Of a stretch of 64,000 bases of DNA, positions 1-64,000 are shown piece after piece. This DNA is from Neoroseomonas oryzicola (GTDB lineage Bacteria; Pseudomonadota; Alphaproteobacteria; Acetobacterales; Acetobacteraceae). Each line of letters begins with the position of its first letter. The stretch's first letter is position 1. The position numbers and the translations under genes were made by a program. A model generated the notes under the pieces. It did not search any database. It saw only the letters and a program-made list of their open reading frames with translations, and was not told where the DNA came from. The stretch spans positions 1-64,000 of the forward strand of contig NZ_JAAVUP010000009.1 of NCBI RefSeq assembly GCF_012163135.1, read 5' to 3'.

Positions 1-62
1 GGGGGCGCCCGGGGGGGGGGGCACCCGGCCGTTCCCCCCCCGGGGGGGGGGGGGGGGCGAGC
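1..62. other. G/C homopolymer edge, probably unreliable sequence
   Basis: The first 60 bases are almost only long runs of G and C, including one G run of 17 and another of 11. Nothing else in the window looks like this. Such runs are typical of a low-quality contig end or a base-calling artefact. Reading frames crossing it should not be trusted. Confidence 0.6.
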
Positions 63-128
63 AGAACGCGCCCGGAGCCCCCCCCCAGCCGGACCGGCAC
101 GGGAACCTTTCCCTGGGCCGCCGCCGCG

Positions 129-359
129 GTGGCGGCGGCCGTCTTCGACCTGACCGGCAGCCTCATCGCCGCCATCGCGACGGCGGCCATTCCCTTCGCG
201 CTGGGCGTCACGAACCTGATGCCCTTCGCGGGCTGGGCCGTGCCGGTGGCCTTCGTGGCCTGGGCGGTGACGGCCCGCACCCTGGCGCCGGAGGCGAATG
301 CCGCCGCGCCGGCGCCGGACCGCGCCGTCCTCGCCGCCGCGCCGGCCGCCACGGACTGA
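129..359 (+). CDS. Hypothetical membrane protein, probably the C-terminal part of a truncated gene
   Basis: This 76-residue frame begins at a GTG and ends at a TGA. It contains two hydrophobic stretches (about residues 9-27 and 35-50) and an Ala/Pro-rich tail, so it is probably membrane-bound. The same frame stays open upstream to the window edge. The GTG may therefore be internal, and the true start may be lost in or beyond the homopolymer run. No family is recognised. It lies 80 bp upstream of ispH on the same strand. It could also be a chance frame, given the high G+C. Confidence 0.4.
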
Positions 360-439
360 TCCCGGCCACCCGCACCGCTTGCATTCCGGCGAACCGACCC
401 AAACCTCTTACCAGAGAACAAGTCGGGAGCCTGTCCGGG

Positions 440-1366
440 ATGCGGGTGATCTTGGCGCAGCCGCGCGGATTCTGCGCGGGCGTTGTGCGTGCGGTTGACA
501 TCGTCGAGCGCGCGCTCGCGACCTTCGGGCCACCCGTCTATGTCCGGCACGAGATCGTCCACAACGCGCATGTCGTGGCCGACCTCAAGGCCCGCGGCGC
601 GGTCTTCGTGCGCGAGGTGGACGAGATTCCCGAAGGCGCGGTCGCCGTCTTCTCCGCCCATGGCGTGGCGCGGAAGGTCGAGCGCGCGGCGGCGGAGCGC
701 GGCCTCGACGTGCTGGACGCGACCTGCCCGCTGGTCACGCGCGTGCACAATGACGGGCGCCGCTACGCCGCCCAGGGCCGCGCCGTCATCCTGGTCGGCC
801 ATGCCGGCCATCCGGAGGTGATCGGCACGCTCGGCCAGATCGAGGGCGAGGTGCACCTGGTCGCCACTGCCGAGGACGTCGCCGCCCTGCCGATCCCGCC
901 CGACCGGCCGGTCGCCTACGTCACCCAGACCACGCTGTCGGTGGATGAGACGCGGGGTGTGATCGCCGCCATCGCGGCGCGCTTCCGCGACGTCGCCGGG
1001 CCCGACACCCGCGGCATCTGCTACGCGACGCAGAACCGCCAGACGGCGGTGCAGGACCTCGCGCGCGTCGCGGAGCTCGTCCTGGTCATCGGTTCGGCCA
1101 ATTCGTCGAATTCCAATCGGCTGCGGGAGATCGCCGCGGAGTGCGGCGTGCGCGCGCACCTGATCCCGGATGCCGGGGCACTCGACCCGGCGTGGCTCGA
1201 GGGCGTGCGGGTGGTGGGGGTGACGGCTGGCGCCTCGGCGCCCGAGCGGCTGGTCGAGGCGCTAGTCGCGCGGCTGCGCGCCCTTGGCGCCACCGCGGTC
1301 GAACCGCTGCCCGGCCCCATCGAGGACGTCGCCTTCCGCCTGCCGCCGCGCCTCGCTGCGGCCTGA
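440..1366 (+). CDS. ispH: 4-hydroxy-3-methylbut-2-enyl diphosphate reductase (IspH/LytB)
   Basis: IspH is the last enzyme of the MEP isoprenoid pathway. It reduces HMBPP to IPP and DMAPP using a [4Fe-4S] cluster. The 308-residue protein has the usual length. All three cluster cysteines are present: Cys12 in GFCAGV, Cys96 in DATCPLV and Cys194 in [10 protein letters not shown]. The substrate-binding His41 and His124 and the catalytic Glu126 (GHAGHPEV) are also there. The start is supported by a GGGAG Shine-Dalgarno sequence 10 nt upstream of the ATG. It converges with the MgtC/DUF4010 gene 6 bp away. Identification is firm. Confidence 0.97.
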
Positions 1367-1372
1367 GTCGCC

Positions 1373-2638
1373 TCAGCCCGGGGTGGCGAGGAGCGCCGCC
1401 GCTCCGGCGGCCAGACCCGCAGCGGAGCCCATCCCGAAGATCCGCCCGAAGCGTCCGCTGCCCAGCGTCACGCCATAGGCGGCCTTGGCGACGATGTTGC
1501 TCGCCACCGCCACGGCGACCGCCTTCGCCGCCAGGGCCGTGGTGATGGTCTCGGGTGCCAGGAGCGGGACGGACAGGGTGATCGCGTCCACGTCGGTCAG
1601 CCCCGTGACGGCGGCGATGACGATGACCGCGGCGCCGCCGAGCCTCTCCGAGCCGAACTTCGCCAGCGCGCCGACGCCCGCCAGCAGCAGCGCCATGCGC
1701 AGCACGGCGCCGATCTCGAAGGGATTGCCGAGCGGCGTGTCGGTGTCGGAGGCGCCGCTCCGCCGCCGCACCAGCACCGCGGCGACCAGCCCCATCGCCG
1801 CCGCGGCGGCCAGCAGCGCCGGCGACAAGGCCCGTGCCGTTTCCGGCGCCACGATGAAGGCCAGCACCGCCGTCCGCAAGCAGGAGACGACGCCCGCCAC
1901 CAGCGCCCCGGCCGCGAGCGCCCCCGCCGCACCGCCCTTCGCCGAGGAGGCGGCATTCGACAGCGTCACGGCGGTCGAGGAGACTAGCCCGCCCGCCGCC
2001 CCCGCGAGCAGCAGCCCCGTGCCCTCGCCGCCGAGCTTGATGCCGAGGTAGCCGAGGAAGGAGATCCCGGCGAGCAGGATGGCCAGCGTCCAGACCTTGT
2101 GCGGGTTCACCCCGGCGAGCCAGGGGATCGGCACGTCCGGCACCAGCGGTAGCGCGACCAGCGTCATGGACAGCAGCAGGATGGCGGATCGCAGCTCGAC
2201 CCAGGTGATGCGCGCCATCAGCCCGTGCAGGCTTTCCCGCGCCGCGAGCACGGCGGTCATGGCGACTGCGGCCGCACCGGCGGCCTGGGCTTCCCCCGCC
2301 ATGGCCAGCGCGCCCAGCGCATAGGTCGCCACCGCCGCGACCAGGCTGGTGGCGCTGTAGCGATCCTCGGCCTCGGCTTCCCGCAGGGCGAAGGGGATCA
2401 GCGCCGCCATCAGCGCGAACAGCCCGGCGCCCAGCAGCAGCGCCCCGCCCACGGGCCCGAGCGGAGCGGCGAGCGCCGCCACGATGCCGCCCGACAGGCC
2501 GACAAGGGCGAAGGTCCGCACGCCGGCGGTGCGCTTGCCGGCGGCCTCGTCCCGTTCGCGCCAGTGTCGTTCCGCACCCACCAGCAATCCGATGGCCAGC
2601 GCGACCGCCAGGCGACGGATCAGGTCCTCCCCATGCAT
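1373..2638 (-). CDS. MgtC/SapB family membrane protein with DUF4010 domain
   Basis: This 421-residue polytopic inner-membrane protein starts with an MgtC/SapB-type segment: a helix with GLLVGAER, then the basic loop leading to GVRTFALVGLSGG. A C-terminal DUF4010 region with about eight more hydrophobic helices follows. MgtC-type proteins are linked to Mg homeostasis and regulation of the F1Fo ATPase. The role of MgtC-DUF4010 fusions is not established, so no substrate is assigned. The start lies about 80 bp from the divergent E1-like gene. The length agrees with other members of the fusion family. Confidence 0.85.
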   Translation of the reverse strand: MHGEDLIRRLAVALAIGLLVGAERHWRERDEAAGKRTAGVRTFALVGLSGGIVAALAAPLGPVGGALLLGAGLFALMAALIPFALREAEAEDRYSATSLVAAVATYALGALAMAGEAQAAGAAAVAMTAVLAARESLHGLMARITWVELRSAILLLSMTLVALPLVPDVPIPWLAGVNPHKVWTLAILLAGISFLGYLGIKLGGEGTGLLLAGAAGGLVSSTAVTLSNAASSAKGGAAGALAAGALVAGVVSCLRTAVLAFIVAPETARALSPALLAAAAAMGLVAAVLVRRRSGASDTDTPLGNPFEIGAVLRMALLLAGVGALAKFGSERLGGAAVIVIAAVTGLTDVDAITLSVPLLAPETITTALAAKAVAVAVASNIVAKAAYGVTLGSGRFGRIFGMGSAAGLAAGAAALLATPG

Positions 2639-2718
2639 GGCGGCATTTCGCGCCGCGGCGGCCCGCGCCGCAAGGGTGCGGCTTGCGCCGGCGGGTGCGG
2701 CGCGCCCATATCCCGGCC

Positions 2719-3540
2719 ATGGACCTCGACTTCACCACGGCGGAGTTGCACCGCTATTCGCGCCACATCCTGCTCGAGGAGGTGGGCGCGACCGGCCAGG
2801 CGAAGCTGCGCGCCGCGCGCGTTCTCGTGGTCGGCGCCGGCGGGCTGGGCTCGCCGCTGTCGCTGTATCTGGCCGCGGCGGGGGTGGGCACGATCGGGCT
2901 GATCGACCACGACGTGCTGGAACTGTCGAACCTGCAGCGGCAGGTGGCGCACACCACCGCGCGCATCGGGCGCAACAAGGCCGAAAGCGCCGCCGAGACG
3001 CTCACCGCCCTGAACCCCGGCACGCGCGTCGAGGTCCATGCGCGGCGGCTGGACGTCGCGGCGGCGCTCGAACTGATCCCGCGCTACGACATCGTCTGCG
3101 ATGGCACCGACAATTTCGCGACGCGCTTCCTGCTCGGCGATGCCTGCCACCTGCTGAAGCGGCCGCTGGTCAGCGCGGCGGTGCTGCGCTTCGAAGGGCA
3201 GCTTTCGGTCTTCGCCGGGCATGACGGCATCCATCCCTGCCATCGCTGCCTGCATCCCGAGCCCCCGCCGCCGGGCCTGGTGCCGACCTGTTCCGAGGCC
3301 GGCGTGCTCGGCGCCGTGACCGGCGTGATGGGCACGCTGCAGGCGACCGAGGTGCTGAAGCTCATCATGGGCATCGGCGATCCGCTGAAGGGCCGGCTGC
3401 TGCTGTGGGATGCGCTCGATGCGCGGTTCCGCACGGTGCGGCTGAAGCGCGACCCGGGCTGCGCGCTGTGCGGCGATGTGCCGCAGATCACGGACCTCTC
3501 GGGCCATCTGGAGTCCGCGCCGCCCGTCTGCGCGATCTGA
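2719..3540 (+). CDS. HesA/MoeB/ThiF family adenylyltransferase (E1-like)
   Basis: This E1-like enzyme adenylates the C-terminal glycine of a ubiquitin-like sulfur carrier (MoaD or ThiS), feeding molybdopterin or thiamine synthesis. In the 273-residue product the nucleotide site GAGGLGSP is at 39-46 and the Mg-binding aspartate (CDGTDNF) near 131. CxxC zinc pairs lie at 174/177 and 248/251. A Cys191 (TCSEAGVLG) sits where E1-type enzymes carry the reactive cysteine. There is no C-terminal rhodanese domain. An upstream in-frame ATG would add 12 Arg-rich residues, but the family normally begins near ATG 2719. MoeB and ThiF cannot be separated without a carrier-protein neighbour. Confidence 0.9.
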   Translation: MDLDFTTAELHRYSRHILLEEVGATGQAKLRAARVLVVGAGGLGSPLSLYLAAAGVGTIGLIDHDVLELSNLQRQVAHTTARIGRNKAESAAETLTALNPGTRVEVHARRLDVAAALELIPRYDIVCDGTDNFATRFLLGDACHLLKRPLVSAAVLRFEGQLSVFAGHDGIHPCHRCLHPEPPPPGLVPTCSEAGVLGAVTGVMGTLQATEVLKLIMGIGDPLKGRLLLWDALDARFRTVRLKRDPGCALCGDVPQITDLSGHLESAPPVCAI

Positions 3541-3610
3541 CCTCCGCGCGCTTGACGCGGGCGGGGCCCGGCGGGAACGGTGGCGGTTCGTTCCGGGCGG
3601 GAAGGCGGCC

Positions 3611-5506
3611 ATGCTGATCGGCAGGATTTTCGGACGCGGCGTGTGCCGCTGCGGTTCGGCCGCGGATGCGCGGCCGCTGACGGCAGCACCCGTGCAGCCG
3701 CAGCGCGGCGGGGATCCCGCACTCGGGCCGGCTTTCGGGCCGCTGCCGGCGCCGATCGGCGCATGGACGCCGTTCCGGTGGGGCGCGATCGAGGTGTTCT
3801 ACACGCTGAACAGGGACGCGCATCCCGCGCATGCCCTGCCGGACGCCATCAAGGATCCGCCGAAACAGGCGGACGACTGCGTGATCGGCGGCATCGCGTT
3901 AGGGCGTGTCGAAGACCTCGCCCATCCGGCCCATGTGCAGAAGGTCGCGCTGATGGCCGAGCATTGCCTCGGCGTCTATCGCGGCTTCGGCTTCAGGGTG
4001 CCGGCATCGCTGCGCATCCACCTCTGCACCTTCGGCACCGATGCGGATGCGAATTTCCGGGGCGGGACCGAGGTCTGGCTCGACCATGTCTGGGTCTCGA
4101 CGCGACTGAACGAGACGGATGCGCTGCTGACCGTCGCGCACGAGGTCTTCCACCGCGTGCAGTACGAATACAACGCGACCATCGCCAAGACCTCGCCCTT
4201 CTATGCCGCGCTGCGCGAGGGCGGGGCGCGCCTCGCCGAGGACTGGGTGCTCGATTCCGGCGACCGCTACCTCAAGGACGGCATCGAGTTCCTCGAGGAT
4301 CCCGGCCGGCCGCTGATGCACCATCCGGGACCTGGCCCGGAAATCCCGCCGCATTCCTACGCCGCCGCGCTGTTCTGGCGCTGGCTGTGCGAACAGCATG
4401 GCGAGATCCGCAGCGGCACCGACGGCATCGAGGTGATGCGCACCATCCTCGAGACCATGAAGGACGGTTCCGGCTACATCCTGACCGACCTGCGCGAGGC
4501 GCGCGGCGCCGTGGTGGGGGAGGGGCATCTCGATGCCTTCCAGCACCTCGACCGCGCGGCGGGCGAGACGCTGTCGACCGAGACCGACTGGGGCAATTTC
4601 CTCGTCGCCAACTGGATGCACGGCACGGCGAGCCCGACGCCCGACAAGCGCTTCGACTATGTCGAGGACGACGACCTTGGCGGCAGTTTCTCCCGCCGTC
4701 GTCCCTTCGTCTGGCCGGGGGAGAAGAAGACCGCGGCGGACCTCGCCGCGAAGCCCTTCGCCTTCGAGATCCCGCGCGGCGCCGTCCGGGCGGGCTTCTC
4801 CGCGCGCTACACGGTGGTCGATCTGTCCCAGGGCACGCCGCCGCCCCTGCTGCGCCTCGACTTCAAGGTGCTGGAGGGCATGGAGGATCCGCTCGTCCAG
4901 GTGCTGATGATCGGCCGCAACGCCGCGGGCAAGGAGGACCTCAAGGACCTGCTGCGCAGCGACCGCACGGACTGGACGACCTTCATCCCGACGAAGGGCC
5001 TGACGCAGGTGGTGGTGATCGTCGCGGCGCGGGAGCATCCGGGGCGGTATCGCATCGCCCTCGCGCCCGCTGCCGGCCAGGTGGTGCTGCACGCGGCGGC
5101 GTGCAATGCCGCCCCGGGCCGGAGCTACGAGACCGACCCGCGCGAGGGCGCCTGGCCCTGGACCTCGCCCGACGTGGCGCTGGACGGCGATGCGGTGCGC
5201 GTGCGCGTCACCAATCGCGGCGATGCGCCGAGCGGCCCGGTGACGGTGACGCTGGCGGCCCAGGGAACGACGCGCGACGTGCCGCTGCGCGCCGGCCGCT
5301 GGACCGATGTGGGGGAGGCGACGACCGGCTCCATCGCCCCGGGCGCGACGGCGGAATTCCGCATTCCGTGGACGGCGCCGCGCACCCCGGCGGCGGCGAC
5401 CGGCTGGGGCCTGAGGGCGCGGATCGCTTCGGGCGGCGCGGCCTTCGTCGTGCTGTCCTCGGTCGGCAGGCTCTCGCTGCCGGACCGGATCGACGCGGTC
5501 CTCTGA
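3611..5506 (+). CDS. Uncharacterised protein with HExxH metallopeptidase-like core and C-terminal Ig-like domain
   Basis: This is a 631-residue protein that I do not recognise. An HEVFH motif lies at residues 177-181 after a hydrophobic strand. It is followed by EGGARLAED at about 203-211, which resembles the downstream Glu ligand of gluzincin peptidases (HExxH, then EG-x-A-xxx-E). This suggests a zinc metallopeptidase fold. The last 130 residues resemble a CARDB or Ig-like beta sandwich. No convincing signal peptide is visible. ATG 3611 is chosen because GGGAAGG lies 5 nt upstream; the same frame is open further upstream. The substrate is unknown. Confidence 0.7.
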   Translation: MLIGRIFGRGVCRCGSAADARPLTAAPVQPQRGGDPALGPAFGPLPAPIGAWTPFRWGAIEVFYTLNRDAHPAHALPDAIKDPPKQADDCVIGGIALGRVEDLAHPAHVQKVALMAEHCLGVYRGFGFRVPASLRIHLCTFGTDADANFRGGTEVWLDHVWVSTRLNETDALLTVAHEVFHRVQYEYNATIAKTSPFYAALREGGARLAEDWVLDSGDRYLKDGIEFLEDPGRPLMHHPGPGPEIPPHSYAAALFWRWLCEQHGEIRSGTDGIEVMRTILETMKDGSGYILTDLREARGAVVGEGHLDAFQHLDRAAGETLSTETDWGNFLVANWMHGTASPTPDKRFDYVEDDDLGGSFSRRRPFVWPGEKKTAADLAAKPFAFEIPRGAVRAGFSARYTVVDLSQGTPPPLLRLDFKVLEGMEDPLVQVLMIGRNAAGKEDLKDLLRSDRTDWTTFIPTKGLTQVVVIVAAREHPGRYRIALAPAAGQVVLHAAACNAAPGRSYETDPREGAWPWTSPDVALDGDAVRVRVTNRGDAPSGPVTVTLAAQGTTRDVPLRAGRWTDVGEATTGSIAPGATAEFRIPWTAPRTPAAATGWGLRARIASGGAAFVVLSSVGRLSLPDRIDAVL

Positions 5507-5516
5507 CCGCCGCGCG

Positions 5517-8500
5517 TCAGAAGCGCGCGGGGGCCGAAAGGGCGCGGATCTGCGCGGCGAGGGGGCGCAACGACAGCGCCTCCGCTTCCTCGAGCGCTTG
5601 GGCGGCGAGCGCGGCGGCGCCGTCCTCGTCGCCGGCCTGGCGGGCCAGCTGCGCCTCGACCATCAGCGCATGGGCCACGGCACCGCGCGATCCCTGCCGT
5701 TCGGCGAGGCTGCGCGCCGCCTTGGCCTGGGTCGCGGCCTCGGCCCTTTGGCCATCGGCGAGGAGCGCCTCGGCCAGCATGGCGAGCCGCAGCGGCTGCT
5801 GGAACATGAAGCCCATGCGGTCGGCATCGGCGACGGCGGCGGTCAGTTGTCGCACCCCGTCGGCCCAGCGCCCCGCCGCGGTGCAGGCGGCGCCGAAGAA
5901 GCCCTCGGCCACCGGGATCATCAGTTCCGTCTCGGCCTTGCGCGCGAAGTCGAGCGCGGCCTCGAGCGAGGCCATGGCCGCGGTCGGCTCGCCGGTCATC
6001 AGTCGCAGATGGCCTTCGGCGATGCTCGCGAAGATCGAGGTGAAGGGCCGCTGCACGGTGGCGGCGAGCGCCTGGCAGGCCTCCACCGCCTCCGAGGCGC
6101 GCTGGAATTCCCCGAGCTCGGACAGCGCGCGGGCGCGGTAGCCGAGGGCGACGACTGTCAGCGGCCGCTCGAGCCCGAAGCGGTCGAGGTAGCCCGGCTG
6201 CTCGGCGAATTCGGCGACCGTCGCCATGGAGTCCGCCGCCGCGGCGAACTGGCACAGCCCCATCTGCCCCAGCCCGGCCTGGAAGCCGGCGCGCACCACC
6301 AGGGCGCGGTCCCCCGCGCTGCGTCCGATCGCCGCGGCGCGTTCCGCCGCGCCGATCGCCCCGGCATTGTCGCCGGCGAGCCAGCGCTGGTGGCTCATGA
6401 ACAGGGCCAGCTGGCCGAGCCGTTCGTGGTCGCCCAGGCGTTCGGCGATCTCCTCCGCTTCCCGCAACCGGCCGAACAGTGGTGCCACCTGGCCGAGGCG
6501 GAACAGCGGCGTGCGCAGGTCGAAGCGCAGGTCGACGGCCTCGCGCAGCACCTCCTCGGTCTCTGGCAGGTGGGCGAGGGCCTCCATCGCCTGTTCTAGG
6601 AACTGCACCGCCTCGCGGTTGGCCGAGCGCGCGGCGGCCTTGCCGCCGGCCTGCCGCCCGTAATGCGCTGCCTTGGTCCAGGTCTCGCCGCGCGCGGCGT
6701 GCAGGGCGAGCGCCTCGATCCGGTTGGTCAGGCGGTCGCCGAGCGGGCCCTCCAGCACCTCGACCAGCCGGGCATGCTGGGCGCGGCGATGGGACCGCAG
6801 CATCCCGGCATAGGCGGTTTCCTGGATCAGGGCGTGGCGGAAATTGTAGGTCGCCTCGGCGGCCTCGATCTCGCGCACCAGCAGGTTCGCGCGTTCGAGC
6901 CGCACCAGTGCGGGCAGCACCTCGCCGTCCGGGACGTCGAGCATGGCCGCGAGGATGCGCGGTTCCACGTCGCGCGCCATGATCGCCGACGCCTGCGCCA
7001 CCTGCTTGTCGGTCGGCAGCAGGCGGTCGAGGCGCGAGGCGATGATGCTGCGCACCGTGTCCGGCAGGTCGAGCGTCTCGAGTTCCGCGACCAGGCGGTA
7101 GGCGCCGCGTTCGCCGACCAGCGCGCCCTGTTCCAGCAGCGAGGAGATGCATTCCTCGAGGAAGAAGGGATTGCCGCCGGTGCGTTCCGCCAGCAGCCGG
7201 GCGAGCCGGTGGTTGGCGACATGGTCGCCGAGCATCTGGCGGATCAGCTCGAGCGTGTTCTCGCGCGACAGCGGCTCGACCCGCAGCGCGGTGACCGAGG
7301 ACGGCCAGGACCGGCTGAATTCCGGCCGGTGGTCGAGCAGCAGCATCTGCCGCGTCTCGGGCAGGGATTCCGCGACGCGGTCGAGCACAGCGAGCGTCTC
7401 GCCATCCGCCCAGTGCAGGTCCTCGACGGTGAGGACGAGCGGGCGTTCCTCGGCCAGGTGGCGAAACAGCCCGGTGAAGGCGGTGTGCAGGCGCCGCTGC
7501 CGCTGGTCGGGCGCGAGGGCACGCCAGCCGGCCTGCTCGGCGCCGCGGCTCAGCGTCGCGACCAGGGCCGGGATCGAATCCGCCATGCGGGTTCCGGCAT
7601 CCCGCAGCCCGTGCTCGACGCGTTCCTGCACGCGGTCGGTGTCGTCCTCGGGCGCGATGCCGAAATGGCTGCGCGCCAGCGTCGCGAGCGGCGCGAGCGG
7701 CGTCGTCGCGTCGTAGGGCTGGCAGAAGGCGTGCATGACGCGCGGATTGTCGCGCGGCTGCCGGGCGAGGAATTCGTGCACCAGCCGCGACTTGCCGCAG
7801 CCCGCATCGCCCACCAGCACCACGCCCCCGCCCTGTCCGGCGGCGCTGCGGTCCAGCGTCGCCATCAGCGTCGCCATCTCGGCATCGCGGCTGACGAAGG
7901 GCGCGTGGCCGCGCCGCGCGCTGACCTGCAGGCGCGGGCGGCGCGGATCGGCCGCGACCAGGCGATAGACCTCGACGGGCTCGGTCGCGCCGCGCAGTTC
8001 CAGCATGCGCGGCGTGTCGGCGGTGACGTAGCCCTCGACCAGGCGCAGCGTCGCGGCCGAGATCCACACCTCGCCCGGTTCGGTCGCCTGTTCGATGCGG
8101 GCAGCGATGTGCACCACGGCCCCCGCGGCATCGAGGCCCATGGCGAGGTCGTTGGCGACGTCGTGGACCACCACCTCGCCCGAATGCACGCCGATGCGCG
8201 CGGAGATGTCGACGCCGAGGCGCGCACGCTGGTCGAGCGCCACCTTGCGCAGCGCGTCGCGCATGTGCACGGCCGCGCAGCAGGCGCCGAGCGCGTGCTG
8301 TTCCATCGCGACCGGCGCGCCGAACATCGCCATCACGCCGTCGCCCTGCACGCGGTTGACGGTGCCGCCGAAGCGGCGGACGGCATCGACCATCGCGTCG
8401 GTGGACGGGCGCAGCAATTCGCGCGCGCGCTCGGGGTCCTCGTTGAAGATCAGCCTGGTCGATCCGCGCACGTCGGCGAAGAGCACCGTCAGCGCCTTGC

Positions 8501-8624
8501 GTTCCTCGGTGCGCGCATTCGCCGATGCGCCGAGGAAATGACCGCAGACATGACAGAATCGTGCCCCCGTCAGCGACGGTGTCGCGCACTTCGCACAGAC
8601 CGGGCTATCTTCCGGAGGGGGCAT
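5517..8624 (-). CDS. Class III adenylate/guanylate cyclase fused to AAA-type ATPase and TPR region
   Basis: This 1035-residue cytoplasmic regulator has four parts. A zinc ribbon (Cys10, 13, 24, 27) comes first. A class III cyclase domain follows, with Asp51 in FADVRGST and Asp95 in QGDGVMAMFG as metal ligands. Next is an NTPase module with Walker A GDAGCGKS at 272-279, and the C-terminal half is a TPR-like helical repeat. Such proteins resemble signal-sensing STAND-type ATPases. At the position of the usual transition-state Asn the sequence reads VHIAARIE, with His. It is divergent from the small gene at 8672, with a palindrome between them. The signal and the cyclic nucleotide made are unknown. 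Confidence 0.9.
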   Translation of the reverse strand: MPPPEDSPVCAKCATPSLTGARFCHVCGHFLGASANARTEERKALTVLFADVRGSTRLIFNEDPERARELLRPSTDAMVDAVRRFGGTVNRVQGDGVMAMFGAPVAMEQHALGACCAAVHMRDALRKVALDQRARLGVDISARIGVHSGEVVVHDVANDLAMGLDAAGAVVHIAARIEQATEPGEVWISAATLRLVEGYVTADTPRMLELRGATEPVEVYRLVAADPRRPRLQVSARRGHAPFVSRDAEMATLMATLDRSAAGQGGGVVLVGDAGCGKSRLVHEFLARQPRDNPRVMHAFCQPYDATTPLAPLATLARSHFGIAPEDDTDRVQERVEHGLRDAGTRMADSIPALVATLSRGAEQAGWRALAPDQRQRRLHTAFTGLFRHLAEERPLVLTVEDLHWADGETLAVLDRVAESLPETRQMLLLDHRPEFSRSWPSSVTALRVEPLSRENTLELIRQMLGDHVANHRLARLLAERTGGNPFFLEECISSLLEQGALVGERGAYRLVAELETLDLPDTVRSIIASRLDRLLPTDKQVAQASAIMARDVEPRILAAMLDVPDGEVLPALVRLERANLLVREIEAAEATYNFRHALIQETAYAGMLRSHRRAQHARLVEVLEGPLGDRLTNRIEALALHAARGETWTKAAHYGRQAGGKAAARSANREAVQFLEQAMEALAHLPETEEVLREAVDLRFDLRTPLFRLGQVAPLFGRLREAEEIAERLGDHERLGQLALFMSHQRWLAGDNAGAIGAAERAAAIGRSAGDRALVVRAGFQAGLGQMGLCQFAAAADSMATVAEFAEQPGYLDRFGLERPLTVVALGYRARALSELGEFQRASEAVEACQALAATVQRPFTSIFASIAEGHLRLMTGEPTAAMASLEAALDFARKAETELMIPVAEGFFGAACTAAGRWADGVRQLTAAVADADRMGFMFQQPLRLAMLAEALLADGQRAEAATQAKAARSLAERQGSRGAVAHALMVEAQLARQAGDEDGAAALAAQALEEAEALSLRPLAAQIRALSAPARF

Positions 8625-8627
8625 CGT

Positions 8628-8647
8628 GATGCATTATCATATGCATC
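8628..8647. promoter_or_regulatory. Palindrome in the divergent promoter gap (candidate operator)
   Basis: A perfect inverted repeat GATGCAT-tatcat-ATGCATC lies between the start codons of the cyclase-ATPase gene (8624) and the small gene at 8672. It is markedly AT-rich for this sequence, which suits an operator or overlapping promoters. No protein is assigned to it. Confidence 0.4.
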
Positions 8648-8671
8648 GTTACTTGGGGGATGGGTGATCAG

Positions 8672-9019
8672 ATGAGCGACGATCCATTTCAGAGCATGCC
8701 TCTGGCGAAGGCGCGCGAGGCCGCCTTCGACGCGGACAACGATCGTGCGAGCTACGAAATCCTGTGGACGCCGGGTTCCGTGACGCGGGCGGTGTTCCAT
8801 CCGGGCGCGTTCAAGGTGACCTATCGGCAGAACGGACGCATCCAGCGCTACCTGATGAAGGACGGCGTGTGGGAAGCGCAGGAACCGGAGGACGTCGTCG
8901 CCGGCCAGACCATCACGCGTGATGAGACGGGAACAATTCAGCGCGTCGTCAACCTGGGCGCGAATGATCTCGAGGCCGACAAGGACCAGGATGGCGGCCG
9001 CTCGAAGGTCTGGCCCTGA
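8672..9019 (+). CDS. Small conserved-type hypothetical protein
   Basis: This soluble protein is about 115 residues long and has no recognisable family. It is acidic at both ends, with a central beta-rich stretch (residues about 35-85) that alternates hydrophobic and charged residues. No signal peptide or membrane helix is seen. Two in-frame ATGs exist, 8660 and 8672. The first directly abuts GGGGGA, so the second, with the purine stretch about 12 nt upstream, is the better start. The next gene appears to begin inside its stop codon (CTGA), so the two are probably co-translated. It is divergent from the cyclase-ATPase gene. Confidence 0.7.
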   Translation: MSDDPFQSMPLAKAREAAFDADNDRASYEILWTPGSVTRAVFHPGAFKVTYRQNGRIQRYLMKDGVWEAQEPEDVVAGQTITRDETGTIQRVVNLGANDLEADKDQDGGRSKVWP

Positions 9020-9387
9020 CGCGACTCGGCATCCTGCTCGAAGCGGGCACGCATGAGCGTGCCCATTACGCGCTGGTCGTCGCCGCCGGCGCTGCGGCGC
9101 TCGGGCGGGAGACGACGCTCTTCGTGACGAATGCGGGCTGCCGGCTGCTGCTGGATCCGACGCCGCTGCGCGACGATCCGCGCGAGGCGAGGATCGTCGC
9201 GCGCGGCGTCGCCGGCATCGCGACGCTGCTGCCCGCCTGCGCCGAACTCGGCGTGCGGATGATCGCCTGCGAGGCCGGGCTGAAGGCCGAGGGGCTCGTG
9301 GCCGCGCCGCTCGCAACTGGTGTGGAGGTTGCCGGCATCGCCACCTTCCTGTCTGCCGTGGGCGACGGGCAGATCGTCACCCTGTAG
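9016..9387 (+). CDS. DsrE/DsrF-like small sulfur-relay-type protein, probable CTG start
   Basis: The frame ending at 9387 stays homologous-looking well upstream of its internal GTG at 9124. The upstream residues form a first beta strand (TRLGILLEAG), an Ala-rich helix and a second strand (TTLFVTNAGC), as expected for the DsrE fold. The only plausible full-length start is CTG 9016, overlapping the previous stop as CTGA. That gives 123 residues, the typical size of this family. An in-frame TGA at 8965 bars a more distant start. Cys residues lie in NAGC, LPAC and IACE. The function may be sulfur relay or be unrelated; family membership rests on fold-like pattern only. Confidence 0.6.
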   Translation: MTRLGILLEAGTHERAHYALVVAAGAAALGRETTLFVTNAGCRLLLDPTPLRDDPREARIVARGVAGIATLLPACAELGVRMIACEAGLKAEGLVAAPLATGVEVAGIATFLSAVGDGQIVTL

Positions 9388-9431
9388 CGCGCTTGCTTGA
9401 CCGCGCGGGGGCGAGGGGGGGAGACAGGGGC

Positions 9432-10319
9432 ATGACAGCCGCCCTGCGCACCGGAGTCGTGATGCTGGCGCTGCTCGGCGCCACGCCGGCGCTCGGGCAG
9501 TCGAGCCTGGGCGGCGCGGGCAGCCTGCCGCCGCCGCAACGCCCGGGCGGCACGCCGGCCCCGACTGCGACGCCGCCGGCGGCCACGCCGTCCCAGCCGC
9601 CGCGCCAGGCGACGCCGGCCCCGGCCAACCGCCCGCCCGCCCAGGCGCAGCAGCGGTCCGGCCAGACACGGCCGCAGGCCGCCGCGCCGGTGGTGCGCCC
9701 GCCCTCGCGCCCCGACGCGCGCCCGCCGGGCGGCAGCGCCGCGGCGCGGCAGGGCGGCACCTCGCGCCGCGCCGGGGCTGCCGCGGGCGCCGCCGCGGGG
9801 GCCGCGGCCGGAGCCGCCGCCGCGCCGCGCCCGGCCGAGCCCGCGCCGGCCGCGCCGCCGCCGGAACCGCAGCCATCCATCGGGTCGGTCACGAACCTGC
9901 CGCTGCCGCGCTTCGCCGCGCTGCGCTCGGACGAGGTGAACCTGCGGACCGGCCCGGGCACGCGCTTCCCGATCGAATGGACCTACCAGCGCCGCGAATT
10001 GCCGGTGGAGATCACGCGCGAATTCGAACTCTGGCGCCGCATCCGCGACCCCGAGGGCACCGAGGGCTGGGTCCACCAGTCGACCCTGATGGGCCGGCGC
10101 AGCGCCATCGTGCGCGGCGCCCCCAACACCGAGGTCGTCCTGCGCCGCCGCCCGGAGGAGACCGCCAATCCCGTCGCGCGGCTGCGCCCCGGCGTGATCG
10201 TCCGCCTGCGCCAGTGCGAGGCGCGCAACCCGTGGTGCGAGGCCCAGGTCGGCGACCACCGCGGCTACATCCGCCGCGCCGAGGTCTGGGGCGTGCTGCC
10301 GGATGAGGAAGTGAAGTAG
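9432..10319 (+). CDS. Exported SH3-domain protein with Pro/Ala-rich linker
   Basis: The 295-residue protein opens with a signal peptide (hydrophobic core about residues 7-17, ending ATPALGQ). About 120 residues of low-complexity Pro/Ala/Arg sequence follow. The last 140 residues hold bacterial SH3-like repeats: VNLRTGPGTRFPIEW, then EGWVHQSTLMGRR, then a second SH3-like unit. These domains usually bind cell-wall peptides, so a periplasmic envelope role is likely. ATG 9432 is chosen because the signal peptide starts there and AGGGG lies just upstream. The linker is probably disordered and spans the periplasm. The neighbours give no further hint. Confidence 0.8.
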   Translation: MTAALRTGVVMLALLGATPALGQSSLGGAGSLPPPQRPGGTPAPTATPPAATPSQPPRQATPAPANRPPAQAQQRSGQTRPQAAAPVVRPPSRPDARPPGGSAAARQGGTSRRAGAAAGAAAGAAAGAAAAPRPAEPAPAAPPPEPQPSIGSVTNLPLPRFAALRSDEVNLRTGPGTRFPIEWTYQRRELPVEITREFELWRRIRDPEGTEGWVHQSTLMGRRSAIVRGAPNTEVVLRRRPEETANPVARLRPGVIVRLRQCEARNPWCEAQVGDHRGYIRRAEVWGVLPDEEVK

Positions 10320-10363
10320 CCCCGGCTTGCCGGGCCGGCGCCGGGCGGCCTAGCCTCGCATCC

Positions 10364-10657
10364 ATGTCGGACGACACCCCCATCCCGGCGACCCACGACA
10401 TCGGTGGCCTCGCCCGCTTCCATTGCACGCCCGTCGAGCATGACGAGGTCCCACCCGATGGCTTCGGCCGCAAGGTCGATGCGCTGCGCCAGGTCCTCGC
10501 GCAGAAGGGGCTGATGACCGTCGACGAGCTCCGCCGCGGCATCGAGGGCATCCCCGAGGCCGAGTATTTCGCCCTCGGCTACTACGAGCGGTGGCTGCGC
10601 TCGATCACCGCGCTGATGATCGAGAAGGGCCATGTCCAGAAGGACGTGTTGGAATGA
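10364..10657 (+). CDS. Nitrile hydratase beta subunit N-terminal half (thiocyanate hydrolase beta-like)
   Basis: This 97-residue protein matches the helical N-terminal half of nitrile hydratase beta subunits: HDIGGL near the start and YYERWLRSITALMIEKG near the end. In ordinary nitrile hydratase this is fused to the SH3-like half. Here the SH3-like half is the next gene, overlapping by ATGA (10654-10657). The alpha subunit follows. Split beta subunits are known for thiocyanate hydrolase (order scnB, scnA, scnC) and toyocamycin nitrile hydratase. By position this gene corresponds to scnB. The substrate, nitrile or thiocyanate, is not decidable here. Confidence 0.85.
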   Translation: MSDDTPIPATHDIGGLARFHCTPVEHDEVPPDGFGRKVDALRQVLAQKGLMTVDELRRGIEGIPEAEYFALGYYERWLRSITALMIEKGHVQKDVLE

Positions 10658-10947
10658 GCGACGCGCCCCGCTTCGCGCCCGGCGCGGCCGTGCGCGTGAA
10701 GGACGACTGGCCCGAGCGCCGCGGCCCCTGCCACATCCGCACGCCGCACTACATCCGCGGCCGCCGGGGGACGGTCGTGCGTCCCCTCGGCGCCTTCGCG
10801 AACCCCGAGGACCTCGCCTTCGCCCGGCCCGCGCCGAAGCGCACGCTCTACCACGTGTTGTTCGAGCAGGAGCCGATCTGGCACGAGGGCAAGCCGGCCG
10901 ACACCATCATGGTCGAGGTCTTCGAACACTGGTTGGAGGAAGCCTGA
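10654..10947 (+). CDS. Nitrile hydratase beta subunit C-terminal half, SH3-like (thiocyanate hydrolase alpha-like)
   Basis: The 97-residue product is the SH3-like barrel of nitrile hydratase beta: FAPGAAVRVKDDWP, then HIRTPHYIRGRRGTV, then LYHVLFEQEPIW. The start is fixed by the ATGA overlap with the preceding subunit. Its own stop overlaps the alpha subunit by one base (TGATG). With its neighbours it would form a three-polypeptide hydratase, equivalent to the order scnB-scnA-scnC. The barrel packs over the metal site of the alpha subunit in known structures. The very tight coupling suggests equal production of the three chains. Confidence 0.87.
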   Translation: MSDAPRFAPGAAVRVKDDWPERRGPCHIRTPHYIRGRRGTVVRPLGAFANPEDLAFARPAPKRTLYHVLFEQEPIWHEGKPADTIMVEVFEHWLEEA

Positions 10948-11531
10948 TGGCCGCCCCCCCGCGTCCCGAGAGCCTCGCGCTGCTCGACCGCCTGATGGCG
11001 GCGCTCGAGGCCAAGGGCATCGTCACCGAGGCCGAGATCGCCGAGCGCCAGGCCAATACCGACAAGGCGAGCCCCGAGACCGGCGCGCGCATGGTCGCGA
11101 AGGCCTGGACCGACCCGGCCTATCGCCAGCTGCTGCTGACCGACGGCAAGGCGGCGGCCGAGGCGATGGGCGTGTCGATGGCCGGCGCGCCGCCGCTCGG
11201 CGTGCTCGAGAACACGCCGACGCGGCATCACCTGGTCGTCTGCACCCTGTGCTCCTGCTACCCGCGCGCGGTGCTGGGCTATCCGCCGAATTGGTACAAA
11301 TCCTTCGCCTACCGGTCGCGGGCGGTGCGCGAACCGCGCGCGGTGCTGGCGGAATGGGGCCTGAACCTGCCGGACAGCGTGGAGGTGCGCGTCGTCGACA
11401 GCACCGCCGATTATCGCTGGATGGTGCTGCCGATGCGTCCCGCCGGGACGGAGGGCTGGGACGAGGCGCGGCTCGCGAGCCTCGTCACCCGCGACGCCCT
11501 GGTCGGCGTCGCGGTCGCGAAGCCGGCCTGA
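10947..11531 (+). CDS. Nitrile hydratase alpha subunit (thiocyanate hydrolase gamma-like), cobalt-type centre
   Basis: This 194-residue metal-binding subunit hydrates a nitrile (or thiocyanate) at a non-corrin Co(III) or Fe(III) centre. The claw motif is C99-T-L-C102-S-C104 followed by Tyr. The Thr and Tyr versions are typical of the cobalt form; the iron form reads CSLCSCT. In known enzymes Cys102 and Cys104 equivalents are oxidised after translation. It overlaps the previous gene by one base and ends directly against the convergent MATE gene. No separate activator gene (P47K or P14K type) is visible nearby, which is unusual. Confidence 0.9.
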   Translation: MAAPPRPESLALLDRLMAALEAKGIVTEAEIAERQANTDKASPETGARMVAKAWTDPAYRQLLLTDGKAAAEAMGVSMAGAPPLGVLENTPTRHHLVVCTLCSCYPRAVLGYPPNWYKSFAYRSRAVREPRAVLAEWGLNLPDSVEVRVVDSTADYRWMVLPMRPAGTEGWDEARLASLVTRDALVGVAVAKPA

Positions 11532-12884
11532 TCAGCCGCGGCCCGGCCACACGCCGGGCCGCACCGCCGCCGCGCAGATCGCGCCATAGGCGGTGATGCC
11601 GAGGGCGACCGCGACGAACTGGCCGGTCAGCCCGAAGCCCATCACGTCCGACAGCAGCCAGCCGCCGCCGACGGCAAGGCCGATGCGGCTGAGCCCGGCG
11701 GCGACCGGCCAGGCCATCCGTCCCGCCCCCATGGCCGCGAAGTAGAAGGCCATGCCGACGCCGAAGCCCGGCATCGCCCAGGCGATGATGCCGAGCGCCT
11801 GTGCGGCGATGACGCGCACCGCCGGGTCCGAGGTGAACAGCGCGGCGGTCTCGGCGGGGAAGATCGCGACCGGGATAGCGATGGCGCTGGTGACCCCGAG
11901 GGCGAGCGCAGCACCCGTCCAGGCGATGCGCCGGGCCTCGGCCCAGTCACGGCCGCCGACGGCGCGGCCCACGAGGGCCGTCAGCGCCGAGCCGACCCCG
12001 AAGGCGAGCGGGATCATCAGGAATTCCATGCGCGCCGAGATGCCGTAGCCCGCGACGGCGGCCGGCCCGTGGCGGGCGATATGCGCGGTGACCAGGATGG
12101 TCGCGAGGTTCGCGATGGTCGCCATGATGCAGGCGAGCAGCCCGACCGCGAGGATCCGCCGGAAATACGCCCCGCGCAGCGGCGTGCGCAGCGACAGCGT
12201 GAAGCCCGCGCCGCCGCCGAGGACCACCGCGGCCATCAGCGCGGCCACCCCCCACATCGCGATGCCGTAGGCGAGGCCGGCGCCGGCCAGGCCCATGCCG
12301 AAGGGTTCCATGAGCAGCCAGGCGAGCGGCGGATAGGCGAGCCAGCCGCCCACCATGCCGCGCGCCGCAAGCCCGTGCCGTCCGCCGCCGCGCAGGATCG
12401 AGGCGAGGGTATTGGCGAACCAGGTCGGCAGCGCGCCCACGCCGAACAGCCAGGCGGAATAGACGGCCGCGGCCGCCGCCGTGTCCGGCCCGCCGATCAG
12501 GCCGAACACCGCCTGGGGCAGGAGCACGAGTGGCACCACGAAGAGCGCCGCGCCGCCGCAGGCGATCACGAGCGCATGGGTCGCCAGCGCGGCCGCTTCG
12601 TCCCGGTTGCCGGCGCCGAGGGCGCGGGCGATCGCCGAGACGACGCCGCCCCCCATCGCGCCCGCGGTCATCTGGCTCATCAGCAGGGCGAAGGGCAGCA
12701 CCAGGGCCCAGCCGGCGAGGGGCAGGGTGCCCTGCCGCGCGGCGAGCCAGGGCTCGATCAGCTGCGCCCCGACCTGCGTCGCGGCGAGCAGCGTGGTGGG
12801 CGCCGCGAGTGCGAGGATGCGGCGGATGCGGTCCCGCGTCGCGATGGTGGCGGCCGGGGCGGCAGCGGCTCCGGCGTCACCCAT
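11532..12884 (-). CDS. MATE family efflux transporter
   Basis: The 450-residue integral membrane protein has about 12 hydrophobic helices in two similar halves. Each half carries the short loops rich in Gly, Ala and small polar residues seen in MATE (NorM/DinF type) antiporters. These export cationic drugs or metabolites using Na+ or H+ gradients. It overlaps the HxlR regulator gene by 8 bp on the same strand. This suggests that the regulator controls the pump in a two-gene operon. It ends exactly where the nitrile hydratase genes end (convergent). The substrate is unknown. Confidence 0.88.
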   Translation of the reverse strand: MGDAGAAAAPAATIATRDRIRRILALAAPTTLLAATQVGAQLIEPWLAARQGTLPLAGWALVLPFALLMSQMTAGAMGGGVVSAIARALGAGNRDEAAALATHALVIACGGAALFVVPLVLLPQAVFGLIGGPDTAAAAAVYSAWLFGVGALPTWFANTLASILRGGGRHGLAARGMVGGWLAYPPLAWLLMEPFGMGLAGAGLAYGIAMWGVAALMAAVVLGGGAGFTLSLRTPLRGAYFRRILAVGLLACIMATIANLATILVTAHIARHGPAAVAGYGISARMEFLMIPLAFGVGSALTALVGRAVGGRDWAEARRIAWTGAALALGVTSAIAIPVAIFPAETAALFTSDPAVRVIAAQALGIIAWAMPGFGVGMAFYFAAMGAGRMAWPVAAGLSRIGLAVGGGWLLSDVMGFGLTGQFVAVALGITAYGAICAAAVRPGVWPGRG

Positions 12885-13362
12885 CGGCCTGGTCCTCGCC
12901 GAAGCGGCGGCGCACCGCGTCGTTGGCGCCGGGGCCGGGCAGGATGCGGACCTCCTCCGGCAGGATCCGCGACCCGTCGGCGCGCAGCGGCTCGGGGGCC
13001 TGCACCGGCGCGCCGGTCAGGGTGTCGATCATCACGGTGGGTGGTCCTTCCGGGCCGGAGAGATGCCGCGCGCCCCAGTCGCGGATGGCGAGGTAGAGCG
13101 GGAAGGCATCCCGCCCGCGCTCGGTGAGGCGATAGGCGTGCCGCCCGCCATCGGGCACGCGCTCGAGGATGCCGTGCTCGACCAGGGCGGAGAGGCGCGT
13201 CGAGAGGATGTTCGGTGCGATGCCGAGGTTGCGTTCGAAGGCGTCGAAGCGGGTGGTGCCGGCGAAGGCCTCGCGCAGGACCAGGATGGTCCAGCGTTCG
13301 CCCAGCACCGCCATGGCGCGGGCGACGGGGCAGCGCATGCGGGCGAAGTCGGTCCGTTGCAT
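12877..13362 (-). CDS. HxlR family winged-helix transcriptional regulator
   Basis: The 161-residue protein has the HxlR signature: a Cys near the N-terminus (RCPVARAMAVLGERWTILVL), then a winged helix (FDAFERNLGIAPNILSTRL) and a wing (GGRHAYRLTERG). HxlR proteins are redox- or aldehyde-responsive dimeric regulators, often next to the gene they control. The conserved Cys11 may be the sensor. The 3' end overlaps the MATE gene, so co-expression is likely. A TGAAA-agc-TTTCA palindrome 33-45 bp upstream of the start is a candidate autoregulatory operator. The C-terminal 45 residues are a less conserved extension. Confidence 0.88.
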   Translation of the reverse strand: MQRTDFARMRCPVARAMAVLGERWTILVLREAFAGTTRFDAFERNLGIAPNILSTRLSALVEHGILERVPDGGRHAYRLTERGRDAFPLYLAIRDWGARHLSGPEGPPTVMIDTLTGAPVQAPEPLRADGSRILPEEVRILPGPGANDAVRRRFGEDQADG

Positions 13363-13394
13363 CGCGGGCCATCCAGTGACCGGCGCATCGGACC

Positions 13395-13407
13395 TGAAAA
13401 GCTTTCA
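13395..13407. promoter_or_regulatory. AT-rich palindrome upstream of the HxlR gene (candidate operator)
   Basis: TGAAA-agc-TTTCA is a perfect dyad about 33 bp upstream of the HxlR start, in an AT-rich patch (TGAAAAGCTTTCAATTTGC). HxlR regulators commonly bind short dyads in their own promoter. The link is inferred from position alone. Confidence 0.4.
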
Positions 13408-13536
13408 ATTTGCAAGTCAGCGGGCGGCGAGTCTTGTCCACAGGATTCTGTGGCTCTGCGCCATCGCAGCGCTTGTGTCCCGAGGCCCCTTTTGCCTACT
13501 GTATCTTGTGTCTGGGGGACATCGGGGGAGCTTGTC

Positions 13537-14031
13537 ATGGACTGGACGGCGGAGGCGATCGAGCGCCTGAAGGCGCTCTGGGCCGAGGGTCACTCGACGG
13601 CGGAGATCGGTCGCCGGATGGGTATTTCGAAGAATGCCGTGGTGGGCAAGGCGCATCGCCTGAACCTCTCCGCGCGCCCGAGCCCGATCCGCCGCGACGC
13701 GGCGCCGCGCCCGGCCCCGGTGCCGCGCGCCCCGCGCCCCGTGCCGGCGCCGATCCAGCGCCTTGCGCCTGCGCCGGTGGTGCGCCCGGCCATGGCCCCG
13801 GCGCCGCAGCCGGCCCCGGTGGTCGCCGCTGCGCCGGCCCCGGTGGTACGCGGCTTCCCCGCTGCCCGGCCGCGCCTCGGCGCACGCAGCTGCTGCTGGC
13901 CGATCGGCGAACCCGGGACCAGCGGCTTCCGCTTCTGCGGCGGCGAGCCGATGGCCGGCAAGCCGTACTGCACGGAACACGCGGCGCTCGCCTATGTGAA
14001 GCCGCGCGACCGGCGCGAGGACGCGGCGTAA
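13537..14031 (+). CDS. gcrA: GcrA family cell cycle regulator
   Basis: GcrA is an alphaproteobacterial sigma70-associated activator that works at promoters carrying CcrM-methylated GANTC sites. The 164-residue product has the GcrA helix-turn-helix at residues 1-45 (MDWTAEAIERLKALW, then GISKNAVVGKAHRL). A long Pro/Ala linker follows, then a conserved C-terminal segment with CCWPIGEPG, CGGEP and YCTEHAALAY. The start is supported by GGGGGAG 6 nt upstream. A GANTC site (GATTC at 13444-13448) lies about 90 bp upstream, compatible with methylation-linked control. The 174-bp gap to the divergent HxlR gene holds both promoters. Confidence 0.93.
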   Translation: MDWTAEAIERLKALWAEGHSTAEIGRRMGISKNAVVGKAHRLNLSARPSPIRRDAAPRPAPVPRAPRPVPAPIQRLAPAPVVRPAMAPAPQPAPVVAAAPAPVVRGFPAARPRLGARSCCWPIGEPGTSGFRFCGGEPMAGKPYCTEHAALAYVKPRDRREDAA

Positions 14032-14040
14032 GGCGCTGCC

Positions 14041-14250
14041 GGAGGGGCGCCGCCCCTCCAGGCCTCCCCGCCAAAGGCCGAAAGGCCTTTGGGAACCATG
14101 AATTGGCGCCGGGCAGGGCGGGCTGAGGCCGCCTTCCCGGCGTTTTCATGTGCGCCCGCCCGGCTGCGGGCATCCGACACCTAGTATCGGTTTCCAAAGG
14201 CCTTTCGGCCTTTGGCAGGGAGAGCCCGAGAGGGGCGGCGCCCCTCTCGG
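14041..14250. repeat. Inverted pair of GC-rich palindromic elements (family 1)
   Basis: Two composite elements face each other. The left one has a 19-nt palindrome GGAGGGGCGCCGCCCCTCC (14041-14059) and the stem CCAAAGGCC-GAAA-GGCCTTTGG (14071-14092), with a GNRA-type loop. The right one is reversed: the stem CCAAAGGCC-TTTC-GGCCTTTGG (14194-14215) then CCGAGAGGGGC-GGC-GCCCCTCTCGG (14226-14250). Related copies occur at 18531-18717 and 26321-26423. This resembles REP/BIME-type repeats. It may also stop transcription of both convergent genes. No coding sequence is seen in the 226-bp gap. Confidence 0.75.
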
Positions 14251-14257
14251 CCCTGCG

Positions 14258-14932
14258 TCATCGCCTGCGCACGGGCGCGCTCTCGACCGTCGCCGCCGCC
14301 TTCTGCTGATCGAGCCGCGCCAGGTCCTCCGCCACGTAGCCGCGCAGCGTTTCGGCCGTATCGATGGTCGCCTGCGGTGCGCGTTCGGCCTGTGCGATGC
14401 CGGCGGCGGCCCCGGCGCGGATCGCCTGGGCGCGGTCGGCGAACCAGGCGTCGCGCGCCTCGGCCGAGGCGAAGGGGGAGGGCGGCATCACCACCGTGGT
14501 GTTCTCGTAGCGGCGCGTGCGGCCGGTCCGCACGGCGTCGGCCACCTGCACGACCGCGGTCGGGCCGGTCGGCTGCGGGTGGTGGATGTCGGGGGCGAAG
14601 TCGCGGATGGGGCGGATCATGGCGACCGTCTCCATCCGGCCGGCCGCGGTGCAGCGCGCCTCGATGATGGCGGTGCTGCGCGGCAGCGTGACCTGCGCCG
14701 GCGTCGTCACCGTGCCGACCGCCGCTTGCGTCGCCGTGTTGGTCAGCACGCAGGACGCGCCGGGCGGTTCGGAGGCGAGGGTGATGCTGCCCGGATAGGG
14801 CGCCGGGCGCGACGCCCCGGCGAGCGCCGTGTTGTCCGAGACCGCGCTGCCGCAGCCGGCCAGGGCCAGCAGGCCGGCCAGGCCGGCGGCAAGGGGCAAG
14901 GCCCGGCGAATGGCGGGCGTGGCGTGCGGCAT
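14258..14932 (-). CDS. Predicted lipoprotein with PEGA-like N-terminal region
   Basis: This 224-residue protein starts with a lipoprotein signal peptide: Arg near the N-terminus, a Leu/Ala core and the lipobox LALAGC. The following segment (GSITLASEPPGASCVL) resembles a PEGA-type surface domain. After that, residues about 110-140 are His/Pro/Arg-rich, and an Ala-rich helical C-terminal part follows. It probably resides in the outer or inner membrane facing the periplasm. No defined function is known. It converges with gcrA across an inverted repeat pair and diverges from the SirB1 gene. Confidence 0.75.
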   Translation of the reverse strand: MPHATPAIRRALPLAAGLAGLLALAGCGSAVSDNTALAGASRPAPYPGSITLASEPPGASCVLTNTATQAAVGTVTTPAQVTLPRSTAIIEARCTAAGRMETVAMIRPIRDFAPDIHHPQPTGPTAVVQVADAVRTGRTRRYENTTVVMPPSPFASAEARDAWFADRAQAIRAGAAAGIAQAERAPQATIDTAETLRGYVAEDLARLDQQKAAATVESAPVRRR

Positions 14933-14981
14933 GGTGGTCCCCTTCCAGGTCGCGCGGCCCCCGCGCGATGTCTCTGGGCCG

Positions 14982-14996
14982 GAACGTTAACCGTTC
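14982..14996. promoter_or_regulatory. Dyad GAACG-TTAAC-CGTTC in a divergent promoter region
   Basis: A 15-bp dyad centred on TTAAC lies between the lipoprotein gene (start 14932, minus strand) and the SirB1 gene (start 15079). It is one of few AT-containing patches in the gap and is a candidate operator. No regulator is assigned. Confidence 0.35.
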
Positions 14997-15078
14997 GGAA
15001 ACAACCGGCAACGGGGAAAGCGCGCCGACTCCGCAGGCGTCGCTTGATGCCGCCCGCCGCCGCGCCGAGACTGTGCCC

Positions 15079-15930
15079 ATGCCTGCTTCTTCCCAGGACG
15101 AGGCCCGCGCCGCGCTCGAGGCCGCGGGCCAGTTGCCGGACGCCGAGATCGACCTCGCCGCGACGGCGCTGCAGTTCGCCCGCATCGACGCGCCCGGGGC
15201 CGATTGGCGCCGCGCGGCGGAGACGCTGACGGGCGTCGCGCGCCTTGCCGTCGCTTCCGCCGCGGCGGACCCGATCGCCGATGGCGGGGATCTTTCGGCG
15301 CGCCGCGCCGTGCTCGCGCGCGTGATCCATGAGCTGTTCCACTTCGCCGGCGATGCCGAGACCTATGACGACCTGGCCAACGCGAACCTAATCCAGGTGC
15401 TCGAGCGCAAGCGCGGCCTGCCGGTCGCACTCGGGATCCTCTGGCTGCACGCCGCCGAGGCCGCGGGATGGGGCGCGCACGGCGTCGACTTTCCCGGCCA
15501 TTTCCTGATCGCGCTGCAAGGCGAGCGCGCGCAGCAGGTGATCGACGTCTTCGGCGGCGGGGAGGCGCTCGAGGCGCCGGCGCTGCGCGGCCTGCTCAAG
15601 CGCATCGAGGGCGAGGCGGCGGAACTTCGCCCCGGCCTGCTGCGCCCGATGGGCAAGCGCGAGGTGCTGCTGCGGCTGCAGAACAACATCAAGCTGCGGC
15701 GACTGAAGGCGGGCGACCTCAAGGGCGCGCTCGACTGCACCGACGACATGCTGCGCCTCGCGCCCGATGCCGCGCCGCTGTGGCGGGAGGCGGGGCTGAT
15801 GAACCAGCGGCTCGAGCGCATCGGTGCCGCACTCGCCTGCTTCGACCGCTTCCTCGACCTGGTGCCCGAGGGCGATGCGGCGGCGCGCATCCGCGCGCTG
15901 ACGATCGAACTCCGCCAGCGGTTGAACTGA
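15079..15930 (+). CDS. SirB1 family protein (transglutaminase-like fold plus TPR)
   Basis: The 283-residue product matches the SirB1/YchA family. It has a transglutaminase-like N-terminal domain (LIQVLERKRGLPVALGILW and GVDFPGHFLIAL) and a C-terminal tetratricopeptide segment (LKGALDCTDDMLRLAPDAAPLWREAGLM). The family has no firmly defined reaction; the core usually lacks a complete protease triad. ATG 15079 is chosen because the 37 residues added by the upstream in-frame ATG look non-homologous. A strong hairpin after the stop (15948-15975) overlaps the leader of the following Bug gene. Confidence 0.85.
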   Translation: MPASSQDEARAALEAAGQLPDAEIDLAATALQFARIDAPGADWRRAAETLTGVARLAVASAAADPIADGGDLSARRAVLARVIHELFHFAGDAETYDDLANANLIQVLERKRGLPVALGILWLHAAEAAGWGAHGVDFPGHFLIALQGERAQQVIDVFGGGEALEAPALRGLLKRIEGEAAELRPGLLRPMGKREVLLRLQNNIKLRRLKAGDLKGALDCTDDMLRLAPDAAPLWREAGLMNQRLERIGAALACFDRFLDLVPEGDAAARIRALTIELRQRLN

Positions 15931-15947
15931 AGCCGCAGGCGCGTAGT

Positions 15948-15975
15948 CTCCGGCCCCAACAAGCAAGGGCCGGAG
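15948..15975 (+). promoter_or_regulatory. Hairpin covering the Shine-Dalgarno sequence of the next gene
   Basis: Perfect 9-bp arms CTCCGGCCC (15948-15956) and GGGCCGGAG (15967-15975) enclose a 10-nt loop. The 3' arm contains most of the GGAGG ribosome-binding site of the Bug gene starting at 15989. The hairpin could end the SirB1 transcript or mask translation of the Bug gene. No U-run follows it. Confidence 0.5.
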
Positions 15976-15988
15976 GATCGTCCAACCC

Positions 15989-16957
15989 ATGAATCGTCGC
16001 CTGCTGCTCGCGGCCGGACTCGCCGCGCCGTTCGCGCGCGCCCATGCCCAGCCTGCCGGGTCGCCCAACCGGCCGATCCGCTTCGTCGTGCCCTTCGTCG
16101 CCGGCGGCAGCACCGACGTCGCGGCGCGGATCATTGCCGACCGCATGGGCGAGACGCTCGGCCAGCCGGTGATCGTGGAGAACCGCGGCGGATCGGGCGG
16201 CAACATCGGCGGGGACATCGTCGCCAAGGCGCCGCCCGACGGGCACACCATCCTGATGAGCGTGACCGGGCTGCTCGCGACCAACAAGCACATCTACCGC
16301 CAGATGGCCTTCGATCCGGACCGCGACCTCGCCCCGGTGTCCATGGCCTACACCGCCGACATGGCGATCGTCGTGACCAACCGGCTGGGCACGCGGACGC
16401 TCGCGGAGTTCGTCACGCTGGCCAAGGCCAATCCGGGGAAGTTCTCCTTCGGCTCCTCGGGGCACGGCGCCTCCACGCACACGGCGGCCGAGCTGTTCCG
16501 CCAGCAGGCGGGCATCGACATGGTGCACGTGCCCTATCGCGGGTCGGGCGCGGCGATGAACGACCTGATCTCGGGCAACATCGAGATGATGCTGGTGCAG
16601 ATCGCCGGCGCGGCGGGGAGCATCCGCGCCGGGCAGGTCACCGCGCTCGCCGCGACCGGGCCGCGGCGGCACCCGCTGATCCCGGACGTGCCCTCGATCG
16701 CCGAGGCCGGCTACCCGCAGGCCGAGGCGACCTCCTGGGGCTGCGTCATGGTCCCGGCCGGGACGCCGGCGCCGGCGGTGCTGCGGCTGTCGCAGGCGGT
16801 GCGGGAGGCCGTCGTCCACCCGCCCGTCGCCCAGCGCCTGGAAGGGGCAGGCGTGGACGGCGCGGCCTCGACGCCCGAGGAACTCGCCGCCTTCCTGCGC
16901 GCCGAGAGCGAGAAGTGGGGCCGGGTGGTGCGCCAGGCCGGCATCCGCGTCGAATAG
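15989..16957 (+). CDS. Bug/TctC family tripartite tricarboxylate transporter substrate-binding protein
   Basis: This 322-residue periplasmic solute receptor starts with a signal peptide (MNRRLLLAAGLAAPFARAHAQ). The Bug core follows: IRFVVPFVAGGSTDVAARI, QPVIVENRGGSGGNIGG, then GSSGHGASTHTAAELF and HVPYRGSGAAMNDL. Bug proteins bind small carboxylates with a pair of aspartates and water bridges, and feed TctAB permeases or act as sensors. No tctA or tctB is adjacent, so this is an orphan receptor. A hairpin covers its ribosome-binding site (GGAGG 12 nt before ATG). Confidence 0.92.
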   Translation: MNRRLLLAAGLAAPFARAHAQPAGSPNRPIRFVVPFVAGGSTDVAARIIADRMGETLGQPVIVENRGGSGGNIGGDIVAKAPPDGHTILMSVTGLLATNKHIYRQMAFDPDRDLAPVSMAYTADMAIVVTNRLGTRTLAEFVTLAKANPGKFSFGSSGHGASTHTAAELFRQQAGIDMVHVPYRGSGAAMNDLISGNIEMMLVQIAGAAGSIRAGQVTALAATGPRRHPLIPDVPSIAEAGYPQAEATSWGCVMVPAGTPAPAVLRLSQAVREAVVHPPVAQRLEGAGVDGAASTPEELAAFLRAESEKWGRVVRQAGIRVE

Positions 16958-17024
16958 CAGGGCGGCGTCCAGGTCGGGCATCGGGGACTGTTGCCAGGGC
17001 GGCGCGGTCCCTATTCTCCGCCCC

Positions 17025-17798
17025 ATGTCGCAGACCAAGCCGCGCGTCGCCCTCCTCGTCACCTGCCTGGTGGACCTCTACCGGCCGACCGTCGGCTTCG
17101 CGGCGATCCGATTGCTGGAGCAGGCGGGCTGCCTGGTCGAGGTGCCGCCGGCCCAGACCTGTTGCGGCCAGCCGGCCTACAACAGCGGGGATCGCGCGGC
17201 GGCGAAGGACCTCGCGCGCCAGGCGATCGACACCTTCGCGGGCTACGACTACGTCGTCGCGCCCTCGGGGTCCTGCTCCGGGATGGTCGCGCACCATTAT
17301 CCGTCGCTGTTCGAGGACGACCCGCAATACCGCGCCAAGGCCGAGGCGCTGGCGGAGCGGACGCACGAGCTCGTCTCCTTCCTCCGCGACGTGATGAAGA
17401 TGGAGAAGGTCGCCGCGCGCTTCGACGGCAGCGTGACCTACCATGATTCCTGCTCGGGCCTGCGGGAGATGGGCGTGAAGGCGCAGCCGCGCGCGCTGCT
17501 CGCCACCGTCGAGGGGCTGAGCCTGGCCGAGATGGCCGAGCCCGAGATCTGCTGCGGCTTCGGCGGCACCTTCTGCGTGAAGTATCCGGACATCTCGACG
17601 CGCATGGTGACGGACAAGTGCCGCGACATCGCGGCGACGGGCGCGGGCACGCTGCTCGCGGGCGACCTGGGCTGCCTGCTGAACATGGCCGGCCGCCTGA
17701 AGCGGGAGGGCAGCCCGGTGAAGGCGCGGCATGTGGCGGAGGTGCTGGCAGGCATGACGAACGACTTGGCGCCGATCGGCGAAGGCGGGTCGCGGTGA
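17025..17798 (+). CDS. lutA: L-lactate utilisation protein LutA-like (CCG-domain Fe-S protein)
   Basis: LutA, with LutB and LutC, forms an iron-sulfur complex for L-lactate oxidation. The 257-residue product has two CCG (DUF3390-type) domains: TCCGQPAYNSG at about 45-55 and ICCGFGGTF in the second half. Additional cysteines lie in GSCSGM and HDSCSGLRE. It is probably cytoplasmic and membrane-associated. Here lutB and lutC lie 1.6 kb downstream, separated by a dioxygenase gene, palindromic repeats and an antisense fasciclin gene. The 2OG-Fe dioxygenase gene overlaps its stop (GTGA). Confidence 0.88.
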   Translation: MSQTKPRVALLVTCLVDLYRPTVGFAAIRLLEQAGCLVEVPPAQTCCGQPAYNSGDRAAAKDLARQAIDTFAGYDYVVAPSGSCSGMVAHHYPSLFEDDPQYRAKAEALAERTHELVSFLRDVMKMEKVAARFDGSVTYHDSCSGLREMGVKAQPRALLATVEGLSLAEMAEPEICCGFGGTFCVKYPDISTRMVTDKCRDIAATGAGTLLAGDLGCLLNMAGRLKREGSPVKARHVAEVLAGMTNDLAPIGEGGSR

Positions 17799-18523
17799 CC
17801 GCCCCGGCGGGACCGCTGGCCGACCTGGCGGCGAAGGGCTTCGCCCGGGTCCCGGGCACGACGCTCATCGGACTGATGGGCGAGGCCGGGCGGGCCGAGG
17901 CGCTCGCGCGCTTCTTCGCCTCCTGGGCGCGTCTCGAGACCGATGCCTTCATGCGCGACGGCGGACGTTATCGCCGCCGCCGCATCGCGAACTTCGCCGC
18001 CGAGCCCGGCGTGCCGGGCCATGTCCGCGGGCCGCACCGGCCGCATTTCCAGGCGGTGGTGCACAACACGCTGAATGGCGGCGTGGATCGCTGGTTTGCG
18101 GCGATGGAGGACGAGGTCGCGGCCTCGGCGCCGCTGACGGCGCTGCTCGACCTCGGGCGTTCGATGGCCGAGGCGCTGCACGGGCCGCAATCCTGGTTCG
18201 TCGAGGCGCACCAGTTCCGCATCGAGGCCGCCGCCGGCGCGCCGGGCTTCCCGACGCCCGAGGGCGTGCACCATGACGGCGTGGACTTCGTGCTGATCGC
18301 GATGATCGCGCGGACGAATCTCACGGGCGGGGAAACGGTGATCGAGGACGATGCCGGCAACCGCCTGGCGCAGTTCGTCCTGCAGGACCCGCTCGACACG
18401 GCGATGGTGGACGACCCGCGGGTGATGCACGGGGTGACGCCGGTGGCACCCGCCGATCCGGCGCTGCCGTCCTGCCGGGACGTGCTGGTGCTGACCTGGA
18501 AGCGGGGCGGGGTGCCGGGGTGA
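17795..18523 (+). CDS. 2OG-Fe(II) dioxygenase family protein (amino-acid hydroxylase type)
   Basis: This 242-residue protein looks like the 2OG-Fe dioxygenase family that includes bacterial L-isoleucine 4-hydroxylase (PF10014). Iron ligands fit H159 and D161 in VHHDGVD and a distal H212 in RVMHGV. The middle strand NLTGGETVIED is typical. It likely hydroxylates a free amino acid or similar small molecule in the cytoplasm. GTG 17795 overlaps the lutA stop codon as GTGA, so it is translationally coupled to lutA. An upstream extension in the same frame is low-complexity and rejected. Its presence inside a lut locus is odd. Confidence 0.8.
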   Translation: MTAPAGPLADLAAKGFARVPGTTLIGLMGEAGRAEALARFFASWARLETDAFMRDGGRYRRRRIANFAAEPGVPGHVRGPHRPHFQAVVHNTLNGGVDRWFAAMEDEVAASAPLTALLDLGRSMAEALHGPQSWFVEAHQFRIEAAAGAPGFPTPEGVHHDGVDFVLIAMIARTNLTGGETVIEDDAGNRLAQFVLQDPLDTAMVDDPRVMHGVTPVAPADPALPSCRDVLVLTWKRGGVPG

Positions 18524-18530
18524 GGTTGGA

Positions 18531-18717
18531 CCGAGAGGGGCGCTGTCCCTCTCGGGCTCTCCCCGCCAAAGGCCGAAGGGCCTTTGGGAACCGGCTTCTG
18601 GTGCCGGGCGTTGCTGCGCGTAGCGACAGTGAAACGTGCGTCTGCGCGCATGTCGCCCGCGGTCCAGGGGGCCGCAAGCCCCTGGCGGGGTGGTCCGGAG
18701 GGGCGGCGCCCCTCCGG
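18531..18717. repeat. Composite GC-rich palindromic element (family 1)
   Basis: The 205-bp gap contains CCGAGAGGG/CCCTCTCGG (18531-18555), the stem CCAAAGGCC-GAAG-GGCCTTTGG (18566-18587), CCAGGGG/CCCCTGG (18664-18685) and CCGGAGGGGC-GGC-GCCCCTCCGG (18695-18717). These are the same modules, in related order, as at 14041-14250 and 26321-26423. It separates the convergent dioxygenase and fasciclin genes and could act as a bidirectional terminator. No gene is seen here. Confidence 0.7.
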
Positions 18718-18728
18718 CAATCCGAGCC

Positions 18729-19238
18729 TCAGCTCGGGATCAGCACCGCGCCGATGACGTGGATGATCCCGTTGCTGCACAGGATGTTCGGGCGGACGAT
18801 GCTGCCCGAGGCGCCGGACGGCGCGGCGTTGCCACGGGCGGCCTGGATGCGCGGCTCGGTCGCGGTGCCGCCGACCACGCGGATATCGATGCCCGAGAGC
18901 ATGCGCACGCGGTTCCCGCGGGCGGCGATGTCCGGCAGGCGCAGGCGGCCGGCGGCAATCAGGTTGCGCAGCGCGGCCGGGTTGGCGTTGCGGAAGTCCG
19001 GCGGCGCCGCACCCCAGGCGAGGTTGGTCGGCGCGAAGACCGTGAACGGGCCGGGGCCCTTCAGGACATCGTCGAGGTCCGCGCGGCGCAGGGCGGAGCG
19101 GAAATCGGAGACCTCGGGGATGATCCCGAGCACGTCCATGATCGGGTAACGGCCATCGGCAGCGACCTGGGCGGTCTCGCAGCCCGCGAGCATCAGGGCC
19201 CCGCCGCCGGCGGCGAAGAGGGAACGACGCGTGATCAC
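18729..19238 (-). CDS. Fasciclin-domain lipoprotein
   Basis: This is a fasciclin (FAS1/beta-Ig-H3) domain protein of about 169 residues. Motifs are FTVFAPTNLAWG in the first half, LPDIAARGNRVRML in the middle and SNGIIHVIGAVLIPS at the end. A lipoprotein signal with lipobox LMLAGC follows RRSLF. Such proteins are exported adhesins or envelope proteins. Start choice: AAGGAG abuts the ATG at 19247 with no spacing, but sits 9 nt before GTG 19238 (VITRRSL), so GTG is preferred. It lies antisense between lutA and lutB and is divergent from lutB. Confidence 0.85.
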   Translation of the reverse strand: MITRRSLFAAGGGALMLAGCETAQVAADGRYPIMDVLGIIPEVSDFRSALRRADLDDVLKGPGPFTVFAPTNLAWGAAPPDFRNANPAALRNLIAAGRLRLPDIAARGNRVRMLSGIDIRVVGGTATEPRIQAARGNAAPSGASGSIVRPNILCSNGIIHVIGAVLIPS

Positions 19239-19402
19239 CGGGCGCATCTCCTTGTAACGGCGCGAATCGGGCCCCGGGCACGGGGCGCGGCCTTTTCGCG
19301 CCCCGTGCGGCATAGGGCAAGCCCCGTGACGGCCCGGCCTGTCACCGGCTGCCTTTCGCGCTAGGATAGGCGCTTCCGCAGCGTCTCCGTCGGGATATCC
19401 CC

Positions 19403-20827
19403 TTGGTCCAGATCACCTCCCCCGCCTTCAAGCAGAACGCGGCCCGCGCCCTGGCGGATGCCGGGCTGCAGAAGGCGCTCGGCAAGGCGAAGGGCGCCTT
19501 CCTGCAGCGCCGCGCCGAGGCCGTGGCCCGCCTGCCCGAATTCGAGGAACTGCGGAACATCGGGCGCGACATCAAGAACCACACGCTGGCGAACCTCGAC
19601 TTCTACCTCGAGACCTTCGCGGCGAACGTGGAGCGCGCCGGGGGCAAGGTGCATTGGTGCTCGACGGCCGATGAGGCACGGGCGGCGGTGCTGGAGATCT
19701 GCCGCCAGGCGGGTGCTAAGACGGTCACCAAGGGCAAGTCGATGATCTCCGAGGAGATCGCCCTCAACGACCATCTCGAGAAGAACGGCGTCACGCCGGT
19801 CGAGACCGACCTCGGCGAATACATCATCCAGCTCCGCAAGGAGCATCCGAGCCACATCATCGCCCCCGCCTTCCACCTCAACCGCGAGGACTGGGAGGCG
19901 GATTTCCGCCGCATGCACACCGACCTGCCGGCGGATCGCGTGTTCAACGAACGGCGCGACATCCTCGCCGAGGCGCGCACCAAGCTGCGCCAGCGCTTCA
20001 TCGCCGCCGACGTCGGCATCACCGGCGCGAACTTCCTGATCGCCGAGACCGGGTCCTCGGTGATCGTGACGAACGAGGGCAATGGCGACCTGACGCAGAC
20101 GCTGCCGCGCGTGCACATCGCGCTCGCGTCGATCGAGAAGGTGGTGCCGACGCTCGAGGACGCGACATCGCTGCTGCGGCTGCTGGCGCGGTCCGCCACG
20201 GGGCAGGATTTCTCGGTCTACACGACCTTCAGCACGGGCGGGCGGCGGCCGGGCGACCTGGACGGGCCGGAGGAATATCACGTCGTCCTGATCGACAACG
20301 GCCGATCCAACATGATCGGGTCCGAGTTCCAGGAGATGCTGCGCTGCATCCGCTGCGCGGCCTGCATGAACCATTGCCCGGTCTATGGCGCGACCGGCGG
20401 GCACGCCTATGGCTGGGTCTATCCGGGGCCGATGGGGTCCGTGCTGACGCCGGCGCTGGTCGGCGTCGACAAGGCGGGGCTGCTGCCCAATGCGTCGACC
20501 TTCTGCGGCAAGTGCGAGAGCGTCTGCCCGATGAAGATCCCGCTGCCGAACATGATGCGGCATTGGCGGGAACGCGAGTTCGAGCGCCACCTGACGCCGG
20601 CGACGGTGCGCAGCAACCTCGCCCTCTGGGCCTGGGTGGCGCAGCGGCCGGGGCTCTATCGCTTCGCGACGAAGATGGCGGTGGGGACGCTGCGGCTTCT
20701 CGCGCAGGGCAAGGGGGCGCTGCGCTCCATGCCCTTCGCCGGCGGCTGGACCCAGGGGCGCGACCTGCCGGTGCCGGAGGGCGGCACCTTCATGGACCGC
20801 TACGCGAAGATGCAGCGGGGACGCTGA
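19403..20827 (+). CDS. lutB: L-lactate utilisation protein LutB (Fe-S, LUD domain)
   Basis: LutB is the iron-sulfur core of the LutABC lactate oxidation complex. The 474-residue protein has an N-terminal LUD domain (TVTKGKSMISEEIALN, then GITGANFLIAETGS). A pair of 4Fe-4S binding sites follows: CIRCAACMNHCP and CGKCESVCP. The C-terminal DUF3390-like tail is also present. The start is a TTG at 19403 without a clear Shine-Dalgarno sequence and is uncertain by a few codons. lutC follows after 4 bp. Energy from L-lactate would enter the respiratory chain. Confidence 0.92.
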   Translation: MVQITSPAFKQNAARALADAGLQKALGKAKGAFLQRRAEAVARLPEFEELRNIGRDIKNHTLANLDFYLETFAANVERAGGKVHWCSTADEARAAVLEICRQAGAKTVTKGKSMISEEIALNDHLEKNGVTPVETDLGEYIIQLRKEHPSHIIAPAFHLNREDWEADFRRMHTDLPADRVFNERRDILAEARTKLRQRFIAADVGITGANFLIAETGSSVIVTNEGNGDLTQTLPRVHIALASIEKVVPTLEDATSLLRLLARSATGQDFSVYTTFSTGGRRPGDLDGPEEYHVVLIDNGRSNMIGSEFQEMLRCIRCAACMNHCPVYGATGGHAYGWVYPGPMGSVLTPALVGVDKAGLLPNASTFCGKCESVCPMKIPLPNMMRHWREREFERHLTPATVRSNLALWAWVAQRPGLYRFATKMAVGTLRLLAQGKGALRSMPFAGGWTQGRDLPVPEGGTFMDRYAKMQRGR

Positions 20828-20831
20828 GGCG

Positions 20832-21539
20832 ATGAGCAAGGAAGCGATCCTCGGCGCCATCCGCCGCGGGCTGAAGCGCGGGCCGCTGCCGGCCGACCAG
20901 CGCGCGATGCTGGAAGGTCGCCTCGCGACCCATCCGCGCCACCTGATCCCGCAGCGGTCCCGCCTGCCGCGGCCGGAGCAGGTGACGCTGTTCGTGAAGA
21001 ACGTCGAGAAGGAATTCGGCACCGTCGCGCGCGTCGCCTCGGCCGCCGAGGTGCCCGGCGCGGTGGCCGACTACCTGGCGCAGCAGAACCTCGCGCCGCG
21101 CTTCGTCCTCGCGCCGAACGACGAGCTGACCGGCCTGCCCTGGTCCGAGAAGCCCCTGCTGGAATTCGAGGCACGGCGCGCCCAGCCGACCGACACCGTC
21201 TCCGTCCAGCATGGCTTCGCGGCCATCGCGGAGACGGGGACGCTGATGCTGCCATCGGACCCGCAGCGCCCGACCACGCTCAATCTCCTTGCCGAGACCG
21301 AGATCGTCGTGCTGCGCGCCTCGCGCATCGTCGGCGCCTATGAGGAAGCCTGGGACCGGCTGCGCGCGGAGCGCACCGATCCCGTCACCGGCGGCTTCAT
21401 GCCGCGCAACGTGATGCTGGTGACCGGGCCCTCGCGCTCGGCCGATATCGAGCAGACGCTGGAACTCGGCGCGCACGGGCCGCGGCGGCTGCACATCGTG
21501 CTGGTCGACGACGACCCGGCCGCACTGCCGGAGGCATGA
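20832..21539 (+). CDS. lutC: Lactate utilisation protein LutC (LUD domain)
   Basis: The 235-residue LUD-domain protein matches LutC/YkgG: VSVQHGFAAIAETGTLML in the centre and ASRIVGAYEEAW, then RNVMLVTGPSRSADIEQTLELGAHGPR near the end (quoted in parts). It is the third subunit of the lactate oxidation complex. It starts 5 bp after lutB and its last bases overlap the Smr gene by ATGA. No dedicated LutR or lactate permease gene is nearby. Confidence 0.92.
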   Translation: MSKEAILGAIRRGLKRGPLPADQRAMLEGRLATHPRHLIPQRSRLPRPEQVTLFVKNVEKEFGTVARVASAAEVPGAVADYLAQQNLAPRFVLAPNDELTGLPWSEKPLLEFEARRAQPTDTVSVQHGFAAIAETGTLMLPSDPQRPTTLNLLAETEIVVLRASRIVGAYEEAWDRLRAERTDPVTGGFMPRNVMLVTGPSRSADIEQTLELGAHGPRRLHIVLVDDDPAALPEA

Positions 21540-22069
21540 CCCGCCGCCGCCCGCGCGGCCTGACCGAGGCCGATCGCGCGCTGTGGCGGGCCTATGCGGC
21601 GGAGATCGTGCCCCTGCCGGGGCGCGAGCTGCCGCCCGAGTCCGCCCCGCCGCCCGTCCCGGTCGCCGCCCCGCCGCCCGCGCCTGCCGCCGCGCCGGCC
21701 GCGCCCGCGCCGCGCTGGGCGCCGCCCGACATCGTGGTGAATGCGCCGCCTTCCGGGCTCGACGACCGGCGCTGGCGCGACCTGCGGCGGGGCAAGGTGA
21801 AGCCCGAGCGCACGCTCGACCTGCATGGACGCTTCGCGCAGGAGGCGCATGGCGCCGTGCGCGCCTTCCTTGCCGACGCCTATGCCGACGGGCTGCGCTG
21901 CGTCGCCGTCATCACCGGGCGCGGTTCCTCGCCCGAGGGCGGGGTGCTGCGGCGGGAATTGCCGCATTGGCTGAATGCGCCGGACCTGCGGCGGATCCTG
22001 CTCGGTGCCGCGCATCCGCATCGGGCGAACACGGGCGCCGTTCACCTGCTGCTGCGGCGGCGGCGATGA
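21536..22069 (+). CDS. Smr/MutS2-type domain protein
   Basis: This 177-residue protein has a Pro/Ala-rich N-terminal half and a C-terminal Smr domain (RTLDLHGRFAQEAHGAVRAF, then VAVITGRG and ANTGAVHLLL). Smr domains have nuclease or nicking activity on DNA or RNA; the LDLHG and GRG motifs that form the active surface are intact. ATG 21536 overlaps the lutC stop by 4 bp, and its own stop overlaps the next gene as ATGA. Stand-alone Smr proteins like this (DUF1314/YdaL-like) are common in Alphaproteobacteria. The biological substrate is unknown. Confidence 0.88.
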   Translation: MTRRRPRGLTEADRALWRAYAAEIVPLPGRELPPESAPPPVPVAAPPPAPAAAPAAPAPRWAPPDIVVNAPPSGLDDRRWRDLRRGKVKPERTLDLHGRFAQEAHGAVRAFLADAYADGLRCVAVITGRGSSPEGGVLRRELPHWLNAPDLRRILLGAAHPHRANTGAVHLLLRRRR

Positions 22070-22434
22070 CGCCGTTCGGCGCCAGGCTGCGGGAACTGCG
22101 CGCGCAGCGCGGCGTGACGCTGAAGGACCTTGCCGCGGCGCTGCAGGTCTCGGCGGCCTATCTCTCGGCGCTCGAGCACGGGCAGCGCGGCAAGCCGAGC
22201 GCGGGCCTGGTGCACCAGGTGAACGAGTTCTTCGGCCTGATCTGGGACGATGCGGAGGAGCTCGCGCGCCTCGCGCGGCAATCGCACCCGCGCGTGGTGC
22301 TGGACACCTCCGGCCTCGCCCCCGAGATCACCGATTTCGCGAATCGCCTCGCGCGCGAGATCCGGCATCTGACGCCGGAGGCGGCGGCACGAATGGAGGC
22401 GGAACTCGACCGCCTGCCGAAGGGGAAGCGTTGA
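22066..22434 (+). CDS. XRE-type helix-turn-helix transcriptional regulator
   Basis: The 122-residue product has a Cro/CI-type HTH at about residues 6-45: LRELRAQRGVTLKDLAAALQ, then SAAYLSALEHGQRGKPS. A helical C-terminal part of about 70 residues may dimerise. It is translationally coupled to both neighbours: ATGA with Smr, TGATG with the BenE gene. It may therefore regulate this chain, though no operator is identified. Alphaproteobacterial homologues near smr are usual. The function is otherwise unknown. Confidence 0.85.
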   Translation: MTPFGARLRELRAQRGVTLKDLAAALQVSAAYLSALEHGQRGKPSAGLVHQVNEFFGLIWDDAEELARLARQSHPRVVLDTSGLAPEITDFANRLAREIRHLTPEAAARMEAELDRLPKGKR

Positions 22435-23567
22435 TGCAGGCGGTCTCGGCCGGTCTTCTCGCGGGGTTCGTCGGCTTCGCGTCCTCCTTCGCCGTCGTGC
22501 TGCAGGGGCTGGTGGCGGTCGGGGCCTCGCCGGCGCAGGCGGCCTCGGGGCTGATGGCGCTGTCGATCGCGATGGGGCTCGCGGGCATCGTGCTGTCGCT
22601 GCGGCTGCGGCTGCCGATCAGCGTCGCCTGGTCGACGCCCGGCGCCGCGCTGCTCGCCGCGACCGCCGCCCCGGCGGGTGGCTTCGGGGAGGCGGTTGGC
22701 GCCTTCCTGGTCTGTGGCGTGCTGCTGACGGTGGCGGGCTTGTGGAAGCCGCTGGGGCGGGCGGTGGCGGCGATCCCGGCGCCGCTCGCGAATGCGATGC
22801 TGGCGGGGATCCTGTTCACGCTCTGCCTCGCGCCGGTGCGCGCGGTGGCGCAGCAGCCGGTGGCGGGGCTCGCGATCATCGTCGCCTGGGCGGTGGTGGC
22901 GCGGATCAACCGCGTGCTGGCGGTGCCGGCGGCGGTGGCGGTCGCGGTGGGGGTGATCGCGGCCTCGGCGCCGCTGCCGACGCAGGGCTGGGTGCCCGAT
23001 CCGGTGCTGGTGATGCCGGGCTTCTCGCTATCCTCGCTGACCGGCATCGCGCTGCCGTTGTTCATCGTGACCATGGCCTCGCAGAACATCCCGGGCCTCG
23101 CGGTGCTGTCGGCGAATGGCTACCGGCCGGAGGCGGGGCCGCTCTTCGCGACGACCGGCGCCTTCAGCCTGGCCTCGGCGCCCTTCGGCGGGCATGCGGT
23201 GAACCTCGCGGCGATCACCGCGGCGTTGTGCGCGGGCGAAGGGGCGGGGCCCGATCCGGCGCGGCGCTGGGTCGCGGCGGTGGTGGCGGGGGCGACCTAT
23301 GTCGTCTTCGGCCTGCTCGCCGGCGGGGTGACGGCCTTCGTCGCCTCGGCCCCGCCGGTGCTGATACAGGCGGTGGCGGGGCTGGCGCTGCTCGGGCCCT
23401 TCGGGGGGGCGATGCTCGGCGCCGTCCATGCGCCCCAGGGGCGGGAGGCCGCGTTGGTCTGCTTCGTGGTCACGGCTTCGGGTGTTGCGTTCCTCGGCAT
23501 CGGCGGGGCCTTCTGGGGGCTGCTGGCAGGGGGCGCGATGATGATCCTGGCGCGGTGGCGGGCGTGA
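22434..23567 (+). CDS. BenE family transporter (benzoate/H+ symporter family)
   Basis: This 377-residue polytopic protein of the BenE (benzoate:H+ symporter) family has about 11-12 helices. A characteristic loop reads LFIVTMASQNIPGLAVL, followed by GAFSLASAPFGGHAVNLAAITAAL split by hydrophobic spans. It may import benzoate or a related aromatic acid, but no benzoate catabolism gene is close by. ATG 22434 overlaps the preceding stop by one base. The next gene overlaps its stop as GTGA. Specificity cannot be read from the sequence. Confidence 0.85.
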   Translation: MQAVSAGLLAGFVGFASSFAVVLQGLVAVGASPAQAASGLMALSIAMGLAGIVLSLRLRLPISVAWSTPGAALLAATAAPAGGFGEAVGAFLVCGVLLTVAGLWKPLGRAVAAIPAPLANAMLAGILFTLCLAPVRAVAQQPVAGLAIIVAWAVVARINRVLAVPAAVAVAVGVIAASAPLPTQGWVPDPVLVMPGFSLSSLTGIALPLFIVTMASQNIPGLAVLSANGYRPEAGPLFATTGAFSLASAPFGGHAVNLAAITAALCAGEGAGPDPARRWVAAVVAGATYVVFGLLAGGVTAFVASAPPVLIQAVAGLALLGPFGGAMLGAVHAPQGREAALVCFVVTASGVAFLGIGGAFWGLLAGGAMMILARWRA

Positions 23568-24145
23568 CGGCGCGCTGGGTGCCCTGGGCGGCGATGGCGG
23601 GGATCCTCGCCGTCGTCGCGGGCACGCAGTTCGCGATGGGGCGCCTGCCGATCTGCGCCTGTGGCGAGGTGAAGCTGTGGCACGGGGATGTCTGGTCCTC
23701 GGGCAATTCGCAGCACATGACCGACTGGTACACGCTGTCGCACCTCGCCCACGGCTTCGTCTTCTATGCGCTGCTGCGCTGGCTGCGGCCGGGCTGGAGC
23801 GTCGCCTGGCGCGCCGTCGCCGCGCTTGCGATCGAAGGCGCGTGGGAGATCGCGGAGAACACGCCGCTGATCATCGACCGCTATCGCGCGGTGACGGCCT
23901 CGCTCGATTATTACGGCGACAGCATCGTCAATTCCTTCGGCGACGGCCTCGCGATGCTGGCGGGCTTCTTCCTCGCGGCGCGGCTGCCGGTCGTGGCCTC
24001 GGTGCTGGTCGTGCTGTCGCTCGAAGGTGTCGCGGCCTGGATGATCCGCGACAACCTGGGGCTGAATGTCCTGATGCTGCTCTGGCCGGTCGAGGCGGTG
24101 CGCGAGTGGCAGATGCAGGGTGCCCCGACCGGCGTCGGACGATAG
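23564..24145 (+). CDS. DUF2585 family membrane protein
   Basis: The 193-residue membrane protein belongs to the DUF2585 (UPF0314) family of Alphaproteobacteria. Typical motifs are CACGEVKLWHGDVWS, NSQHMTDWYTLSHLAHGF, EGAWEIAENTPLIIDRYR and DYYGDSIVNSFGD. Four to five helices are predicted. The family has no known function. GTG 23564 overlaps the BenE stop codon, closing a chain of overlapping genes that starts at lutB. It converges with a Bug gene 4 bp away. Confidence 0.9.
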   Translation: MTARWVPWAAMAGILAVVAGTQFAMGRLPICACGEVKLWHGDVWSSGNSQHMTDWYTLSHLAHGFVFYALLRWLRPGWSVAWRAVAALAIEGAWEIAENTPLIIDRYRAVTASLDYYGDSIVNSFGDGLAMLAGFFLAARLPVVASVLVVLSLEGVAAWMIRDNLGLNVLMLLWPVEAVREWQMQGAPTGVGR

Positions 24146-24149
24146 CCCG

Positions 24150-25109
24150 TCAGGTGATCCAGGGCTGGCGGCGCCAGAGGTCGGCGTAGACGCCCTGCAC
24201 GCGGCGCATCCGCGCTTCCCAATGCTCGCCGGGCTCGTAGTTCGGCTCGATGAACTGGGCCTCGAAGGTGCGGCGGGTGGCGGGGTCCTCGGCGGCGTCC
24301 TTCACCGCCTCGCGCAGGCGCTCGACGATGGCGGCGGGCGTGGCCTTCGGCACGACGATGCCGCGCTCGGAATACATCTCGATGTCGATGCCCATGCTGC
24401 GCAGGGTCGGCGTGTCGGGGGCGAAGCGGCTGCGCTCGGCGCCGGCATGGGCGACGTAGCGCATGCCCTCGGGCGTGGGCGCGTATTCGCCGATCGAGAC
24501 CATGTTCACCTGCACCTGGCCGGCCATCAGCGCGTTCCGCTGCTGCGGCGCGCCGTTGTAGTGGACGATGGTGAAGCGCGCGCCGGTCGCGCGTTCCAGC
24601 ATCACCAGCAGCAGGTGGTCGTCGGTGCCGATGCCGGAGGTGGAGACGACGATCTCCTCCGGACGTTCGCGGCCTAGGCGGATGAGGTCCGCCATGTCGC
24701 GGATCGGCCCGTCCGACTTGACCATGAAGCCGGTCGGGTCGGTCATCACGTTGCCGACGAAGGTGAAGCTGTCGAGGTTGTACTGCGCGCGACGTTCCAC
24801 CGGGACGGTGACGAAGGAGGGCATGTTGGTCAGGCCCAGCACCAGCCCGTCGGGCCGCGCCCGCGCGACGTAGGTCAGCGCGATCTCGGAGGAGGCGCCA
24901 GGCCGGTTGGTGACGGTGACCGGCTGGCCCAGCCGCGGTTCGAGATGCCGGGCGAACAGCCGCGCGACGATGTCGGTGCCGCCGCCGGCCGAGAAGCCGA
25001 CGGCCAGTTCGAGCGGCCGGTCCGGGCGCCAGGGCGCCGCGATCGCCGGCGCGGCGAAGGGGGTGGCGATCAGGGCGCCGAGGGCGGCGCGGCGGGTCAG
25101 CGTCGTCAT
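24150..25109 (-). CDS. Bug/TctC family substrate-binding protein
   Basis: This 319-residue periplasmic receptor has a signal peptide (TRRAALGALIATPFAAPAIAA) with Arg-Arg near the start. Core motifs are LELAVGFSAGGGTDIVARLF, QPVTVTNRPGASS, then STSGIGTDDHLLL and YNGAPQQRNALM. It is divergent from the D-2-hydroxyacid dehydrogenase gene, with a 204-bp gap holding a hairpin at its ribosome-binding site and a strong AT-rich palindrome. No TctAB pair is adjacent in this orientation, but a full TTT locus lies 2.3 kb away. The ligand is unknown. Confidence 0.9.
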   Translation of the reverse strand: MTTLTRRAALGALIATPFAAPAIAAPWRPDRPLELAVGFSAGGGTDIVARLFARHLEPRLGQPVTVTNRPGASSEIALTYVARARPDGLVLGLTNMPSFVTVPVERRAQYNLDSFTFVGNVMTDPTGFMVKSDGPIRDMADLIRLGRERPEEIVVSTSGIGTDDHLLLVMLERATGARFTIVHYNGAPQQRNALMAGQVQVNMVSIGEYAPTPEGMRYVAHAGAERSRFAPDTPTLRSMGIDIEMYSERGIVVPKATPAAIVERLREAVKDAAEDPATRRTFEAQFIEPNYEPGEHWEARMRRVQGVYADLWRRQPWIT

Positions 25110-25133
25110 GCGGTCCTCCTGGGAACGGACCGC
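25110..25133 (-). promoter_or_regulatory. Hairpin enclosing the Shine-Dalgarno sequence of the Bug gene
   Basis: On the minus strand GCGGTCC (25133-25127) pairs with GGACCGC (25116-25110). The 10-nt loop and inner stem hold AGGAGG, and the ATG at 25109 follows immediately. This could limit ribosome access. Confidence 0.45.
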
Positions 25134-25223
25134 TGATGTGCCGGGACTCCGGCGGATTTTCAGGGGGGAATCTCGGCGCGGCCGCGTGAAGCCGTGAAGG
25201 TCAACACACGGGTCGCATCGAAT

Positions 25224-25240
25224 CTGTAAGAAATTTACAG
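25224..25240. promoter_or_regulatory. 17-bp AT-rich palindrome, candidate operator
   Basis: CTGTAA-gaaat-TTACAG is a perfect dyad in the 204-bp gap between the divergent Bug gene and the D-2-hydroxyacid dehydrogenase gene. It is the most AT-rich spot for kilobases. The spacing suits a homodimeric regulator controlling both genes. No regulator gene is adjacent. Confidence 0.5.
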
Positions 25241-25313
25241 CACGCCCGGCCCCGCCCCATCCCGCCGGCGGGGAAATGCCCTAGGCTGCGCCGGATACGG
25301 GAAGGAAGCGTTC

Positions 25314-26315
25314 ATGCTGCGTGTTTTCCTGACGCATACGCCGGAGATGTTCGCCGGCTACTACGGCGCGCGCGCCCTGGCCGCGCTGCAGCAGCATGCC
25401 GAGGTGGTGCGCAACCCTGGCACGACAGTGCTGTCCGGCGCCGCGCTGGCCGAGGCGGCGCGCGGCTGCCAGGCGATCGTCGCTGACCGCGCGACGCCCG
25501 GCACGTCCGAGACCTTCGCCGCGGCGCCGGACCTCGTCGCCTTCATGCGCGTGGCGGTCGACATCAGCACCATCGACGTGGCCGCGGCGAGCGCGGCGGG
25601 CGTACTCGTCACGCGCGCGACGCCGGGCTTCGTGGACAGCGTCACGGAGCAGGCGGTGGGCTTCATGGTGGACCTGGCCCGCGGTCTGTCGGGCCATGTG
25701 CAGGCCTATCGGCGGGGCGAGGAGCCGCAGGGGCGGATGGGCGTGCAGCTCTCGGCCGCGACGCTCGGCATCGTGGGGTATGGGCGGATCGGGCAGCGGC
25801 TGGCGGAGGTCGCGCTCGCGCTCGGCATGCGGGTGCTGGTGGCGGATCCGCATGCGACGGTGGCCGATCCGCGCATCGTGCAGATGCCGATGGCCGAGTT
25901 GCTGCCGCAGGCGGATTTCGTGGTGTGCCTGGCGATCTCGATCCCCGAGACGCGCGACCTGTTCGATTCGGCGGCCTTCGCGCGGATGAAGCGGGGGGCG
26001 CGGTTCATCAATCTCTCGCGCGGGGAGCTGGTGGACGAGCAGGCGCTGGCGGCCGCGCTGGACAGCGGTCAGTTGTCGGGGGCGGCGATGGATGTGGGGC
26101 GGGCGCTGGACCAGCGGCCGTCGTTGTTCCTGGCACGACGGCCGGATGTGATTGCCGCGCCGCATATCGGCGGCATGACGCCCGAGGCGATGGAGCACCA
26201 GGCGATGGACACGGTGCGGCAGGTCGCTTCGCTGGCGCGGGGCGCGTTGCCGGACAACGCCGTCAATGCGGCTGCCGCGCATCGTCTCTCGCGGCTCGGC
26301 ATATCGGTGGCCTGA
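25314..26315 (+). CDS. D-2-hydroxyacid dehydrogenase family oxidoreductase
   Basis: The 333-residue NAD(P)-dependent enzyme has a split catalytic domain and a Rossmann domain with GYGRIG at 155-160. The active-site Arg is R236 in SRGELVD and the His is H284 in PHIGG. The usual Glu of the catalytic triad (in DVFxxEP) is not at its expected place: the segment reads DVGRALDQ, with an Asp one position later. Related SerA-like enzymes reduce or oxidise 2-hydroxyacids. GGAAGG lies upstream of ATG 25314. It is divergent from a Bug gene that may import its substrate. Confidence 0.85.
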   Translation: MLRVFLTHTPEMFAGYYGARALAALQQHAEVVRNPGTTVLSGAALAEAARGCQAIVADRATPGTSETFAAAPDLVAFMRVAVDISTIDVAAASAAGVLVTRATPGFVDSVTEQAVGFMVDLARGLSGHVQAYRRGEEPQGRMGVQLSAATLGIVGYGRIGQRLAEVALALGMRVLVADPHATVADPRIVQMPMAELLPQADFVVCLAISIPETRDLFDSAAFARMKRGARFINLSRGELVDEQALAAALDSGQLSGAAMDVGRALDQRPSLFLARRPDVIAAPHIGGMTPEAMEHQAMDTVRQVASLARGALPDNAVNAAAAHRLSRLGISVA

Positions 26316-26320
26316 AGTCT

Positions 26321-26423
26321 CGGTTTGCAAGGGCCTTTCGGCCTATGGGCACCCATTGGCGTTGCTTCGCAACGTCAATGGGATCCCCGCCGGGGTGGTC
26401 CGGGGGGGCGGCGCCCCTCCGGT
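26321..26423. repeat. Composite palindromic element (family 1, diverged)
   Basis: The 112-bp gap between two convergent genes contains a degenerate AAGGGCCTTTCGGCC stem. A near-perfect 14-bp hairpin follows, CCCATTGGCGTTGC-ttc-GCAACGTCAATGGG (26352-26382, one mismatch). The last part is a GGGGCGGCGCCCC block, also seen at 14041-14250 and 18531-18717. It may act as a terminator. No gene is seen here. Confidence 0.65.
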
Positions 26424-26427
26424 CGCG

Positions 26428-27396
26428 TCAGCCCGCGGCGATCCCCGCGCGGCGAACCACGTCCCGCCACCGCGTCGTCTCGCTCTCGATCGTCGTCGTC
26501 AGTTCCGTCGCGCTGCTGGCCTCGACGCCGAAGCCTGTGGCGGCCAGGCGTTGGCCGACTTCGGGCAGGCGCAGCGTGGTGGTCACCTCGGACTGGATCC
26601 GCGTGGCCAGCGGTGCGGCCATGCCGCGGGGTGCGACGATGCTGTGCCAGGATCCGGAGGTGAAGTCTGGCAGGCCGGCTTCCATGATGGTGGGGACCTC
26701 GGGCAGCAGCGGGTGCCGGGTGCGGCCGCCGACGGCGATGGCGCGCAGGCGCCCTGCCTGCACCTGCGGCACCACCGTCGCCATGTTCAGCAGCGCGAGG
26801 GACAACGTGCCCGAGACCAGGTCCGTCGCTGCCGCACCGCCGCCGGGATAGGGGATGTGGGTCGGCCTGGTGTCGGTGCGCTGGGCAAACAGTTCCATGC
26901 CGAGATGCTCGGAGGAGCCGATGCCGGAGCTGCCGTAGGAGGCCTTGTCCGGGTTGGCGCGCATCCAGGCGATGAGCTCGGGCAGGGTCGTCACCGGCAG
27001 GCCAGGATTCACCACCAGCAGGTTGGGCGCGCTGATCGCGACGGTGAGCGGCGTGAAGTCGCGGATCGGGTCGTAGCCGGCGCGGGCGAGCAGCAGCGGG
27101 TTGATGGTCATGATGCCCGAGGCGGCGACGAAGAGCGTCGCGCCGTCCGGCGCCTGCCGGGCGACGTATTGCGCGGCGACGGCGCCGTTCGCGCCGGTGC
27201 GGTTCTCGACCACGAAGGGCTGGCCGAGCCGCGCCTGGAGATGCTGGGCGAGGGTGCGCGCGAGGATGTCGGACGGCCCGCCCGGCACATAGGGCACGAC
27301 GATGGTGGTCGGGCGGGTCGGCCAGGCCTCCTGCGCGCGGGCGCGTGGGGCGATGGCGATCGCGGGGGCGGCCAGGAACAGGCTGCGGCGGTTCAT
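26428..27396 (-). CDS. Bug/TctC family substrate-binding protein of the TTT locus
   Basis: This 322-residue periplasmic receptor has signal peptide MNRRSLFLAAPAIAIAPRARA. Core motifs are TTIVVPYVPGGPSDILAR, QPFVVENRTGANG, then YGSSGIGSSEHLGME and HIPYPGGGAAATDL. It is last in the minus-strand series Bug-tctB-tctA-Bug, 52 bp downstream of tctA. ATG 27396 is chosen for its signal peptide and the upstream GGGAG. That Shine-Dalgarno sequence lies in the arm of a 9-bp hairpin (27404-27428), which may set its level separately from tctA. Confidence 0.92.
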   Translation of the reverse strand: MNRRSLFLAAPAIAIAPRARAQEAWPTRPTTIVVPYVPGGPSDILARTLAQHLQARLGQPFVVENRTGANGAVAAQYVARQAPDGATLFVAASGIMTINPLLLARAGYDPIRDFTPLTVAISAPNLLVVNPGLPVTTLPELIAWMRANPDKASYGSSGIGSSEHLGMELFAQRTDTRPTHIPYPGGGAAATDLVSGTLSLALLNMATVVPQVQAGRLRAIAVGGRTRHPLLPEVPTIMEAGLPDFTSGSWHSIVAPRGMAAPLATRIQSEVTTTLRLPEVGQRLAATGFGVEASSATELTTTIESETTRWRDVVRRAGIAAG

Positions 27397-27403
27397 GCGG
27401 AAA

Positions 27404-27428
27404 CTCCCGGGGATTTTCGCCCCGGGAG
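27404..27428 (-). promoter_or_regulatory. Strong hairpin between tctA and the Bug gene, covering its Shine-Dalgarno sequence
   Basis: On the minus strand CTCCCGGGG (27428-27420) pairs perfectly with CCCCGGGAG (27412-27404) around a CGAAAAT loop. GGGAG in the second arm is the likely ribosome-binding site of the gene starting at 27396. It could be an RNA processing or stability stem, or a translational gate. Confidence 0.55.
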
Positions 27429-27448
27429 GAAGCAATCCGCGTGCCGGA

Positions 27449-28948
27449 TCAGGCCTCGGCCGGCTTGCGCCGCCGCAGCAGGCCGGCGACCGAGGGGATG
27501 GACCAGAGCGCCGCGATCAGCGTCAGCGCGCAAAGCCCCATGCTGATCGGGCGGGTGAAGAAGGGCGTGACATCCCCGCCCGAGAGCACCAGCCCGCGCA
27601 GCAGGTTCTTGTCCAGCAGGTCGCCCAGCACGATGCCGAGCACCAGCGGCGCCATCGGGAAGCGCAACTCCCGCAGGATGAAGCCGACCAGCCCGGCGCC
27701 GAGCATCACCCAGATGTCGAAGAGCCGCGACGTGATGGCGAAGGCGCCGACGGTGCACAGCACGAAGACGATCGGCATCAGGCGTTCGCGCGGGATCAGC
27801 AGGATCCACAGCAGCGGGCGCACCAGCACCAGGCCGTAGAACATCTTCACCATGTCGGCGATCACCAGCATGGCGACGATCTGGTAGATGAACTCGGGCG
27901 CGGTGATCGCGAGCATCGGCCCGGGGTTGAGGCCGTGGATCATCATCGCGGCCATCAGCACGGCGGCGGGTGCCGAACCCGGGACGGCGAGGGTGAGGAC
28001 GGGGATGATCGCGCCGGGGACGCAGGCGCTCTCGCCGGTCTCGGCGGACATCAGGCCCTCGATGCTGCCCTTGCCGAACTTCTCCTTTTCCTTCGAGGCG
28101 CGCTTGGCGGCGGCGTAGGAGGTCCAGGCGGCGATGTCCTCGCCGAGGCCGGGCATCGCCCCGATGAAGGTGCCGAGCGCCCCGGATCGCAGGATGGTCT
28201 TCCAGTATTTCGTGACGTCCGACAGGCGCGGGATGACGGAATCGATCTTGGAGGAGACCGCCTTCACCGCCGGCCCGCGCATGGCCGAGAGCACCTCGGC
28301 CACGCCGAAGACGCCCACCAGGACGGGCAGCAGGCCGAGCCCGCCGGCGAGATCGCCATTGCCATAGGCGAAGCGGGCATAGGCGTGGTTGGTCTCCTGC
28401 CCGATGGTCGCGACAAACAGGCCGATGAAGCCCGCGATGTAGCCCTTGAGCGGATCGCCGCCCGACAGCGACCCGGCGATGATGATGCCGAACATCGCCA
28501 CCCAGAACATCTCGTAGGAGCCGAACTGCAGGGCGAATTCCCCGAAGCTCGGGGCAAACAGGGCGAGGATCAGCGTCCCGAACAGCGTCCCGAGCCAGGA
28601 GCCGGACGTCGAGATGCCCATCGCCCGGCCCGCGAGGCCCTGGCGCGCGAGCGGGAAGCCGTCGAGCGTCGAGGCCGCCGAAGCCGGCGTGCCCGGGATG
28701 TTGAGCAGGATGGCGCTGCGCGACCCGCCGTAGATCGCGCCGACATAGACGCAGACCAGCACCAGCATCGCGACGTTCGGCCCCATGCCGAAGGTCAGCG
28801 TGGTCAGCAGCGCGACGCCCATGGTGGCCGTGAGGCCCGGCAGGGCGCCGATGATGATGCCGATCAGCGTGGCCCAGAGCGCGTGCCACACCGCCCCGCC
28901 GCCGAGCACATGGGCGAAGCCGCCCGCCAGGTTGTTGAGCGCGTCCAT
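27449..28948 (-). CDS. tctA: Tripartite tricarboxylate transporter large permease subunit TctA
   Basis: The 499-residue permease has about 11-12 helices and the TctA signatures. Near the start are GALPGLTATMGVALL and YVGAIYGGSRSAILLNIPGTP. In the middle are GAMPGLGEDIAAWTSYAAAK and ESACVPGAIIPVLTLAVPGS. It uses a cation gradient to import the carboxylate delivered by a Bug protein. ATG 28948 overlaps the tctB stop by one base. It is flanked by Bug genes on both sides, so one permease may serve several receptors. Confidence 0.95.
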   Translation of the reverse strand: MDALNNLAGGFAHVLGGGAVWHALWATLIGIIIGALPGLTATMGVALLTTLTFGMGPNVAMLVLVCVYVGAIYGGSRSAILLNIPGTPASAASTLDGFPLARQGLAGRAMGISTSGSWLGTLFGTLILALFAPSFGEFALQFGSYEMFWVAMFGIIIAGSLSGGDPLKGYIAGFIGLFVATIGQETNHAYARFAYGNGDLAGGLGLLPVLVGVFGVAEVLSAMRGPAVKAVSSKIDSVIPRLSDVTKYWKTILRSGALGTFIGAMPGLGEDIAAWTSYAAAKRASKEKEKFGKGSIEGLMSAETGESACVPGAIIPVLTLAVPGSAPAAVLMAAMMIHGLNPGPMLAITAPEFIYQIVAMLVIADMVKMFYGLVLVRPLLWILLIPRERLMPIVFVLCTVGAFAITSRLFDIWVMLGAGLVGFILRELRFPMAPLVLGIVLGDLLDKNLLRGLVLSGGDVTPFFTRPISMGLCALTLIAALWSIPSVAGLLRRRKPAEA

Positions 28949-29478
28949 CAGGGCAGCCGCAGCAGGAAGAGCTTCTCGAAGACCAGCATGACGCCGAGGC
29001 CGGTGCCGATGCCGATCAGCGCGGCCTCGATCATGCGGCGGGCGCGGCGTTCGGGCCCCTGGTCCCATTCGAAGGCGGTGGTGAAGGCGAAGACGAACAG
29101 CGCGGATGCGATCCAGAACGGCACCCGGCCGACGAGCACGCCCGCATAGAGCACGCCGAGCAGCGCCGCGAGACCGAGCCGCCGCCCGTCGCCGGTGGCC
29201 TTCGCGACCGGCCCGCGCGCCGCCCAGCCGCCGCGCCCGATCGCCCGGACGCCGAGCACGACGGAGAGCAGCGCGAGCATCACGCCGTAGAAGCCCGGCA
29301 CGATGCCGGGCGCGGTGAGGCCGGTGCCGGATTGCTCGACGAAGCGCGGCATGGCGATGGACTGCTGGACGATCGCCACGCCGAAGACGAAGAGGAGCGC
29401 CGCGGTGATAAGGTCCGCGCGCGGCGAGGCCGGCGCCTTTTCCCCATCGAAGGGGGACTCGGCCTCGACCTCGCTCAA
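28948..29478 (-). CDS. tctB: Tripartite tricarboxylate transporter small permease subunit TctB
   Basis: The 176-residue protein has four hydrophobic helices in the DUF1468/TctB pattern: LITAALLFVFGVAIV, then FYGVMLALLSVVLG and, near the end, FVFAFTTAFEWDQG. It is the small membrane subunit of the TTT importer. The likely start is TTG 29478 (LSEVEAESP), overlapping the Bug stop as TTGA. A longer frame to 29565 runs inside the Bug gene and is rejected. Its stop overlaps the tctA start. Confidence 0.85.
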   Translation of the reverse strand: MSEVEAESPFDGEKAPASPRADLITAALLFVFGVAIVQQSIAMPRFVEQSGTGLTAPGIVPGFYGVMLALLSVVLGVRAIGRGGWAARGPVAKATGDGRRLGLAALLGVLYAGVLVGRVPFWIASALFVFAFTTAFEWDQGPERRARRMIEAALIGIGTGLGVMLVFEKLFLLRLP

Positions 29479-30497
29479 AGCCGGGCGATCCCCAGCGTGT
29501 CGGGCGAGACGCGCGCCTTGCCGCCGTCGAAGTAGAGCCAGGCGGTCTGGCGGACCATCTTCCACGCCTCGTCATGGGCCTGCTGGCCGTAGATGGGCGT
29601 GAAGAGCGCGGCGCGCGACGTCGCGTAGTCCTTCAGGCGCTGGGAGTTCGCGATGGTGGTGCGCCAGATGTTGGTCATGGTCGCGACCGCGGGTTCGGGC
29701 ACGCCCTTGGGGCACCAGATGCCGAAGTAGTTGAGCGGCGCGGGCATGTTCGGCAGCCAGCGGCGGACCGAGGGGATCTCGATCGCCGGGCTGTTGCCCT
29801 GCGCGGCGAGCGTCACCGGGTTGTCGGACTGCACGGCGAGCGGGATCAGCCGGCGGGCGCGGATCATCTCCGCCGCCTCGACCAGCAGCACCGCGCCGAG
29901 CGGCGTTTCGCCCGAGACGGTCGCGATCATCGCGGGGTTGCCGCCGTCATAGGTGGCGTGGCGGTATTGCAGGCCCGGCGTCGCGGCGCGTACGGCCTCC
30001 ATCATGTTGTGCCCGGCCGAGGAGACGCCGGCGGTGGCGATGCCGATGCCTTGGCCGCGGGTCTTCAGCGCCTCGAGCGCCGCGCCGAAGTCGCGGAAGC
30101 CGGATTGCGGGTTGGCGACCAGCACGTTCACGTTCGCCACCGCGAAGAACAGGTTCCAGTCCGACAGCTGCGTGTCGAGCAGGCCGAGCACCTTGTAGCA
30201 GCCGACGTCGACCGCCGCGCCGGCGGCCCAGGTATAGCCGTCCTTCGCCGCTTCCATCGCGTTGCGCGTGCCGATGGACCCCGAGGCGCCGGGCTGGTTC
30301 ACCACCACCACGCGCTGGCCGAGCGGGCCTTCTGCCTCGGCCGCGACGATGCGGGCCATCTGGTCGGTCGATCCGCCGGCGGCCCAGGGGACAATCAGGG
30401 TCACCGGACGTTCGGGCCGCCACGCGGCCTGGGCGCGGAGCGTGGCGGGCGCCGCGATCCCGGCGGCAGTGGCGGCGAGCAGGTGCCTGCGCAGCAT
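29475..30497 (-). CDS. Bug/TctC family substrate-binding protein, first gene of the TTT operon
   Basis: This 340-residue periplasmic receptor has a signal peptide (MLRRHLLAATAAGIAAPATLRA). Core motifs are VTLIVPWAAGGSTDQMARI, RVVVVNQPGASGSIGTRN and ATAGVSSAGHNMME, and it ends with a characteristic TAWLYFDGG segment. The stop overlaps the tctB start (TTGA). The order receptor-tctB-tctA is the standard TTT layout. GAGGAAAGGG provides the ribosome-binding site. The 115-bp upstream gap to the GNAT gene holds its promoter; no clear operator is seen. Confidence 0.92.
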   Translation of the reverse strand: MLRRHLLAATAAGIAAPATLRAQAAWRPERPVTLIVPWAAGGSTDQMARIVAAEAEGPLGQRVVVVNQPGASGSIGTRNAMEAAKDGYTWAAGAAVDVGCYKVLGLLDTQLSDWNLFFAVANVNVLVANPQSGFRDFGAALEALKTRGQGIGIATAGVSSAGHNMMEAVRAATPGLQYRHATYDGGNPAMIATVSGETPLGAVLLVEAAEMIRARRLIPLAVQSDNPVTLAAQGNSPAIEIPSVRRWLPNMPAPLNYFGIWCPKGVPEPAVATMTNIWRTTIANSQRLKDYATSRAALFTPIYGQQAHDEAWKMVRQTAWLYFDGGKARVSPDTLGIARL

Positions 30498-30612
30498 GTC
30501 TTCGACCCTTTCCTCGTTCGCGCGCCGCGTTCGCCACGGCGTCAGGGGTTGGTAACCCGGTAGTTACTGCGAATGGTGCGGCGGTCCTCGCGGTGGCGTC
30601 AAGCCGGGCGGG

Positions 30613-31422
30613 TCAGCCGAATTCCGGTCCGGCGACGGCTGCGAACATCGCCGGGTCGCCCGGCGTGTCCGCGCCCAGGGCCATGCGCGTGAAGGGCCGC
30701 TGCGGCGCGGCGCCGTGCGCCGACAGCCATCCGGCGAGTACCGGCCGCGCGTCCGGCAGGTCGAGCACCGGCGCGCCGGGCAAGGCGTTGCGGGCGGCGG
30801 CGATGAGGGCGCGGGCCGTTGCGTCGTCGCGCGCGACCACCGGGCCGATCTGCGGTCCGCGCGCACCGTCGCGGGCGAGGGCGAAGCCGCTGCCGTCCTC
30901 GGCGATGAAGGCCGCGCCGGGCTGGCGCGCGGCGAAGTCGCGCAGCAGGGCTTCGCGCGGCGCGCCGAAGGCGGCGGCGTCGAGCGCCAGCAGCGTCGGC
31001 CAGTCGGAATCGGCCAGCGGGCGAACGCCCGTCCCACCCGGCAGCGGCGCCGGCAGCGACCAGCGCGCGAAGCCCCAGAGGTCGCGGAAACCAAGGCGGC
31101 GATAGACTTCCCGCCCCGCCGGCGTCGCGTCGAGCGCGGCGCAGCGCGTGCCGGCGAGCGCGTCGACGGCCCAGCGCATCAGCGTCGTCGCGTGGCCTCG
31201 CCGCCGCATGTCGGGGCGGACCAGCACCATCGAGATCCAGGCGAGGTCACCGCCGTAGCGGATCACGGCGGCGGTGGCGGCCAGTGCCTCCTGCCCGTCG
31301 TCGAGCGCCTGGCCTTCGCCTTCATGGAGGAACAGCGCCCAGTCGCGCGCGACCTGGTTCCAGCCGATGAGGAAGGAGAGCGCGGCGGCGCGGGGCAGGT
31401 CGGCCTCGGTGAGCGGTCGCAT
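30613..31422 (-). CDS. GNAT family N-acetyltransferase with C-terminal extension
   Basis: The 269-residue protein begins with a GNAT domain (VLVRPDMRRRGHATTLMRWAVD is the acetyl-CoA pyrophosphate loop, R/Q-x-x-G-x-G/A type, followed by GREVYRRLGF). A second GNAT-like or YjdJ-type C-terminal half (residues about 130-260) follows. It transfers acetyl groups to an unknown amine. ATG 31422 is chosen; the upstream 26 residues are basic and not family-like. The divergent Gfo/Idh gene starts 77 bp away across a perfect 14-bp palindrome. Confidence 0.82.
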   Translation of the reverse strand: MRPLTEADLPRAAALSFLIGWNQVARDWALFLHEGEGQALDDGQEALAATAAVIRYGGDLAWISMVLVRPDMRRRGHATTLMRWAVDALAGTRCAALDATPAGREVYRRLGFRDLWGFARWSLPAPLPGGTGVRPLADSDWPTLLALDAAAFGAPREALLRDFAARQPGAAFIAEDGSGFALARDGARGPQIGPVVARDDATARALIAAARNALPGAPVLDLPDARPVLAGWLSAHGAAPQRPFTRMALGADTPGDPAMFAAVAGPEFG

Positions 31423-31453
31423 GGGCCTGATGCGACGATGCGCCGGGCCGCGC

Positions 31454-31467
31454 GTCAAGCGCTTGAC
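31454..31467. promoter_or_regulatory. Perfect palindrome GTCAAGCGCTTGAC in a divergent promoter
   Basis: The 14-bp palindrome lies in the 76-bp gap between the GNAT gene and the Gfo/Idh gene. It overlaps a TTGACG sequence (31463-31468) that could be a -35 element for the Gfo/Idh cassette. It is a candidate repressor site. Confidence 0.4.
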
Positions 31468-31498
31468 GGTCGGGCGGGATCGAAGCCCACTCGCGCGC

Positions 31499-32515
31499 AT
31501 GGAACGACCGGGACTGCTGCTGATCGGATGCGGCGCCTTCGGGCGCGTGCACCTGGCCGCGCTGAAGCGGCTCGGCGTGCCGGTGACCGTGTTCGATGCG
31601 GACCGCGGCCTGGCGGCGGCGACCGGGGAGGCGGTGGCGGAAAGCCTCGAGGCCGGGCTTGCCGCCTGCGACGCGGCGATCGTGGCGACGCCGGTGCCGA
31701 CGCATGTCGCGGTGGCGGGTGCGGTGCTGCGCGCCGGGCGGGACCTGTTCCTCGAGAAGCCGGCGACCGAGACGGCGGCCGAGGCCGCCGCGCTGGCGGA
31801 CCTCGCGGAGGCGCAGGGCCGGATCGCGCAGGTCGGCCTCTATTTCCGCTTCCATCCGAAGGCGATGGAGTTGCGGCGGATGGTGGCGGCGGGCGACTTC
31901 GGGCGGCTGCATTACCTCGCCGCGCGGTTTTCGGGATTGAAGCGCGCGCGCGGCGATTCCGGCGCGCTGCTGAACGACGCGGTGCATTTCGCCGACCTGC
32001 TGCCCTGGATCGCGGGGGAGGCGCCGTCCCGGATCTTCGCGACGACGGCCGATCCGCTCGGGCGCGGGCGCGAGGACCTGGCGGTGATCCAGATGATGTT
32101 TCCCTCGGGCCTCACCGGCTTGATCGAGGCCGGCTGCGTGCTGCCCGGCCGCTGGCCCGACGCGGTGGTGCCGGGGGCGGAGACGCGCAAGGAAGTCGTC
32201 GTCGCGGGCCATGACGCGCTGGCCGAGGTCGACTTCGCTGCCGAGACCTTCGCCCTGCGCCGCGGCGCCCATGCCCCCGGCGCGAACGGCGCCTGGCTGC
32301 CGCAGCATGCGGCGCGGGAGGAGGCCGCAATTCCCGCCGCCGATCCGGTCGAGGTCGTCGCCGCCGAACTCGCCGCCTTCATCGAGGCGGTGCGGACGCG
32401 CCGCGCGCCGGAGGCGGGGCTGCGGTCCGGCGCCGTCGCGCCGGCGCGGATCCTGGATGCCGCGCGGCTGTCCGCCGCCGAGGGGCGCGTCGTCGCGCTG
32501 GAGGAGATCGCCTGA
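31499..32515 (+). CDS. Gfo/Idh/MocA family oxidoreductase
   Basis: The 338-residue enzyme has an N-terminal NAD(P) Rossmann fold (LLLIGCGAFGRVHLAALK) and the family motif FLEKPAT with the catalytic-site Lys. The C-terminal beta-sheet domain has NDAVHFADLLPW. Members oxidise sugar or inositol hydroxyls. It opens an overlapping cassette: its stop touches the sugar isomerase-like gene start (TGATG), and the enolase-superfamily gene follows. A polyol or sugar-acid pathway is inferred. The specific substrate is not evident. Confidence 0.88.
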   Translation: MERPGLLLIGCGAFGRVHLAALKRLGVPVTVFDADRGLAAATGEAVAESLEAGLAACDAAIVATPVPTHVAVAGAVLRAGRDLFLEKPATETAAEAAALADLAEAQGRIAQVGLYFRFHPKAMELRRMVAAGDFGRLHYLAARFSGLKRARGDSGALLNDAVHFADLLPWIAGEAPSRIFATTADPLGRGREDLAVIQMMFPSGLTGLIEAGCVLPGRWPDAVVPGAETRKEVVVAGHDALAEVDFAAETFALRRGAHAPGANGAWLPQHAAREEAAIPAADPVEVVAAELAAFIEAVRTRRAPEAGLRSGAVAPARILDAARLSAAEGRVVALEEIA

Positions 32516-33336
32516 TGCGCATCAGCCTGTGCAACGAGGTCATCCGCGACCTCGACTTCGCCGCGCAATGCGCGTTGGCGGCGGGGCTCGGCTATGACGG
32601 GCTGGAGGTCGCGCCCTTCACCCTCGATGCCGAGGCGCCGCACCTGCTGCCGGCCTCGCGCCGCGTCGCATTCCGCCGGGCGGCGGCGGAGGCCGGCACG
32701 ACGATCACCTCCCTGCACTGGCTGCTGGTCGCGCCCGCCGGGCTGTCCATCACCAGCGCGGACCCGGCGCTGCGCGCGCGCACGCTGGACGTGATGGAGC
32801 GCCTGGTGGCGCTGGCCGCCGATCTGGGCGCGACGCTGCTGGTGCATGGCTCGCCCGGCGCGCGCCGCGTGGAGGCGGAGGGCGACCCGGCCCGCGCCGA
32901 GGAGGCGATGGCCAAGGCCGGCGAATGGGCGGCGCAGCACGGCGTGACCTATTGCCTCGAGGCGCTCGACCCCGGCCAGACCAACTGGTGCACTACGGTG
33001 GCGGAGGCGGCGGCGATCGTGCGGCGCATCGGCAATCCGGCGCTGCGGACGATGCTGGATGTCTGCTCGGCGGGGAATGGCGAGGTGGAGCCGGTGCCCG
33101 CGCTGCTGGAACGCTTCGTGCCGTCCGGCGACGTGGTGCATGTGCATCTCAACGACCGCAACAAGCGCGCGCCGGGGCAGGGGAATGACCGCTTCGGACC
33201 GGTGCTCTCGACGCTGCGGTGCATCGGCTATGGCGGCTTCTGCGCCGTCGAGCCCTTCGACTACGTCCCCGACGGGCCGACCAGCGCGGCGCGCGCCATC
33301 GGCTACCTCCGTGCGCTCGAGGAGACCACCGCATGA
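32515..33336 (+). CDS. Sugar phosphate isomerase/epimerase family (TIM barrel)
   Basis: The 273-residue TIM-barrel protein of the xylose isomerase-like (AP endonuclease 2) superfamily has metal-ligand-like motifs. These are YCLEALDPGQTNWCTT around the first Glu, TMLDVCSAG for the Asp, then VHVHLNDRNKRAPGQGND and GFCAVEPFDY. It probably isomerises or epimerises a keto-sugar intermediate made by the preceding oxidoreductase. It overlaps both neighbours (one base upstream; ATGA downstream), so coupling is tight. Confidence 0.86.
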   Translation: MRISLCNEVIRDLDFAAQCALAAGLGYDGLEVAPFTLDAEAPHLLPASRRVAFRRAAAEAGTTITSLHWLLVAPAGLSITSADPALRARTLDVMERLVALAADLGATLLVHGSPGARRVEAEGDPARAEEAMAKAGEWAAQHGVTYCLEALDPGQTNWCTTVAEAAAIVRRIGNPALRTMLDVCSAGNGEVEPVPALLERFVPSGDVVHVHLNDRNKRAPGQGNDRFGPVLSTLRCIGYGGFCAVEPFDYVPDGPTSAARAIGYLRALEETTA

Positions 33337-34766
33337 CCGCGCCCCGGTTCCGGCTGCTCGAGACGCAGCGCTTCGAATGGCCGTTCAAGCTGCGGATGCC
33401 CTTCCGCTTCGGCGTCATCACGGTGACGCATGGGCGCCAGGCGGTGATCCGCGCGCGCATCGCGCTGGAGGACGGGTCGGAGCACTGGGGCGTTGCGGCG
33501 GAGACGCTCGCCGCGAAGTGGTTCGAAAAGGACCCTCGCTGGACCGATGCGCAGAACGAGGACCAGCTGCGCCGCGCGCTCGAGATCGCCTGCGCGGCGA
33601 CGATGGCGGCGGGTGCGAATACCGCCTTCGGACATTATGCGGATGCCTATGGCGCGCATGTCGCGGCCTGCGGGGCGGAAGGGCTGAACCCGTTGGTCGC
33701 GGCCTATGGTCGCGCGCTGGTCGACCGCGCCATGCTGGATGCCCTGCTGAAGGCGAAGGGGCTGTGCTTCGCCGCCGGGATGCGCGCGAATGTCGGCGGC
33801 ATGGCCGCGCATGCGGCGCTGCCCGACCTCGCCGGACATGATTTCGGGGCGATGCTGGCCTCGCTGACGCCCGCACGGCGGATGCATGCGCGGCATACGG
33901 TGGGTCTGGTCGATCCCATCACCGCGGCGGACCAGGCGGAGCGGGTGAATGACGGGCTGCCGGAGACGGTGGAGGAGGTCGTCGCGACCTACCGTCATTC
34001 CTGGTGGAAGCTGAAGGTCGGCGGGAATGTCGCGGCGGATGTGGACCGGCTGTGCCGCATCGCCTCGGTGCTCGATCGGCTGCACGGCTATCACGTCTCG
34101 CTCGACGGCAATGAGCAGTACGAGGATGCGGAAGGCGTGCTCGCGCTTTGGCGGGCGATGCAGGCGGAACCGCGGCTGGCGCGGCTGAATGCCTCGATCG
34201 CCTTCATCGAGCAGCCGGTGAAGCGGGCCAAGGCGCTGGAGGGCGCGATGGGCGTTCTGGCAGCGGAACGCCCGGTGATCGTGGACGAAAGCGACGGGCC
34301 GCTCGATGCCTTCGTGCAGGCGAAGGCGCTCGGCTATGCCGGCATTTCGTCGAAGGCCTGCAAGGGCGTGTGGCGGTCGCTGATCAACCTGGCGCGCTGC
34401 CGCGCCTGGAATGCTGGGCTGCCGGAACCGCGCTACTTCATGAGCGCGGAGGACCTCACGACGCTCGCCGGCGTCTGCGTGCAGCAGGACCTGGCGCTGG
34501 TCAGCGCGATGGGCCTGGTTCACGTCGAGCGCAACGGCCATCATTTCGTGGACGGCTTCGCGGGCCGGCCGAAGGCGGAAGCGATCCGTTTCATGGAGGC
34601 GCATCCGGACCTCTATGCCGACACGCCGCGCGGCCCGCGCCTGGCGATCCGCGACGGCACGCTGGACCTCGGATCGGTGGTGGATGCCGTCGGCCTGGGC
34701 ACCGCGCTGGAACCCGACGTCACGGCAATGGCACCGATGCCCGCCGCCGCCTGGCCCCCTCGCTGA
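33333..34766 (+). CDS. Enolase-superfamily dehydratase/racemase-like protein
   Basis: This 477-residue protein has the enolase-superfamily C-terminal barrel: a WWKLKVGG KxK pair (K226, K228), D258 in SLDGNEQ, E293 in FIEQPVK, D318 in VIVDESDG and K341 in GISSKACKG. These match the metal and general-base positions of mandelate-racemase-like enzymes. The N-terminal 170 residues and overall length are larger than the usual 360-400, so it is an atypical branch. It likely dehydrates or racemises a sugar acid. It is last of three overlapping genes and is followed by a palindromic repeat. Confidence 0.75.
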   Translation: MTAPRFRLLETQRFEWPFKLRMPFRFGVITVTHGRQAVIRARIALEDGSEHWGVAAETLAAKWFEKDPRWTDAQNEDQLRRALEIACAATMAAGANTAFGHYADAYGAHVAACGAEGLNPLVAAYGRALVDRAMLDALLKAKGLCFAAGMRANVGGMAAHAALPDLAGHDFGAMLASLTPARRMHARHTVGLVDPITAADQAERVNDGLPETVEEVVATYRHSWWKLKVGGNVAADVDRLCRIASVLDRLHGYHVSLDGNEQYEDAEGVLALWRAMQAEPRLARLNASIAFIEQPVKRAKALEGAMGVLAAERPVIVDESDGPLDAFVQAKALGYAGISSKACKGVWRSLINLARCRAWNAGLPEPRYFMSAEDLTTLAGVCVQQDLALVSAMGLVHVERNGHHFVDGFAGRPKAEAIRFMEAHPDLYADTPRGPRLAIRDGTLDLGSVVDAVGLGTALEPDVTAMAPMPAAAWPPR

Positions 34767-34813
34767 AGTAACCAAAGAAGGGAGGGGGATTCGGGGGAGG
34801 TTCTCCTCCCCCG
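34767..34813. repeat. Palindromic element (family 2)
   Basis: It has an AAGTAACCAAAGAAGGGAGG-like head followed by the perfect stem CGGGGGAGG-ttct-CCTCCCCCG (34792-34813). Close copies are at 44531-44576 and 57799-57838, and a reversed copy is at 44476-44530. It lies right after the enolase-superfamily gene and may also terminate its transcript. Confidence 0.7.
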
Positions 34814-34835
34814 CTCTTCGGCGTAGAACCCGCCC

Positions 34836-35333
34836 GTGACCGATCCGGCCCCTTTCTGGCGCGCGAAGACGCTCGACGCGATGACCCGCGCCGAGTGGGA
34901 GAGCCTGTGCGACGGCTGTGGGCGCTGCTGCCTGCACAAGCTGCGCGACGAGGAGACCGATCGCCTCGCCTACACCAACGTCGCCTGCCGGCTGCTGGAT
35001 GGCGAGACCTGCCGGTGCAAGGACTACGCGAACCGGCGGAAATGGGTGCCGGACTGCGTGAAACTGACGCCGAAGCGGCTCGAGAAGATCGACTGGCTGC
35101 CGCCGACCTGCGCCTATCGCCTGGTGGCCGAGGCGCAGGACCTGCCCTGGTGGCATCCGCTGGTGTCGGGCCGGCCCGAGACGGTGCACGAGGCCGGGAT
35201 TTCCGTCCGCGGCCGCACGGTCGCCGAGCGCGATGCCGGCGATTTCGAGGACCACGTCGTGTCCTGGCCGGGCAAGTGGCCGGCCAAGGCACGCACGCCC
35301 CCTGTTGTGACGAACCGGAGGAGACCGGGATGA
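34836..35333 (+). CDS. YcgN family cysteine-cluster protein
   Basis: The 165-residue protein matches the YcgN (UPF0260) family. It has an N-terminal [12 protein letters not shown] cluster, then [14 protein letters not shown] and VPDCVKL, and a final CAYRL. The cysteines suggest a bound metal or Fe-S cluster. The function of the family is unknown. GTG 34836 is the probable start (no upstream Met). Its stop overlaps the DapA-like gene start (ATGA), an unusual pairing for this housekeeping-like gene. Confidence 0.88.
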
Positions 35334-36268
35334 AGGACGCGATCTATGGCGGCGTGAATGCCGCGGTGCTGACGGCGATGGGGCCCGACCTCACGCCCGA
35401 TCTCGACCGCATGGCGGCGCATGCGAAGTGGCTGCTCGCCAATGGCTGCACCGGCCTCGGCGTGCTGGGCACGACGGGGGAGGCGAATTCCTTCGGCCTG
35501 CATGAGCGCAAGGCGATCCTCGAAGGCCTGATCGCGCGCGGCATCCCGGCGGCGAAGATGATGCCGGGCACGGGCTGCGCCAGCCTGACGGACAGCGTGG
35601 AACTGACGAAGCATGCCCGCGACGCCGGCTGCCCCGGCGTGCTGATGCTGCCGCCCTTCTACTACAAGGGGCCGAGCGACGACGGGCTGTTCGCCTATTT
35701 CTCGGAAGTGGTGAACCGCGTCGGCGGCGGGGTGAAGATCTACCTCTATCACTTCCCGCAGCAGTCGGCGGTGCCGATCAGCCTCGACTTGATCGGGCGG
35801 CTGCTGAAGGCCTTCCCGGGCACGATTAAGGGCGTGAAGGATTCGTCCGGCGACTACGCCAACATGCAGGCGATGGTGCGCGAGTTCGCCAAGGACGGGT
35901 TCGAGGTCTATTCCGGGAGCGACGAATTCCTGCAGCAGATCCTCGCCGAGGGCGGCGCGGGCTGCATCACGGCGGCGTCGAACGCGAACAGCCACTGGGG
36001 CGGCATCGTCTATGCGAAGCGCACCGGCCCCGAGGCCGACGCCGCGCAGGCGACGCTGACGGCGACGCGCCGGGCCGCGACCTCGGTGCCGCTGATCCCG
36101 GGCCTGCGCGAGATCATCGCGCGCAGCACCGGCGATGCCGGCTGGCGCGTGATCCGTCCGCCGCACCTGCCGCTGACGGCCGAGCAGGCCGAGAAGGTCT
36201 GGGCCGCCTGGACCGCGGCCGGCGCGATCCCGCTGCCCGGCATGGCGACCGCGAAGGCGGCCGAGTGA
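35330..36268 (+). CDS. Dihydrodipicolinate synthase/N-acetylneuraminate lyase family protein
   Basis: The 312-residue TIM-barrel class I aldolase/dehydratase has GTTGE at 48-51, the Tyr of YLYHFP near 140, and Schiff-base K170 in GVKDSSGD. DapA itself is possible. The context of cupin, sugar oxidoreductase and enolase-superfamily genes points instead to a keto-acid sugar aldolase or dehydratase. ATG 35330 overlaps the YcgN stop. The following cupin gene starts on its stop codon. Confidence 0.87.
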
Positions 36269-36582
36269 TGAACGAGCCGCTGCGCTGCCGCGAGCCCGCT
36301 ATCGCCACCGTGCAGGTGGATGACGCGAACGTCCGCGTGACCCGGTGGGATTTCCCGCCGGGCTCCGAGACCGGCTGGCACCGGCACGGCATGGCCTATG
36401 TCGTCGTGCCGGTGAGCGACGGGAAGATGCTGCTGGAACTGCCGGGCGGCGAGACGGCGACGGCCGAGATCAAGGCGGGCGTGGCCTATGCGCGCGCCGC
36501 GGGAATCGAGCACAACGTCGTCAATGCCGGCGACACGGCCTTCGCCTTCGTCGAGACGGAACTGAAACACCTCATCGGGTGA
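36268..36582 (+). CDS. Small cupin-domain protein
   Basis: This single-domain cupin has 104 residues: DFPPGSETGWHRHGMAYVVV (motif 1, with the Glu and two His metal ligands) and a weaker motif 2 (GIEHNVVNAGDTAF). It may bind a metal and act on a small carboxylate or sugar. ATG 36268 is used; GTG 36265 would add one residue. It overlaps the DapA-like stop by one base. Its last 11 bp overlap the convergent EamA gene. Confidence 0.82.
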   Translation: MNEPLRCREPAIATVQVDDANVRVTRWDFPPGSETGWHRHGMAYVVVPVSDGKMLLELPGGETATAEIKAGVAYARAAGIEHNVVNAGDTAFAFVETELKHLIG

Positions 36583-37456
36583 CCTTGCGCTCGGGCAGCG
36601 TCACCAGCGCCAGCCCGGCGAAGACCAGCGACGCGGCCGGGATGGTCAGCCATCCCGGCCGTTCGCCGAACAGGGCCCAGCCCCAGGCCAGGCCCGTCAG
36701 CGTGATGATGTAGCCGGTCTGCGACGTCACCACGCCGCCATGCGCGGCGAGCGAGCGGAAGTAGATCATGAAGGCGCCGGCGGTGCAGGCCGCCTGCAGC
36801 GCCGAGACCAGCGCGCCGTCCAGCGGCGGCACCTGCATCTGCCCCAGCAGCGTCGCGACGATGCCCGCCTGCAGCGCCCCGGCCGCCAGCGTGCCCGTGG
36901 CGAGCGCAAGCGGCGCCGTGCCCTGGGGCGCGAGCCGCACCGCGAGCAGGTTCGACGCCGCGTAGCAGGCCGGCGTCAGCGCCGCGAAGAGCGCCCAGGG
37001 CAGCATGGACGGATCCGGCAGCGCCGCGCCGGGGCGCATCGCGACCACCACGCCCGCGAAGCCGAGCACGGTGCCGACCAGCCGGCGCCGCGTCGCCCGT
37101 TCCATGCCGAGCGCCGCGGCGCCGAGTACGGTCAGGATCGGCGAGAGTGGCACGATCAGGGAAAAGAACCCCGCGGGGATGTGCGGAATGCTGGTGAAGG
37201 CGACCAGGTTCGCCAGCGCCATGCCGAACAGGCCCGATACCGCATAGTGGCGCAGATGCGCCCGCGAGAGCGGCACGTCGATTCCCCGCGCCCGGCAGGC
37301 GACGAACAGGATCGCCGCGCTGCCCGCCGCCGCGCAGGTCGCGATCAGCATCGGCGGCCAGCCGAGCGCCGCCAGGTGCTTCACGAAGGCCGGTGTCGCA
37401 CCCCAGACGGTGCCGAGCAGGAGCAGCGGCGGCAGGGGGCGGAGCGCCTCGGGCAT
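36572..37456 (-). CDS. EamA family (DMT superfamily) transporter
   Basis: This 294-residue membrane protein has about ten helices in two EamA repeats (LLLGTVWGATPAFVK at the start of the first, and ALFAALTPACYAASNLLAV opening the second). The family exports metabolites or amino acids. The end YIITLTGLAWGWALFGERP is typical. It overlaps the cupin gene tail to tail and is divergent from the YgjP-type peptidase gene. A longer in-frame extension upstream is rejected because it runs antisense through that gene. Confidence 0.88.
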   Translation of the reverse strand: MPEALRPLPPLLLLGTVWGATPAFVKHLAALGWPPMLIATCAAAGSAAILFVACRARGIDVPLSRAHLRHYAVSGLFGMALANLVAFTSIPHIPAGFFSLIVPLSPILTVLGAAALGMERATRRRLVGTVLGFAGVVVAMRPGAALPDPSMLPWALFAALTPACYAASNLLAVRLAPQGTAPLALATGTLAAGALQAGIVATLLGQMQVPPLDGALVSALQAACTAGAFMIYFRSLAAHGGVVTSQTGYIITLTGLAWGWALFGERPGWLTIPAASLVFAGLALVTLPERKVTR

Positions 37457-37532
37457 GGTGTGCAGTGGTCGTGCGCGCGACGTCGCTGTCAAGCAGTTGA
37501 AGCCGCCATCGTCGCTGCGCCATGTTGCGGCG

Positions 37533-38252
37533 ATGCAGTCGCCCGATTCGGAAACCGTCGTGTTGCGCCCCGGCGTGCTGGGAGCCCCGGTGGGCTGCCC
37601 CGTGCGCTGGAACCGCTCCACGCGCGCCCGCAGGGTGAGCCTGCGCATCGATGCGCGCGCGGGCGAGGTCGTGGTGACCCTGCCGATGCGCGCCGGCCGG
37701 CGCGCCGGCATGGCGCTGCTGACCACGCACGCCGCCTGGGTGATGCAGCGCCTCGCCGCGCTCGCGCCGCCGGTGGAACTGGCGCCGGGCGTGGAAGTGC
37801 CGCTCGGCGGCGAGCCCCATGTCATTCGGCACGATCCCGCGGCGCGCGGGGGCGCCTTCCTCGATGGCCGCGCGATCGTCGTCTCCGGGCGTTCCGAGTT
37901 CCTGGCGCGCCGCGTGAAGGACTTCCTGCGTGCCGAAGCGAAGCGCCGCATCGCCCTGCTAGCCGAAGGCCATGCCGCGACGCTCGGGGTGAAGATCCGC
38001 GCCATCCGGCTGAAGGACACCAATAGCCGCTGGGGATCCTGCGCGCCGGACGGGACGCTCGCCTTCTCGTGGCGGCTGGTGATGGCGCCGGACTGGGTGC
38101 TGGACTACGTCGTGGCGCATGAGGTCGCGCATCTGCGCGAACTGAACCATTCCGCGCGCTTCTGGGCCCATGTCGCGGCGCTGACGCCGAACCGCGAGCC
38201 GGCGCAGGACTGGCTGCGCGAGAACGGGCCGGCCCTCCTGCGCGTCGGCTGA
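37533..38252 (+). CDS. YgjP/SprT-like M48-family metallopeptidase
   Basis: The 239-residue protein has the DUF45/YgjP signature YVVAHEVAHLRELNHSARFW, with zinc ligands H196, H200 and probably H206. An upstream IRLKDTNSRWGSC motif is also present. It is a soluble metal-dependent hydrolase of unclear substrate. ATG 37533 is chosen because the region further upstream overlaps the EamA promoter and looks non-homologous. The next gene starts after a strong hairpin. Confidence 0.9.
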   Translation: MQSPDSETVVLRPGVLGAPVGCPVRWNRSTRARRVSLRIDARAGEVVVTLPMRAGRRAGMALLTTHAAWVMQRLAALAPPVELAPGVEVPLGGEPHVIRHDPAARGGAFLDGRAIVVSGRSEFLARRVKDFLRAEAKRRIALLAEGHAATLGVKIRAIRLKDTNSRWGSCAPDGTLAFSWRLVMAPDWVLDYVVAHEVAHLRELNHSARFWAHVAALTPNREPAQDWLRENGPALLRVG

Positions 38253-38263
38253 TTCCGGCGTAT

Positions 38264-38287
38264 ATCCTCCGCAAGCCCACGGAGGAT
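38264..38287 (+). promoter_or_regulatory. Hairpin fully covering the Shine-Dalgarno sequence of the MDR gene
   Basis: ATCCTCCG (38264-38271) pairs perfectly with CGGAGGAT (38280-38287) around an 8-nt loop CAAGCCCA. The GGAGG (38281-38285) 6 nt before ATG 38292 is entirely inside the stem. Translational gating or an RNA-stability stem is possible. Confidence 0.55.
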
Positions 38288-38291
38288 GCGC

Positions 38292-39305
38292 ATGAAGGCG
38301 GTCGGATTCACCAAATGCCACCCGGTCGATCACCCGGAGGCGCTGCTCGATCTCGATATTCCGGCACCGGCCGCGCCCGAGGGGCACGACATGCTGGTCG
38401 AGGTGCGCGCCGTCTCGGTCAATCCGGTCGACACCAAGCGCCGCAGGACCGAGGAGCCGAAGGACGGCCCGCGCATCCTGGGCTTCGACGCCGCGGGCGT
38501 CGTGCGGGCGGTCGGCCCGGCCTGCACCCTGTTCGGCCCGGGCGATGAGGTCTTCTACGCCGGCGTGGTGAACCGCCCCGGCAGCAACGCGGAGCTGCAG
38601 CTGGTCGACGAGCGGATCGTCGGGCGCAAGCCGGCCTCGCTGTCCTTCGCCGAGGCGGCGTCCATGCCGCTCACGACCATCACGGCCTGGGAAGGGCTGC
38701 ACGACCGGCTCAGGGTCCATGAGGGTGGCGGCGCGGGGGAGGCGCTGCTGGTGATTGGCGGTGCCGGCGGCGTCGGGTCCATGGTCATCCAGGTCGCCCG
38801 GCAGCGGACGGCGCTGACCGTCGTCGCCACCGCCTCCCGCCCCGAGACGGCGCAATGGTGCCGCGACCTCGGCGCGCATCACGTCGTCGACCACCGGGAG
38901 GACATCCCGGCGCAGCTCAAGGCGCTGGGGGTGAAGCCGCGCTACGTTTTCTCGACAAACACCACGGCGCGGAACTGGGACCAGATCGTCGCATCCATCG
39001 CGCCCCAGGGTGCGATCGTGCTGATCGAGAGCCAGGCGCCGATCGATGCGCGGCAGCTGATGCCGAAATCGGTCTCCCTGCACTGGGAGCTGATGTTCAC
39101 CCGCCCGATGTTCGGCACGCCGGACATGATCGAGCAGCACCACCTGCTGAACGCGGTCGCCGACATGGTCGACCACGGGCGCATCCGTCACACCATGACG
39201 CTCAACCTCGGCCCCATGACCGCGGCGCGGCTGCGCGAGGCCCATGCGAAGGTCGAGAGCGGCACGATGATCGGTAAGGTGGTGCTGGAGGGCATGGGCG
39301 CATGA
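38292..39305 (+). CDS. Zinc-binding alcohol dehydrogenase family protein (MDR, quinone-oxidoreductase-like)
   Basis: The 337-residue MDR enzyme has the AVSVNPVDTKRR motif and GFDAAGVVRAVGP in the catalytic domain. The NADPH site is VIGGAGGVGSMVIQVARQ, followed by GAHHVVDHRE. No structural zinc cysteines are present, so it is a zinc-independent quinone- or enone-reductase type. ATG 38292 is preferred over 38286 because GGAGG abuts the latter. The gene follows a hairpin. A small membrane protein gene follows 23 bp later. Confidence 0.88.
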   Translation: MKAVGFTKCHPVDHPEALLDLDIPAPAAPEGHDMLVEVRAVSVNPVDTKRRRTEEPKDGPRILGFDAAGVVRAVGPACTLFGPGDEVFYAGVVNRPGSNAELQLVDERIVGRKPASLSFAEAASMPLTTITAWEGLHDRLRVHEGGGAGEALLVIGGAGGVGSMVIQVARQRTALTVVATASRPETAQWCRDLGAHHVVDHREDIPAQLKALGVKPRYVFSTNTTARNWDQIVASIAPQGAIVLIESQAPIDARQLMPKSVSLHWELMFTRPMFGTPDMIEQHHLLNAVADMVDHGRIRHTMTLNLGPMTAARLREAHAKVESGTMIGKVVLEGMGA

Positions 39306-39328
39306 CGAAATCGCGCTGGCGCTGAGCC

Positions 39329-39700
39329 ATGCCGCAGGGCGTGGCGTCACTTCGGCGGATCGTGCTCGGCTTCTGGGCGGCTGCGATCCTGACCATCGCG
39401 GTCGCGGTCTGGCTGTCTGCCTCGACCGGGGACTGGACATGGCTGGCGCGGTCCGGGGCGATCCTGACCGCGCTGGGACTCGTGCTGGCGAGCCGCAAGA
39501 TCCTCATCGCCCGCAACGACCTGCTCAACCTGCTGCATGACATGGAGAAAGCCGACGGCGCCGAGCGGACCGCGCGCCTGGCTTCCTTCAAGCAGCTGCA
39601 GCGCGACATCGACCGTCAGGTGCTCGAAAGGGCGGGCTTCGCGCTCCTCGTGCTCGGAACGCTGATCTGGGGGTTCGGCGACCTCGTCGGGCGGATCTGA
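39329..39700 (+). CDS. Small hypothetical membrane protein
   Basis: The 123-residue protein has three hydrophobic helices: residues about 10-30, 40-56 and 102-118. Between helices two and three lies an amphipathic cytoplasmic stretch rich in Glu, Arg and Lys (DLLNLLHDMEKADGAERTAR). No family is recognised. It ends right against the convergent isomerase-like gene. The upstream gap is short, so it may share a transcript with the MDR gene. Confidence 0.65.
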   Translation: MPQGVASLRRIVLGFWAAAILTIAVAVWLSASTGDWTWLARSGAILTALGLVLASRKILIARNDLLNLLHDMEKADGAERTARLASFKQLQRDIDRQVLERAGFALLVLGTLIWGFGDLVGRI

Positions 39701-40534
39701 TCAGTCCACCGTTACCCCGGCGGCGTGCGCCTTTTCGACCAGATAGGCGCGGGCGTCCTGCATGGCCTCGAGCGTCCCGAAGGCGTTCGTATAGGCACCG
39801 CGGTAGCCCTTGCCTTCGAGCAAGGCGAACATCGCGCCGAAATCGAAGTCGCCCTTACCGGGGATAAGGTGCTCCTCGTAGCCGTTGCGCCAGCAATCGG
39901 CGAGGCGGACCTCCTTCACGCGCTCGAGCGGGACCTCCGCGACGAAGCCCTCCACCCCCGGCGGCAGCAGGTGGGCGTGGTTGGCGGTGAAGGACAGCGC
40001 GAAGGCGGGCGAGTGGATGGCGTCGAAGTAGTAGCGCCATTCCTCCATGGTGTGGGCGAGGTAGTGGACCTCGGCATTCTCCGGCTCGCGGTTGAGGTTC
40101 TCGAGCAGCAGCAGCGCGCCGTGCTGTTCGGCGTGCTTCACCATGCGCTGCAGCCGGTCGCGCCCGGTTTCCATGCGCATCTTCACGTCGGCGGTGAAGT
40201 GGTAGCCGGCATGGACGACGATCCACTGGGCCTCGAGCCGCGGCGCGACCTCGATATAGGCGCGGAGATAGGCGTCGACGGCTTCCGACAGGAAGGGGGA
40301 ATACTCGGCGACGTTCACGGCCGAGAGCGTGTGCAGCGCAATGTGCACGCCGTTTGCCTTGGCACTTTGCCGGATCGCGCGACAGCGTGCCTCGTCGAAC
40401 AGCGTCACGGCATTGGCGCCGGTGTCGAGCTGGATGTCGATGTGCCGCACCTCGTTGCGCGCGGCCCATTCGATGGCATCTTCCAGCTTAAGCTTACGTC
40501 CGACATCCACGCCGATGCGGTCGATGAGCGTCAT
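39701..40534 (-). CDS. Sugar phosphate isomerase/epimerase family (TIM barrel)
   Basis: The 277-residue xylose isomerase-like TIM barrel has motifs IDIQLDTGANAV, VHAGYHFTADVKMR, LLLENLNREPENAEVHY and LADCWRNGYEEHLIPGKGD. Likely metal ligands are the Glu of ENLN and downstream His or Asp residues. The start is supported by GGGAGGAAGCC directly upstream. That leader is almost identical to the one at the SMP-30 gene (52332). It is divergent from an iron-type ABC importer and end-to-end with the membrane protein gene. The substrate is unknown. Confidence 0.85.
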   Translation of the reverse strand: MTLIDRIGVDVGRKLKLEDAIEWAARNEVRHIDIQLDTGANAVTLFDEARCRAIRQSAKANGVHIALHTLSAVNVAEYSPFLSEAVDAYLRAYIEVAPRLEAQWIVVHAGYHFTADVKMRMETGRDRLQRMVKHAEQHGALLLLENLNREPENAEVHYLAHTMEEWRYYFDAIHSPAFALSFTANHAHLLPPGVEGFVAEVPLERVKEVRLADCWRNGYEEHLIPGKGDFDFGAMFALLEGKGYRGAYTNAFGTLEAMQDARAYLVEKAHAAGVTVD

Positions 40535-40560
40535 GGCTTCCTCCCGGTCGTTGCACGATG

Positions 40561-40588
40561 GTTGCCAGCGTGCGGGGGCGATGGCAAC
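40561..40588. promoter_or_regulatory. Inverted repeat GTTGCCA-N14-TGGCAAC in a divergent promoter
   Basis: Perfect 7-bp arms (40561-40567 and 40582-40588) lie in the 128-bp gap between the isomerase-like gene and the ABC importer. Spacing of 14 nt suits a dimeric regulator on one DNA face. No regulator gene is nearby. Confidence 0.35.
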
Positions 40589-40662
40589 GTTCCCGCGTCC
40601 AAGAACAACGCGCGCCGAGACCGCCCAACGCGGCAGGTGCGCCATGGTTGGGAGGAAGCCGG

Positions 40663-41712
40663 ATGTTCCTGATCGACAGGCGTCAGATGCTGGCACTCGC
40701 GGCATGGTCCGCGGCTGCCTCCAAGGCCTGGGCGCAAGCGCCGCTCACGCCCGCGGAACAGGCGCTGCATGAAGCGGCGAAGCGCGAGGGCGAGATCACC
40801 TGGTATTCCGGCCAGTACAGCGCCGAGGCCTCGGAAGCCGCGGGCCGCGCCTTCAATGCGCGCTATCCGGGCGTGCGCTGCAACGTGGTGCGGTCGACCT
40901 CGCAGGTCGCCTTCCAGCGTCTCTCGCAGGACCAGCGGGCCGGCGTCGCGCAGTGCGACGTCTTCTCCTCGACCAATGGCGGGCACTACATCCAGCTCAA
41001 GCGGCAGAACCGGCTGATGCAGTTCCGCCCGGCGAGCGCCGACGGGATGCTGCCGATCCTGCGCCAGGCGGACCCGGACAACTACTTCCAGTCCTCCTTC
41101 CTCGGCATCTACCTGATGGCGCACAACACGCGCATGGTCAGCGAGGCCGATGCGCCGAAATCCTGGACCGACATTCTCGACCCGAAGTGGAAGGACAAGC
41201 TCGCGGTCGGGCATCCCGGCTTCAGCGGCGCGATCGGGCTCTGGGCGCTGCAGATGCGCACCATGTACGGGCCCGACTACCTGCGGCGGTTCGAGCGCAA
41301 CAAGCCGCAGATCGGGCGCTCCTCCATCGATCCCGTCACGATGATGGAAGCCGGGGAACGCGCTGTCGGCGTCGCGGTGCCGTCCGCCTCCACCCTGTTC
41401 TCCATGTCGCGCGGCAACCCGCTGAAGCTGATCTACCCGACCGAGGGCGTGATCGCCGCGCTCTCGCCCTCCGCGATCATCCGCAACGCGCCGCATCCGA
41501 ATGCCGCGAAGCTGTTCATGGAATTCACCTGCGGCCCCGCGCTGTCGATTGCGGTGCGCGAGCTGTTCAACGAAAGCCTGCGCCCCGACGTGCCGCCGCC
41601 CGAGGGCTCCCGCCCGCTCGACCAGGTGACGATGCTGGCGCCGAGCCTCGAGGACGCCGAGAAGGGCGTGCCCGAGGTGCGCGAGCAGTGGCGCGAGATC
41701 TTCGGGGTCTGA
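40663..41712 (+). CDS. Iron(III)-type ABC transporter substrate-binding protein
   Basis: This 349-residue periplasmic receptor of the FbpA/AfuA (type II) class has a signal peptide (RRQMLALAAWSAAASKAWAQ). The lobes are AKREGEITWYSGQYSAEASE, then GRAFNARYPGVRC. Motifs VFSSTNGGHY, SYLG-like SSFLGIYLMAHN and RNAPHPNAAKLFMEF (near the end) are typical of ABC solute-binding family 1/13. A GGGAGGAAG ribosome-binding site precedes the ATG. It heads a complete importer operon. Iron versus another ligand (such as a phosphonate or polyamine) is not resolved. Confidence 0.88.
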   Translation: MFLIDRRQMLALAAWSAAASKAWAQAPLTPAEQALHEAAKREGEITWYSGQYSAEASEAAGRAFNARYPGVRCNVVRSTSQVAFQRLSQDQRAGVAQCDVFSSTNGGHYIQLKRQNRLMQFRPASADGMLPILRQADPDNYFQSSFLGIYLMAHNTRMVSEADAPKSWTDILDPKWKDKLAVGHPGFSGAIGLWALQMRTMYGPDYLRRFERNKPQIGRSSIDPVTMMEAGERAVGVAVPSASTLFSMSRGNPLKLIYPTEGVIAALSPSAIIRNAPHPNAAKLFMEFTCGPALSIAVRELFNESLRPDVPPPEGSRPLDQVTMLAPSLEDAEKGVPEVREQWREIFGV

Positions 41713-41722
41713 GCCGCTGTCC

Positions 41723-43423
41723 GTGAATGCTTTGAGGCCGTCCCGGCTCCGCCTGCTGGAGCCGGTCACCTTCCTGTGGATCGCCCTGATCGTCGCCCTG
41801 CTGGTCCTGGTGGCGGTGCCGCTGGGCAAGATGGTGGTGATCTCCTTCGAGACGCAGGAGACGGGCGAGTTCACCATCGCCAACTACCTGACCGCCTATG
41901 GGCGGCAGCGCTACCTCGATGCGCTGCGGAACTCGCTGCTGCTCGGGCTGTATTCCGCGGCGATCTCGACCGTGCTGGCGGTGCCGATGGCCTGGGCGGT
42001 GTCGCGTACGGACATGCCGGGCAAGACCTTCACCTGGGTGATGGTGCTCGCGGCCTTCATCATGCCGCCCTATCTCGGCGCGATCGGCTGGATCCTGCTC
42101 GCCGGGCCCAATGCCGGCTGGATCAACCAGGTCTGGCGCTGGGCGAGCGGGGCGGAAGCGCCGCTGGTCAACGTCTACACCTTCACCGGCCTCGCCTTCG
42201 TCATCGCGCTGCATTCCTTCCCGCTCGTCTTCATCTTCGTGAAGTCGGCGCTGGACCTGATCTCCTCCGAGATGGAGGACGCGGCGAACATCCTTGGCGG
42301 CGGCACCTGGGTGACGATGCGCAAGGTCACGCTGCCGCTGGTCTGGCCGTCCATCCTGGGCGGCTTCATCCTGATCTTCCTCGAGACCATCGCGCTGTTC
42401 GGCACGCCGGCGATCATCGGCATCCCCGCGCGGATCAACGTCGTCACGACGCAGCTGTGGCAGTTCTTCGAGGATCCGGTCCGCGTCGAGGTCGCGGCCG
42501 CCTATGCCATTCCGCTGCTGCTCATCACCGTCGCGCTGATCGCGGTGCAGAAGCTGATGCTGAACCGCAAGGGCTTCGTCTCCCAGACCGGCAAGGGCGG
42601 GGAGCGGCGCCAGGTGAAGCTCGGCCCCTGGCGCTGGGTGCTGTTCGCCTGGTGCCTGATGGTGGGCATGCTCTCGGTCGTGAAGCCGCTCGGCGTGCTG
42701 CTGCAGGCGTCCTTCTCGCGCGCCTGGGGGCGGGGGCTGTCCTGGGACAACCTGACCTTCCGCAACTACCACCTGCTGCTGTTCGACCACGACATGGCGC
42801 CGCAGGCGGTATGGAACACCATGTGGTTCTCGGCCGCTTCGGCGAGCCTCGCGATCCTGCTGGCGCTGCTGGTCGCCTATATCGTCGTGCGCCGGCTGAT
42901 GCGCTTCGCCGATGCGCTGGGCTTCCTCGCCATGGCGCCCTTCGTCATCCCGGGCATCGTCATGGCCATCGGCTTCTACGCCGCCTATGCCGGGCCGCCG
43001 CTGTCGCTCTACGGGTCGGCGCTGCTCATCATCCTCGCCTTCACGGCGCGCTTCCTGCCGATCGCCTATGCCAATTCTCAGGCCGCGATCCGTGCGGTGC
43101 ACCCCGAGATGGAGGAAGCCGCGCGCATCCTCGGATCGGGCCGGCTGCGGGCGATCCGCAGCATCACCGCACCCTTGCTCAAGACGTCCCTGCTCGGGGG
43201 CTGGCTGATCGTGTTCATCGTTGCCTCGCGCGAGCTCTCGGCCGCCATCTTCCTGGTCGGGCCGCGGACGCGGACCATGTCGGTGTTGCTCTACGACCTC
43301 AGCGAGCAGGGCAATTTCGAGGTCGTCTCCGCCTTCGGCGGCATCCTGCTGGTCATCACCCTCGTCATCGTCGGCATTGGCATGAAGCTGGTCGGCCGCG
43401 ACTTCATGCTGCGGAGGGAATAG
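41723..43423 (+). CDS. Iron-type ABC transporter permease (fused dual domain)
   Basis: The 566-residue protein fuses two BPD-type permease domains, as in FbpB/AfuB/SfuB. EAA-loop sequences occur in both halves: EMEDAANILGGGTWVTMRKVTLP and, in the second half, EMEEAARILGSGRLRAIRSITAP (in part). About 12 helices are predicted. It starts at GTG 41723, 11 bp after the receptor gene. The ATPase gene follows after one base. It forms the channel of the importer. Confidence 0.93.
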   Translation: MNALRPSRLRLLEPVTFLWIALIVALLVLVAVPLGKMVVISFETQETGEFTIANYLTAYGRQRYLDALRNSLLLGLYSAAISTVLAVPMAWAVSRTDMPGKTFTWVMVLAAFIMPPYLGAIGWILLAGPNAGWINQVWRWASGAEAPLVNVYTFTGLAFVIALHSFPLVFIFVKSALDLISSEMEDAANILGGGTWVTMRKVTLPLVWPSILGGFILIFLETIALFGTPAIIGIPARINVVTTQLWQFFEDPVRVEVAAAYAIPLLLITVALIAVQKLMLNRKGFVSQTGKGGERRQVKLGPWRWVLFAWCLMVGMLSVVKPLGVLLQASFSRAWGRGLSWDNLTFRNYHLLLFDHDMAPQAVWNTMWFSAASASLAILLALLVAYIVVRRLMRFADALGFLAMAPFVIPGIVMAIGFYAAYAGPPLSLYGSALLIILAFTARFLPIAYANSQAAIRAVHPEMEEAARILGSGRLRAIRSITAPLLKTSLLGGWLIVFIVASRELSAAIFLVGPRTRTMSVLLYDLSEQGNFEVVSAFGGILLVITLVIVGIGMKLVGRDFMLRRE

Positions 43424-43424
43424 C

Positions 43425-44474
43425 GTGCCCCGCCTGACACTCTCCGGCCTGACCAAGGCCTATGGCAAGCTGACCGTGGTGGACGGCGTCGACCTGACGC
43501 TCGAGGAAGGGGAATTCGTCTCCCTGCTGGGTCCGTCAGGCTGCGGCAAGACCACGACGCTGCGCATGATCGCGGGCTTCGTCGACCCCACGGGCGGGAC
43601 GATCTCGGTCGACGGCAACGTGCTGTCCGCCCCCGGCGCCGTGGTGCCGCCCGAACGGCGCGGCATGTCCATGATCTTCCAGTCCTACGCCATCTGGCCG
43701 AACATGACGGTGGAGGAGAACGTCGCCTTCGGCCTGAAGCTGCGCAAGCTGCCGCGCGAGGAGATCCGCCGCCGCACGGCCGAGATGCTGGAGGTGGTGA
43801 AGCTGAACCACCTCGCGCATCGCTACCCGGCGGAACTGTCGGGCGGCCAGCAGCAGCGCGTCGCACTCGCGCGTGCCATCGTCGTGAAGCCGGCGGTCCT
43901 GCTGCTCGACGAGCCGCTGTCCAACCTCGACGCCAACCTGCGCGAGGAGATGCGCTTCGAGATCCGCCGCCTGCATGACGAGTTCCGCATCACCACCGTC
44001 TATGTCACCCATGACCAGGCGGAGGCCATGGCGACCTCCGACCGGATCGCCGTGATGAATGGCGGCCGGATCGAACAGGTCGACGCGCCCCACCTGCTCT
44101 ACACCAAGCCGCGCACGCGTTTCGTCGCCGGCTTCGTCGGGCGCACCAATCTGCTCGAGGCGCGGGCGGAGGGAGGCATGCTGCGCATCGACGGCATCGC
44201 GCTCGCGCCTACGACGCAGGCCGATGGCCCCGCGCTGGTGTCGCTGCGGCCGCAGGCGATGACGATCCTCGATGCGCCGCCGGCCGGCGATGGTCCCGCG
44301 CTCGAAGCCACGATCGTGGAACGCACCTATCTCGGGGAAGCCTGGGATTATGTCGTGACGCCCACTGGCAGCGGGTTGCGGCTGCGCGCCTCGGCGCCGC
44401 CGCTCGCGGCCTATGACGTCGGTAAGGCCGTGTGGGTCGAGATCGATCCGCGGCAGGTTGCCGTCGTGCAGTAG
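43425..44474 (+). CDS. ABC transporter ATP-binding protein (iron/spermidine type)
   Basis: The 349-residue ATPase has Walker A GPSGCGKTT near 37-45, Q-loop IFQSYAIWPNM, signature LSGGQQQRVALARA, Walker B LLLDEPLSNLD and the switch His in VYVTHDQAEAM. A C-terminal TOBE domain (from about 240) is typical of FbpC/PotA-type ATPases. It powers the preceding permease. GTG 43425 is adjacent to the permease stop. The operon ends at a reversed pair of palindromic elements. Confidence 0.95.
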   Translation: MPRLTLSGLTKAYGKLTVVDGVDLTLEEGEFVSLLGPSGCGKTTTLRMIAGFVDPTGGTISVDGNVLSAPGAVVPPERRGMSMIFQSYAIWPNMTVEENVAFGLKLRKLPREEIRRRTAEMLEVVKLNHLAHRYPAELSGGQQQRVALARAIVVKPAVLLLDEPLSNLDANLREEMRFEIRRLHDEFRITTVYVTHDQAEAMATSDRIAVMNGGRIEQVDAPHLLYTKPRTRFVAGFVGRTNLLEARAEGGMLRIDGIALAPTTQADGPALVSLRPQAMTILDAPPAGDGPALEATIVERTYLGEAWDYVVTPTGSGLRLRASAPPLAAYDVGKAVWVEIDPRQVAVVQ

Positions 44475-44475
44475 G

Positions 44476-44576
44476 CGGGGGGAGAAGGGAACTTCTCCCC
44501 CCGAACCCCCCTCAACCTTCTTTGGAACCAAGTAACCAGAGAAGGGAGGGGGTTCGGGGGAGGTTCCCCTCCCCCG
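44476..44576. repeat. Inverted pair of palindromic elements (family 2)
   Basis: The left, reversed copy starts with the 12-bp stem CGGGGGGAGAAG-GGAA-CTTCTCCCCCCG (44476-44503) followed by the head CGAACCCCCCTCAACCTTCT. The right copy has head AAGTAACCAGAGAAGGGAGG and stem CGGGGGAGG-ttcc-CCTCCCCCG (44555-44576). The layout is like a BIME. It separates convergent genes (ABC operon and cytochrome P460) and may terminate both. No gene is seen here. Confidence 0.75.
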
Positions 44577-44580
44577 ACCT

Positions 44581-45126
44581 TCACCTGGCCCTGTTCGCGT
44601 AATCCCACGCCGTGAAGGTGAAATCCTGCTGCCCCCGCGCCTGTAGGTGGCAGGTGAAGCAGGCGTTCAGCGGCGTGTCGCGCCGCGCGCCGGTCTGCGC
44701 GTCGAAGCGTGCATATTCCCACTCGCCGTTGCGCTGCTCGGGCCCGTAGCCTTCGCCCCAGCCGCGTTCCTTCTGCTGCACCTCGATGCCGATGAAGGCG
44801 GGTTCCGGGATCATGCGCCCGGCGGCGTCGCGCAGCGGCACGCCTTGCGCGTCGAGCCGCGCGCGCTGGTCGGCCATGATGATCATGCTGCCGTAGGGCA
44901 GCGGCTGGCCCGGCGCGAGCGCGGCGAACGCCTCGGGGTTGATGTAGATGTTGCGGATGATCTTGCGGTCGGGCTTGTCCACGGTCGCGTAGCGGATGAA
45001 GCGCCCCTGCCAGTCCGCCGGCAGGCTGATGTTCTGCGGCCCCGGCGTGTAGGGCCGCTGCTGGGCCGTCGCCGAGGCGGCGAGGGCGGCGCCGAGCAGC
45101 GCCGCGGCAAGCATGGTCCTGCGCAT
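44581..45126 (-). CDS. Cytochrome P460 family protein
   Basis: The 181-residue secreted protein has a signal peptide (residues 1-22, ending ATAQQ) and a C-terminal haem c motif C156-F-T-C159-H160. The middle (IRYATVDKPDRKIIRNIYIN, then YGSMIIMADQRA) fits cytochrome P460 or the related beta-type cytochrome c' fold. Known members oxidise hydroxylamine or bind NO, with a Lys-haem crosslink. The crosslinking Lys is not identified here. It is convergent with the ABC operon and divergent from glpK, without other nitrogen genes. Confidence 0.85.
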   Translation of the reverse strand: MRRTMLAAALLGAALAASATAQQRPYTPGPQNISLPADWQGRFIRYATVDKPDRKIIRNIYINPEAFAALAPGQPLPYGSMIIMADQRARLDAQGVPLRDAAGRMIPEPAFIGIEVQQKERGWGEGYGPEQRNGEWEYARFDAQTGARRDTPLNACFTCHLQARGQQDFTFTAWDYANRAR

Positions 45127-45224
45127 GATGGGATCCTCCGAAGCGCATCGGGCACCGGTCCGGGGGCGGGATGCAAGACCTTCCGTGCGGCGGCTAGGAT
45201 GCGGGCCGGGAGGACCGCCGCGAC

Positions 45225-46730
<1,506 letters not shown>

Positions 46731-46743
46731 CGTTCAGGGTGCG

Positions 46744-46859
46744 GATTCATGCACGCGATGGTTGAGAAAATTCTCCCCGTCATGTGATTCGCGTCCGGTT
46801 CGTTCACGACTCTAAGCGCGAAGTCCCAAGCGGTGCGCCAGCCACCGCGCGCCGGAGTC
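46744..46859. promoter_or_regulatory. Cluster of four GANTC (CcrM-type) sites upstream of the pilin gene
   Basis: GATTC at 46744-46748, GATTC at 46786-46790, GACTC at 46808-46812 and GAGTC at 46855-46859 all fall in the 139-bp gap before the Flp pilin gene. GAGAA-aa-TTCTC (46764-46775) is also present. Promoters under GcrA/CcrM control in Alphaproteobacteria carry such sites, and gcrA is in this window. Regulation is inferred. Confidence 0.5.
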
Positions 46860-46869
46860 GCCGACGACC

Positions 46870-47514
46870 ATGATCCATGCATGCACGCGCCTGTTGGCCC
46901 GGCTTGGCCGGCGCGGCGTCACCTCCGCCGAATACGCGATCCTCGCGAGCGGCCTGGTGGCCGTCGTCGGCACCTCGGCGATCAACTACGGCGGCAACCT
47001 GACCGGCGCCTTCGGCGGCATCGGCACGGAGATCAGCCGCCAGACCAACGCGGTCCAGGCGGCGACGGGCAGTGGCGGCGGATCGGGTGGTGGTTCGTCG
47101 GGCGGCACCGTTTCTGGCGGCGGCACGACCTCGTCCGGTGGGGACGGCACGGGCACGGGCGGTTCCGCCGGGACAGGCGGTGGCACGAGCGGCGATGGCG
47201 GGTCCACCGCCGGGGGTGGGACGGGTGGCGGCACCACGGGCGGCACCACCACCGGCGGGACGGACTCCGGATCCGGCACCAGTGCCGGCACTGGCACTGG
47301 CACCGGGAGCGGCACCGGATCGGGGAGCGGCACGACGGGCGGGACCACCGCCGGCGGCACGGGTGGCACCAGCAGCGGCAGCGGGACGTCCTCGGGCAGT
47401 GGCAGCGGGACCGGATCGGGCAGTGGTTCGGCCGGGTCGGGCGGCAGCGGCTGCACCACCAACGGAAACGGCAACGGCAACGGGAACGGCAAGAAGAACA
47501 ACTGCACCACCTGA
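46870..47514 (+). CDS. Flp-type pilin with long Gly/Ser/Thr-rich C-terminal tail
   Basis: The 214-residue protein begins like a Flp/Fap type IVb prepilin: a short basic leader ending in G16, then VTSAEYAILASGLVAVVGTS, with the conserved Glu at +5 and the following Tyr. This predicts cleavage after G16 by a TadV-type peptidase. After residue about 66 comes an unusual tail of about 130 residues, almost only Gly, Ser and Thr. It ends in an Asn/Gly stretch, KKNN and two Cys (GCTTNG and NCTT). Normal Flp pilins stop at about 60 residues. No tad genes are nearby. Confidence 0.75.
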   Translation: MIHACTRLLARLGRRGVTSAEYAILASGLVAVVGTSAINYGGNLTGAFGGIGTEISRQTNAVQAATGSGGGSGGGSSGGTVSGGGTTSSGGDGTGTGGSAGTGGGTSGDGGSTAGGGTGGGTTGGTTTGGTDSGSGTSAGTGTGTGSGTGSGSGTTGGTTAGGTGGTSSGSGTSSGSGSGTGSGSGSAGSGGSGCTTNGNGNGNGNGKKNNCTT

Positions 47515-47640
47515 CCCACGCCCTCGCCCCCGCGCGCATCCCTTGGCAGGATGAGCGCCGGCGGGTCCTGGCCCCGCCGCAGCGACCAGGACGATGGGCA
47601 TGGGTGGAAACAGGGTGACGGTGCCGCGGGCCACGCCGGC

Positions 47641-48822
47641 ATGACGGGTGGCATCTACGCCGCGCTCGGCGTGCGGCGGATCATCAACGGCTACGGCACC
47701 AATACGCGCCTCTCGGGCGGCCTCATGGCGCCGGAGGTGATGGCCGCGATGGCCGAGGCCTCGCGCGCCTGCGTCGAGATGCATCACCTCCAGGCCGCGG
47801 CGTCGCGCGCCATCGCCGAGGCGACGGGTGCGGAGGCCGGCATCGTGACGTCGGGCGCGGCCGCCGCCCTGCTGCTCGGCGCCGCGGCGTGCATGGCGCG
47901 GCTCGATCCCGGCGCGATGAACCGCCTGCCGGACACGGCCGGGATGCCGGACGAGTTCATCGTCATCCGCAGCCAGCGCAACATGTATGACCGCGCGCTG
48001 CGCGCCGCCGGCGGCCGCATCGTCGAGGTCGGCATCCCCGATCGCTATTCCGGCCCCGGCGTGCGGGATGCGAGCGCCGGCGAAGTCGCCGACGCCATCA
48101 CCGATCGCACCGCGGGCATCTACTACCTGGCGGGCGACGCCGCCGAGCCGCCGCTGCCCGACATCGTGCGCGTCGCCCGTGCCCGCGGCGTGCCGGTGCT
48201 GGTGGACGCCGCGGCGCAATTGCCGCCGGCGTCGAACCTCCGCCGCTTCATCGCCGAGGGCGCGGACCTGGTCTGCTTTTCCGGCGGCAAGGCGATCGGC
48301 GGGCCGCAGGCCTCGGGCATCCTCGCGGGGCGGCGGGACCTCGTCAGCAGCGCATTGGCGCAGATGCTCGACCTCGACCTGCCGGAGGCGCAGTTCGTCG
48401 CACCCGCGGAATTCGCGCCGCTGAACCAGATGCGATTCCTGCCGCATCACGGCATCGGGCGATCCGGCAAGGCGGGGAAGGAGGAGATCGTCGGCCTGAT
48501 CGTCGCGCTGCGCCGCTTCGTGGCGGAGGATCCGGCGCAGCGCACCGCGCGCTGGACGAATTGCCTGGTTCCGCTGCGCGATGCCGTGCCGGGCGCGGTG
48601 CTGGTGCCGGACGGCGCCAAGCCCGGCCTGCCGCTGCTCGAGCTGCGCTTTCCCGACCGCGCGGCGGCGGAACGCGCGGACGCCGCGCTGCGCGCGCGCG
48701 ATCCGGCGGTGCATCTCGATGCCTCCCGCATCCGCCGCGGCGTGCTGGCGGTGAACCCGACCGCGCTCGACGATGCGGACCTGCCGCTGCTCGCGGCGGC
48801 GCTGAAGGAATGCTGCGCATGA
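47641..48822 (+). CDS. SelA-like / DgaE-type PLP-dependent enzyme
   Basis: This 393-residue fold-type I PLP enzyme is related to L-seryl-tRNA selenium transferase-like proteins. Motifs are INGYGTNTRLSGG, GAEAGIVTSGAAAALLLGAA and VDAAAQLPPASNL. The PLP Lys lies in CFSGGKAIGGPQASG. Many such proteins are D-glucosaminate-6-phosphate ammonia-lyases (DgaE) or other lyases, not selenium enzymes. ATG 47641 is chosen; the upstream extension is low-complexity. It is coupled to the AtuA-like gene by ATGA overlap. Confidence 0.85.
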   Translation: MTGGIYAALGVRRIINGYGTNTRLSGGLMAPEVMAAMAEASRACVEMHHLQAAASRAIAEATGAEAGIVTSGAAAALLLGAAACMARLDPGAMNRLPDTAGMPDEFIVIRSQRNMYDRALRAAGGRIVEVGIPDRYSGPGVRDASAGEVADAITDRTAGIYYLAGDAAEPPLPDIVRVARARGVPVLVDAAAQLPPASNLRRFIAEGADLVCFSGGKAIGGPQASGILAGRRDLVSSALAQMLDLDLPEAQFVAPAEFAPLNQMRFLPHHGIGRSGKAGKEEIVGLIVALRRFVAEDPAQRTARWTNCLVPLRDAVPGAVLVPDGAKPGLPLLELRFPDRAAAERADAALRARDPAVHLDASRIRRGVLAVNPTALDDADLPLLAAALKECCA

Positions 48823-50198
48823 GTGACCTTTTTCTCGTCGGCAATGGCGCCGGTTTTTCCGGCGATCGCGTCGATGCGCCGATCCCGGTGGTGCGCGCGC
48901 TGGTGCAGCGCGGCCTGCCGGCGGCGATGTTCTTCGAATGCCTGGCCGAGCGCACCATCGCGCTCGCGCAGATCGAGAAGCGCCGCGATCCCGATGCGGG
49001 CTATGAGCCGATGCTCGAACGCCTGCTCGAACCGATCCTGGCCGATTGCGCGCGCGCGGGCATTCCGATCCTGGGGAATTTCGGCGCGGCGAACCCGATG
49101 GCCGCGGCGCGCTGCGTCGCGCGGCTGGCACGGCGCCTCGGCATTCCGGAGTTGCGCATCGGCGTCGTCACGGGCGACGACGTGTCCGGCACCGTCGACC
49201 TGTCGACGCTCGCGGTGCACGAGGCTGATGCCGGGCTCGACATGTCCGCCTGGACGCTAGTCTCGGCCAACGCCTATATCGGCGCCGCGCCGCTCGCCGG
49301 GGCGCTCGCGCGCGGCGCGCAGGTTGTGGTGGCGGGACGCACCTCCGATCCCTCGCTCGCCATCGCGCCGCTGATGCATCATTTCGGCTGGGCGGAGGAT
49401 GACTGGCAGGCGCTCGCGCTCGGCGCGGCCTGCGGGCACCTTCTGGAATGCGGGTCGCAGGTGACCGGCGGCGTCTTCTGGGATCCCGGCTTCAAGGACA
49501 TTCCCGACCCCGCGAATATCGGCTTCCCCTATGCCGAGATCGGCCGCGACGGATCGCTCGTGGTCACCAAGCCCGAGGACACTGGCGGCCTGGTGGACCT
49601 GCGCAGCGTCAAGGAACAGCTGCTGTATGAATTGCACGACCCGGCGGCCTACCTGACGCCGGACGTGGTCATGGACATCACCGGCGTGACGCTCGAACAG
49701 CAGGGCAGGGACCGCGTCGCGCTGCGCGGCGTGAAGGGCCATGCGCGGCCGGAACGGCTGAAGGTCACCGCCTGCTACGAGGGCTCGTGGCTCGGCGAGG
49801 GCGAGGTCTCCGTCGCCGGCCCCAACGCCCTGGCCCGGGCGCGCGCCACCGCCGACGTGCTGCTGCAGCGCGTGAAGCAGCGCGGCCTGGGACGCCGCGC
49901 GCGCGCCGACCTGATCGGGATTTCAGCGGTGCACGACTCCGACGCCGGCGCGCTCTGGCGATCCTATGACGGGCCGGAGCCGCCCGAGATCCGCATCCGC
50001 CTCGCCGTCGAATCCGCGACGCGGGACGACGCCGACCAGGCCTCGCGCGAGGCGCTCGCCATGCTCTGCTGCGGCACCGCCGGCACTTCCGGCGCGCGCT
50101 GGCGCGTCACGCCGCGCATCCTGACGCGATCCTTCCTCGTGCCGCGCGAGATGGTGCCGACGGAAGTGACGGTGCGGGAGGCAAGGCTGTGGAACTGA
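48819..50198 (+). CDS. AtuA-like (acyclic terpene utilisation family, DUF1446) protein
   Basis: The 459-residue protein matches the AtuA/DUF1446 family. Motifs are FLVGNGAGFSGDRVDAPIPV, ILGNFGAANPMAAARC, NAYIGAAPLAGALARGAQVVVAGR (in parts), GHLLECGSQVTGGVF and IGFPYAEIGRDG. Members occur in geraniol/citronellol pathways and many other acyl catabolic clusters, but the reaction is unproven. Its start overlaps the PLP enzyme stop. The C-terminal domain protein follows with a 10-bp overlap. The three-gene set suggests a hydroxy- or amino-acid catabolic unit. Confidence 0.88.
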   Translation: MSDLFLVGNGAGFSGDRVDAPIPVVRALVQRGLPAAMFFECLAERTIALAQIEKRRDPDAGYEPMLERLLEPILADCARAGIPILGNFGAANPMAAARCVARLARRLGIPELRIGVVTGDDVSGTVDLSTLAVHEADAGLDMSAWTLVSANAYIGAAPLAGALARGAQVVVAGRTSDPSLAIAPLMHHFGWAEDDWQALALGAACGHLLECGSQVTGGVFWDPGFKDIPDPANIGFPYAEIGRDGSLVVTKPEDTGGLVDLRSVKEQLLYELHDPAAYLTPDVVMDITGVTLEQQGRDRVALRGVKGHARPERLKVTACYEGSWLGEGEVSVAGPNALARARATADVLLQRVKQRGLGRRARADLIGISAVHDSDAGALWRSYDGPEPPEIRIRLAVESATRDDADQASREALAMLCCGTAGTSGARWRVTPRILTRSFLVPREMVPTEVTVREARLWN

Positions 50199-50533
50199 TC
50201 GAAGTGCCGCTGCATGCGGTCGCGCATTCCCGCGCGGGGGACAAGGGCAACCGCGCCAATCTCTCGCTGATGCCCTACGACCCCGAACTCTGGCCCGCGC
50301 TGGCCGAGCAGGTGACGGAGGCGCGAGTCCTCGCGCTGTTCGCGCATCGGGGCGCCACGCGCTGCACGCGCTACGACCTGCCGCTGATCCACGCCTTCAA
50401 CTTCATCATCGATGATGCGCTGGAAGGCGGGGTGAACGGATCGCTGAACCTCGACGGCCACGGCAAGAGCCTGTCCTTCCGGCTGCTGTCGATGACGGTG
50501 AAGGTGCCGGCGGACAAGCTGCCCCGGACCTGA
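50189..50533 (+). CDS. AtuA C-terminal domain-like protein (ferredoxin-like fold)
   Basis: The 114-residue protein corresponds to the separate C-terminal AtuA domain: VPLHAVAHSRAGDKGNRANLS and GGVNGSLNLDGHGKSLSFRLL. In some bacteria the same domain is fused to AtuA. ATG-like start GTG/ATG context: the reading frame begins inside the AtuA gene (overlap 50189-50198), ensuring joint production. It is convergent with the DUF1194 gene 2 bp away. The role is probably as a subunit of the AtuA-like enzyme. Confidence 0.87.
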   Translation: MELIEVPLHAVAHSRAGDKGNRANLSLMPYDPELWPALAEQVTEARVLALFAHRGATRCTRYDLPLIHAFNFIIDDALEGGVNGSLNLDGHGKSLSFRLLSMTVKVPADKLPRT

Positions 50534-50534
50534 C

Positions 50535-51275
50535 TCAGGCCGCGCCGCCGGCATCCGGTCCGGCGGCGATCTCGAGGATCAGCTTGCGCCGGATGGCGTG
50601 GCCGAAGTCGCGGATGCTCTCGGCGACCTCGACGAAGGCGCCGGGCCCGCCGATCACCGCATCGCGGTAGTAGTCCGCGAGGCGCGCGCCGGGGCCGAGG
50701 ATCCGCTCGACTTCCGGATCGCCCTCGACCGCCAGGCCGTTGATGGTGATGCCGGCGGCGATGGCGCGATCGCGCGCCTCCTCCACCGGCGGGCCTTCGT
50801 TGTTGGGGCCGTCGCCGGACACGTCGATCACCCGCCGCGGCGCATCCCAGGCCGCCTGTGCGAAGAGGCGGCGCGAGAAGTCTATGCCGCGGGAGATGCA
50901 GGTGAGCGACCCGTTCGGGAAGGCCTCGGACGCGGCTTCGTCCGGCACGGGCAGCCAGGCGGTCGCCAGCGCGTCGCCCCAGGCCTCGGCGTCGCGACGG
51001 CCCGCGATCCGGGTCCAGGGCAGCACCAGCTTCTGGAAGCCGAGGCCGGCCCAGGCGACGGTGGCGATGGCAATGGCGCCGAGCGGGCCGGAAGCGATCG
51101 CATCCAGCACCCGCGGATGGGGCAGCGCGCGCTGGTAGCCGCGCTGCTGCATCCGTGCTTCCTCGGCGCTGATCGAGGCCGAGGCATCCACGGCGAGGAC
51201 CAGCAGCAGGGCCACGCGGTCATGCATCTCCGCTGGCCGCGCCGCTTCTGGAATCCGCACCCTCGGCCGCTGCAT
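50535..51275 (-). CDS. DUF1194 family von Willebrand A-like protein
   Basis: The 246-residue protein has a vWA-type fold with MIDAS start DASASIS near 30-36. The later motifs are TCISRGIDFSRRLF, RRVIDVSGDGPNNEG and the family end GPGAFVEVAESIRDFGHAIRRKL (partly quoted). DUF1194 proteins are usually exported. Here the N-terminus has a weak hydrophobic run (ALLLVLAVDA) and no clear cleavage site. The start may be ATG 51275 or the internal ATG at 51227. It converges with the AtuA cassette. Confidence 0.82.
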   Translation of the reverse strand: MQRPRVRIPEAARPAEMHDRVALLLVLAVDASASISAEEARMQQRGYQRALPHPRVLDAIASGPLGAIAIATVAWAGLGFQKLVLPWTRIAGRRDAEAWGDALATAWLPVPDEAASEAFPNGSLTCISRGIDFSRRLFAQAAWDAPRRVIDVSGDGPNNEGPPVEEARDRAIAAGITINGLAVEGDPEVERILGPGARLADYYRDAVIGGPGAFVEVAESIRDFGHAIRRKLILEIAAGPDAGGAA

Positions 51276-51381
51276 GAGGATCCTCGCCCGCGCGGCGCCG
51301 ATCGCCCCGCACGCAAGACCCTACGCCGCGGCCGTCGCCGCGCGGTCCGAAATTCTCACGAAATCGCGATGGTTGTGGGGC

Positions 51382-52332
51382 TCAGCCCCCCGCCACCCCC
51401 TGGGTGTTCACGTACAGCGCGTAGAGCGACTGCGCGGCGGCCATGAACAGCCGGTTCCGGTGCCGCCCGCCGAAGGCGACGTTCGCGCAGCGCTCCGGCA
51501 GGTGGATATGCCCGATCGGCGCGCCGGCGCTGTTGAACACGCGGATGCCGTCGAAGGCCGGCGACATGCCCCAGCCGCACCACAGGTTGCCGTCGACGTC
51601 CACGCGGAAGCCGTCCGGCGTCTCGCCCGGCTGGCAGGCGATGAAGGTGCGGCGGTTGCGGATGGTCGCCCCATCCACGTCGTAGGCGAGGATGTTGCGC
51701 GGCTCCGACCGGCTCTCGACGATGTAGAGGATGCGCTCGTCCGGACTGAAGGCGAGGCCGTTCGGGTGGTTGATGTCGTCGGCGACGAGGGTGATCTCCC
51801 CCGTCACGCCGTCCACCCGGTAGACATTGGTGTGCGGCAGTTCGGGCGCGTGCTTCTCGCCCTCGTAGAAGCCGAGGATGCCGAAGGGCGGATCGGTGAA
51901 CCAGATCGACCCGTCCGACTTCACCACCACGTCGTTGGGGCTGTTCAGCCGCTTGCCCTGGAAGTGGCTGGCGATGACGGTGATGGCCCCGTCATGCTCG
52001 AAGCGCACCACGCGCCGCCCGCCATGCTCGCAGGCGATGATGCGGCCCTGCCGGTCGCGGGTGTGGCCGTTCGCGTTGTTCGACGGCTTGCGCCAGGCGG
52101 AGACGGCGCCCGTCTCCTCCTCCCACTTCAGCACGCGGTTGTTCGGGATGTCCGACCACAGCAGGCAGCGCGCATCGCCGAGCCAGACCGGTCCCTCGCC
52201 CCAGCGCGTGCCGTGATACAGGCGCTCCACCGCGGACAGCGGCAGCTGGTAGCGCTTGAAGGACGGGTCGAGCGCGACGATGGACGGGTCGGGGTAGCGC
52301 AGGCTCGGCTGCCAGCGCGGGTCGTCGGTCAT
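51382..52332 (-). CDS. SMP-30/gluconolactonase/LRE family protein
   Basis: The 316-residue six-bladed beta-propeller of the SMP-30 family has WGEGPVWLGDARCLLWSDIP, NGHTRDRQGRIIACEHGGRR, SPNDVVVKSDGSIWFTDPP and PNGLAFSPDERILYIVES. The metal-binding Glu, Asn and Asp of lactonases are recognisable in these segments. It likely hydrolyses a sugar lactone. The upstream leader forms a hairpin over its ribosome-binding site. It lies 63 bp downstream of the JmjC oxygenase gene on the same strand and may share its transcript. Confidence 0.92.
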   Translation of the reverse strand: MTDDPRWQPSLRYPDPSIVALDPSFKRYQLPLSAVERLYHGTRWGEGPVWLGDARCLLWSDIPNNRVLKWEEETGAVSAWRKPSNNANGHTRDRQGRIIACEHGGRRVVRFEHDGAITVIASHFQGKRLNSPNDVVVKSDGSIWFTDPPFGILGFYEGEKHAPELPHTNVYRVDGVTGEITLVADDINHPNGLAFSPDERILYIVESRSEPRNILAYDVDGATIRNRRTFIACQPGETPDGFRVDVDGNLWCGWGMSPAFDGIRVFNSAGAPIGHIHLPERCANVAFGGRHRNRLFMAAAQSLYALYVNTQGVAGG

Positions 52333-52338
52333 GGGGCT

Positions 52339-52362
52339 TCCTCCGGTCGTTGCACCGGAGGA
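52339..52362 (-). promoter_or_regulatory. Hairpin over the SMP-30 ribosome-binding site
   Basis: On the minus strand TCCTCCGGT (52362-52354) pairs with ACCGGAGGA (52347-52339) around a GCAACG loop. The second arm contains the GGAGG used by ATG 52332. The sequence GTGCAACGACCGG here is also found before the isomerase-like gene (start 40534). Confidence 0.5.
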
Positions 52363-52395
52363 TAGGCGGGATGGCGCGGCGCGCGAAGGCGCCCG

Positions 52396-53574
52396 TCAGG
52401 CGCGTTCGAGCAGGCCGTGCCGCGCGAGCCTGCGGCAGAAATCCAGCGCGCCTTCGCCAAGCGCGGCCGGCGTCGCGCCATCCTCGAGCGCCTGGAGCCA
52501 GTCTAGCTCCGCGGCCGAGAGCGTCTCGACGCCGCCATACCAGCGCAGCGCGGCGCCGCCCTCGGGCAGCGGGACGATGGCGTGGTGCATGGTCTCGGAC
52601 AGGCGCAGCCGGTCGTCGGGGCCTGGTGGCGGCGTATGGAGCGCGCGGCCGGGCAGGGACATCCGGTCGCGCAGCACGCGGTCGAGCGCGTTCACCGCCA
52701 TGCGGTCCGCGACATCGGGGCGGTCCAGCGCCTCGAGCGCGGCGGCGAGGCGGCCGCGCAGCAGCGCCACGCCTTCGGGCTCGGCCAGGCGCCAGGTCGG
52801 GATCGCCGCGCGCAACGCGGGTTCCTCCGCCTCGAGCTCGCCGAGCAGCGCGCGCAGCACCTCGCCCAGGCCCGGTTCGAGCAGGCCGATGGTGATGTGC
52901 AGGGATGGCTCGGCGCCGGCCTGGACCATCGCCTCGTGCATCACCCCGCGCGGCAGGTAGAGCGCATCACCCGGCGCCATCACCAGCTCATGCGGCTCGC
53001 CCTCGGGCGTGGCGTTGTTGCGCCAGGGCGTGTGGCGCGTCGGCGCGGCGTAGGGGATCGCGTCCCACACCCGCCAGGCCTTGCGGCCGGAGACCTGCAG
53101 CACCAGCACGTCATGCGTGTCGAAATGCACGCGGAATCCCTGCGCGCCGGGGGGCGTGAGGTAGATGTTCGCCTGCACGCCGTGCAGGAAGGCCTTTTCC
53201 AGCCCGCGGCAGAAGCGGGCGAGCGGCGGATGGATCTCGTGGAACTGGGAGACGACGAGACTGGCGCCCTCGTCGTGCCGGGCCATCAGGCGCGGCAGGT
53301 CGACGCGGTCGCCGCCCTCCTCGATGTACTCCTCGACCGGCACGGCGGCGCTGCCCTTGCGGGCGCCGTCGGCCATCGACACGCGCGGGGTGCGCGCCGC
53401 ATCGGTGCGCAGGAAGGCGTCGAGGTCGCCGATCGACAGCAGCCCCGTGAAGCGATCCGGATCGTTGCCCGGCATCAGACGCCAGGCGGTGCCTTCGCGC
53501 AGCGCCAGCCCGTCCTCGAGCGGCATGGTGCCGAAGGCGAGTGCCCAGGCCTCCTCGGCGAGTGTCGCTACCAT
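52396..53574 (-). CDS. JmjC/cupin_4 oxygenase (ribosomal-oxygenase-like)
   Basis: This 392-residue 2-oxoglutarate/Fe(II) oxygenase is of the bacterial YcfD (ribosomal oxygenase) type. Iron ligands are H150 and D152 in VHFDTHD and H213 in RGVMHEAM. LVLQVSGRKAWRVW is the typical double-stranded beta-helix strand pair. The C-terminal part resembles the dimerisation and winged-helix regions of these enzymes. Known relatives hydroxylate Arg or His of ribosomal proteins. Its start overlaps, by 7 bp, the gene of a DxDPxD-repeat protein, two more of which lie upstream. A substrate relationship is an attractive inference. Confidence 0.85.
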   Translation of the reverse strand: MVATLAEEAWALAFGTMPLEDGLALREGTAWRLMPGNDPDRFTGLLSIGDLDAFLRTDAARTPRVSMADGARKGSAAVPVEEYIEEGGDRVDLPRLMARHDEGASLVVSQFHEIHPPLARFCRGLEKAFLHGVQANIYLTPPGAQGFRVHFDTHDVLVLQVSGRKAWRVWDAIPYAAPTRHTPWRNNATPEGEPHELVMAPGDALYLPRGVMHEAMVQAGAEPSLHITIGLLEPGLGEVLRALLGELEAEEPALRAAIPTWRLAEPEGVALLRGRLAAALEALDRPDVADRMAVNALDRVLRDRMSLPGRALHTPPPGPDDRLRLSETMHHAIVPLPEGGAALRWYGGVETLSAAELDWLQALEDGATPAALGEGALDFCRRLARHGLLERA

Positions 53575-54005
53575 CGTGATCCTCTGCCGCGCCCGGCGGC
53601 ATCGCGCGGGTCGCTGTCTGAAAAGCCGGTGCGCGGGCGGCCTCGGCCGGCGGCATCGTTGGGGTCGCTGTCGGAATAGCCGGTGCGGGGCCGGCCGCGC
53701 CCGGCGGCGTCGCGCGGGTCGCTGTCCGAATACCCGGTCTGCGGCCGGCCCCGGCCTGCCGCGTCGCGCGGATCGCTGTCGGACATACCGGTGCGGGGCC
53801 GGCCGCGCCCGGCGGCATCGCGCGGGTCGCTGTCCGACATGCCGGTATGCGGCCGCCCGTAGCCGGCCGGATCGCGCGGATCGCTGTCGGAGGTCCCGGT
53901 GCGGCCCTGCGCCGCTGCGGCGGCGGGAACCAGGCCCGCGGAGGCGCCGACCACCACCAGCCGGCGCGTCAGCCGGCTGCGGCGGGCCTCGTCATCCGCG
54001 GGCAT
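53568..54005 (-). CDS. DxDPxD-repeat exported protein A
   Basis: The 145-residue protein belongs to no family I recognise. An N-terminal leader of about 33 residues (SRLTRRLVVVGASAG, then an Ala-rich run ending AAQ) looks like a twin-arginine-type signal. Six tandem units follow (residues about 34-145), consensus GRPRTGxSDSDPRDAAGR, each of 18 residues. The end is GRGSRW. Repeats are rich in Asp and Arg, with predicted disorder. Its 3' end overlaps the JmjC oxygenase start. It is 13 bp after protein B. Ca binding or modification by the oxygenase is speculative. Confidence 0.75.
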   Translation of the reverse strand: MPADDEARRSRLTRRLVVVGASAGLVPAAAAAQGRTGTSDSDPRDPAGYGRPHTGMSDSDPRDAAGRGRPRTGMSDSDPRDAAGRGRPQTGYSDSDPRDAAGRGRPRTGYSDSDPNDAAGRGRPRTGFSDSDPRDAAGRGRGSRW

Positions 54006-55103
54006 GGGTCATGCGCGCTCAGCGCCAGCCGCGGCCGCGGCCGGGCGCATCGCCCGGGTCGTTGTCGGTCACGTTGCGCGGGCGGTATCCGCCGCCGCGG
54101 CCGCGGCCCGGCCCGTCGCTGGGGTCGGCATCGGTGATGCCGGTGCCACGCTGGCGCCAGCCCGTGCCGTAGCCCGAGGGATCGCGCGGGTCGCCGTCGT
54201 TGATGCCGGTATAGGCGCGGCCCTGCGGCGCGGCGCGATAGCCGCGGCCCTGGCCAGCGCCGTCGCCGGGATCGTTGTCCGTGATGCCGGTGCGCGGTGC
54301 GCCGCGATAGCCGCCGCGGCCCTGGCCGGCGCCATCGCCCGGATCGTTGTCGGTGAGGCCGGTGCGCGGCGCGCCGCGATAGCCGCCGCGGCCATAGCCC
54401 GGCCCGTCGCCCGGGTCGGAATCGGTGATGCCGGTGCGGTACTGGACGGGCGTCGGCTCGAGCGCCTCGGCGGCGCGCGTGGCCGTCGCGGTCGCGCCCC
54501 CCGCGACCGCCAGGACGAGGAGGCGCCGGCCGAGGCTCCGCGACGGTGCGGGGCCGTCCGCCTGCGGCGCGCCGGGCGCACCCTTGGTGTCGTCACGTTC
54601 GGTCATCGCGTCGCTCTCCTTCCCCCAGGCGCATCATCCTGCGGAGAGCGCCCCTACGGCAAGGTTGCGCCACGCAGGCCGCGTGCGCCGGGTCACTACC
54701 AGCCGCGGCCGCGCCCCGGCGCATCGCGCGGGTCGCTGTCCGAGACCTGGCGGCGGGAACTGCCGCGGCCCTGGCCGGGCCCGTCGCCGGGATCGGCGTC
54801 GGTGTAGCCGGTGCGGGCGGGGCCCCTGTATCCGCCACGACCCTGGCCGGGCCCGTCGCCGGGATCGGCGTCGGTGTAGCCGGTGCGGGCGGGCCCGCGG
54901 TAGCCGCCGCGGCCCTGGCCGGGCCCGTCGCCGGGATCGGCATCGGTGTAGCCGGTGCGCGCGGGGCCGCGATATCCGCCGCGGCCCTGGCCGGGCCCGT
55001 CGCCGGGGTCGGCGTCGGTGTAGCCGGTGCGCGCGGGACCGCGGTATCCGCCGCGGCCCATGCCGGGTCCATCGGCCGGATCGGCGTCCGTGATGCCGGT
55101 GCC
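53571..55103. repeat. Coding repeat arrays in three adjacent genes
   Basis: Three in-frame arrays lie at 53571-53906, 54022-54438 and 54699-55103. Each encodes exactly six units with core T/S-D-x-D-P-x-D. Unit length is 18 residues in the first and about 22-24 in the other two. In the third, three consecutive 72-bp units and most of a fourth encode the same protein sequence, which suggests recent duplication or gene conversion. They are coding repeats, not CRISPR. Confidence 0.85.
54019..54606 (-). CDS. DxDPxD-repeat exported protein B
   Basis: This is the 195-residue second member. After a polar N-terminus, SRSLGRRLLVLAVAGGATA forms a twin-arginine-like signal. Six repeat units run from about residue 57, for example RTGLTDNDPGDGAGQGRGG. 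Units vary more than in proteins A and C, and one reads NDGDPRDPSG. The C-terminus is DAPGRGRGWR, similar to the ends of A and C. GGAAGGAG precedes the ATG. It lies 89 bp after gene C and 13 bp before gene A. No enzyme motif is seen. Confidence 0.75.
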   Translation of the reverse strand: MTERDDTKGAPGAPQADGPAPSRSLGRRLLVLAVAGGATATATRAAEALEPTPVQYRTGITDSDPGDGPGYGRGGYRGAPRTGLTDNDPGDGAGQGRGGYRGAPRTGITDNDPGDGAGQGRGYRAAPQGRAYTGINDGDPRDPSGYGTGWRQRGTGITDADPSDGPGRGRGGGYRPRNVTDNDPGDAPGRGRGWR

Positions 55104-55232
55104 GCGCGGCGCGTAGACCGGCTGGGGCGCGACGACGCACCCCGCCAGCGCCGGCGCCGCAGCGCCCACCGAGGCAAGCTTCAGCACCAGCATGCGGCGC
55201 TTCAGGCGCGGCGCGCCGTCATTCTCATCCAT
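54696..55232 (-). CDS. DxDPxD-repeat lipoprotein C
   Basis: The 178-residue first gene of the set has a twin-arginine-like stretch KRRMLVLK, then a hydrophobic region and lipobox ALAGC (Cys32), so it is a predicted Tat-type lipoprotein. Six units follow (residues 44-178); units 2-4 are identical at the protein level, with core TDADPGDGPGQGRGGYRG. The last ends DAPGRGRGW. ATG 55232 is preceded by GGGGGAAGGA. A divergent Bug gene starts 146 bp away. The function is unknown. Confidence 0.78.
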   Translation of the reverse strand: MDENDGAPRLKRRMLVLKLASVGAAAPALAGCVVAPQPVYAPRGTGITDADPADGPGMGRGGYRGPARTGYTDADPGDGPGQGRGGYRGPARTGYTDADPGDGPGQGRGGYRGPARTGYTDADPGDGPGQGRGGYRGPARTGYTDADPGDGPGQGRGSSRRQVSDSDPRDAPGRGRGW

Positions 55233-55378
55233 GCCGCGTCCTTCCCCCGATGCGCCTGCCGCCATACTTCCTGCGCCACGGTGCCGGCGCAACCGGTCAT
55301 CTCGCGCGATTGCCCCTTCACGGCGGATGGCGCACTGACGCAGACTTTACCGCTCAGGGAAACGGTCCGGACCACGCC

Positions 55379-56338
55379 ATGATCAATCGCCGCACACTTC
55401 TCGCCGCCACGGCCGGGCTTGGCCTCGCCCCTGGCCTCGCGCAGGCGCAGCAGCGCTTCGCCAGCATCTACATGTTCGTCCCGGCCAATCCGGGCGGCGG
55501 GTGGGACGGGCTCGGCCGCGCCATCGAACAGGCGGCGCGCCAGGCCGGCCTGGTCGGCTCCTTCCAGTTCGAGAATGTTGGCGGCGCCGGCGGCACGGTC
55601 GGCCTGCCGCGGTTCTTGGCGCAGCGGCGCGGGCGGGCGGATGCGCTGATGGTCTCGGGCTCGGTGATGGTCGGCGCGACGCTGACGAACAAGACGCCGG
55701 TGTCCCTGCAGAACACCGTGCCGGTCGCGCGCATGACGGACGAGGCCGGCGTCATCATCGTGCCGGCCAACAGCCCGATCCAGAACATCGGCCAGTTCGC
55801 CGATGCGCTGAAGGCGAACCCCCGGGGCGTCTCGGTCGCCGGCGGCAGCGCGGGCGGCACCGACCACATCATCCTCGGGCTGATGCTGCAGAAGCTCGGC
55901 CGCCAGCCGCGCGAGGCGTCCTTCGTCGCCTTCCCCGGCGGCGGTCCGGCCCAGGCCGCGATCCTCGGCGGGCAGGTCACCGCGGGCATCTCCGGCTGGT
56001 CGGAATTCTCCGAGCAGATCAAGGCGGGGCGCGTGCGCGCGCTGGCGACGACCGGCGAGCGCCGCATCGACCCGGCGGTGCCGACCCTGAAGGACAGCGG
56101 CATCGACGTCGTCGCGACCAACTGGCGCGGCGTGTTCGGCGCGCCCGGCATCAACCCGACCCAGCGCCAGGCGCTGGTCGACCTGATGACCGCCATCCAT
56201 GCCAGCGAGGGCTGGCGCCGCATCCTCGAGGACCGCGGCTGGGACGACGCCTTCCTGACCGGCGCGCCCTTCGAGGAATTCCTCACCCGCGACCGCGCGG
56301 ACACCGAGGGCGTGCTGAAGGACCTCGGCCTCGCCTGA
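55379..56338 (+). CDS. Bug/TctC family substrate-binding protein of the second TTT locus
   Basis: The 319-residue receptor has signal peptide MINRRTLLAATAGLGLAPGLA. It belongs to the TctC branch: MFVPANPGGGWDGLGRAIEQ, ENVGGAGGTVGLPRFL, then AGGSAGGTDHIILGLML and FPGGGPAQAAILGG. Likely ligands are citrate-like carboxylates. tctB follows 16 bp later. GGTCCGGACC (55364-55373) just before the start is a short palindrome. It is divergent from the repeat-protein operon. Confidence 0.93.
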   Translation: MINRRTLLAATAGLGLAPGLAQAQQRFASIYMFVPANPGGGWDGLGRAIEQAARQAGLVGSFQFENVGGAGGTVGLPRFLAQRRGRADALMVSGSVMVGATLTNKTPVSLQNTVPVARMTDEAGVIIVPANSPIQNIGQFADALKANPRGVSVAGGSAGGTDHIILGLMLQKLGRQPREASFVAFPGGGPAQAAILGGQVTAGISGWSEFSEQIKAGRVRALATTGERRIDPAVPTLKDSGIDVVATNWRGVFGAPGINPTQRQALVDLMTAIHASEGWRRILEDRGWDDAFLTGAPFEEFLTRDRADTEGVLKDLGLA

Positions 56339-56354
56339 ACGGAGGATGGGCGGC

Positions 56355-56861
56355 ATGAAGCCCGGAGCGGTTCCCGACCTCGCGGTCGGCCTCGGTGTCG
56401 TCGTGCTCGGCGTGCTCGCGGCCTGGCTGACCTGGGTCATCCCGGTCACGCCGGTCTATGCGGTGGTCGGGCCGAAGCTGGTGCCCGCGGTGATCGCCGC
56501 GGCGCTGGTGGTGCTCGGGCTGATGCTGACCGCAGCGGCGCTGCGCGGCGGCTGGAGCGCCGACCTGCCCGAGGTCGCCGAGGCCGGGCCGCCGAACCTG
56601 GTCGCCCTCGCCTGGCTGGGCGGCGGGATGGTGCTGAACCTGGTGCTGATCGAGCCGCTGGGCTTCTCGATCGCGGCCGCGATCCAGTTCGTCTGCACGG
56701 CGCGGGCCTTCGGCAGCGCGTCGATCCTGCGCGACGCGGCGATCGCGCTCGCCGTCTCGCTCGCCGCCTTCTTCCTGTTCGTCGAGGCGCTGGGCGTGAA
56801 CATCGGCGCCGGGCTGCTGGAAGGCGCGATCCTGCGCCTGCTGGGGCAGGAGGTGCCGTGA
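56355..56861 (+). CDS. tctB: Tripartite tricarboxylate transporter small permease subunit TctB
   Basis: This 168-residue protein of four helices fits TctB/DUF1468: DLAVGLGVVVLGVLAAW, then VPAVIAAALVVLGLML and the end VSLAAFFLFVEALGVNI. ATG 56355 is preferred because GGAGG (56341-56345) abuts the other ATG at 56346. Its stop overlaps the PhzF-like gene (GTGA). The partner TctA gene lies 1 kb further on, after the PhzF-like gene and a palindromic repeat. Confidence 0.88.
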   Translation: MKPGAVPDLAVGLGVVVLGVLAAWLTWVIPVTPVYAVVGPKLVPAVIAAALVVLGLMLTAAALRGGWSADLPEVAEAGPPNLVALAWLGGGMVLNLVLIEPLGFSIAAAIQFVCTARAFGSASILRDAAIALAVSLAAFFLFVEALGVNIGAGLLEGAILRLLGQEVP

Positions 56862-57751
56862 GGGCGTTCCGCTTCGTCACCGTCGACGTCTTCACCGAGA
56901 CGCGCTTCGGCGGGAACCAACTGGCCGTCTTCCCCGATGCGCGCGGGCTGACGGATGCCGAGATGCAGGCGCTCGCAGCCGAGTTCAACCTCAGCGAGAC
57001 GACCTTCGTCCTGCCGCCCGAGAACCCACAGAACTCGGCGCGGGTGCGCATCTTCAACCGGGTGCGGGAGATGGGCTTCGCCGGGCATCCCAATGTCGGC
57101 ACCGCCTATGTCCTCGGCCGCGAGGACGAGGAGAGCCCGCGCAGCTACCGCTTCGAGGAACCCGCCGGCCTCGTCGAGGTGACGCTGGTGCGGGATGCGG
57201 CCGGCCGGGTGACGGGGGCGGAGGTCGCGGCCCCCCAGCCGCTCGCGATCGGGGCGACGCTGCCGGTGGCGCTCGCCGCGGCCTGCGCCGGCATTCCGGA
57301 GGCGGCGATCGTGACCGCGCGCCACCAGCCGACGCTCGCCGCGGATGGCGGCAACCAGCGCCTGCTGACGGAGGTGACGCGTGAGGGGCTCGCCGCCGCC
57401 TCGCCGGACCTTGGCGCGTTCCGCCGCGCCGTCGCCGAGCATCCCGAGGCAACGCGCGGTTTCCTCTCGCTTTACATCTACTGCCGCGATGGAGCGGAGG
57501 TGCGGACGCGCATGTTCTCTCCGCTGGTCGGCACCTGGGAGGATGCGGCGACGGGCAGTGCCGCGACGCCGCTGGCGGGCTTCCTGCTGCATCTCGACGG
57601 CGCCGATGAAGGCGCCTGGCGGATGGTGCAGGGCGTCGAGATGGGACGCCCGAGCGTGATGCTCGCCCGCGCGCGCCGTCGCCCCGAGGGGATCCGCGCC
57701 TGGGTCGGCGGCAGCAGCGTCCCGGTCCTGCGGGGCGAGGCCGTGCTGTGA
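56858..57751 (+). CDS. PhzF family isomerase
   Basis: The 297-residue PhzF-like epimerase/isomerase has FRFVTVDVFTETRFGGNQLAVF at the N-terminus, catalytic Glu47 in NLSETTFV, GFAGHPNVGTAYVL and GSAATPLAGFLL. The family isomerises small acids (phenazine PhzF; most members have unknown substrates). GTG 56858 overlaps the tctB stop as GTGA. It is intercalated between tctB and tctA, so it may act on the imported carboxylate. Confidence 0.92.
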   Translation: MRAFRFVTVDVFTETRFGGNQLAVFPDARGLTDAEMQALAAEFNLSETTFVLPPENPQNSARVRIFNRVREMGFAGHPNVGTAYVLGREDEESPRSYRFEEPAGLVEVTLVRDAAGRVTGAEVAAPQPLAIGATLPVALAAACAGIPEAAIVTARHQPTLAADGGNQRLLTEVTREGLAAASPDLGAFRRAVAEHPEATRGFLSLYIYCRDGAEVRTRMFSPLVGTWEDAATGSAATPLAGFLLHLDGADEGAWRMVQGVEMGRPSVMLARARRRPEGIRAWVGGSSVPVLRGEAVL

Positions 57752-57798
57752 CGTTGCATTGCCTGATGCGGGTCGCCGGAGGCGATCCGCCCTGACAG

Positions 57799-57838
57799 AA
57801 AAGGGAGGGGGTGCGGGGGAGGTTCATCCTCCCCCGCA
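57799..57838. repeat. Palindromic element (family 2) inside the TTT locus
   Basis: Head AAAAGGGAGGGGG and perfect stem TGCGGGGGAGG-ttcat-CCTCCCCCGCA (57812-57838) lie in the 117-bp gap between the PhzF-like gene and tctA. It is similar to the copies at 34767-34813 and 44476-44576. If it stops transcription it would reduce tctA expression relative to tctB. Confidence 0.7.
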
Positions 57839-57868
57839 TCTTCTTCGTCCTTTGCGAAGGTCGACTGC

Positions 57869-59365
57869 ATGGATTCGCTCTCGGGCCTGGCCCTCGGCTT
57901 CGGCAATGCCTTCTCCCTGGTGAACCTCGCCTGGGCGTTGCTCGGGTGTTTCCTGGGGACGGCCGTCGGCGTGCTGCCCGGCATCGGTCCGGCGCTGACC
58001 ATCGCGCTGCTGCTGCCGATCACCTTCAGCGTGAACGCGACCGGAGCCTTCATCCTGTTCTGCGGCGTCTTCTACGGGGCGATGTATGGCGGATCGACCA
58101 CCTCGATCCTGCTGAACACGCCGGGCGAGAGCGGGTCGATCATCACCGCGCTGGAGGGGGCCAAGATGGCCCGGAACGGGCGTGCGGGACCGGCGCTGGC
58201 GACATCCGCGATCGGGTCCTTCGTCGCCGGCACGGTGGGCACGCTGGGCATCGCCTTCCTCGGGCCGGTGATCGTGGAATGGGCGCTGGTCCTCGGGCCG
58301 GCGGAATACTTCACGCTGATGGTGCTGTGCTTCGTCACCGTGTCGGCGGTGCTGGGCTCCTCCGCGCTGCGCGGCCTGACCTCGCTGTTCTTCGGGCTGC
58401 TGCTGGGGCTGGTCGGGATCGACCTGCAGACCGGCCAGCCGCGGCTGACCTTCGGCGTGCCGGAATTGCTCGACGGCGTGAACGTTGTGCTGGTGGCGGT
58501 CGCGCTGTTTGCGGTGGGCGAGGCGCTCTACATGGCCTGGCACCATCATGCCGGGAAGCAGGAGGTCCTCGAAGTTGGGCGGCTGATGCTGTCGAAGGAG
58601 GACCTGAAGCGGTCCTTCTGGCCCTGGATGCGCGGGGCGGGGCTCGGCTTTCCCTTCGGCGTGCTGCCGGCGGGCGGCACCGAGATGCCGACGATGCTGT
58701 CCTATTACGCCGAGCGGAAGCTGGTGGACCCGAAATACGCCCCTGAGTTCGGCACGACCGGCGCCATCGAGGGCGTGGCCGGGCCGGAGGCCGCCAACAA
58801 CGCCGCGGCCGCAGGCATCCTGGTGCCGATGCTCACGCTGGGCATCCCGACCAGCGCGACGGCGGCGATCATGCTGTCGGCCTTCCAGTCCTACGGCATC
58901 AATCCCGGGCCGCTGCTGTTCACGCAGCAGGCGGAACTGGTCTGGACGCTGATCGCGTCCCTGTTCATCGCGAACGTGATGCTGGTGGTGCTGAACCTGC
59001 CGCTGGTAGGGCTGTGGGTGCGGATCCTGAAGATCCCGGTGCCGCAACTCTATGCCGGCATCCTGGTTTTCGCGACGATCGGGACCTACGGCATCTCGAA
59101 CAGCGTCATCGACCTGGTGATCCTCTACACGCTCGGCGTGGTGGCGATGTTCATGCGCCGCTTCGACTTCCCGGTGGCACCCGTGGTGATCGGCATGATC
59201 CTGGGCCCGATGGCCGAGCAGGCGCTGCGCCAGGCCCTGACGATCAGCCAGGGCGACTGGACGGTGTTCGTCACGCGGCCGGGCAGCGCGATCATCCTGG
59301 GCCTTGCCGTGGTGGCGCTGGTCGGGCCGAAGCTCTATGGCGCCTGGTCGGCGCGGCGCGCCTGA
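57869..59365 (+). CDS. tctA: Tripartite tricarboxylate transporter large permease subunit TctA
   Basis: The 498-residue permease has the TctA signatures [56 protein letters not shown] and [13 protein letters not shown], with about 11-12 helices. It partners the Bug protein and TctB encoded upstream. It starts 30 bp after the palindromic element. A flavin reductase-like gene follows 8 bp later. Together they suggest uptake and processing of an organic acid. Confidence 0.95.
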
Positions 59366-59373
59366 GGAGCAAG

Positions 59374-60006
59374 ATGTTCTACGAACCCCGCAACGGCCAC
59401 GGCCTGCCGCACGATCCCTTCAAGGCCATCATCGCCCCGCGGCCGATCGGCTGGATCTCGACCATCGATGGGCAGGGGCGGCCGAACCTCGCGCCCTATT
59501 CCTTCTTCAACGCGGTGCATTCGCGCCCGCCGATGCTGATGTTCACCAGCGAGACGATGAAGCACAGCGCCGCGAACGCCATCGCGACCGGGGAGTTCGT
59601 GTTCAACCTCTGCTCGCGCGCGCTGTTCGACGCGATGAACATCTCCTCCGGCGCGCTCGGGGAGGGCGAGAGCGAATTCGCTGCCGCGGGTCTCGAGGCC
59701 GCGCCTTGCCGGGTGGTGAAGGCGCCGCGCGTCGCCGCCGCGCCGGCCTCGCTGGAATGCCGGGTGACCTTCTCGACGCGGCTGCACGACGTGGACGGCA
59801 CGCCGCTCGAGGGATGGATCATCATCGGCCAGGTCGTCGGCGTGCATATCGACGAGGCCTTCCTCAAGGACGGCCGCTTCGACACCGCCGCGGTGCAGCC
59901 TGTCGCCCGCTGCGGCTACCGGGACTATTCCGCCGTGACCGAGATGTTCGAAGCGCTGCGCCCGACCGATGGCGGGGCCTACGCGCTGGGCCAGCGCGAC
60001 CGCTAG
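59374..60006 (+). CDS. Flavin reductase family protein
   Basis: The 210-residue flavoprotein of the FMN-binding split-barrel flavin reductase family has FKAIIAPRPIGWIST, LAPYSFFNAVHSRPPM and FTSETMKHSAANAIATGEFVFNL (in part). It supplies reduced FMN to a monooxygenase or acts directly as an oxidoreductase. The GAGGAG ribosome-binding site is just upstream. It follows tctA at 8 bp and overlaps the convergent MFS gene by 4 bp. The partner is unknown. Confidence 0.9.
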   Translation: MFYEPRNGHGLPHDPFKAIIAPRPIGWISTIDGQGRPNLAPYSFFNAVHSRPPMLMFTSETMKHSAANAIATGEFVFNLCSRALFDAMNISSGALGEGESEFAAAGLEAAPCRVVKAPRVAAAPASLECRVTFSTRLHDVDGTPLEGWIIIGQVVGVHIDEAFLKDGRFDTAAVQPVARCGYRDYSAVTEMFEALRPTDGGAYALGQRDR

Positions 60007-61250
60007 CAGCGCACCGGCCGCACGGTCGCGAGGATCGCCGCACCGAGCGAGAGGAACACCAACACCGTCGCCATCCCCGCGCGTTGGCTGCCCGTCGCCG
60101 CGGTCACGGCGGCGAGCACCGCCGGCCCCAGGAAGCCGGTGATCCGTCCCGACAGGGCGAACAGGCCGAAATGGGAGGTGATCTCCCCTTCCGGCGCCAT
60201 GCGCGCCATCAGGGTGCGCGATGCCGCCTGGGCCGGCCCCATGAAGATGCCGAGCGCCATGGCGAGCCCCCAGAAGGCGGTCTTGCTGTCGGTCAGCAGC
60301 AGCCCGGCACCGAGCACGGTCATCGACACCAGGGCGACCATCACGGTGCGCTTCGACCCGACGCGGTCCTCGACCAGGCCGAAGCCCGCGGCGCCGAGGC
60401 CCGCGGTCACGTTCAGCGCGATGCCGAAGACCATGATCTCCTCGAAGGTCATGCCGTGCACGCCGGCGGCATAGATGGCGCCGAAGGCGAACAGCGTGTT
60501 CAGCCCGTCCGTGTAGAACAGCCGCGCGACCAGGAAACGCAGCATGTCCGGCCGCTGCGGCAGGCCGCGGACCAGCAGGCGCGTCTCCCGCACGCAGGCC
60601 GTCACGGCCTCGCGCATCGGCTTGCGTTCGCAGGCCGGGTCCGGGACGGCGATCAGGACGGGCCAGCCGAAGATGATCGTCCAGGCGGCGACCAGCAGCG
60701 CCGTGGCGCGGACCTGTTCGGACGTCTCGCGGTCGAGGCCGAAGAGCGGCGGGTTCGGCTGGACCAGCAGCACCAGCGCGATGGCGAGGCAGGCCAGGCC
60801 GCCCGCATAGCCGAGCCCCCAGGCCAGGCCCGAGACACGGCCCATGCGCTCGGGCGTCGTCACGTCGGGCAGCATGGCGTTGTAGAAAACGGTCCCGACC
60901 TCGAAGGCGATGGTCGCGAGGCCGACGCAGACCAGGGCCCAGAGCGTCCAGGACGGGTCCGGCTTCGCGTACCAGATGAGCCCGGTGAAGATCGCGGTGC
61001 ACAGCGTGCAGGCCGCGAGCAGCGCCCGCCGACGTCCCCCATGGTCCGCGATGGCCCCGAGCAGCGGCGAGAGGATGGCGATGCCGACGGCCGAGACCGT
61101 CTGCATCCAGCCCCATTGCGCCTGGCCGGTCGCCGGGTCCGGGGCGATGCCCTGGGAGAAGTAGGCGGCGATGACGAAGGTCGAGACGACCGTCGGGAAG
61201 GCGCTGTTCGCCCAGTCGAAGGTGGCCCAGGCGATCGCCTTGCGGTTCAT
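60003..61250 (-). CDS. UMF1-type MFS transporter
   Basis: The 415-residue MFS permease belongs to the UMF1/Atg22-like family. It starts ATFDWANSAFPTVVSTFVIAAYF, followed by GAIADHGGRRRALLAA and, in the second half, ARLFYTDGLNTLFAFGAIYA. About 12 helices are predicted. The family probably exports or imports amino acids or small metabolites. The gene lies 58 bp upstream in position of pgaD but on the same strand, so it is downstream in transcription of the pga genes. Convergent overlap with the flavin reductase gene. Confidence 0.9.
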   Translation of the reverse strand: MNRKAIAWATFDWANSAFPTVVSTFVIAAYFSQGIAPDPATGQAQWGWMQTVSAVGIAILSPLLGAIADHGGRRRALLAACTLCTAIFTGLIWYAKPDPSWTLWALVCVGLATIAFEVGTVFYNAMLPDVTTPERMGRVSGLAWGLGYAGGLACLAIALVLLVQPNPPLFGLDRETSEQVRATALLVAAWTIIFGWPVLIAVPDPACERKPMREAVTACVRETRLLVRGLPQRPDMLRFLVARLFYTDGLNTLFAFGAIYAAGVHGMTFEEIMVFGIALNVTAGLGAAGFGLVEDRVGSKRTVMVALVSMTVLGAGLLLTDSKTAFWGLAMALGIFMGPAQAASRTLMARMAPEGEITSHFGLFALSGRITGFLGPAVLAAVTAATGSQRAGMATVLVFLSLGAAILATVRPVRC

Positions 61251-61308
61251 CCTGTCGGCGTGCCGGATCGCCGCGCGGCTGACAAGGGGGCTTTGCGTGA
61301 CAGCCCGG

Positions 61309-61761
61309 TCAGGTCCCGGTTTCCGCCCGCACCGCCCGCCCGGCCGCGTCGTGGTGCACCACCAGGCGCTTCGCCCCCCGCCAGGCGGTCAGGTCGGCCG
61401 AGGGCAGGGAGAGTGCGGCCGCGACCTCGGCATCCGAGGGCGGCGCGAAGCCGAGCCGCCGGTCGTCCCCGGCAAAGCGCCGGCGTTCGAACAGCACGCG
61501 GACGAACATCCAGGCGCAGACGACCGAGGCGACCATGACGTTGATGAGCGCGAGGCGCAGCACCTCGAGCGGATGGTCCGGAGGGGAGACCGGCAGCATG
61601 TGCTGCACGAAGGGCGGCATCCACAGCGTCCCGATCGCCGCCATCAGCAGGTAGAGCCAGCCGAGCCAGAGCAGCGCCGTCAGCACCGAATCGCGGATCC
61701 GCGCCCAGCGGGGCCGGGAGGCGGCGTCGAGGATCAGCGGCGGTTCGAAGTGCGGCGCCAT
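61309..61761 (-). CDS. pgaD: PgaD-like protein, poly-N-acetylglucosamine synthesis
   Basis: This 150-residue protein has two hydrophobic helices (residues about 27-45 and 66-88), the size and topology of PgaD, which binds PgaC to form the c-di-GMP-responsive polymerase. Sequence conservation in PgaD is low, so the call relies mainly on the order pgaB-pgaC-pgaD. Its ATG overlaps the pgaC stop by one base (TGATG), which supports the start. The C-terminal soluble part is about 60 residues. Confidence 0.8.
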   Translation of the reverse strand: MAPHFEPPLILDAASRPRWARIRDSVLTALLWLGWLYLLMAAIGTLWMPPFVQHMLPVSPPDHPLEVLRLALINVMVASVVCAWMFVRVLFERRRFAGDDRRLGFAPPSDAEVAAALSLPSADLTAWRGAKRLVVHHDAAGRAVRAETGT

Positions 61762-63035
61762 CAGCGGAACCCCCGGTCCGGGCTGGTCCATCGGGCGCGC
61801 CGGCCCTCCCGCCGGACCAGCGCGCGGGGGAAGCCCACCGCCGTCGCCGCCGCCGACAGGCACCAGAAGACCGCCGGATACCAGATGACCCAGAGCAGCG
61901 GGCGCAGCGTCTCCCGCCGGTGGGGTTCATGCCGGCGGTCGACCCAGAGGCTGACGGCGAACTGCACCATGCAGGCGACGGACAGCACCATGCCCCAGAT
62001 CGAAAGCAACGCCGGCGGCGGCCCGAAGCCTGCCGGCAGGACGCCCGCGAGCGCGAGCAGGGTCAGCGCCAGCGTCAGGATCATCGCATAGCACCAGAAG
62101 ACCGAGATCGCGTATTCGCCCAGCACGCCCCACATCCGCCGGCCCTTCCAGTGCAGGAAGTCCGGCGCGTAGCGCAGGAAGGTCTGCGCCCCGCCCGAGG
62201 CCCAGCGCAGCCGCTGCCGCCACAGCCCGCGCAGCGTCTCGGGCATCAGGATGTAGCAGAGCGCGTTGGGCTCGAAATGGACGGTCCAGCGGCGGCGCTG
62301 CAGCTTCCAGGTGACGTCGACATCCTCGGTCAGGTTGTCGTCGGTCCACCAGCCCACGTCGTGCAGCGCGCTGACGCGGAAGGCGACCACGACGCCCGAG
62401 ACGGTGAAGACCCGCCCATAGAGCCGTTGCGTGCGCTTGATCAGCCCGATCGTCGCCGAGAATTCCCCCACCTGCAGCAGGCCGAGAAGCGAGGAGCGAT
62501 TGCGGATGCGCGGATTGCCGGTGACGGCGCCGAGGCGCGGGCGGTTGCCGAAGCGCCGCACCAGCCAGGCGACGCAATCGGGGTGCAGGATGGCGTCGCC
62601 GTCGATGCAGACCAGCACCTCCCCGTTCGCGACCAGGGCGCCGGTGCGCAGCGCGGTGGCCTTGCCCTGGTTCTGCGCCAGGTGGACCACGCGCAGGCGC
62701 GGGATCTCCGCGGCCAGGCGGTCCAGCACCTCGGCGGTGCGGTCGCGGGATCCGTCGTTGATGGCGATGATCTCGTAGTCCGGATACGACTGCGCGGCGC
62801 AGGCGCGGATTGTCTCCTCGGCGTTGTCCTCCTCGTTGTAGCAGGGGATGAGGATGCTCACGCGCAGCGCCTGCGCGAGCGGCGGCGGCGCTTCGCGGCG
62901 GCGGGCGCCGGTCTCGTGCAGCAGGTAGAAGCCGAGCCCGCCGATGACCCAGACGAGCATCATCAGCAGTGGCCAGAAGCCGACGAAGGCATAGAGCCAG
63001 GGCAGGATGGCGGCGAAGGTCTCCATCACGCTCAC
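61761..63035 (-). CDS. pgaC: Poly-beta-1,6-N-acetyl-D-glucosamine synthase (PgaC/IcaA)
   Basis: The 424-residue family 2 glycosyltransferase polymerises UDP-GlcNAc into PNAG at the inner membrane. Motifs are SILIPCYNEEDNAEETI, DGD at 145-147, TED at 237-239 and QRLRW at 274-278, the last being the hallmark of processive synthases. One N-terminal helix pair and three C-terminal helices flank the catalytic domain. Its start overlaps pgaB by 4 bp and its stop overlaps pgaD by 1 bp. A biofilm role is expected. Confidence 0.95.
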   Translation of the reverse strand: MSVMETFAAILPWLYAFVGFWPLLMMLVWVIGGLGFYLLHETGARRREAPPPLAQALRVSILIPCYNEEDNAEETIRACAAQSYPDYEIIAINDGSRDRTAEVLDRLAAEIPRLRVVHLAQNQGKATALRTGALVANGEVLVCIDGDAILHPDCVAWLVRRFGNRPRLGAVTGNPRIRNRSSLLGLLQVGEFSATIGLIKRTQRLYGRVFTVSGVVVAFRVSALHDVGWWTDDNLTEDVDVTWKLQRRRWTVHFEPNALCYILMPETLRGLWRQRLRWASGGAQTFLRYAPDFLHWKGRRMWGVLGEYAISVFWCYAMILTLALTLLALAGVLPAGFGPPPALLSIWGMVLSVACMVQFAVSLWVDRRHEPHRRETLRPLLWVIWYPAVFWCLSAAATAVGFPRALVRREGRRARWTSPDRGFR

Positions 63036-64000
63036 CGCCGGTAGGGGAAGGAGCGCGCGTTGATCGCGTCGCGCACGACGGAGGCCTCCGGCAGGCCGCG
63101 CACGAAATCGTCCGGATACCAGCCCATGTGATGCGCGCCGAGGCGCTGCAGCAGGCGCAGCTGCGCCCGCAGCGTCGTGGCCGGGACCGGACGGGCCGGA
63201 CGGTGGCGCCAGTCGGCGGCCTGGAGTTCGAAGACGGTCTTCGCGACGCCGCCGGGTTCCGCCGCGACGCGGGCGTATAGGCGCCGAAGGAAGGCGTCCG
63301 GATCGCGCGCCTGTTCCATGTAGGGCATGGCCATGATCGCCGTGCGGTCATAGGCGGCGAGGAAGGCGGGCAGGGACTGGGCGAACCAGTCCTCGGCGGC
63401 CGGGTTCAGCACCGGTTCGGCGTACATGTTGCGCGCGGTCTCGAGCGGCGCGCGCCACCGCCGCGCATGATCAGTGGCGGCCAGCGTCAGGTCGATCAGC
63501 GCGCGCGTCTTGAGCGCGGTCCAGCGCGCCCGCGCCTCCCGGTCCGCGCGCAGCGCCGCGACGTCGCCGGGCAACCCTGCCGCGCGATAGGCCGCGAGCG
63601 CGTCGGGGTTCGCATCCTCGTAATCCGTCAGGAAGGCGTCGTCGTGGAAGACGATGCCGGCGAAGGAGGCGTGCTTGGCGAGGTCGTCGTAGAGGTCGAG
63701 GATCCAGCCCCGCGCCCGCGCGCTGAAGGGCGACAGGCGCCGGTACTGGTCCGGGTCGATGGCCGGCGCGCCGCTGCGCGTGGACAGCACGAGGTCCGCC
63801 TCGGTGCCCAGGCGGAAGCCCAGCACCGGCATCCAGGCGAAGACCTTCACCCCCGCGCGGGAGGACAATTGCCAGGCGACGCGGTTGAACAGGTCGGCCC
63901 GCATCGGCAGGTGCCGGTTCGGGAAGTACATCGCCTCCGCGACGCCATCCCCGTCCGGGTCCGCGAAGGCCTGCAGGTAGACATGGGACGGGCCGAGCGA
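63032..64000 (-). CDS. pgaB: Poly-beta-1,6-N-acetyl-D-glucosamine N-deacetylase (PgaB), partial
   Basis: The frame runs off the right edge of the window. The visible 322 residues match the C-terminal glycosidase-like domain of PgaB: HVYLQAFADPDGDGVAEAM, then YFPNRHLPMRADLFNRVAW, GIVFHDDAFLTDYED and, near the end, LGAHHMGWYPDDF. PgaB deacetylates PNAG in the periplasm and helps export it. The N-terminal deacetylase domain and pgaA would lie beyond base 64000. The stop overlaps the pgaC start (ATGA). Confidence 0.93.
   Translation of the reverse strand, partial: SLGPSHVYLQAFADPDGDGVAEAMYFPNRHLPMRADLFNRVAWQLSSRAGVKVFAWMPVLGFRLGTEADLVLSTRSGAPAIDPDQYRRLSPFSARARGWILDLYDDLAKHASFAGIVFHDDAFLTDYEDANPDALAAYRAAGLPGDVAALRADREARARWTALKTRALIDLTLAATDHARRWRAPLETARNMYAEPVLNPAAEDWFAQSLPAFLAAYDRTAIMAMPYMEQARDPDAFLRRLYARVAAEPGGVAKTVFELQAADWRHRPARPVPATTLRAQLRLLQRLGAHHMGWYPDDFVRGLPEASVVRDAINARSFPYRR

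What the first reader, a model, noticed from the sequence alone, without database searches (positions are those of the whole stretch)
52396..55232. Three tandem DxDPxD-repeat exported proteins with an overlapping JmjC-type protein oxygenase
Seen: three adjacent minus-strand genes (55232-54696, 54606-54019, 54005-53568) encode small exported proteins built almost only of repeats with core T/S-D-x-D-P-x-D, Gly and Arg. The last overlaps by 7 bp a gene for a JmjC/cupin_4 enzyme with intact H150, D152 and H213. Known: bacterial JmjC enzymes of the YcfD type hydroxylate protein side chains (Arg, His) and need 2-oxoglutarate and Fe(II). Known: Tat exports folded proteins, and all three leaders have twin-arginine-like stretches. 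Inference: the repeats are substrates hydroxylated (on Asp, Arg or Pro) in the cytoplasm and then exported, a repeat-peptide modification system I cannot match to a described one.
Basis: partly seen in the sequence, partly recalled or inferred. Interest (0 to 1): 0.88.

Follow-up and report, generated by a model that had tools for sequence, protein, structure and literature searches.

The report
Exported aspartate-repeat proteins with dedicated oxygenase
A bacterium carries genes for three exported proteins made of a short aspartate-rich repeat next to a gene for an oxygen-using enzyme, and because the two kinds of gene keep company in many related genomes the enzyme most likely decorates the repeats before export, which looks like an undescribed protein-modification system.

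Summary
Three minus-strand genes, six [T/S/N]DxDPxD units each, lead into a JmjC_2 (PF08007) oxygenase gene that overlaps the last by 7 bp.

The pairing holds widely. Of the 80 closest enzyme relatives kept, 72 have a repeat gene upstream; the other 8 genomes carry repeat genes elsewhere. In 250 genomes of the order, 45 have both and 201 neither; 3 have repeats with no or only fragmentary enzyme, 1 has the enzyme with a short TDND protein. In 387 genomes of the class, all 12 with strong repeat hits have the enzyme, and 12 of 13 enzyme genomes have repeats. Control JmjC loci: 0 of 30.

Repeat proteins carry RR leaders. Outlying substrate-like proteins lose Arg, Gly or Pro but keep DxD, so Asp is the likeliest target, not Arg or Pro. 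Best reading: Fe(II)/2-oxoglutarate-dependent Asp hydroxylation in the cytoplasm, then Tat export. Chemistry, order of steps and biological role are untested. My searches found no description of it.

The parts
54696..55232 (-). Repeat protein 1: RR leader with lipobox-like LAGC, then six units, mostly TDADPGDGPGQGRG
   Evidence: LAGC read directly from the sequence
54019..54606 (-). Repeat protein 2: RR leader, six units, one of them without Arg
53568..54005 (-). Repeat protein 3: RR leader, six units, mostly SDSDPRDAAGRGR
52396..53574 (-). JmjC_2 (PF08007) oxygenase, 392 aa, metal triad H150, D152, H213
53568..53574 (-). 7-bp overlap between repeat gene 3 and the oxygenase gene
52402..52608 (-). 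C-terminal domain of the oxygenase (about residues 323-391): strands followed by three helices, the order also used by RiPP recognition elements
   Evidence: secondary structure; comparison with the passage; Pfam scan of this part found nothing

Best explanation
The locus is an enzyme-substrate system. The JmjC oxygenase meets the newly made repeat proteins in the cytoplasm and, with Fe(II), O2 and 2-oxoglutarate, hydroxylates a residue in many or all units, most likely the beta-carbon of an Asp in [T/S]-D-x-D. It serves several substrates, encoded beside it and elsewhere in the genome. The proteins are then exported by Tat; protein 1 is probably a lipoprotein, proteins 2 and 3 periplasmic. 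Outside, the chain probably acts as a flexible envelope polymer, perhaps binding metal ions through its DxD clusters. Shown: the genes, their conservation and co-occurrence, the enzyme family with its predicted fold and intact triad, the RR leaders. Inferred: the reaction, the residue, the order of steps, the role (metal binding is the weakest step, about 0.25).
For: Adjacency in 72 of 80 kept relatives, repeat genes elsewhere in the other 8 genomes. Order: 45 genomes with both, 201 with neither, of 250; G007 and G015 of the window's genus lack both. Class: 12 of 12 strong repeat genomes have the enzyme, of 387 searched. Control JmjC loci 0 of 30. The window's genome has three further repeat genes on other contigs. 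Substrate-like proteins without the GxGRG repeat keep DxD: L177, L221, L305, a Streptomyces clavuligerus peptide, an Azospirillum peptide. Predicted fold nearest NO66 and MINA53, protein hydroxylases. RR leaders in 160 of 163 ORFs by script, the last 3 by eye.
Against: No activity, mass or localisation data. Four Streptomyces plasmid peptides beside related enzymes end in SDGGGTG[KR]SDGND, without DxD. Some JmjC enzymes in peptide clusters act on Orn, so the chemistry could differ. The window's leaders hit no Tat model and only 10 of 163 have the strict [ST]RRxF form. The genomes compared are related, so counts are not independent. The repeat proteins were partly chosen with patterns that require Asp and Gly.
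Confidence: 0.6

Rival explanations
1. Same enzyme-substrate pair, but the target is the Arg of GxGRG, hydroxylated as YcfD hydroxylates an Arg of ribosomal protein L16.
For: R13 is kept in 749 of 785 units (36 failures); YcfD is a relative; R180 of the enzyme is kept in 39 of 43 rows and lost in L177 and L221, whose substrate-like proteins lack GxGRG.
Against: L221's substrate-like protein has no Arg after its leader and the S. clavuligerus peptide has none at all; Asp positions fail 0 to 1 times in 785 units against 36 for Arg (set partly chosen for Asp); YcfD-like rows differ at positions 138, 154, 165, 209, 226; L079 lacks R180 yet has GRG units.
Confidence: 0.15
2. Same pair, but the oxygenase does other oxidative chemistry, such as cross-linking, desaturation or backbone change.
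For: 2-oxoglutarate enzymes in RiPP pathways do more than hydroxylate (title of a reference on macrocyclization seen in the list); relatives sit in clusters with LanM or radical-SAM genes.
Against: The nearest solved relatives NO66, MINA53 and YcfD are hydroxylases; JmjC enzymes tested in biphenomycin pathways hydroxylate.
Confidence: 0.12
3. The repeat proteins are precursors cut up outside the cell to release modified short peptides, signals or toxins to other bacteria, and not lasting envelope polymers.
For: Near-identical units; related enzymes lie beside short peptides in Streptomyces and in a cluster with a LanM gene.
Against: No protease or dedicated exporter was found as a constant neighbour, though I did not search for one systematically; a lipobox-like motif in 59 of 163 ORFs and a peptidoglycan-binding domain in one relative suggest retention.
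Confidence: 0.1
4. The neighbours are unrelated: the oxygenase modifies a ribosomal or other protein and only shares a transcript with the repeat genes.
For: Known kin modify ribosomal proteins (abstracts).
Against: Joint absence in G007 and G015 of the same genus; co-occurrence also where the genes lie apart; pairing in several families of the class and with poorly kept flanks.
Confidence: 0.03

Closest known systems
Ribosomal oxygenases NO66 and MINA53 (His) and YcfD (Arg), PF08007 family
   Same: Family, predicted fold and metal triad; nearest solved structures
   Different: Co-occurs with exported repeat proteins. The aligned place of MINA53 Ser257, which contacts its substrate His (passage; numbering offset inferred by me), is an invariant Gly; YcfD-like rows differ at five further places
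JmjC ornithine hydroxylases PbsQ, BpmG and BipG of biphenomycin-type RiPPs
   Same: JmjC enzyme encoded with its ribosomal substrate (passages)
   Different: Short precursors, Orn target, several partner enzymes; here long repeat proteins with RR leaders and one enzyme
RRE-fused PF08007 JmjC proteins (PMC12710340)
   Same: PF08007 with an RRE-like domain, bacterial homologues said to lie in RiPP-like contexts (passage)
   Different: That passage is about fish and algal proteins; the passage I saw names no substrate and no Tat-exported repeat proteins
Aspartyl/asparaginyl hydroxylases FIH and AspH
   Same: C-3 hydroxylation of Asp or Asn in proteins (starts of abstracts)
   Different: Eukaryotic enzymes with other substrates; FIH is only a distant fold match (E about 1e-8)

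Membership tests
JmjC_2 (PF08007) oxygenases | Profile match above cut-off | tested here: met
   91 bits against cut-off 22
JmjC_2 (PF08007) oxygenases | HxD...H metal triad and double-stranded beta-helix fold | tested here: met
   H150, D152, H213 invariant in 43 rows; model pLDDT 93, Foldseek best NO66 E 2.9e-24
JmjC_2 (PF08007) oxygenases | 2-oxoglutarate and Fe(II) dependent hydroxylation | not testable with these tools
   needs enzyme assay
YcfD (L16 Arg hydroxylase) | Orthology and shared pocket residues | tested here: not met
   YcfD-like rows (so called by me from weak similarity) form a separate branch and differ at 138, 154, 165, 209, 226
NO66/MINA53 (His hydroxylases) | Substrate-contacting Tyr and Ser | tested here: not met
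   Tyr kept as Y138, Ser replaced by invariant G230 (alignment, residues, rows)
RiPP-type systems | Precursor gene linked to its modifying enzyme gene | tested here: met
   72 of 80 kept loci
RiPP-type systems | Leader recognition motif bound by an RRE | tested here: inconclusive
   LxDx[DEQ]I motif in 7 of 163 ORFs and not in the window's three, seen by eye in more relatives; C-terminal strand-helix order fits but Pfam finds nothing
RiPP-type systems | Leader removal and a modified product | not testable with these tools
   needs mass spectrometry
Tat substrates | RR before a hydrophobic stretch; match to a Tat profile | tested here: inconclusive
   RR in 160 of 163 ORFs by script and in the last 3 by eye, strict [ST]RRxF in 10; TIGR01409 above cut-off in L221 only, 2 of 18 A3 members at E<=1; no Tat hit for the window's three

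The most novel reading that the evidence does not exclude
A widespread, undescribed class of Tat-exported, intrinsically disordered envelope proteins whose DxD repeats are oxidised many times over by a dedicated bacterial JmjC aspartyl hydroxylase, giving a ribosomally made metal-binding polymer; the same enzyme family reaches, through short DxDP peptides, into actinobacterial peptide clusters.
Probability: 0.35. Interest if true: 0.9.

Novelty: new variant of a known kind. Interest (0 to 1): 0.78.

Why it matters
If true, bacteria build and export proteins that carry many hydroxylated residues per chain, with one oxygenase serving several substrates. It would give a bacterial branch of PF08007 without a known substrate a substrate, tie JmjC protein hydroxylation to the logic of ribosomal peptide natural products, and open a simple two-gene test system. 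What such polymers do at the cell envelope of common soil and water bacteria would become a question that can be tested directly.

Tried and rejected
Arg or Pro as target: disfavoured, because outlying substrate-like proteins lack them. Ribosomal role like YcfD or NO66: disfavoured by co-occurrence and residue differences. R180 of the enzyme as a mark of GRG-containing substrates: suggestive only, since L079 breaks it and L177 and L221 are sisters in the tree. G230 as a difference from YcfD: dropped, YcfD-like rows also have Gly there. Structure of a repeat protein: pLDDT 47, consistent with disorder but from 18 sequences. Genes beside dispersed repeat genes, six loci read: no neighbour common to all; the two orthologous-looking loci L170 and L181 share an RTX-type protein. 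Megablast of the region against plasmids: the 20 rows listed show mainly transporter and lactonase genes. Weak repeat hits (E 9e-5 to 7e-4) in G316, G325, G561 and G578 were dropped from the class count. G887, an intermediate enzyme hit (E 6.6e-58), has a Nif11-like peptide beside it and no repeat match, and is not counted. Search of the YcfD paper PMC5862935 for pocket residues found no passage.
Full report
WHAT IS THERE. The four genes are placed as stated. The three repeat genes lie head to tail, 89 and 13 bp apart, and the third overlaps the oxygenase gene by 7 bp; each has six units. Within a gene the units differ more at silent than at amino-acid-changing sites (pN/pS 0.26, 0.47, 0.12), so the peptide is what selection keeps. 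None of the three reaches a Pfam, NCBIfam or PHROGs cut-off. The enzyme matches PF08007 with 91 bits; by sequence its nearest solved relatives are MINA53 and NO66, then YcfD. The nearest named relative is 98% identical, in Neoroseomonas marina.

IS THE PAIR MORE THAN CHANCE? A scan of named genome contigs with an enzyme alignment found 303 relatives, of which the tool kept the best 80. A simple pattern finds a same-strand repeat ORF upstream in 71 of 80: in 70 it ends within 231 bp of, or overlaps, the enzyme gene; in L057 the nearest found lies 1,063 bp away. L060 has diverged units 8 bp upstream, so 72 of 80. The other eight (L045, L052, L054, L063, L067, L071, L081, L082) have no local copy, but all eight genomes have repeat genes elsewhere. 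By record title the hosts are mainly Roseomonas-like Acetobacteraceae, with Phreatobacter and another Hyphomicrobiales. The other window neighbours are less well kept: SMP-30 gene in 3 of 51 loci with full flanks, PhzF 9, TctA 17, TctB 18, TctC 22, the last of a large family.

CO-OCCURRENCE. Repeat profile A3 and enzyme profile A2 were run on the same 250 genomes of the order. Repeats: 48. Window-type enzyme (E below 1e-70): 46. Both 45, neither 201. Repeats only: G006, whose 4,093-base contig ends 81 bp after the second repeat gene, and G223 and G239, which have only enzyme fragments. Enzyme only: G228, which has just before the enzyme a short RR-leader protein with TDND. G007 and G015, in the window's own genus, lack both. 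In 387 genomes of the class, 12 have strong repeat hits and 13 the enzyme at E below 1e-80; 12 are shared. Two of these, G025 and G037, had rows in both query models, and the window's genome is another. The odd one, G425, has its enzyme at a contig end; a weak search (E 0.077) shows an RR-leader protein with TDSD and no GxGRG. In 299 genomes of the phylum the enzyme profile gives four further strong hits, G868, G864, G775 and G790. The repeat profile was not run on that whole sample but on seven chosen handles; for these four it scores weakly (best E 0.32, 6.1e-6, 4.5e-8, 0.033), and reading shows divergently transcribed RR-leader proteins with D-x-D-N-G units next to all four enzymes. The genomes are related, so the Fisher value of 8e-45 is not a true probability. 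Control: 30 loci of other JmjC_2 genes of lower similarity, including the second paralogue of the window's genus, mostly with 1.5-kb flanks and two genes present twice, hold no ORF with two or more units; the same test finds 72 of the 80.

ONE ENZYME, SEVERAL SUBSTRATES. The window's genome has three more repeat genes on other contigs. In 160 distinct repeat proteins, 785 units were found allowing two mismatches in nine places; failures were D2 0, D4 1, D7 0, G12 0, G10 8, P5 20, R13 36, G14 187. The proteins were first chosen by a pattern that asks for Asp and Gly, so the figures lean that way.

WHICH RESIDUE? The outliers are the best clue. A second enzyme in G532 (L221) follows an RR-leader protein ending DPIGEGSDYDPNDPIGGGSDTDPVDPIGEGTDYD, with no Arg in that part. 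G228's protein ends TDNDTGRGSDYVGQTDND. In Streptomyces clavuligerus a relative (36% identity over 91% of the L218 enzyme, E 4e-61; 37% over half of the window's enzyme) follows a 48-residue peptide with ADNDPSDPP and ADPDPFDP and no Arg. An Azospirillum plasmid enzyme, a long branch in the tree, follows a peptide with ADQDP. All of these keep D-x-D. Against this, four Streptomyces plasmid peptides (L247-L250) end in SDGGGTG[K/R]SDGND, without DxD; their enzymes branch in another group. So Asp is preferred, not proven.

THE ENZYME. AlphaFold2 on 43 relatives gives pLDDT 93; Foldseek ranks NO66 first, then MINA53, YcfD and YxbC. H150, D152, H213, Y138, H154, D155, K165, R209, S224, H226, T228, G230 and R255 are invariant in those rows. 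Ser257 of MINA53, which contacts its substrate His (passages of PMC9994133), aligns with G230 on the alignment, by a numbering offset that I inferred. YcfD-like rows differ at 138, 154, 165, 209 and 226 but also have Gly at 230. The C-terminal part runs strands then three helices. A paper on RiPP recognition elements notes RRE-like domains fused to PF08007 JmjC in fish and algae and bacterial homologues in RiPP-like contexts (passage of PMC12710340). A Pfam scan of the part found nothing bearing on this. In a quick-method tree the repeat-linked enzymes fall in two groups: the window's (30 rows), and one of 18 rows that also holds the Rhizobium etli enzyme, whose annotated neighbours are a radical-SAM protein and others. 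How the groups relate is unresolved.

EXPORT. Of 163 distinct repeat ORFs with three or more units, 160 have RR before a hydrophobic stretch by script and the last three by eye; 10 have the strict [ST]RRxF form, and a loose lipobox pattern fits 59. TIGR01409 passes its cut-off in one relative; 2 of 18 A3 members match it at E up to 1. The window's three match no Tat model. One relative has a peptidoglycan-binding domain after its repeats (E 1.6e-18). The repeat chain is predicted disordered (pLDDT 47).

MECHANISM AND STANDING. Best reading: multi-site, 2-oxoglutarate-dependent hydroxylation of Asp in the repeats in the cytoplasm, then Tat export, to give a modified envelope polymer. I hold the pair as functional partners at about 0.9, Asp as target at about 0.65, metal binding at about 0.25. 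The ten paper searches (two searches listed 20 of 43 and 17 of 19) cover an open-licence library only. They led to JmjC enzymes acting on Orn in biphenomycin-type RiPPs (passages of PMC12257519 and PMC12707348) and to the RRE remark, and to no Tat-exported DxD-repeat system. I file it as a new variant of a known kind (dedicated enzyme plus ribosomally made substrate) with a substrate class that appears undescribed.

Noticed in passing
L170 2393-5203 (-) and L181 5904-8465 (+): Dispersed repeat genes in two Neoroseomonas-group genomes lie beside large proteins with an RTX calcium-binding / serralysin C-terminal region (PF00353, PF08548).
   Followed up: partly
L247, L248, L249, L250: Streptomyces plasmids carry 45-52 aa peptides ending SDGGGTG[KR]SDGND, followed by a JmjC gene, an aldo/keto reductase and a phosphotransferase or hypothetical gene: looks like a peptide-modification cluster.
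   Followed up: partly
L246 2539-6146: Rhizobium etli plasmid: a related JmjC gene near a radical SAM/SPASM gene and a 77-aa peptide gene.
   Followed up: no
L263 about 1045-2682: G887: a JmjC gene directly after a Nif11-like leader peptide, with a LanM-like reading frame after it (by eye).
   Followed up: no
L252 2070-2375 and L254 upstream of about 2501: Mycetohabitans and Streptantibioticus JmjC genes lie by peptides ending in GGPSC; in Mycetohabitans a radical SAM gene is near.
   Followed up: no
L193 1300-2142 (-): A repeat protein fused to a C-terminal peptidoglycan-binding domain (PF01471, E 1.6e-18).
   Followed up: partly
G000:C51:108450-109343 (L171): A second, diverged JmjC_2 gene in the window's genome and its genus, with no repeat genes nearby; at L029 an OmpA-like reading frame follows it (by eye). 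Its substrate is unknown.
   Followed up: partly
plasmid search: 25 Escherichia plasmid records hold a distant match to the oxygenase; not looked at.
   Followed up: no
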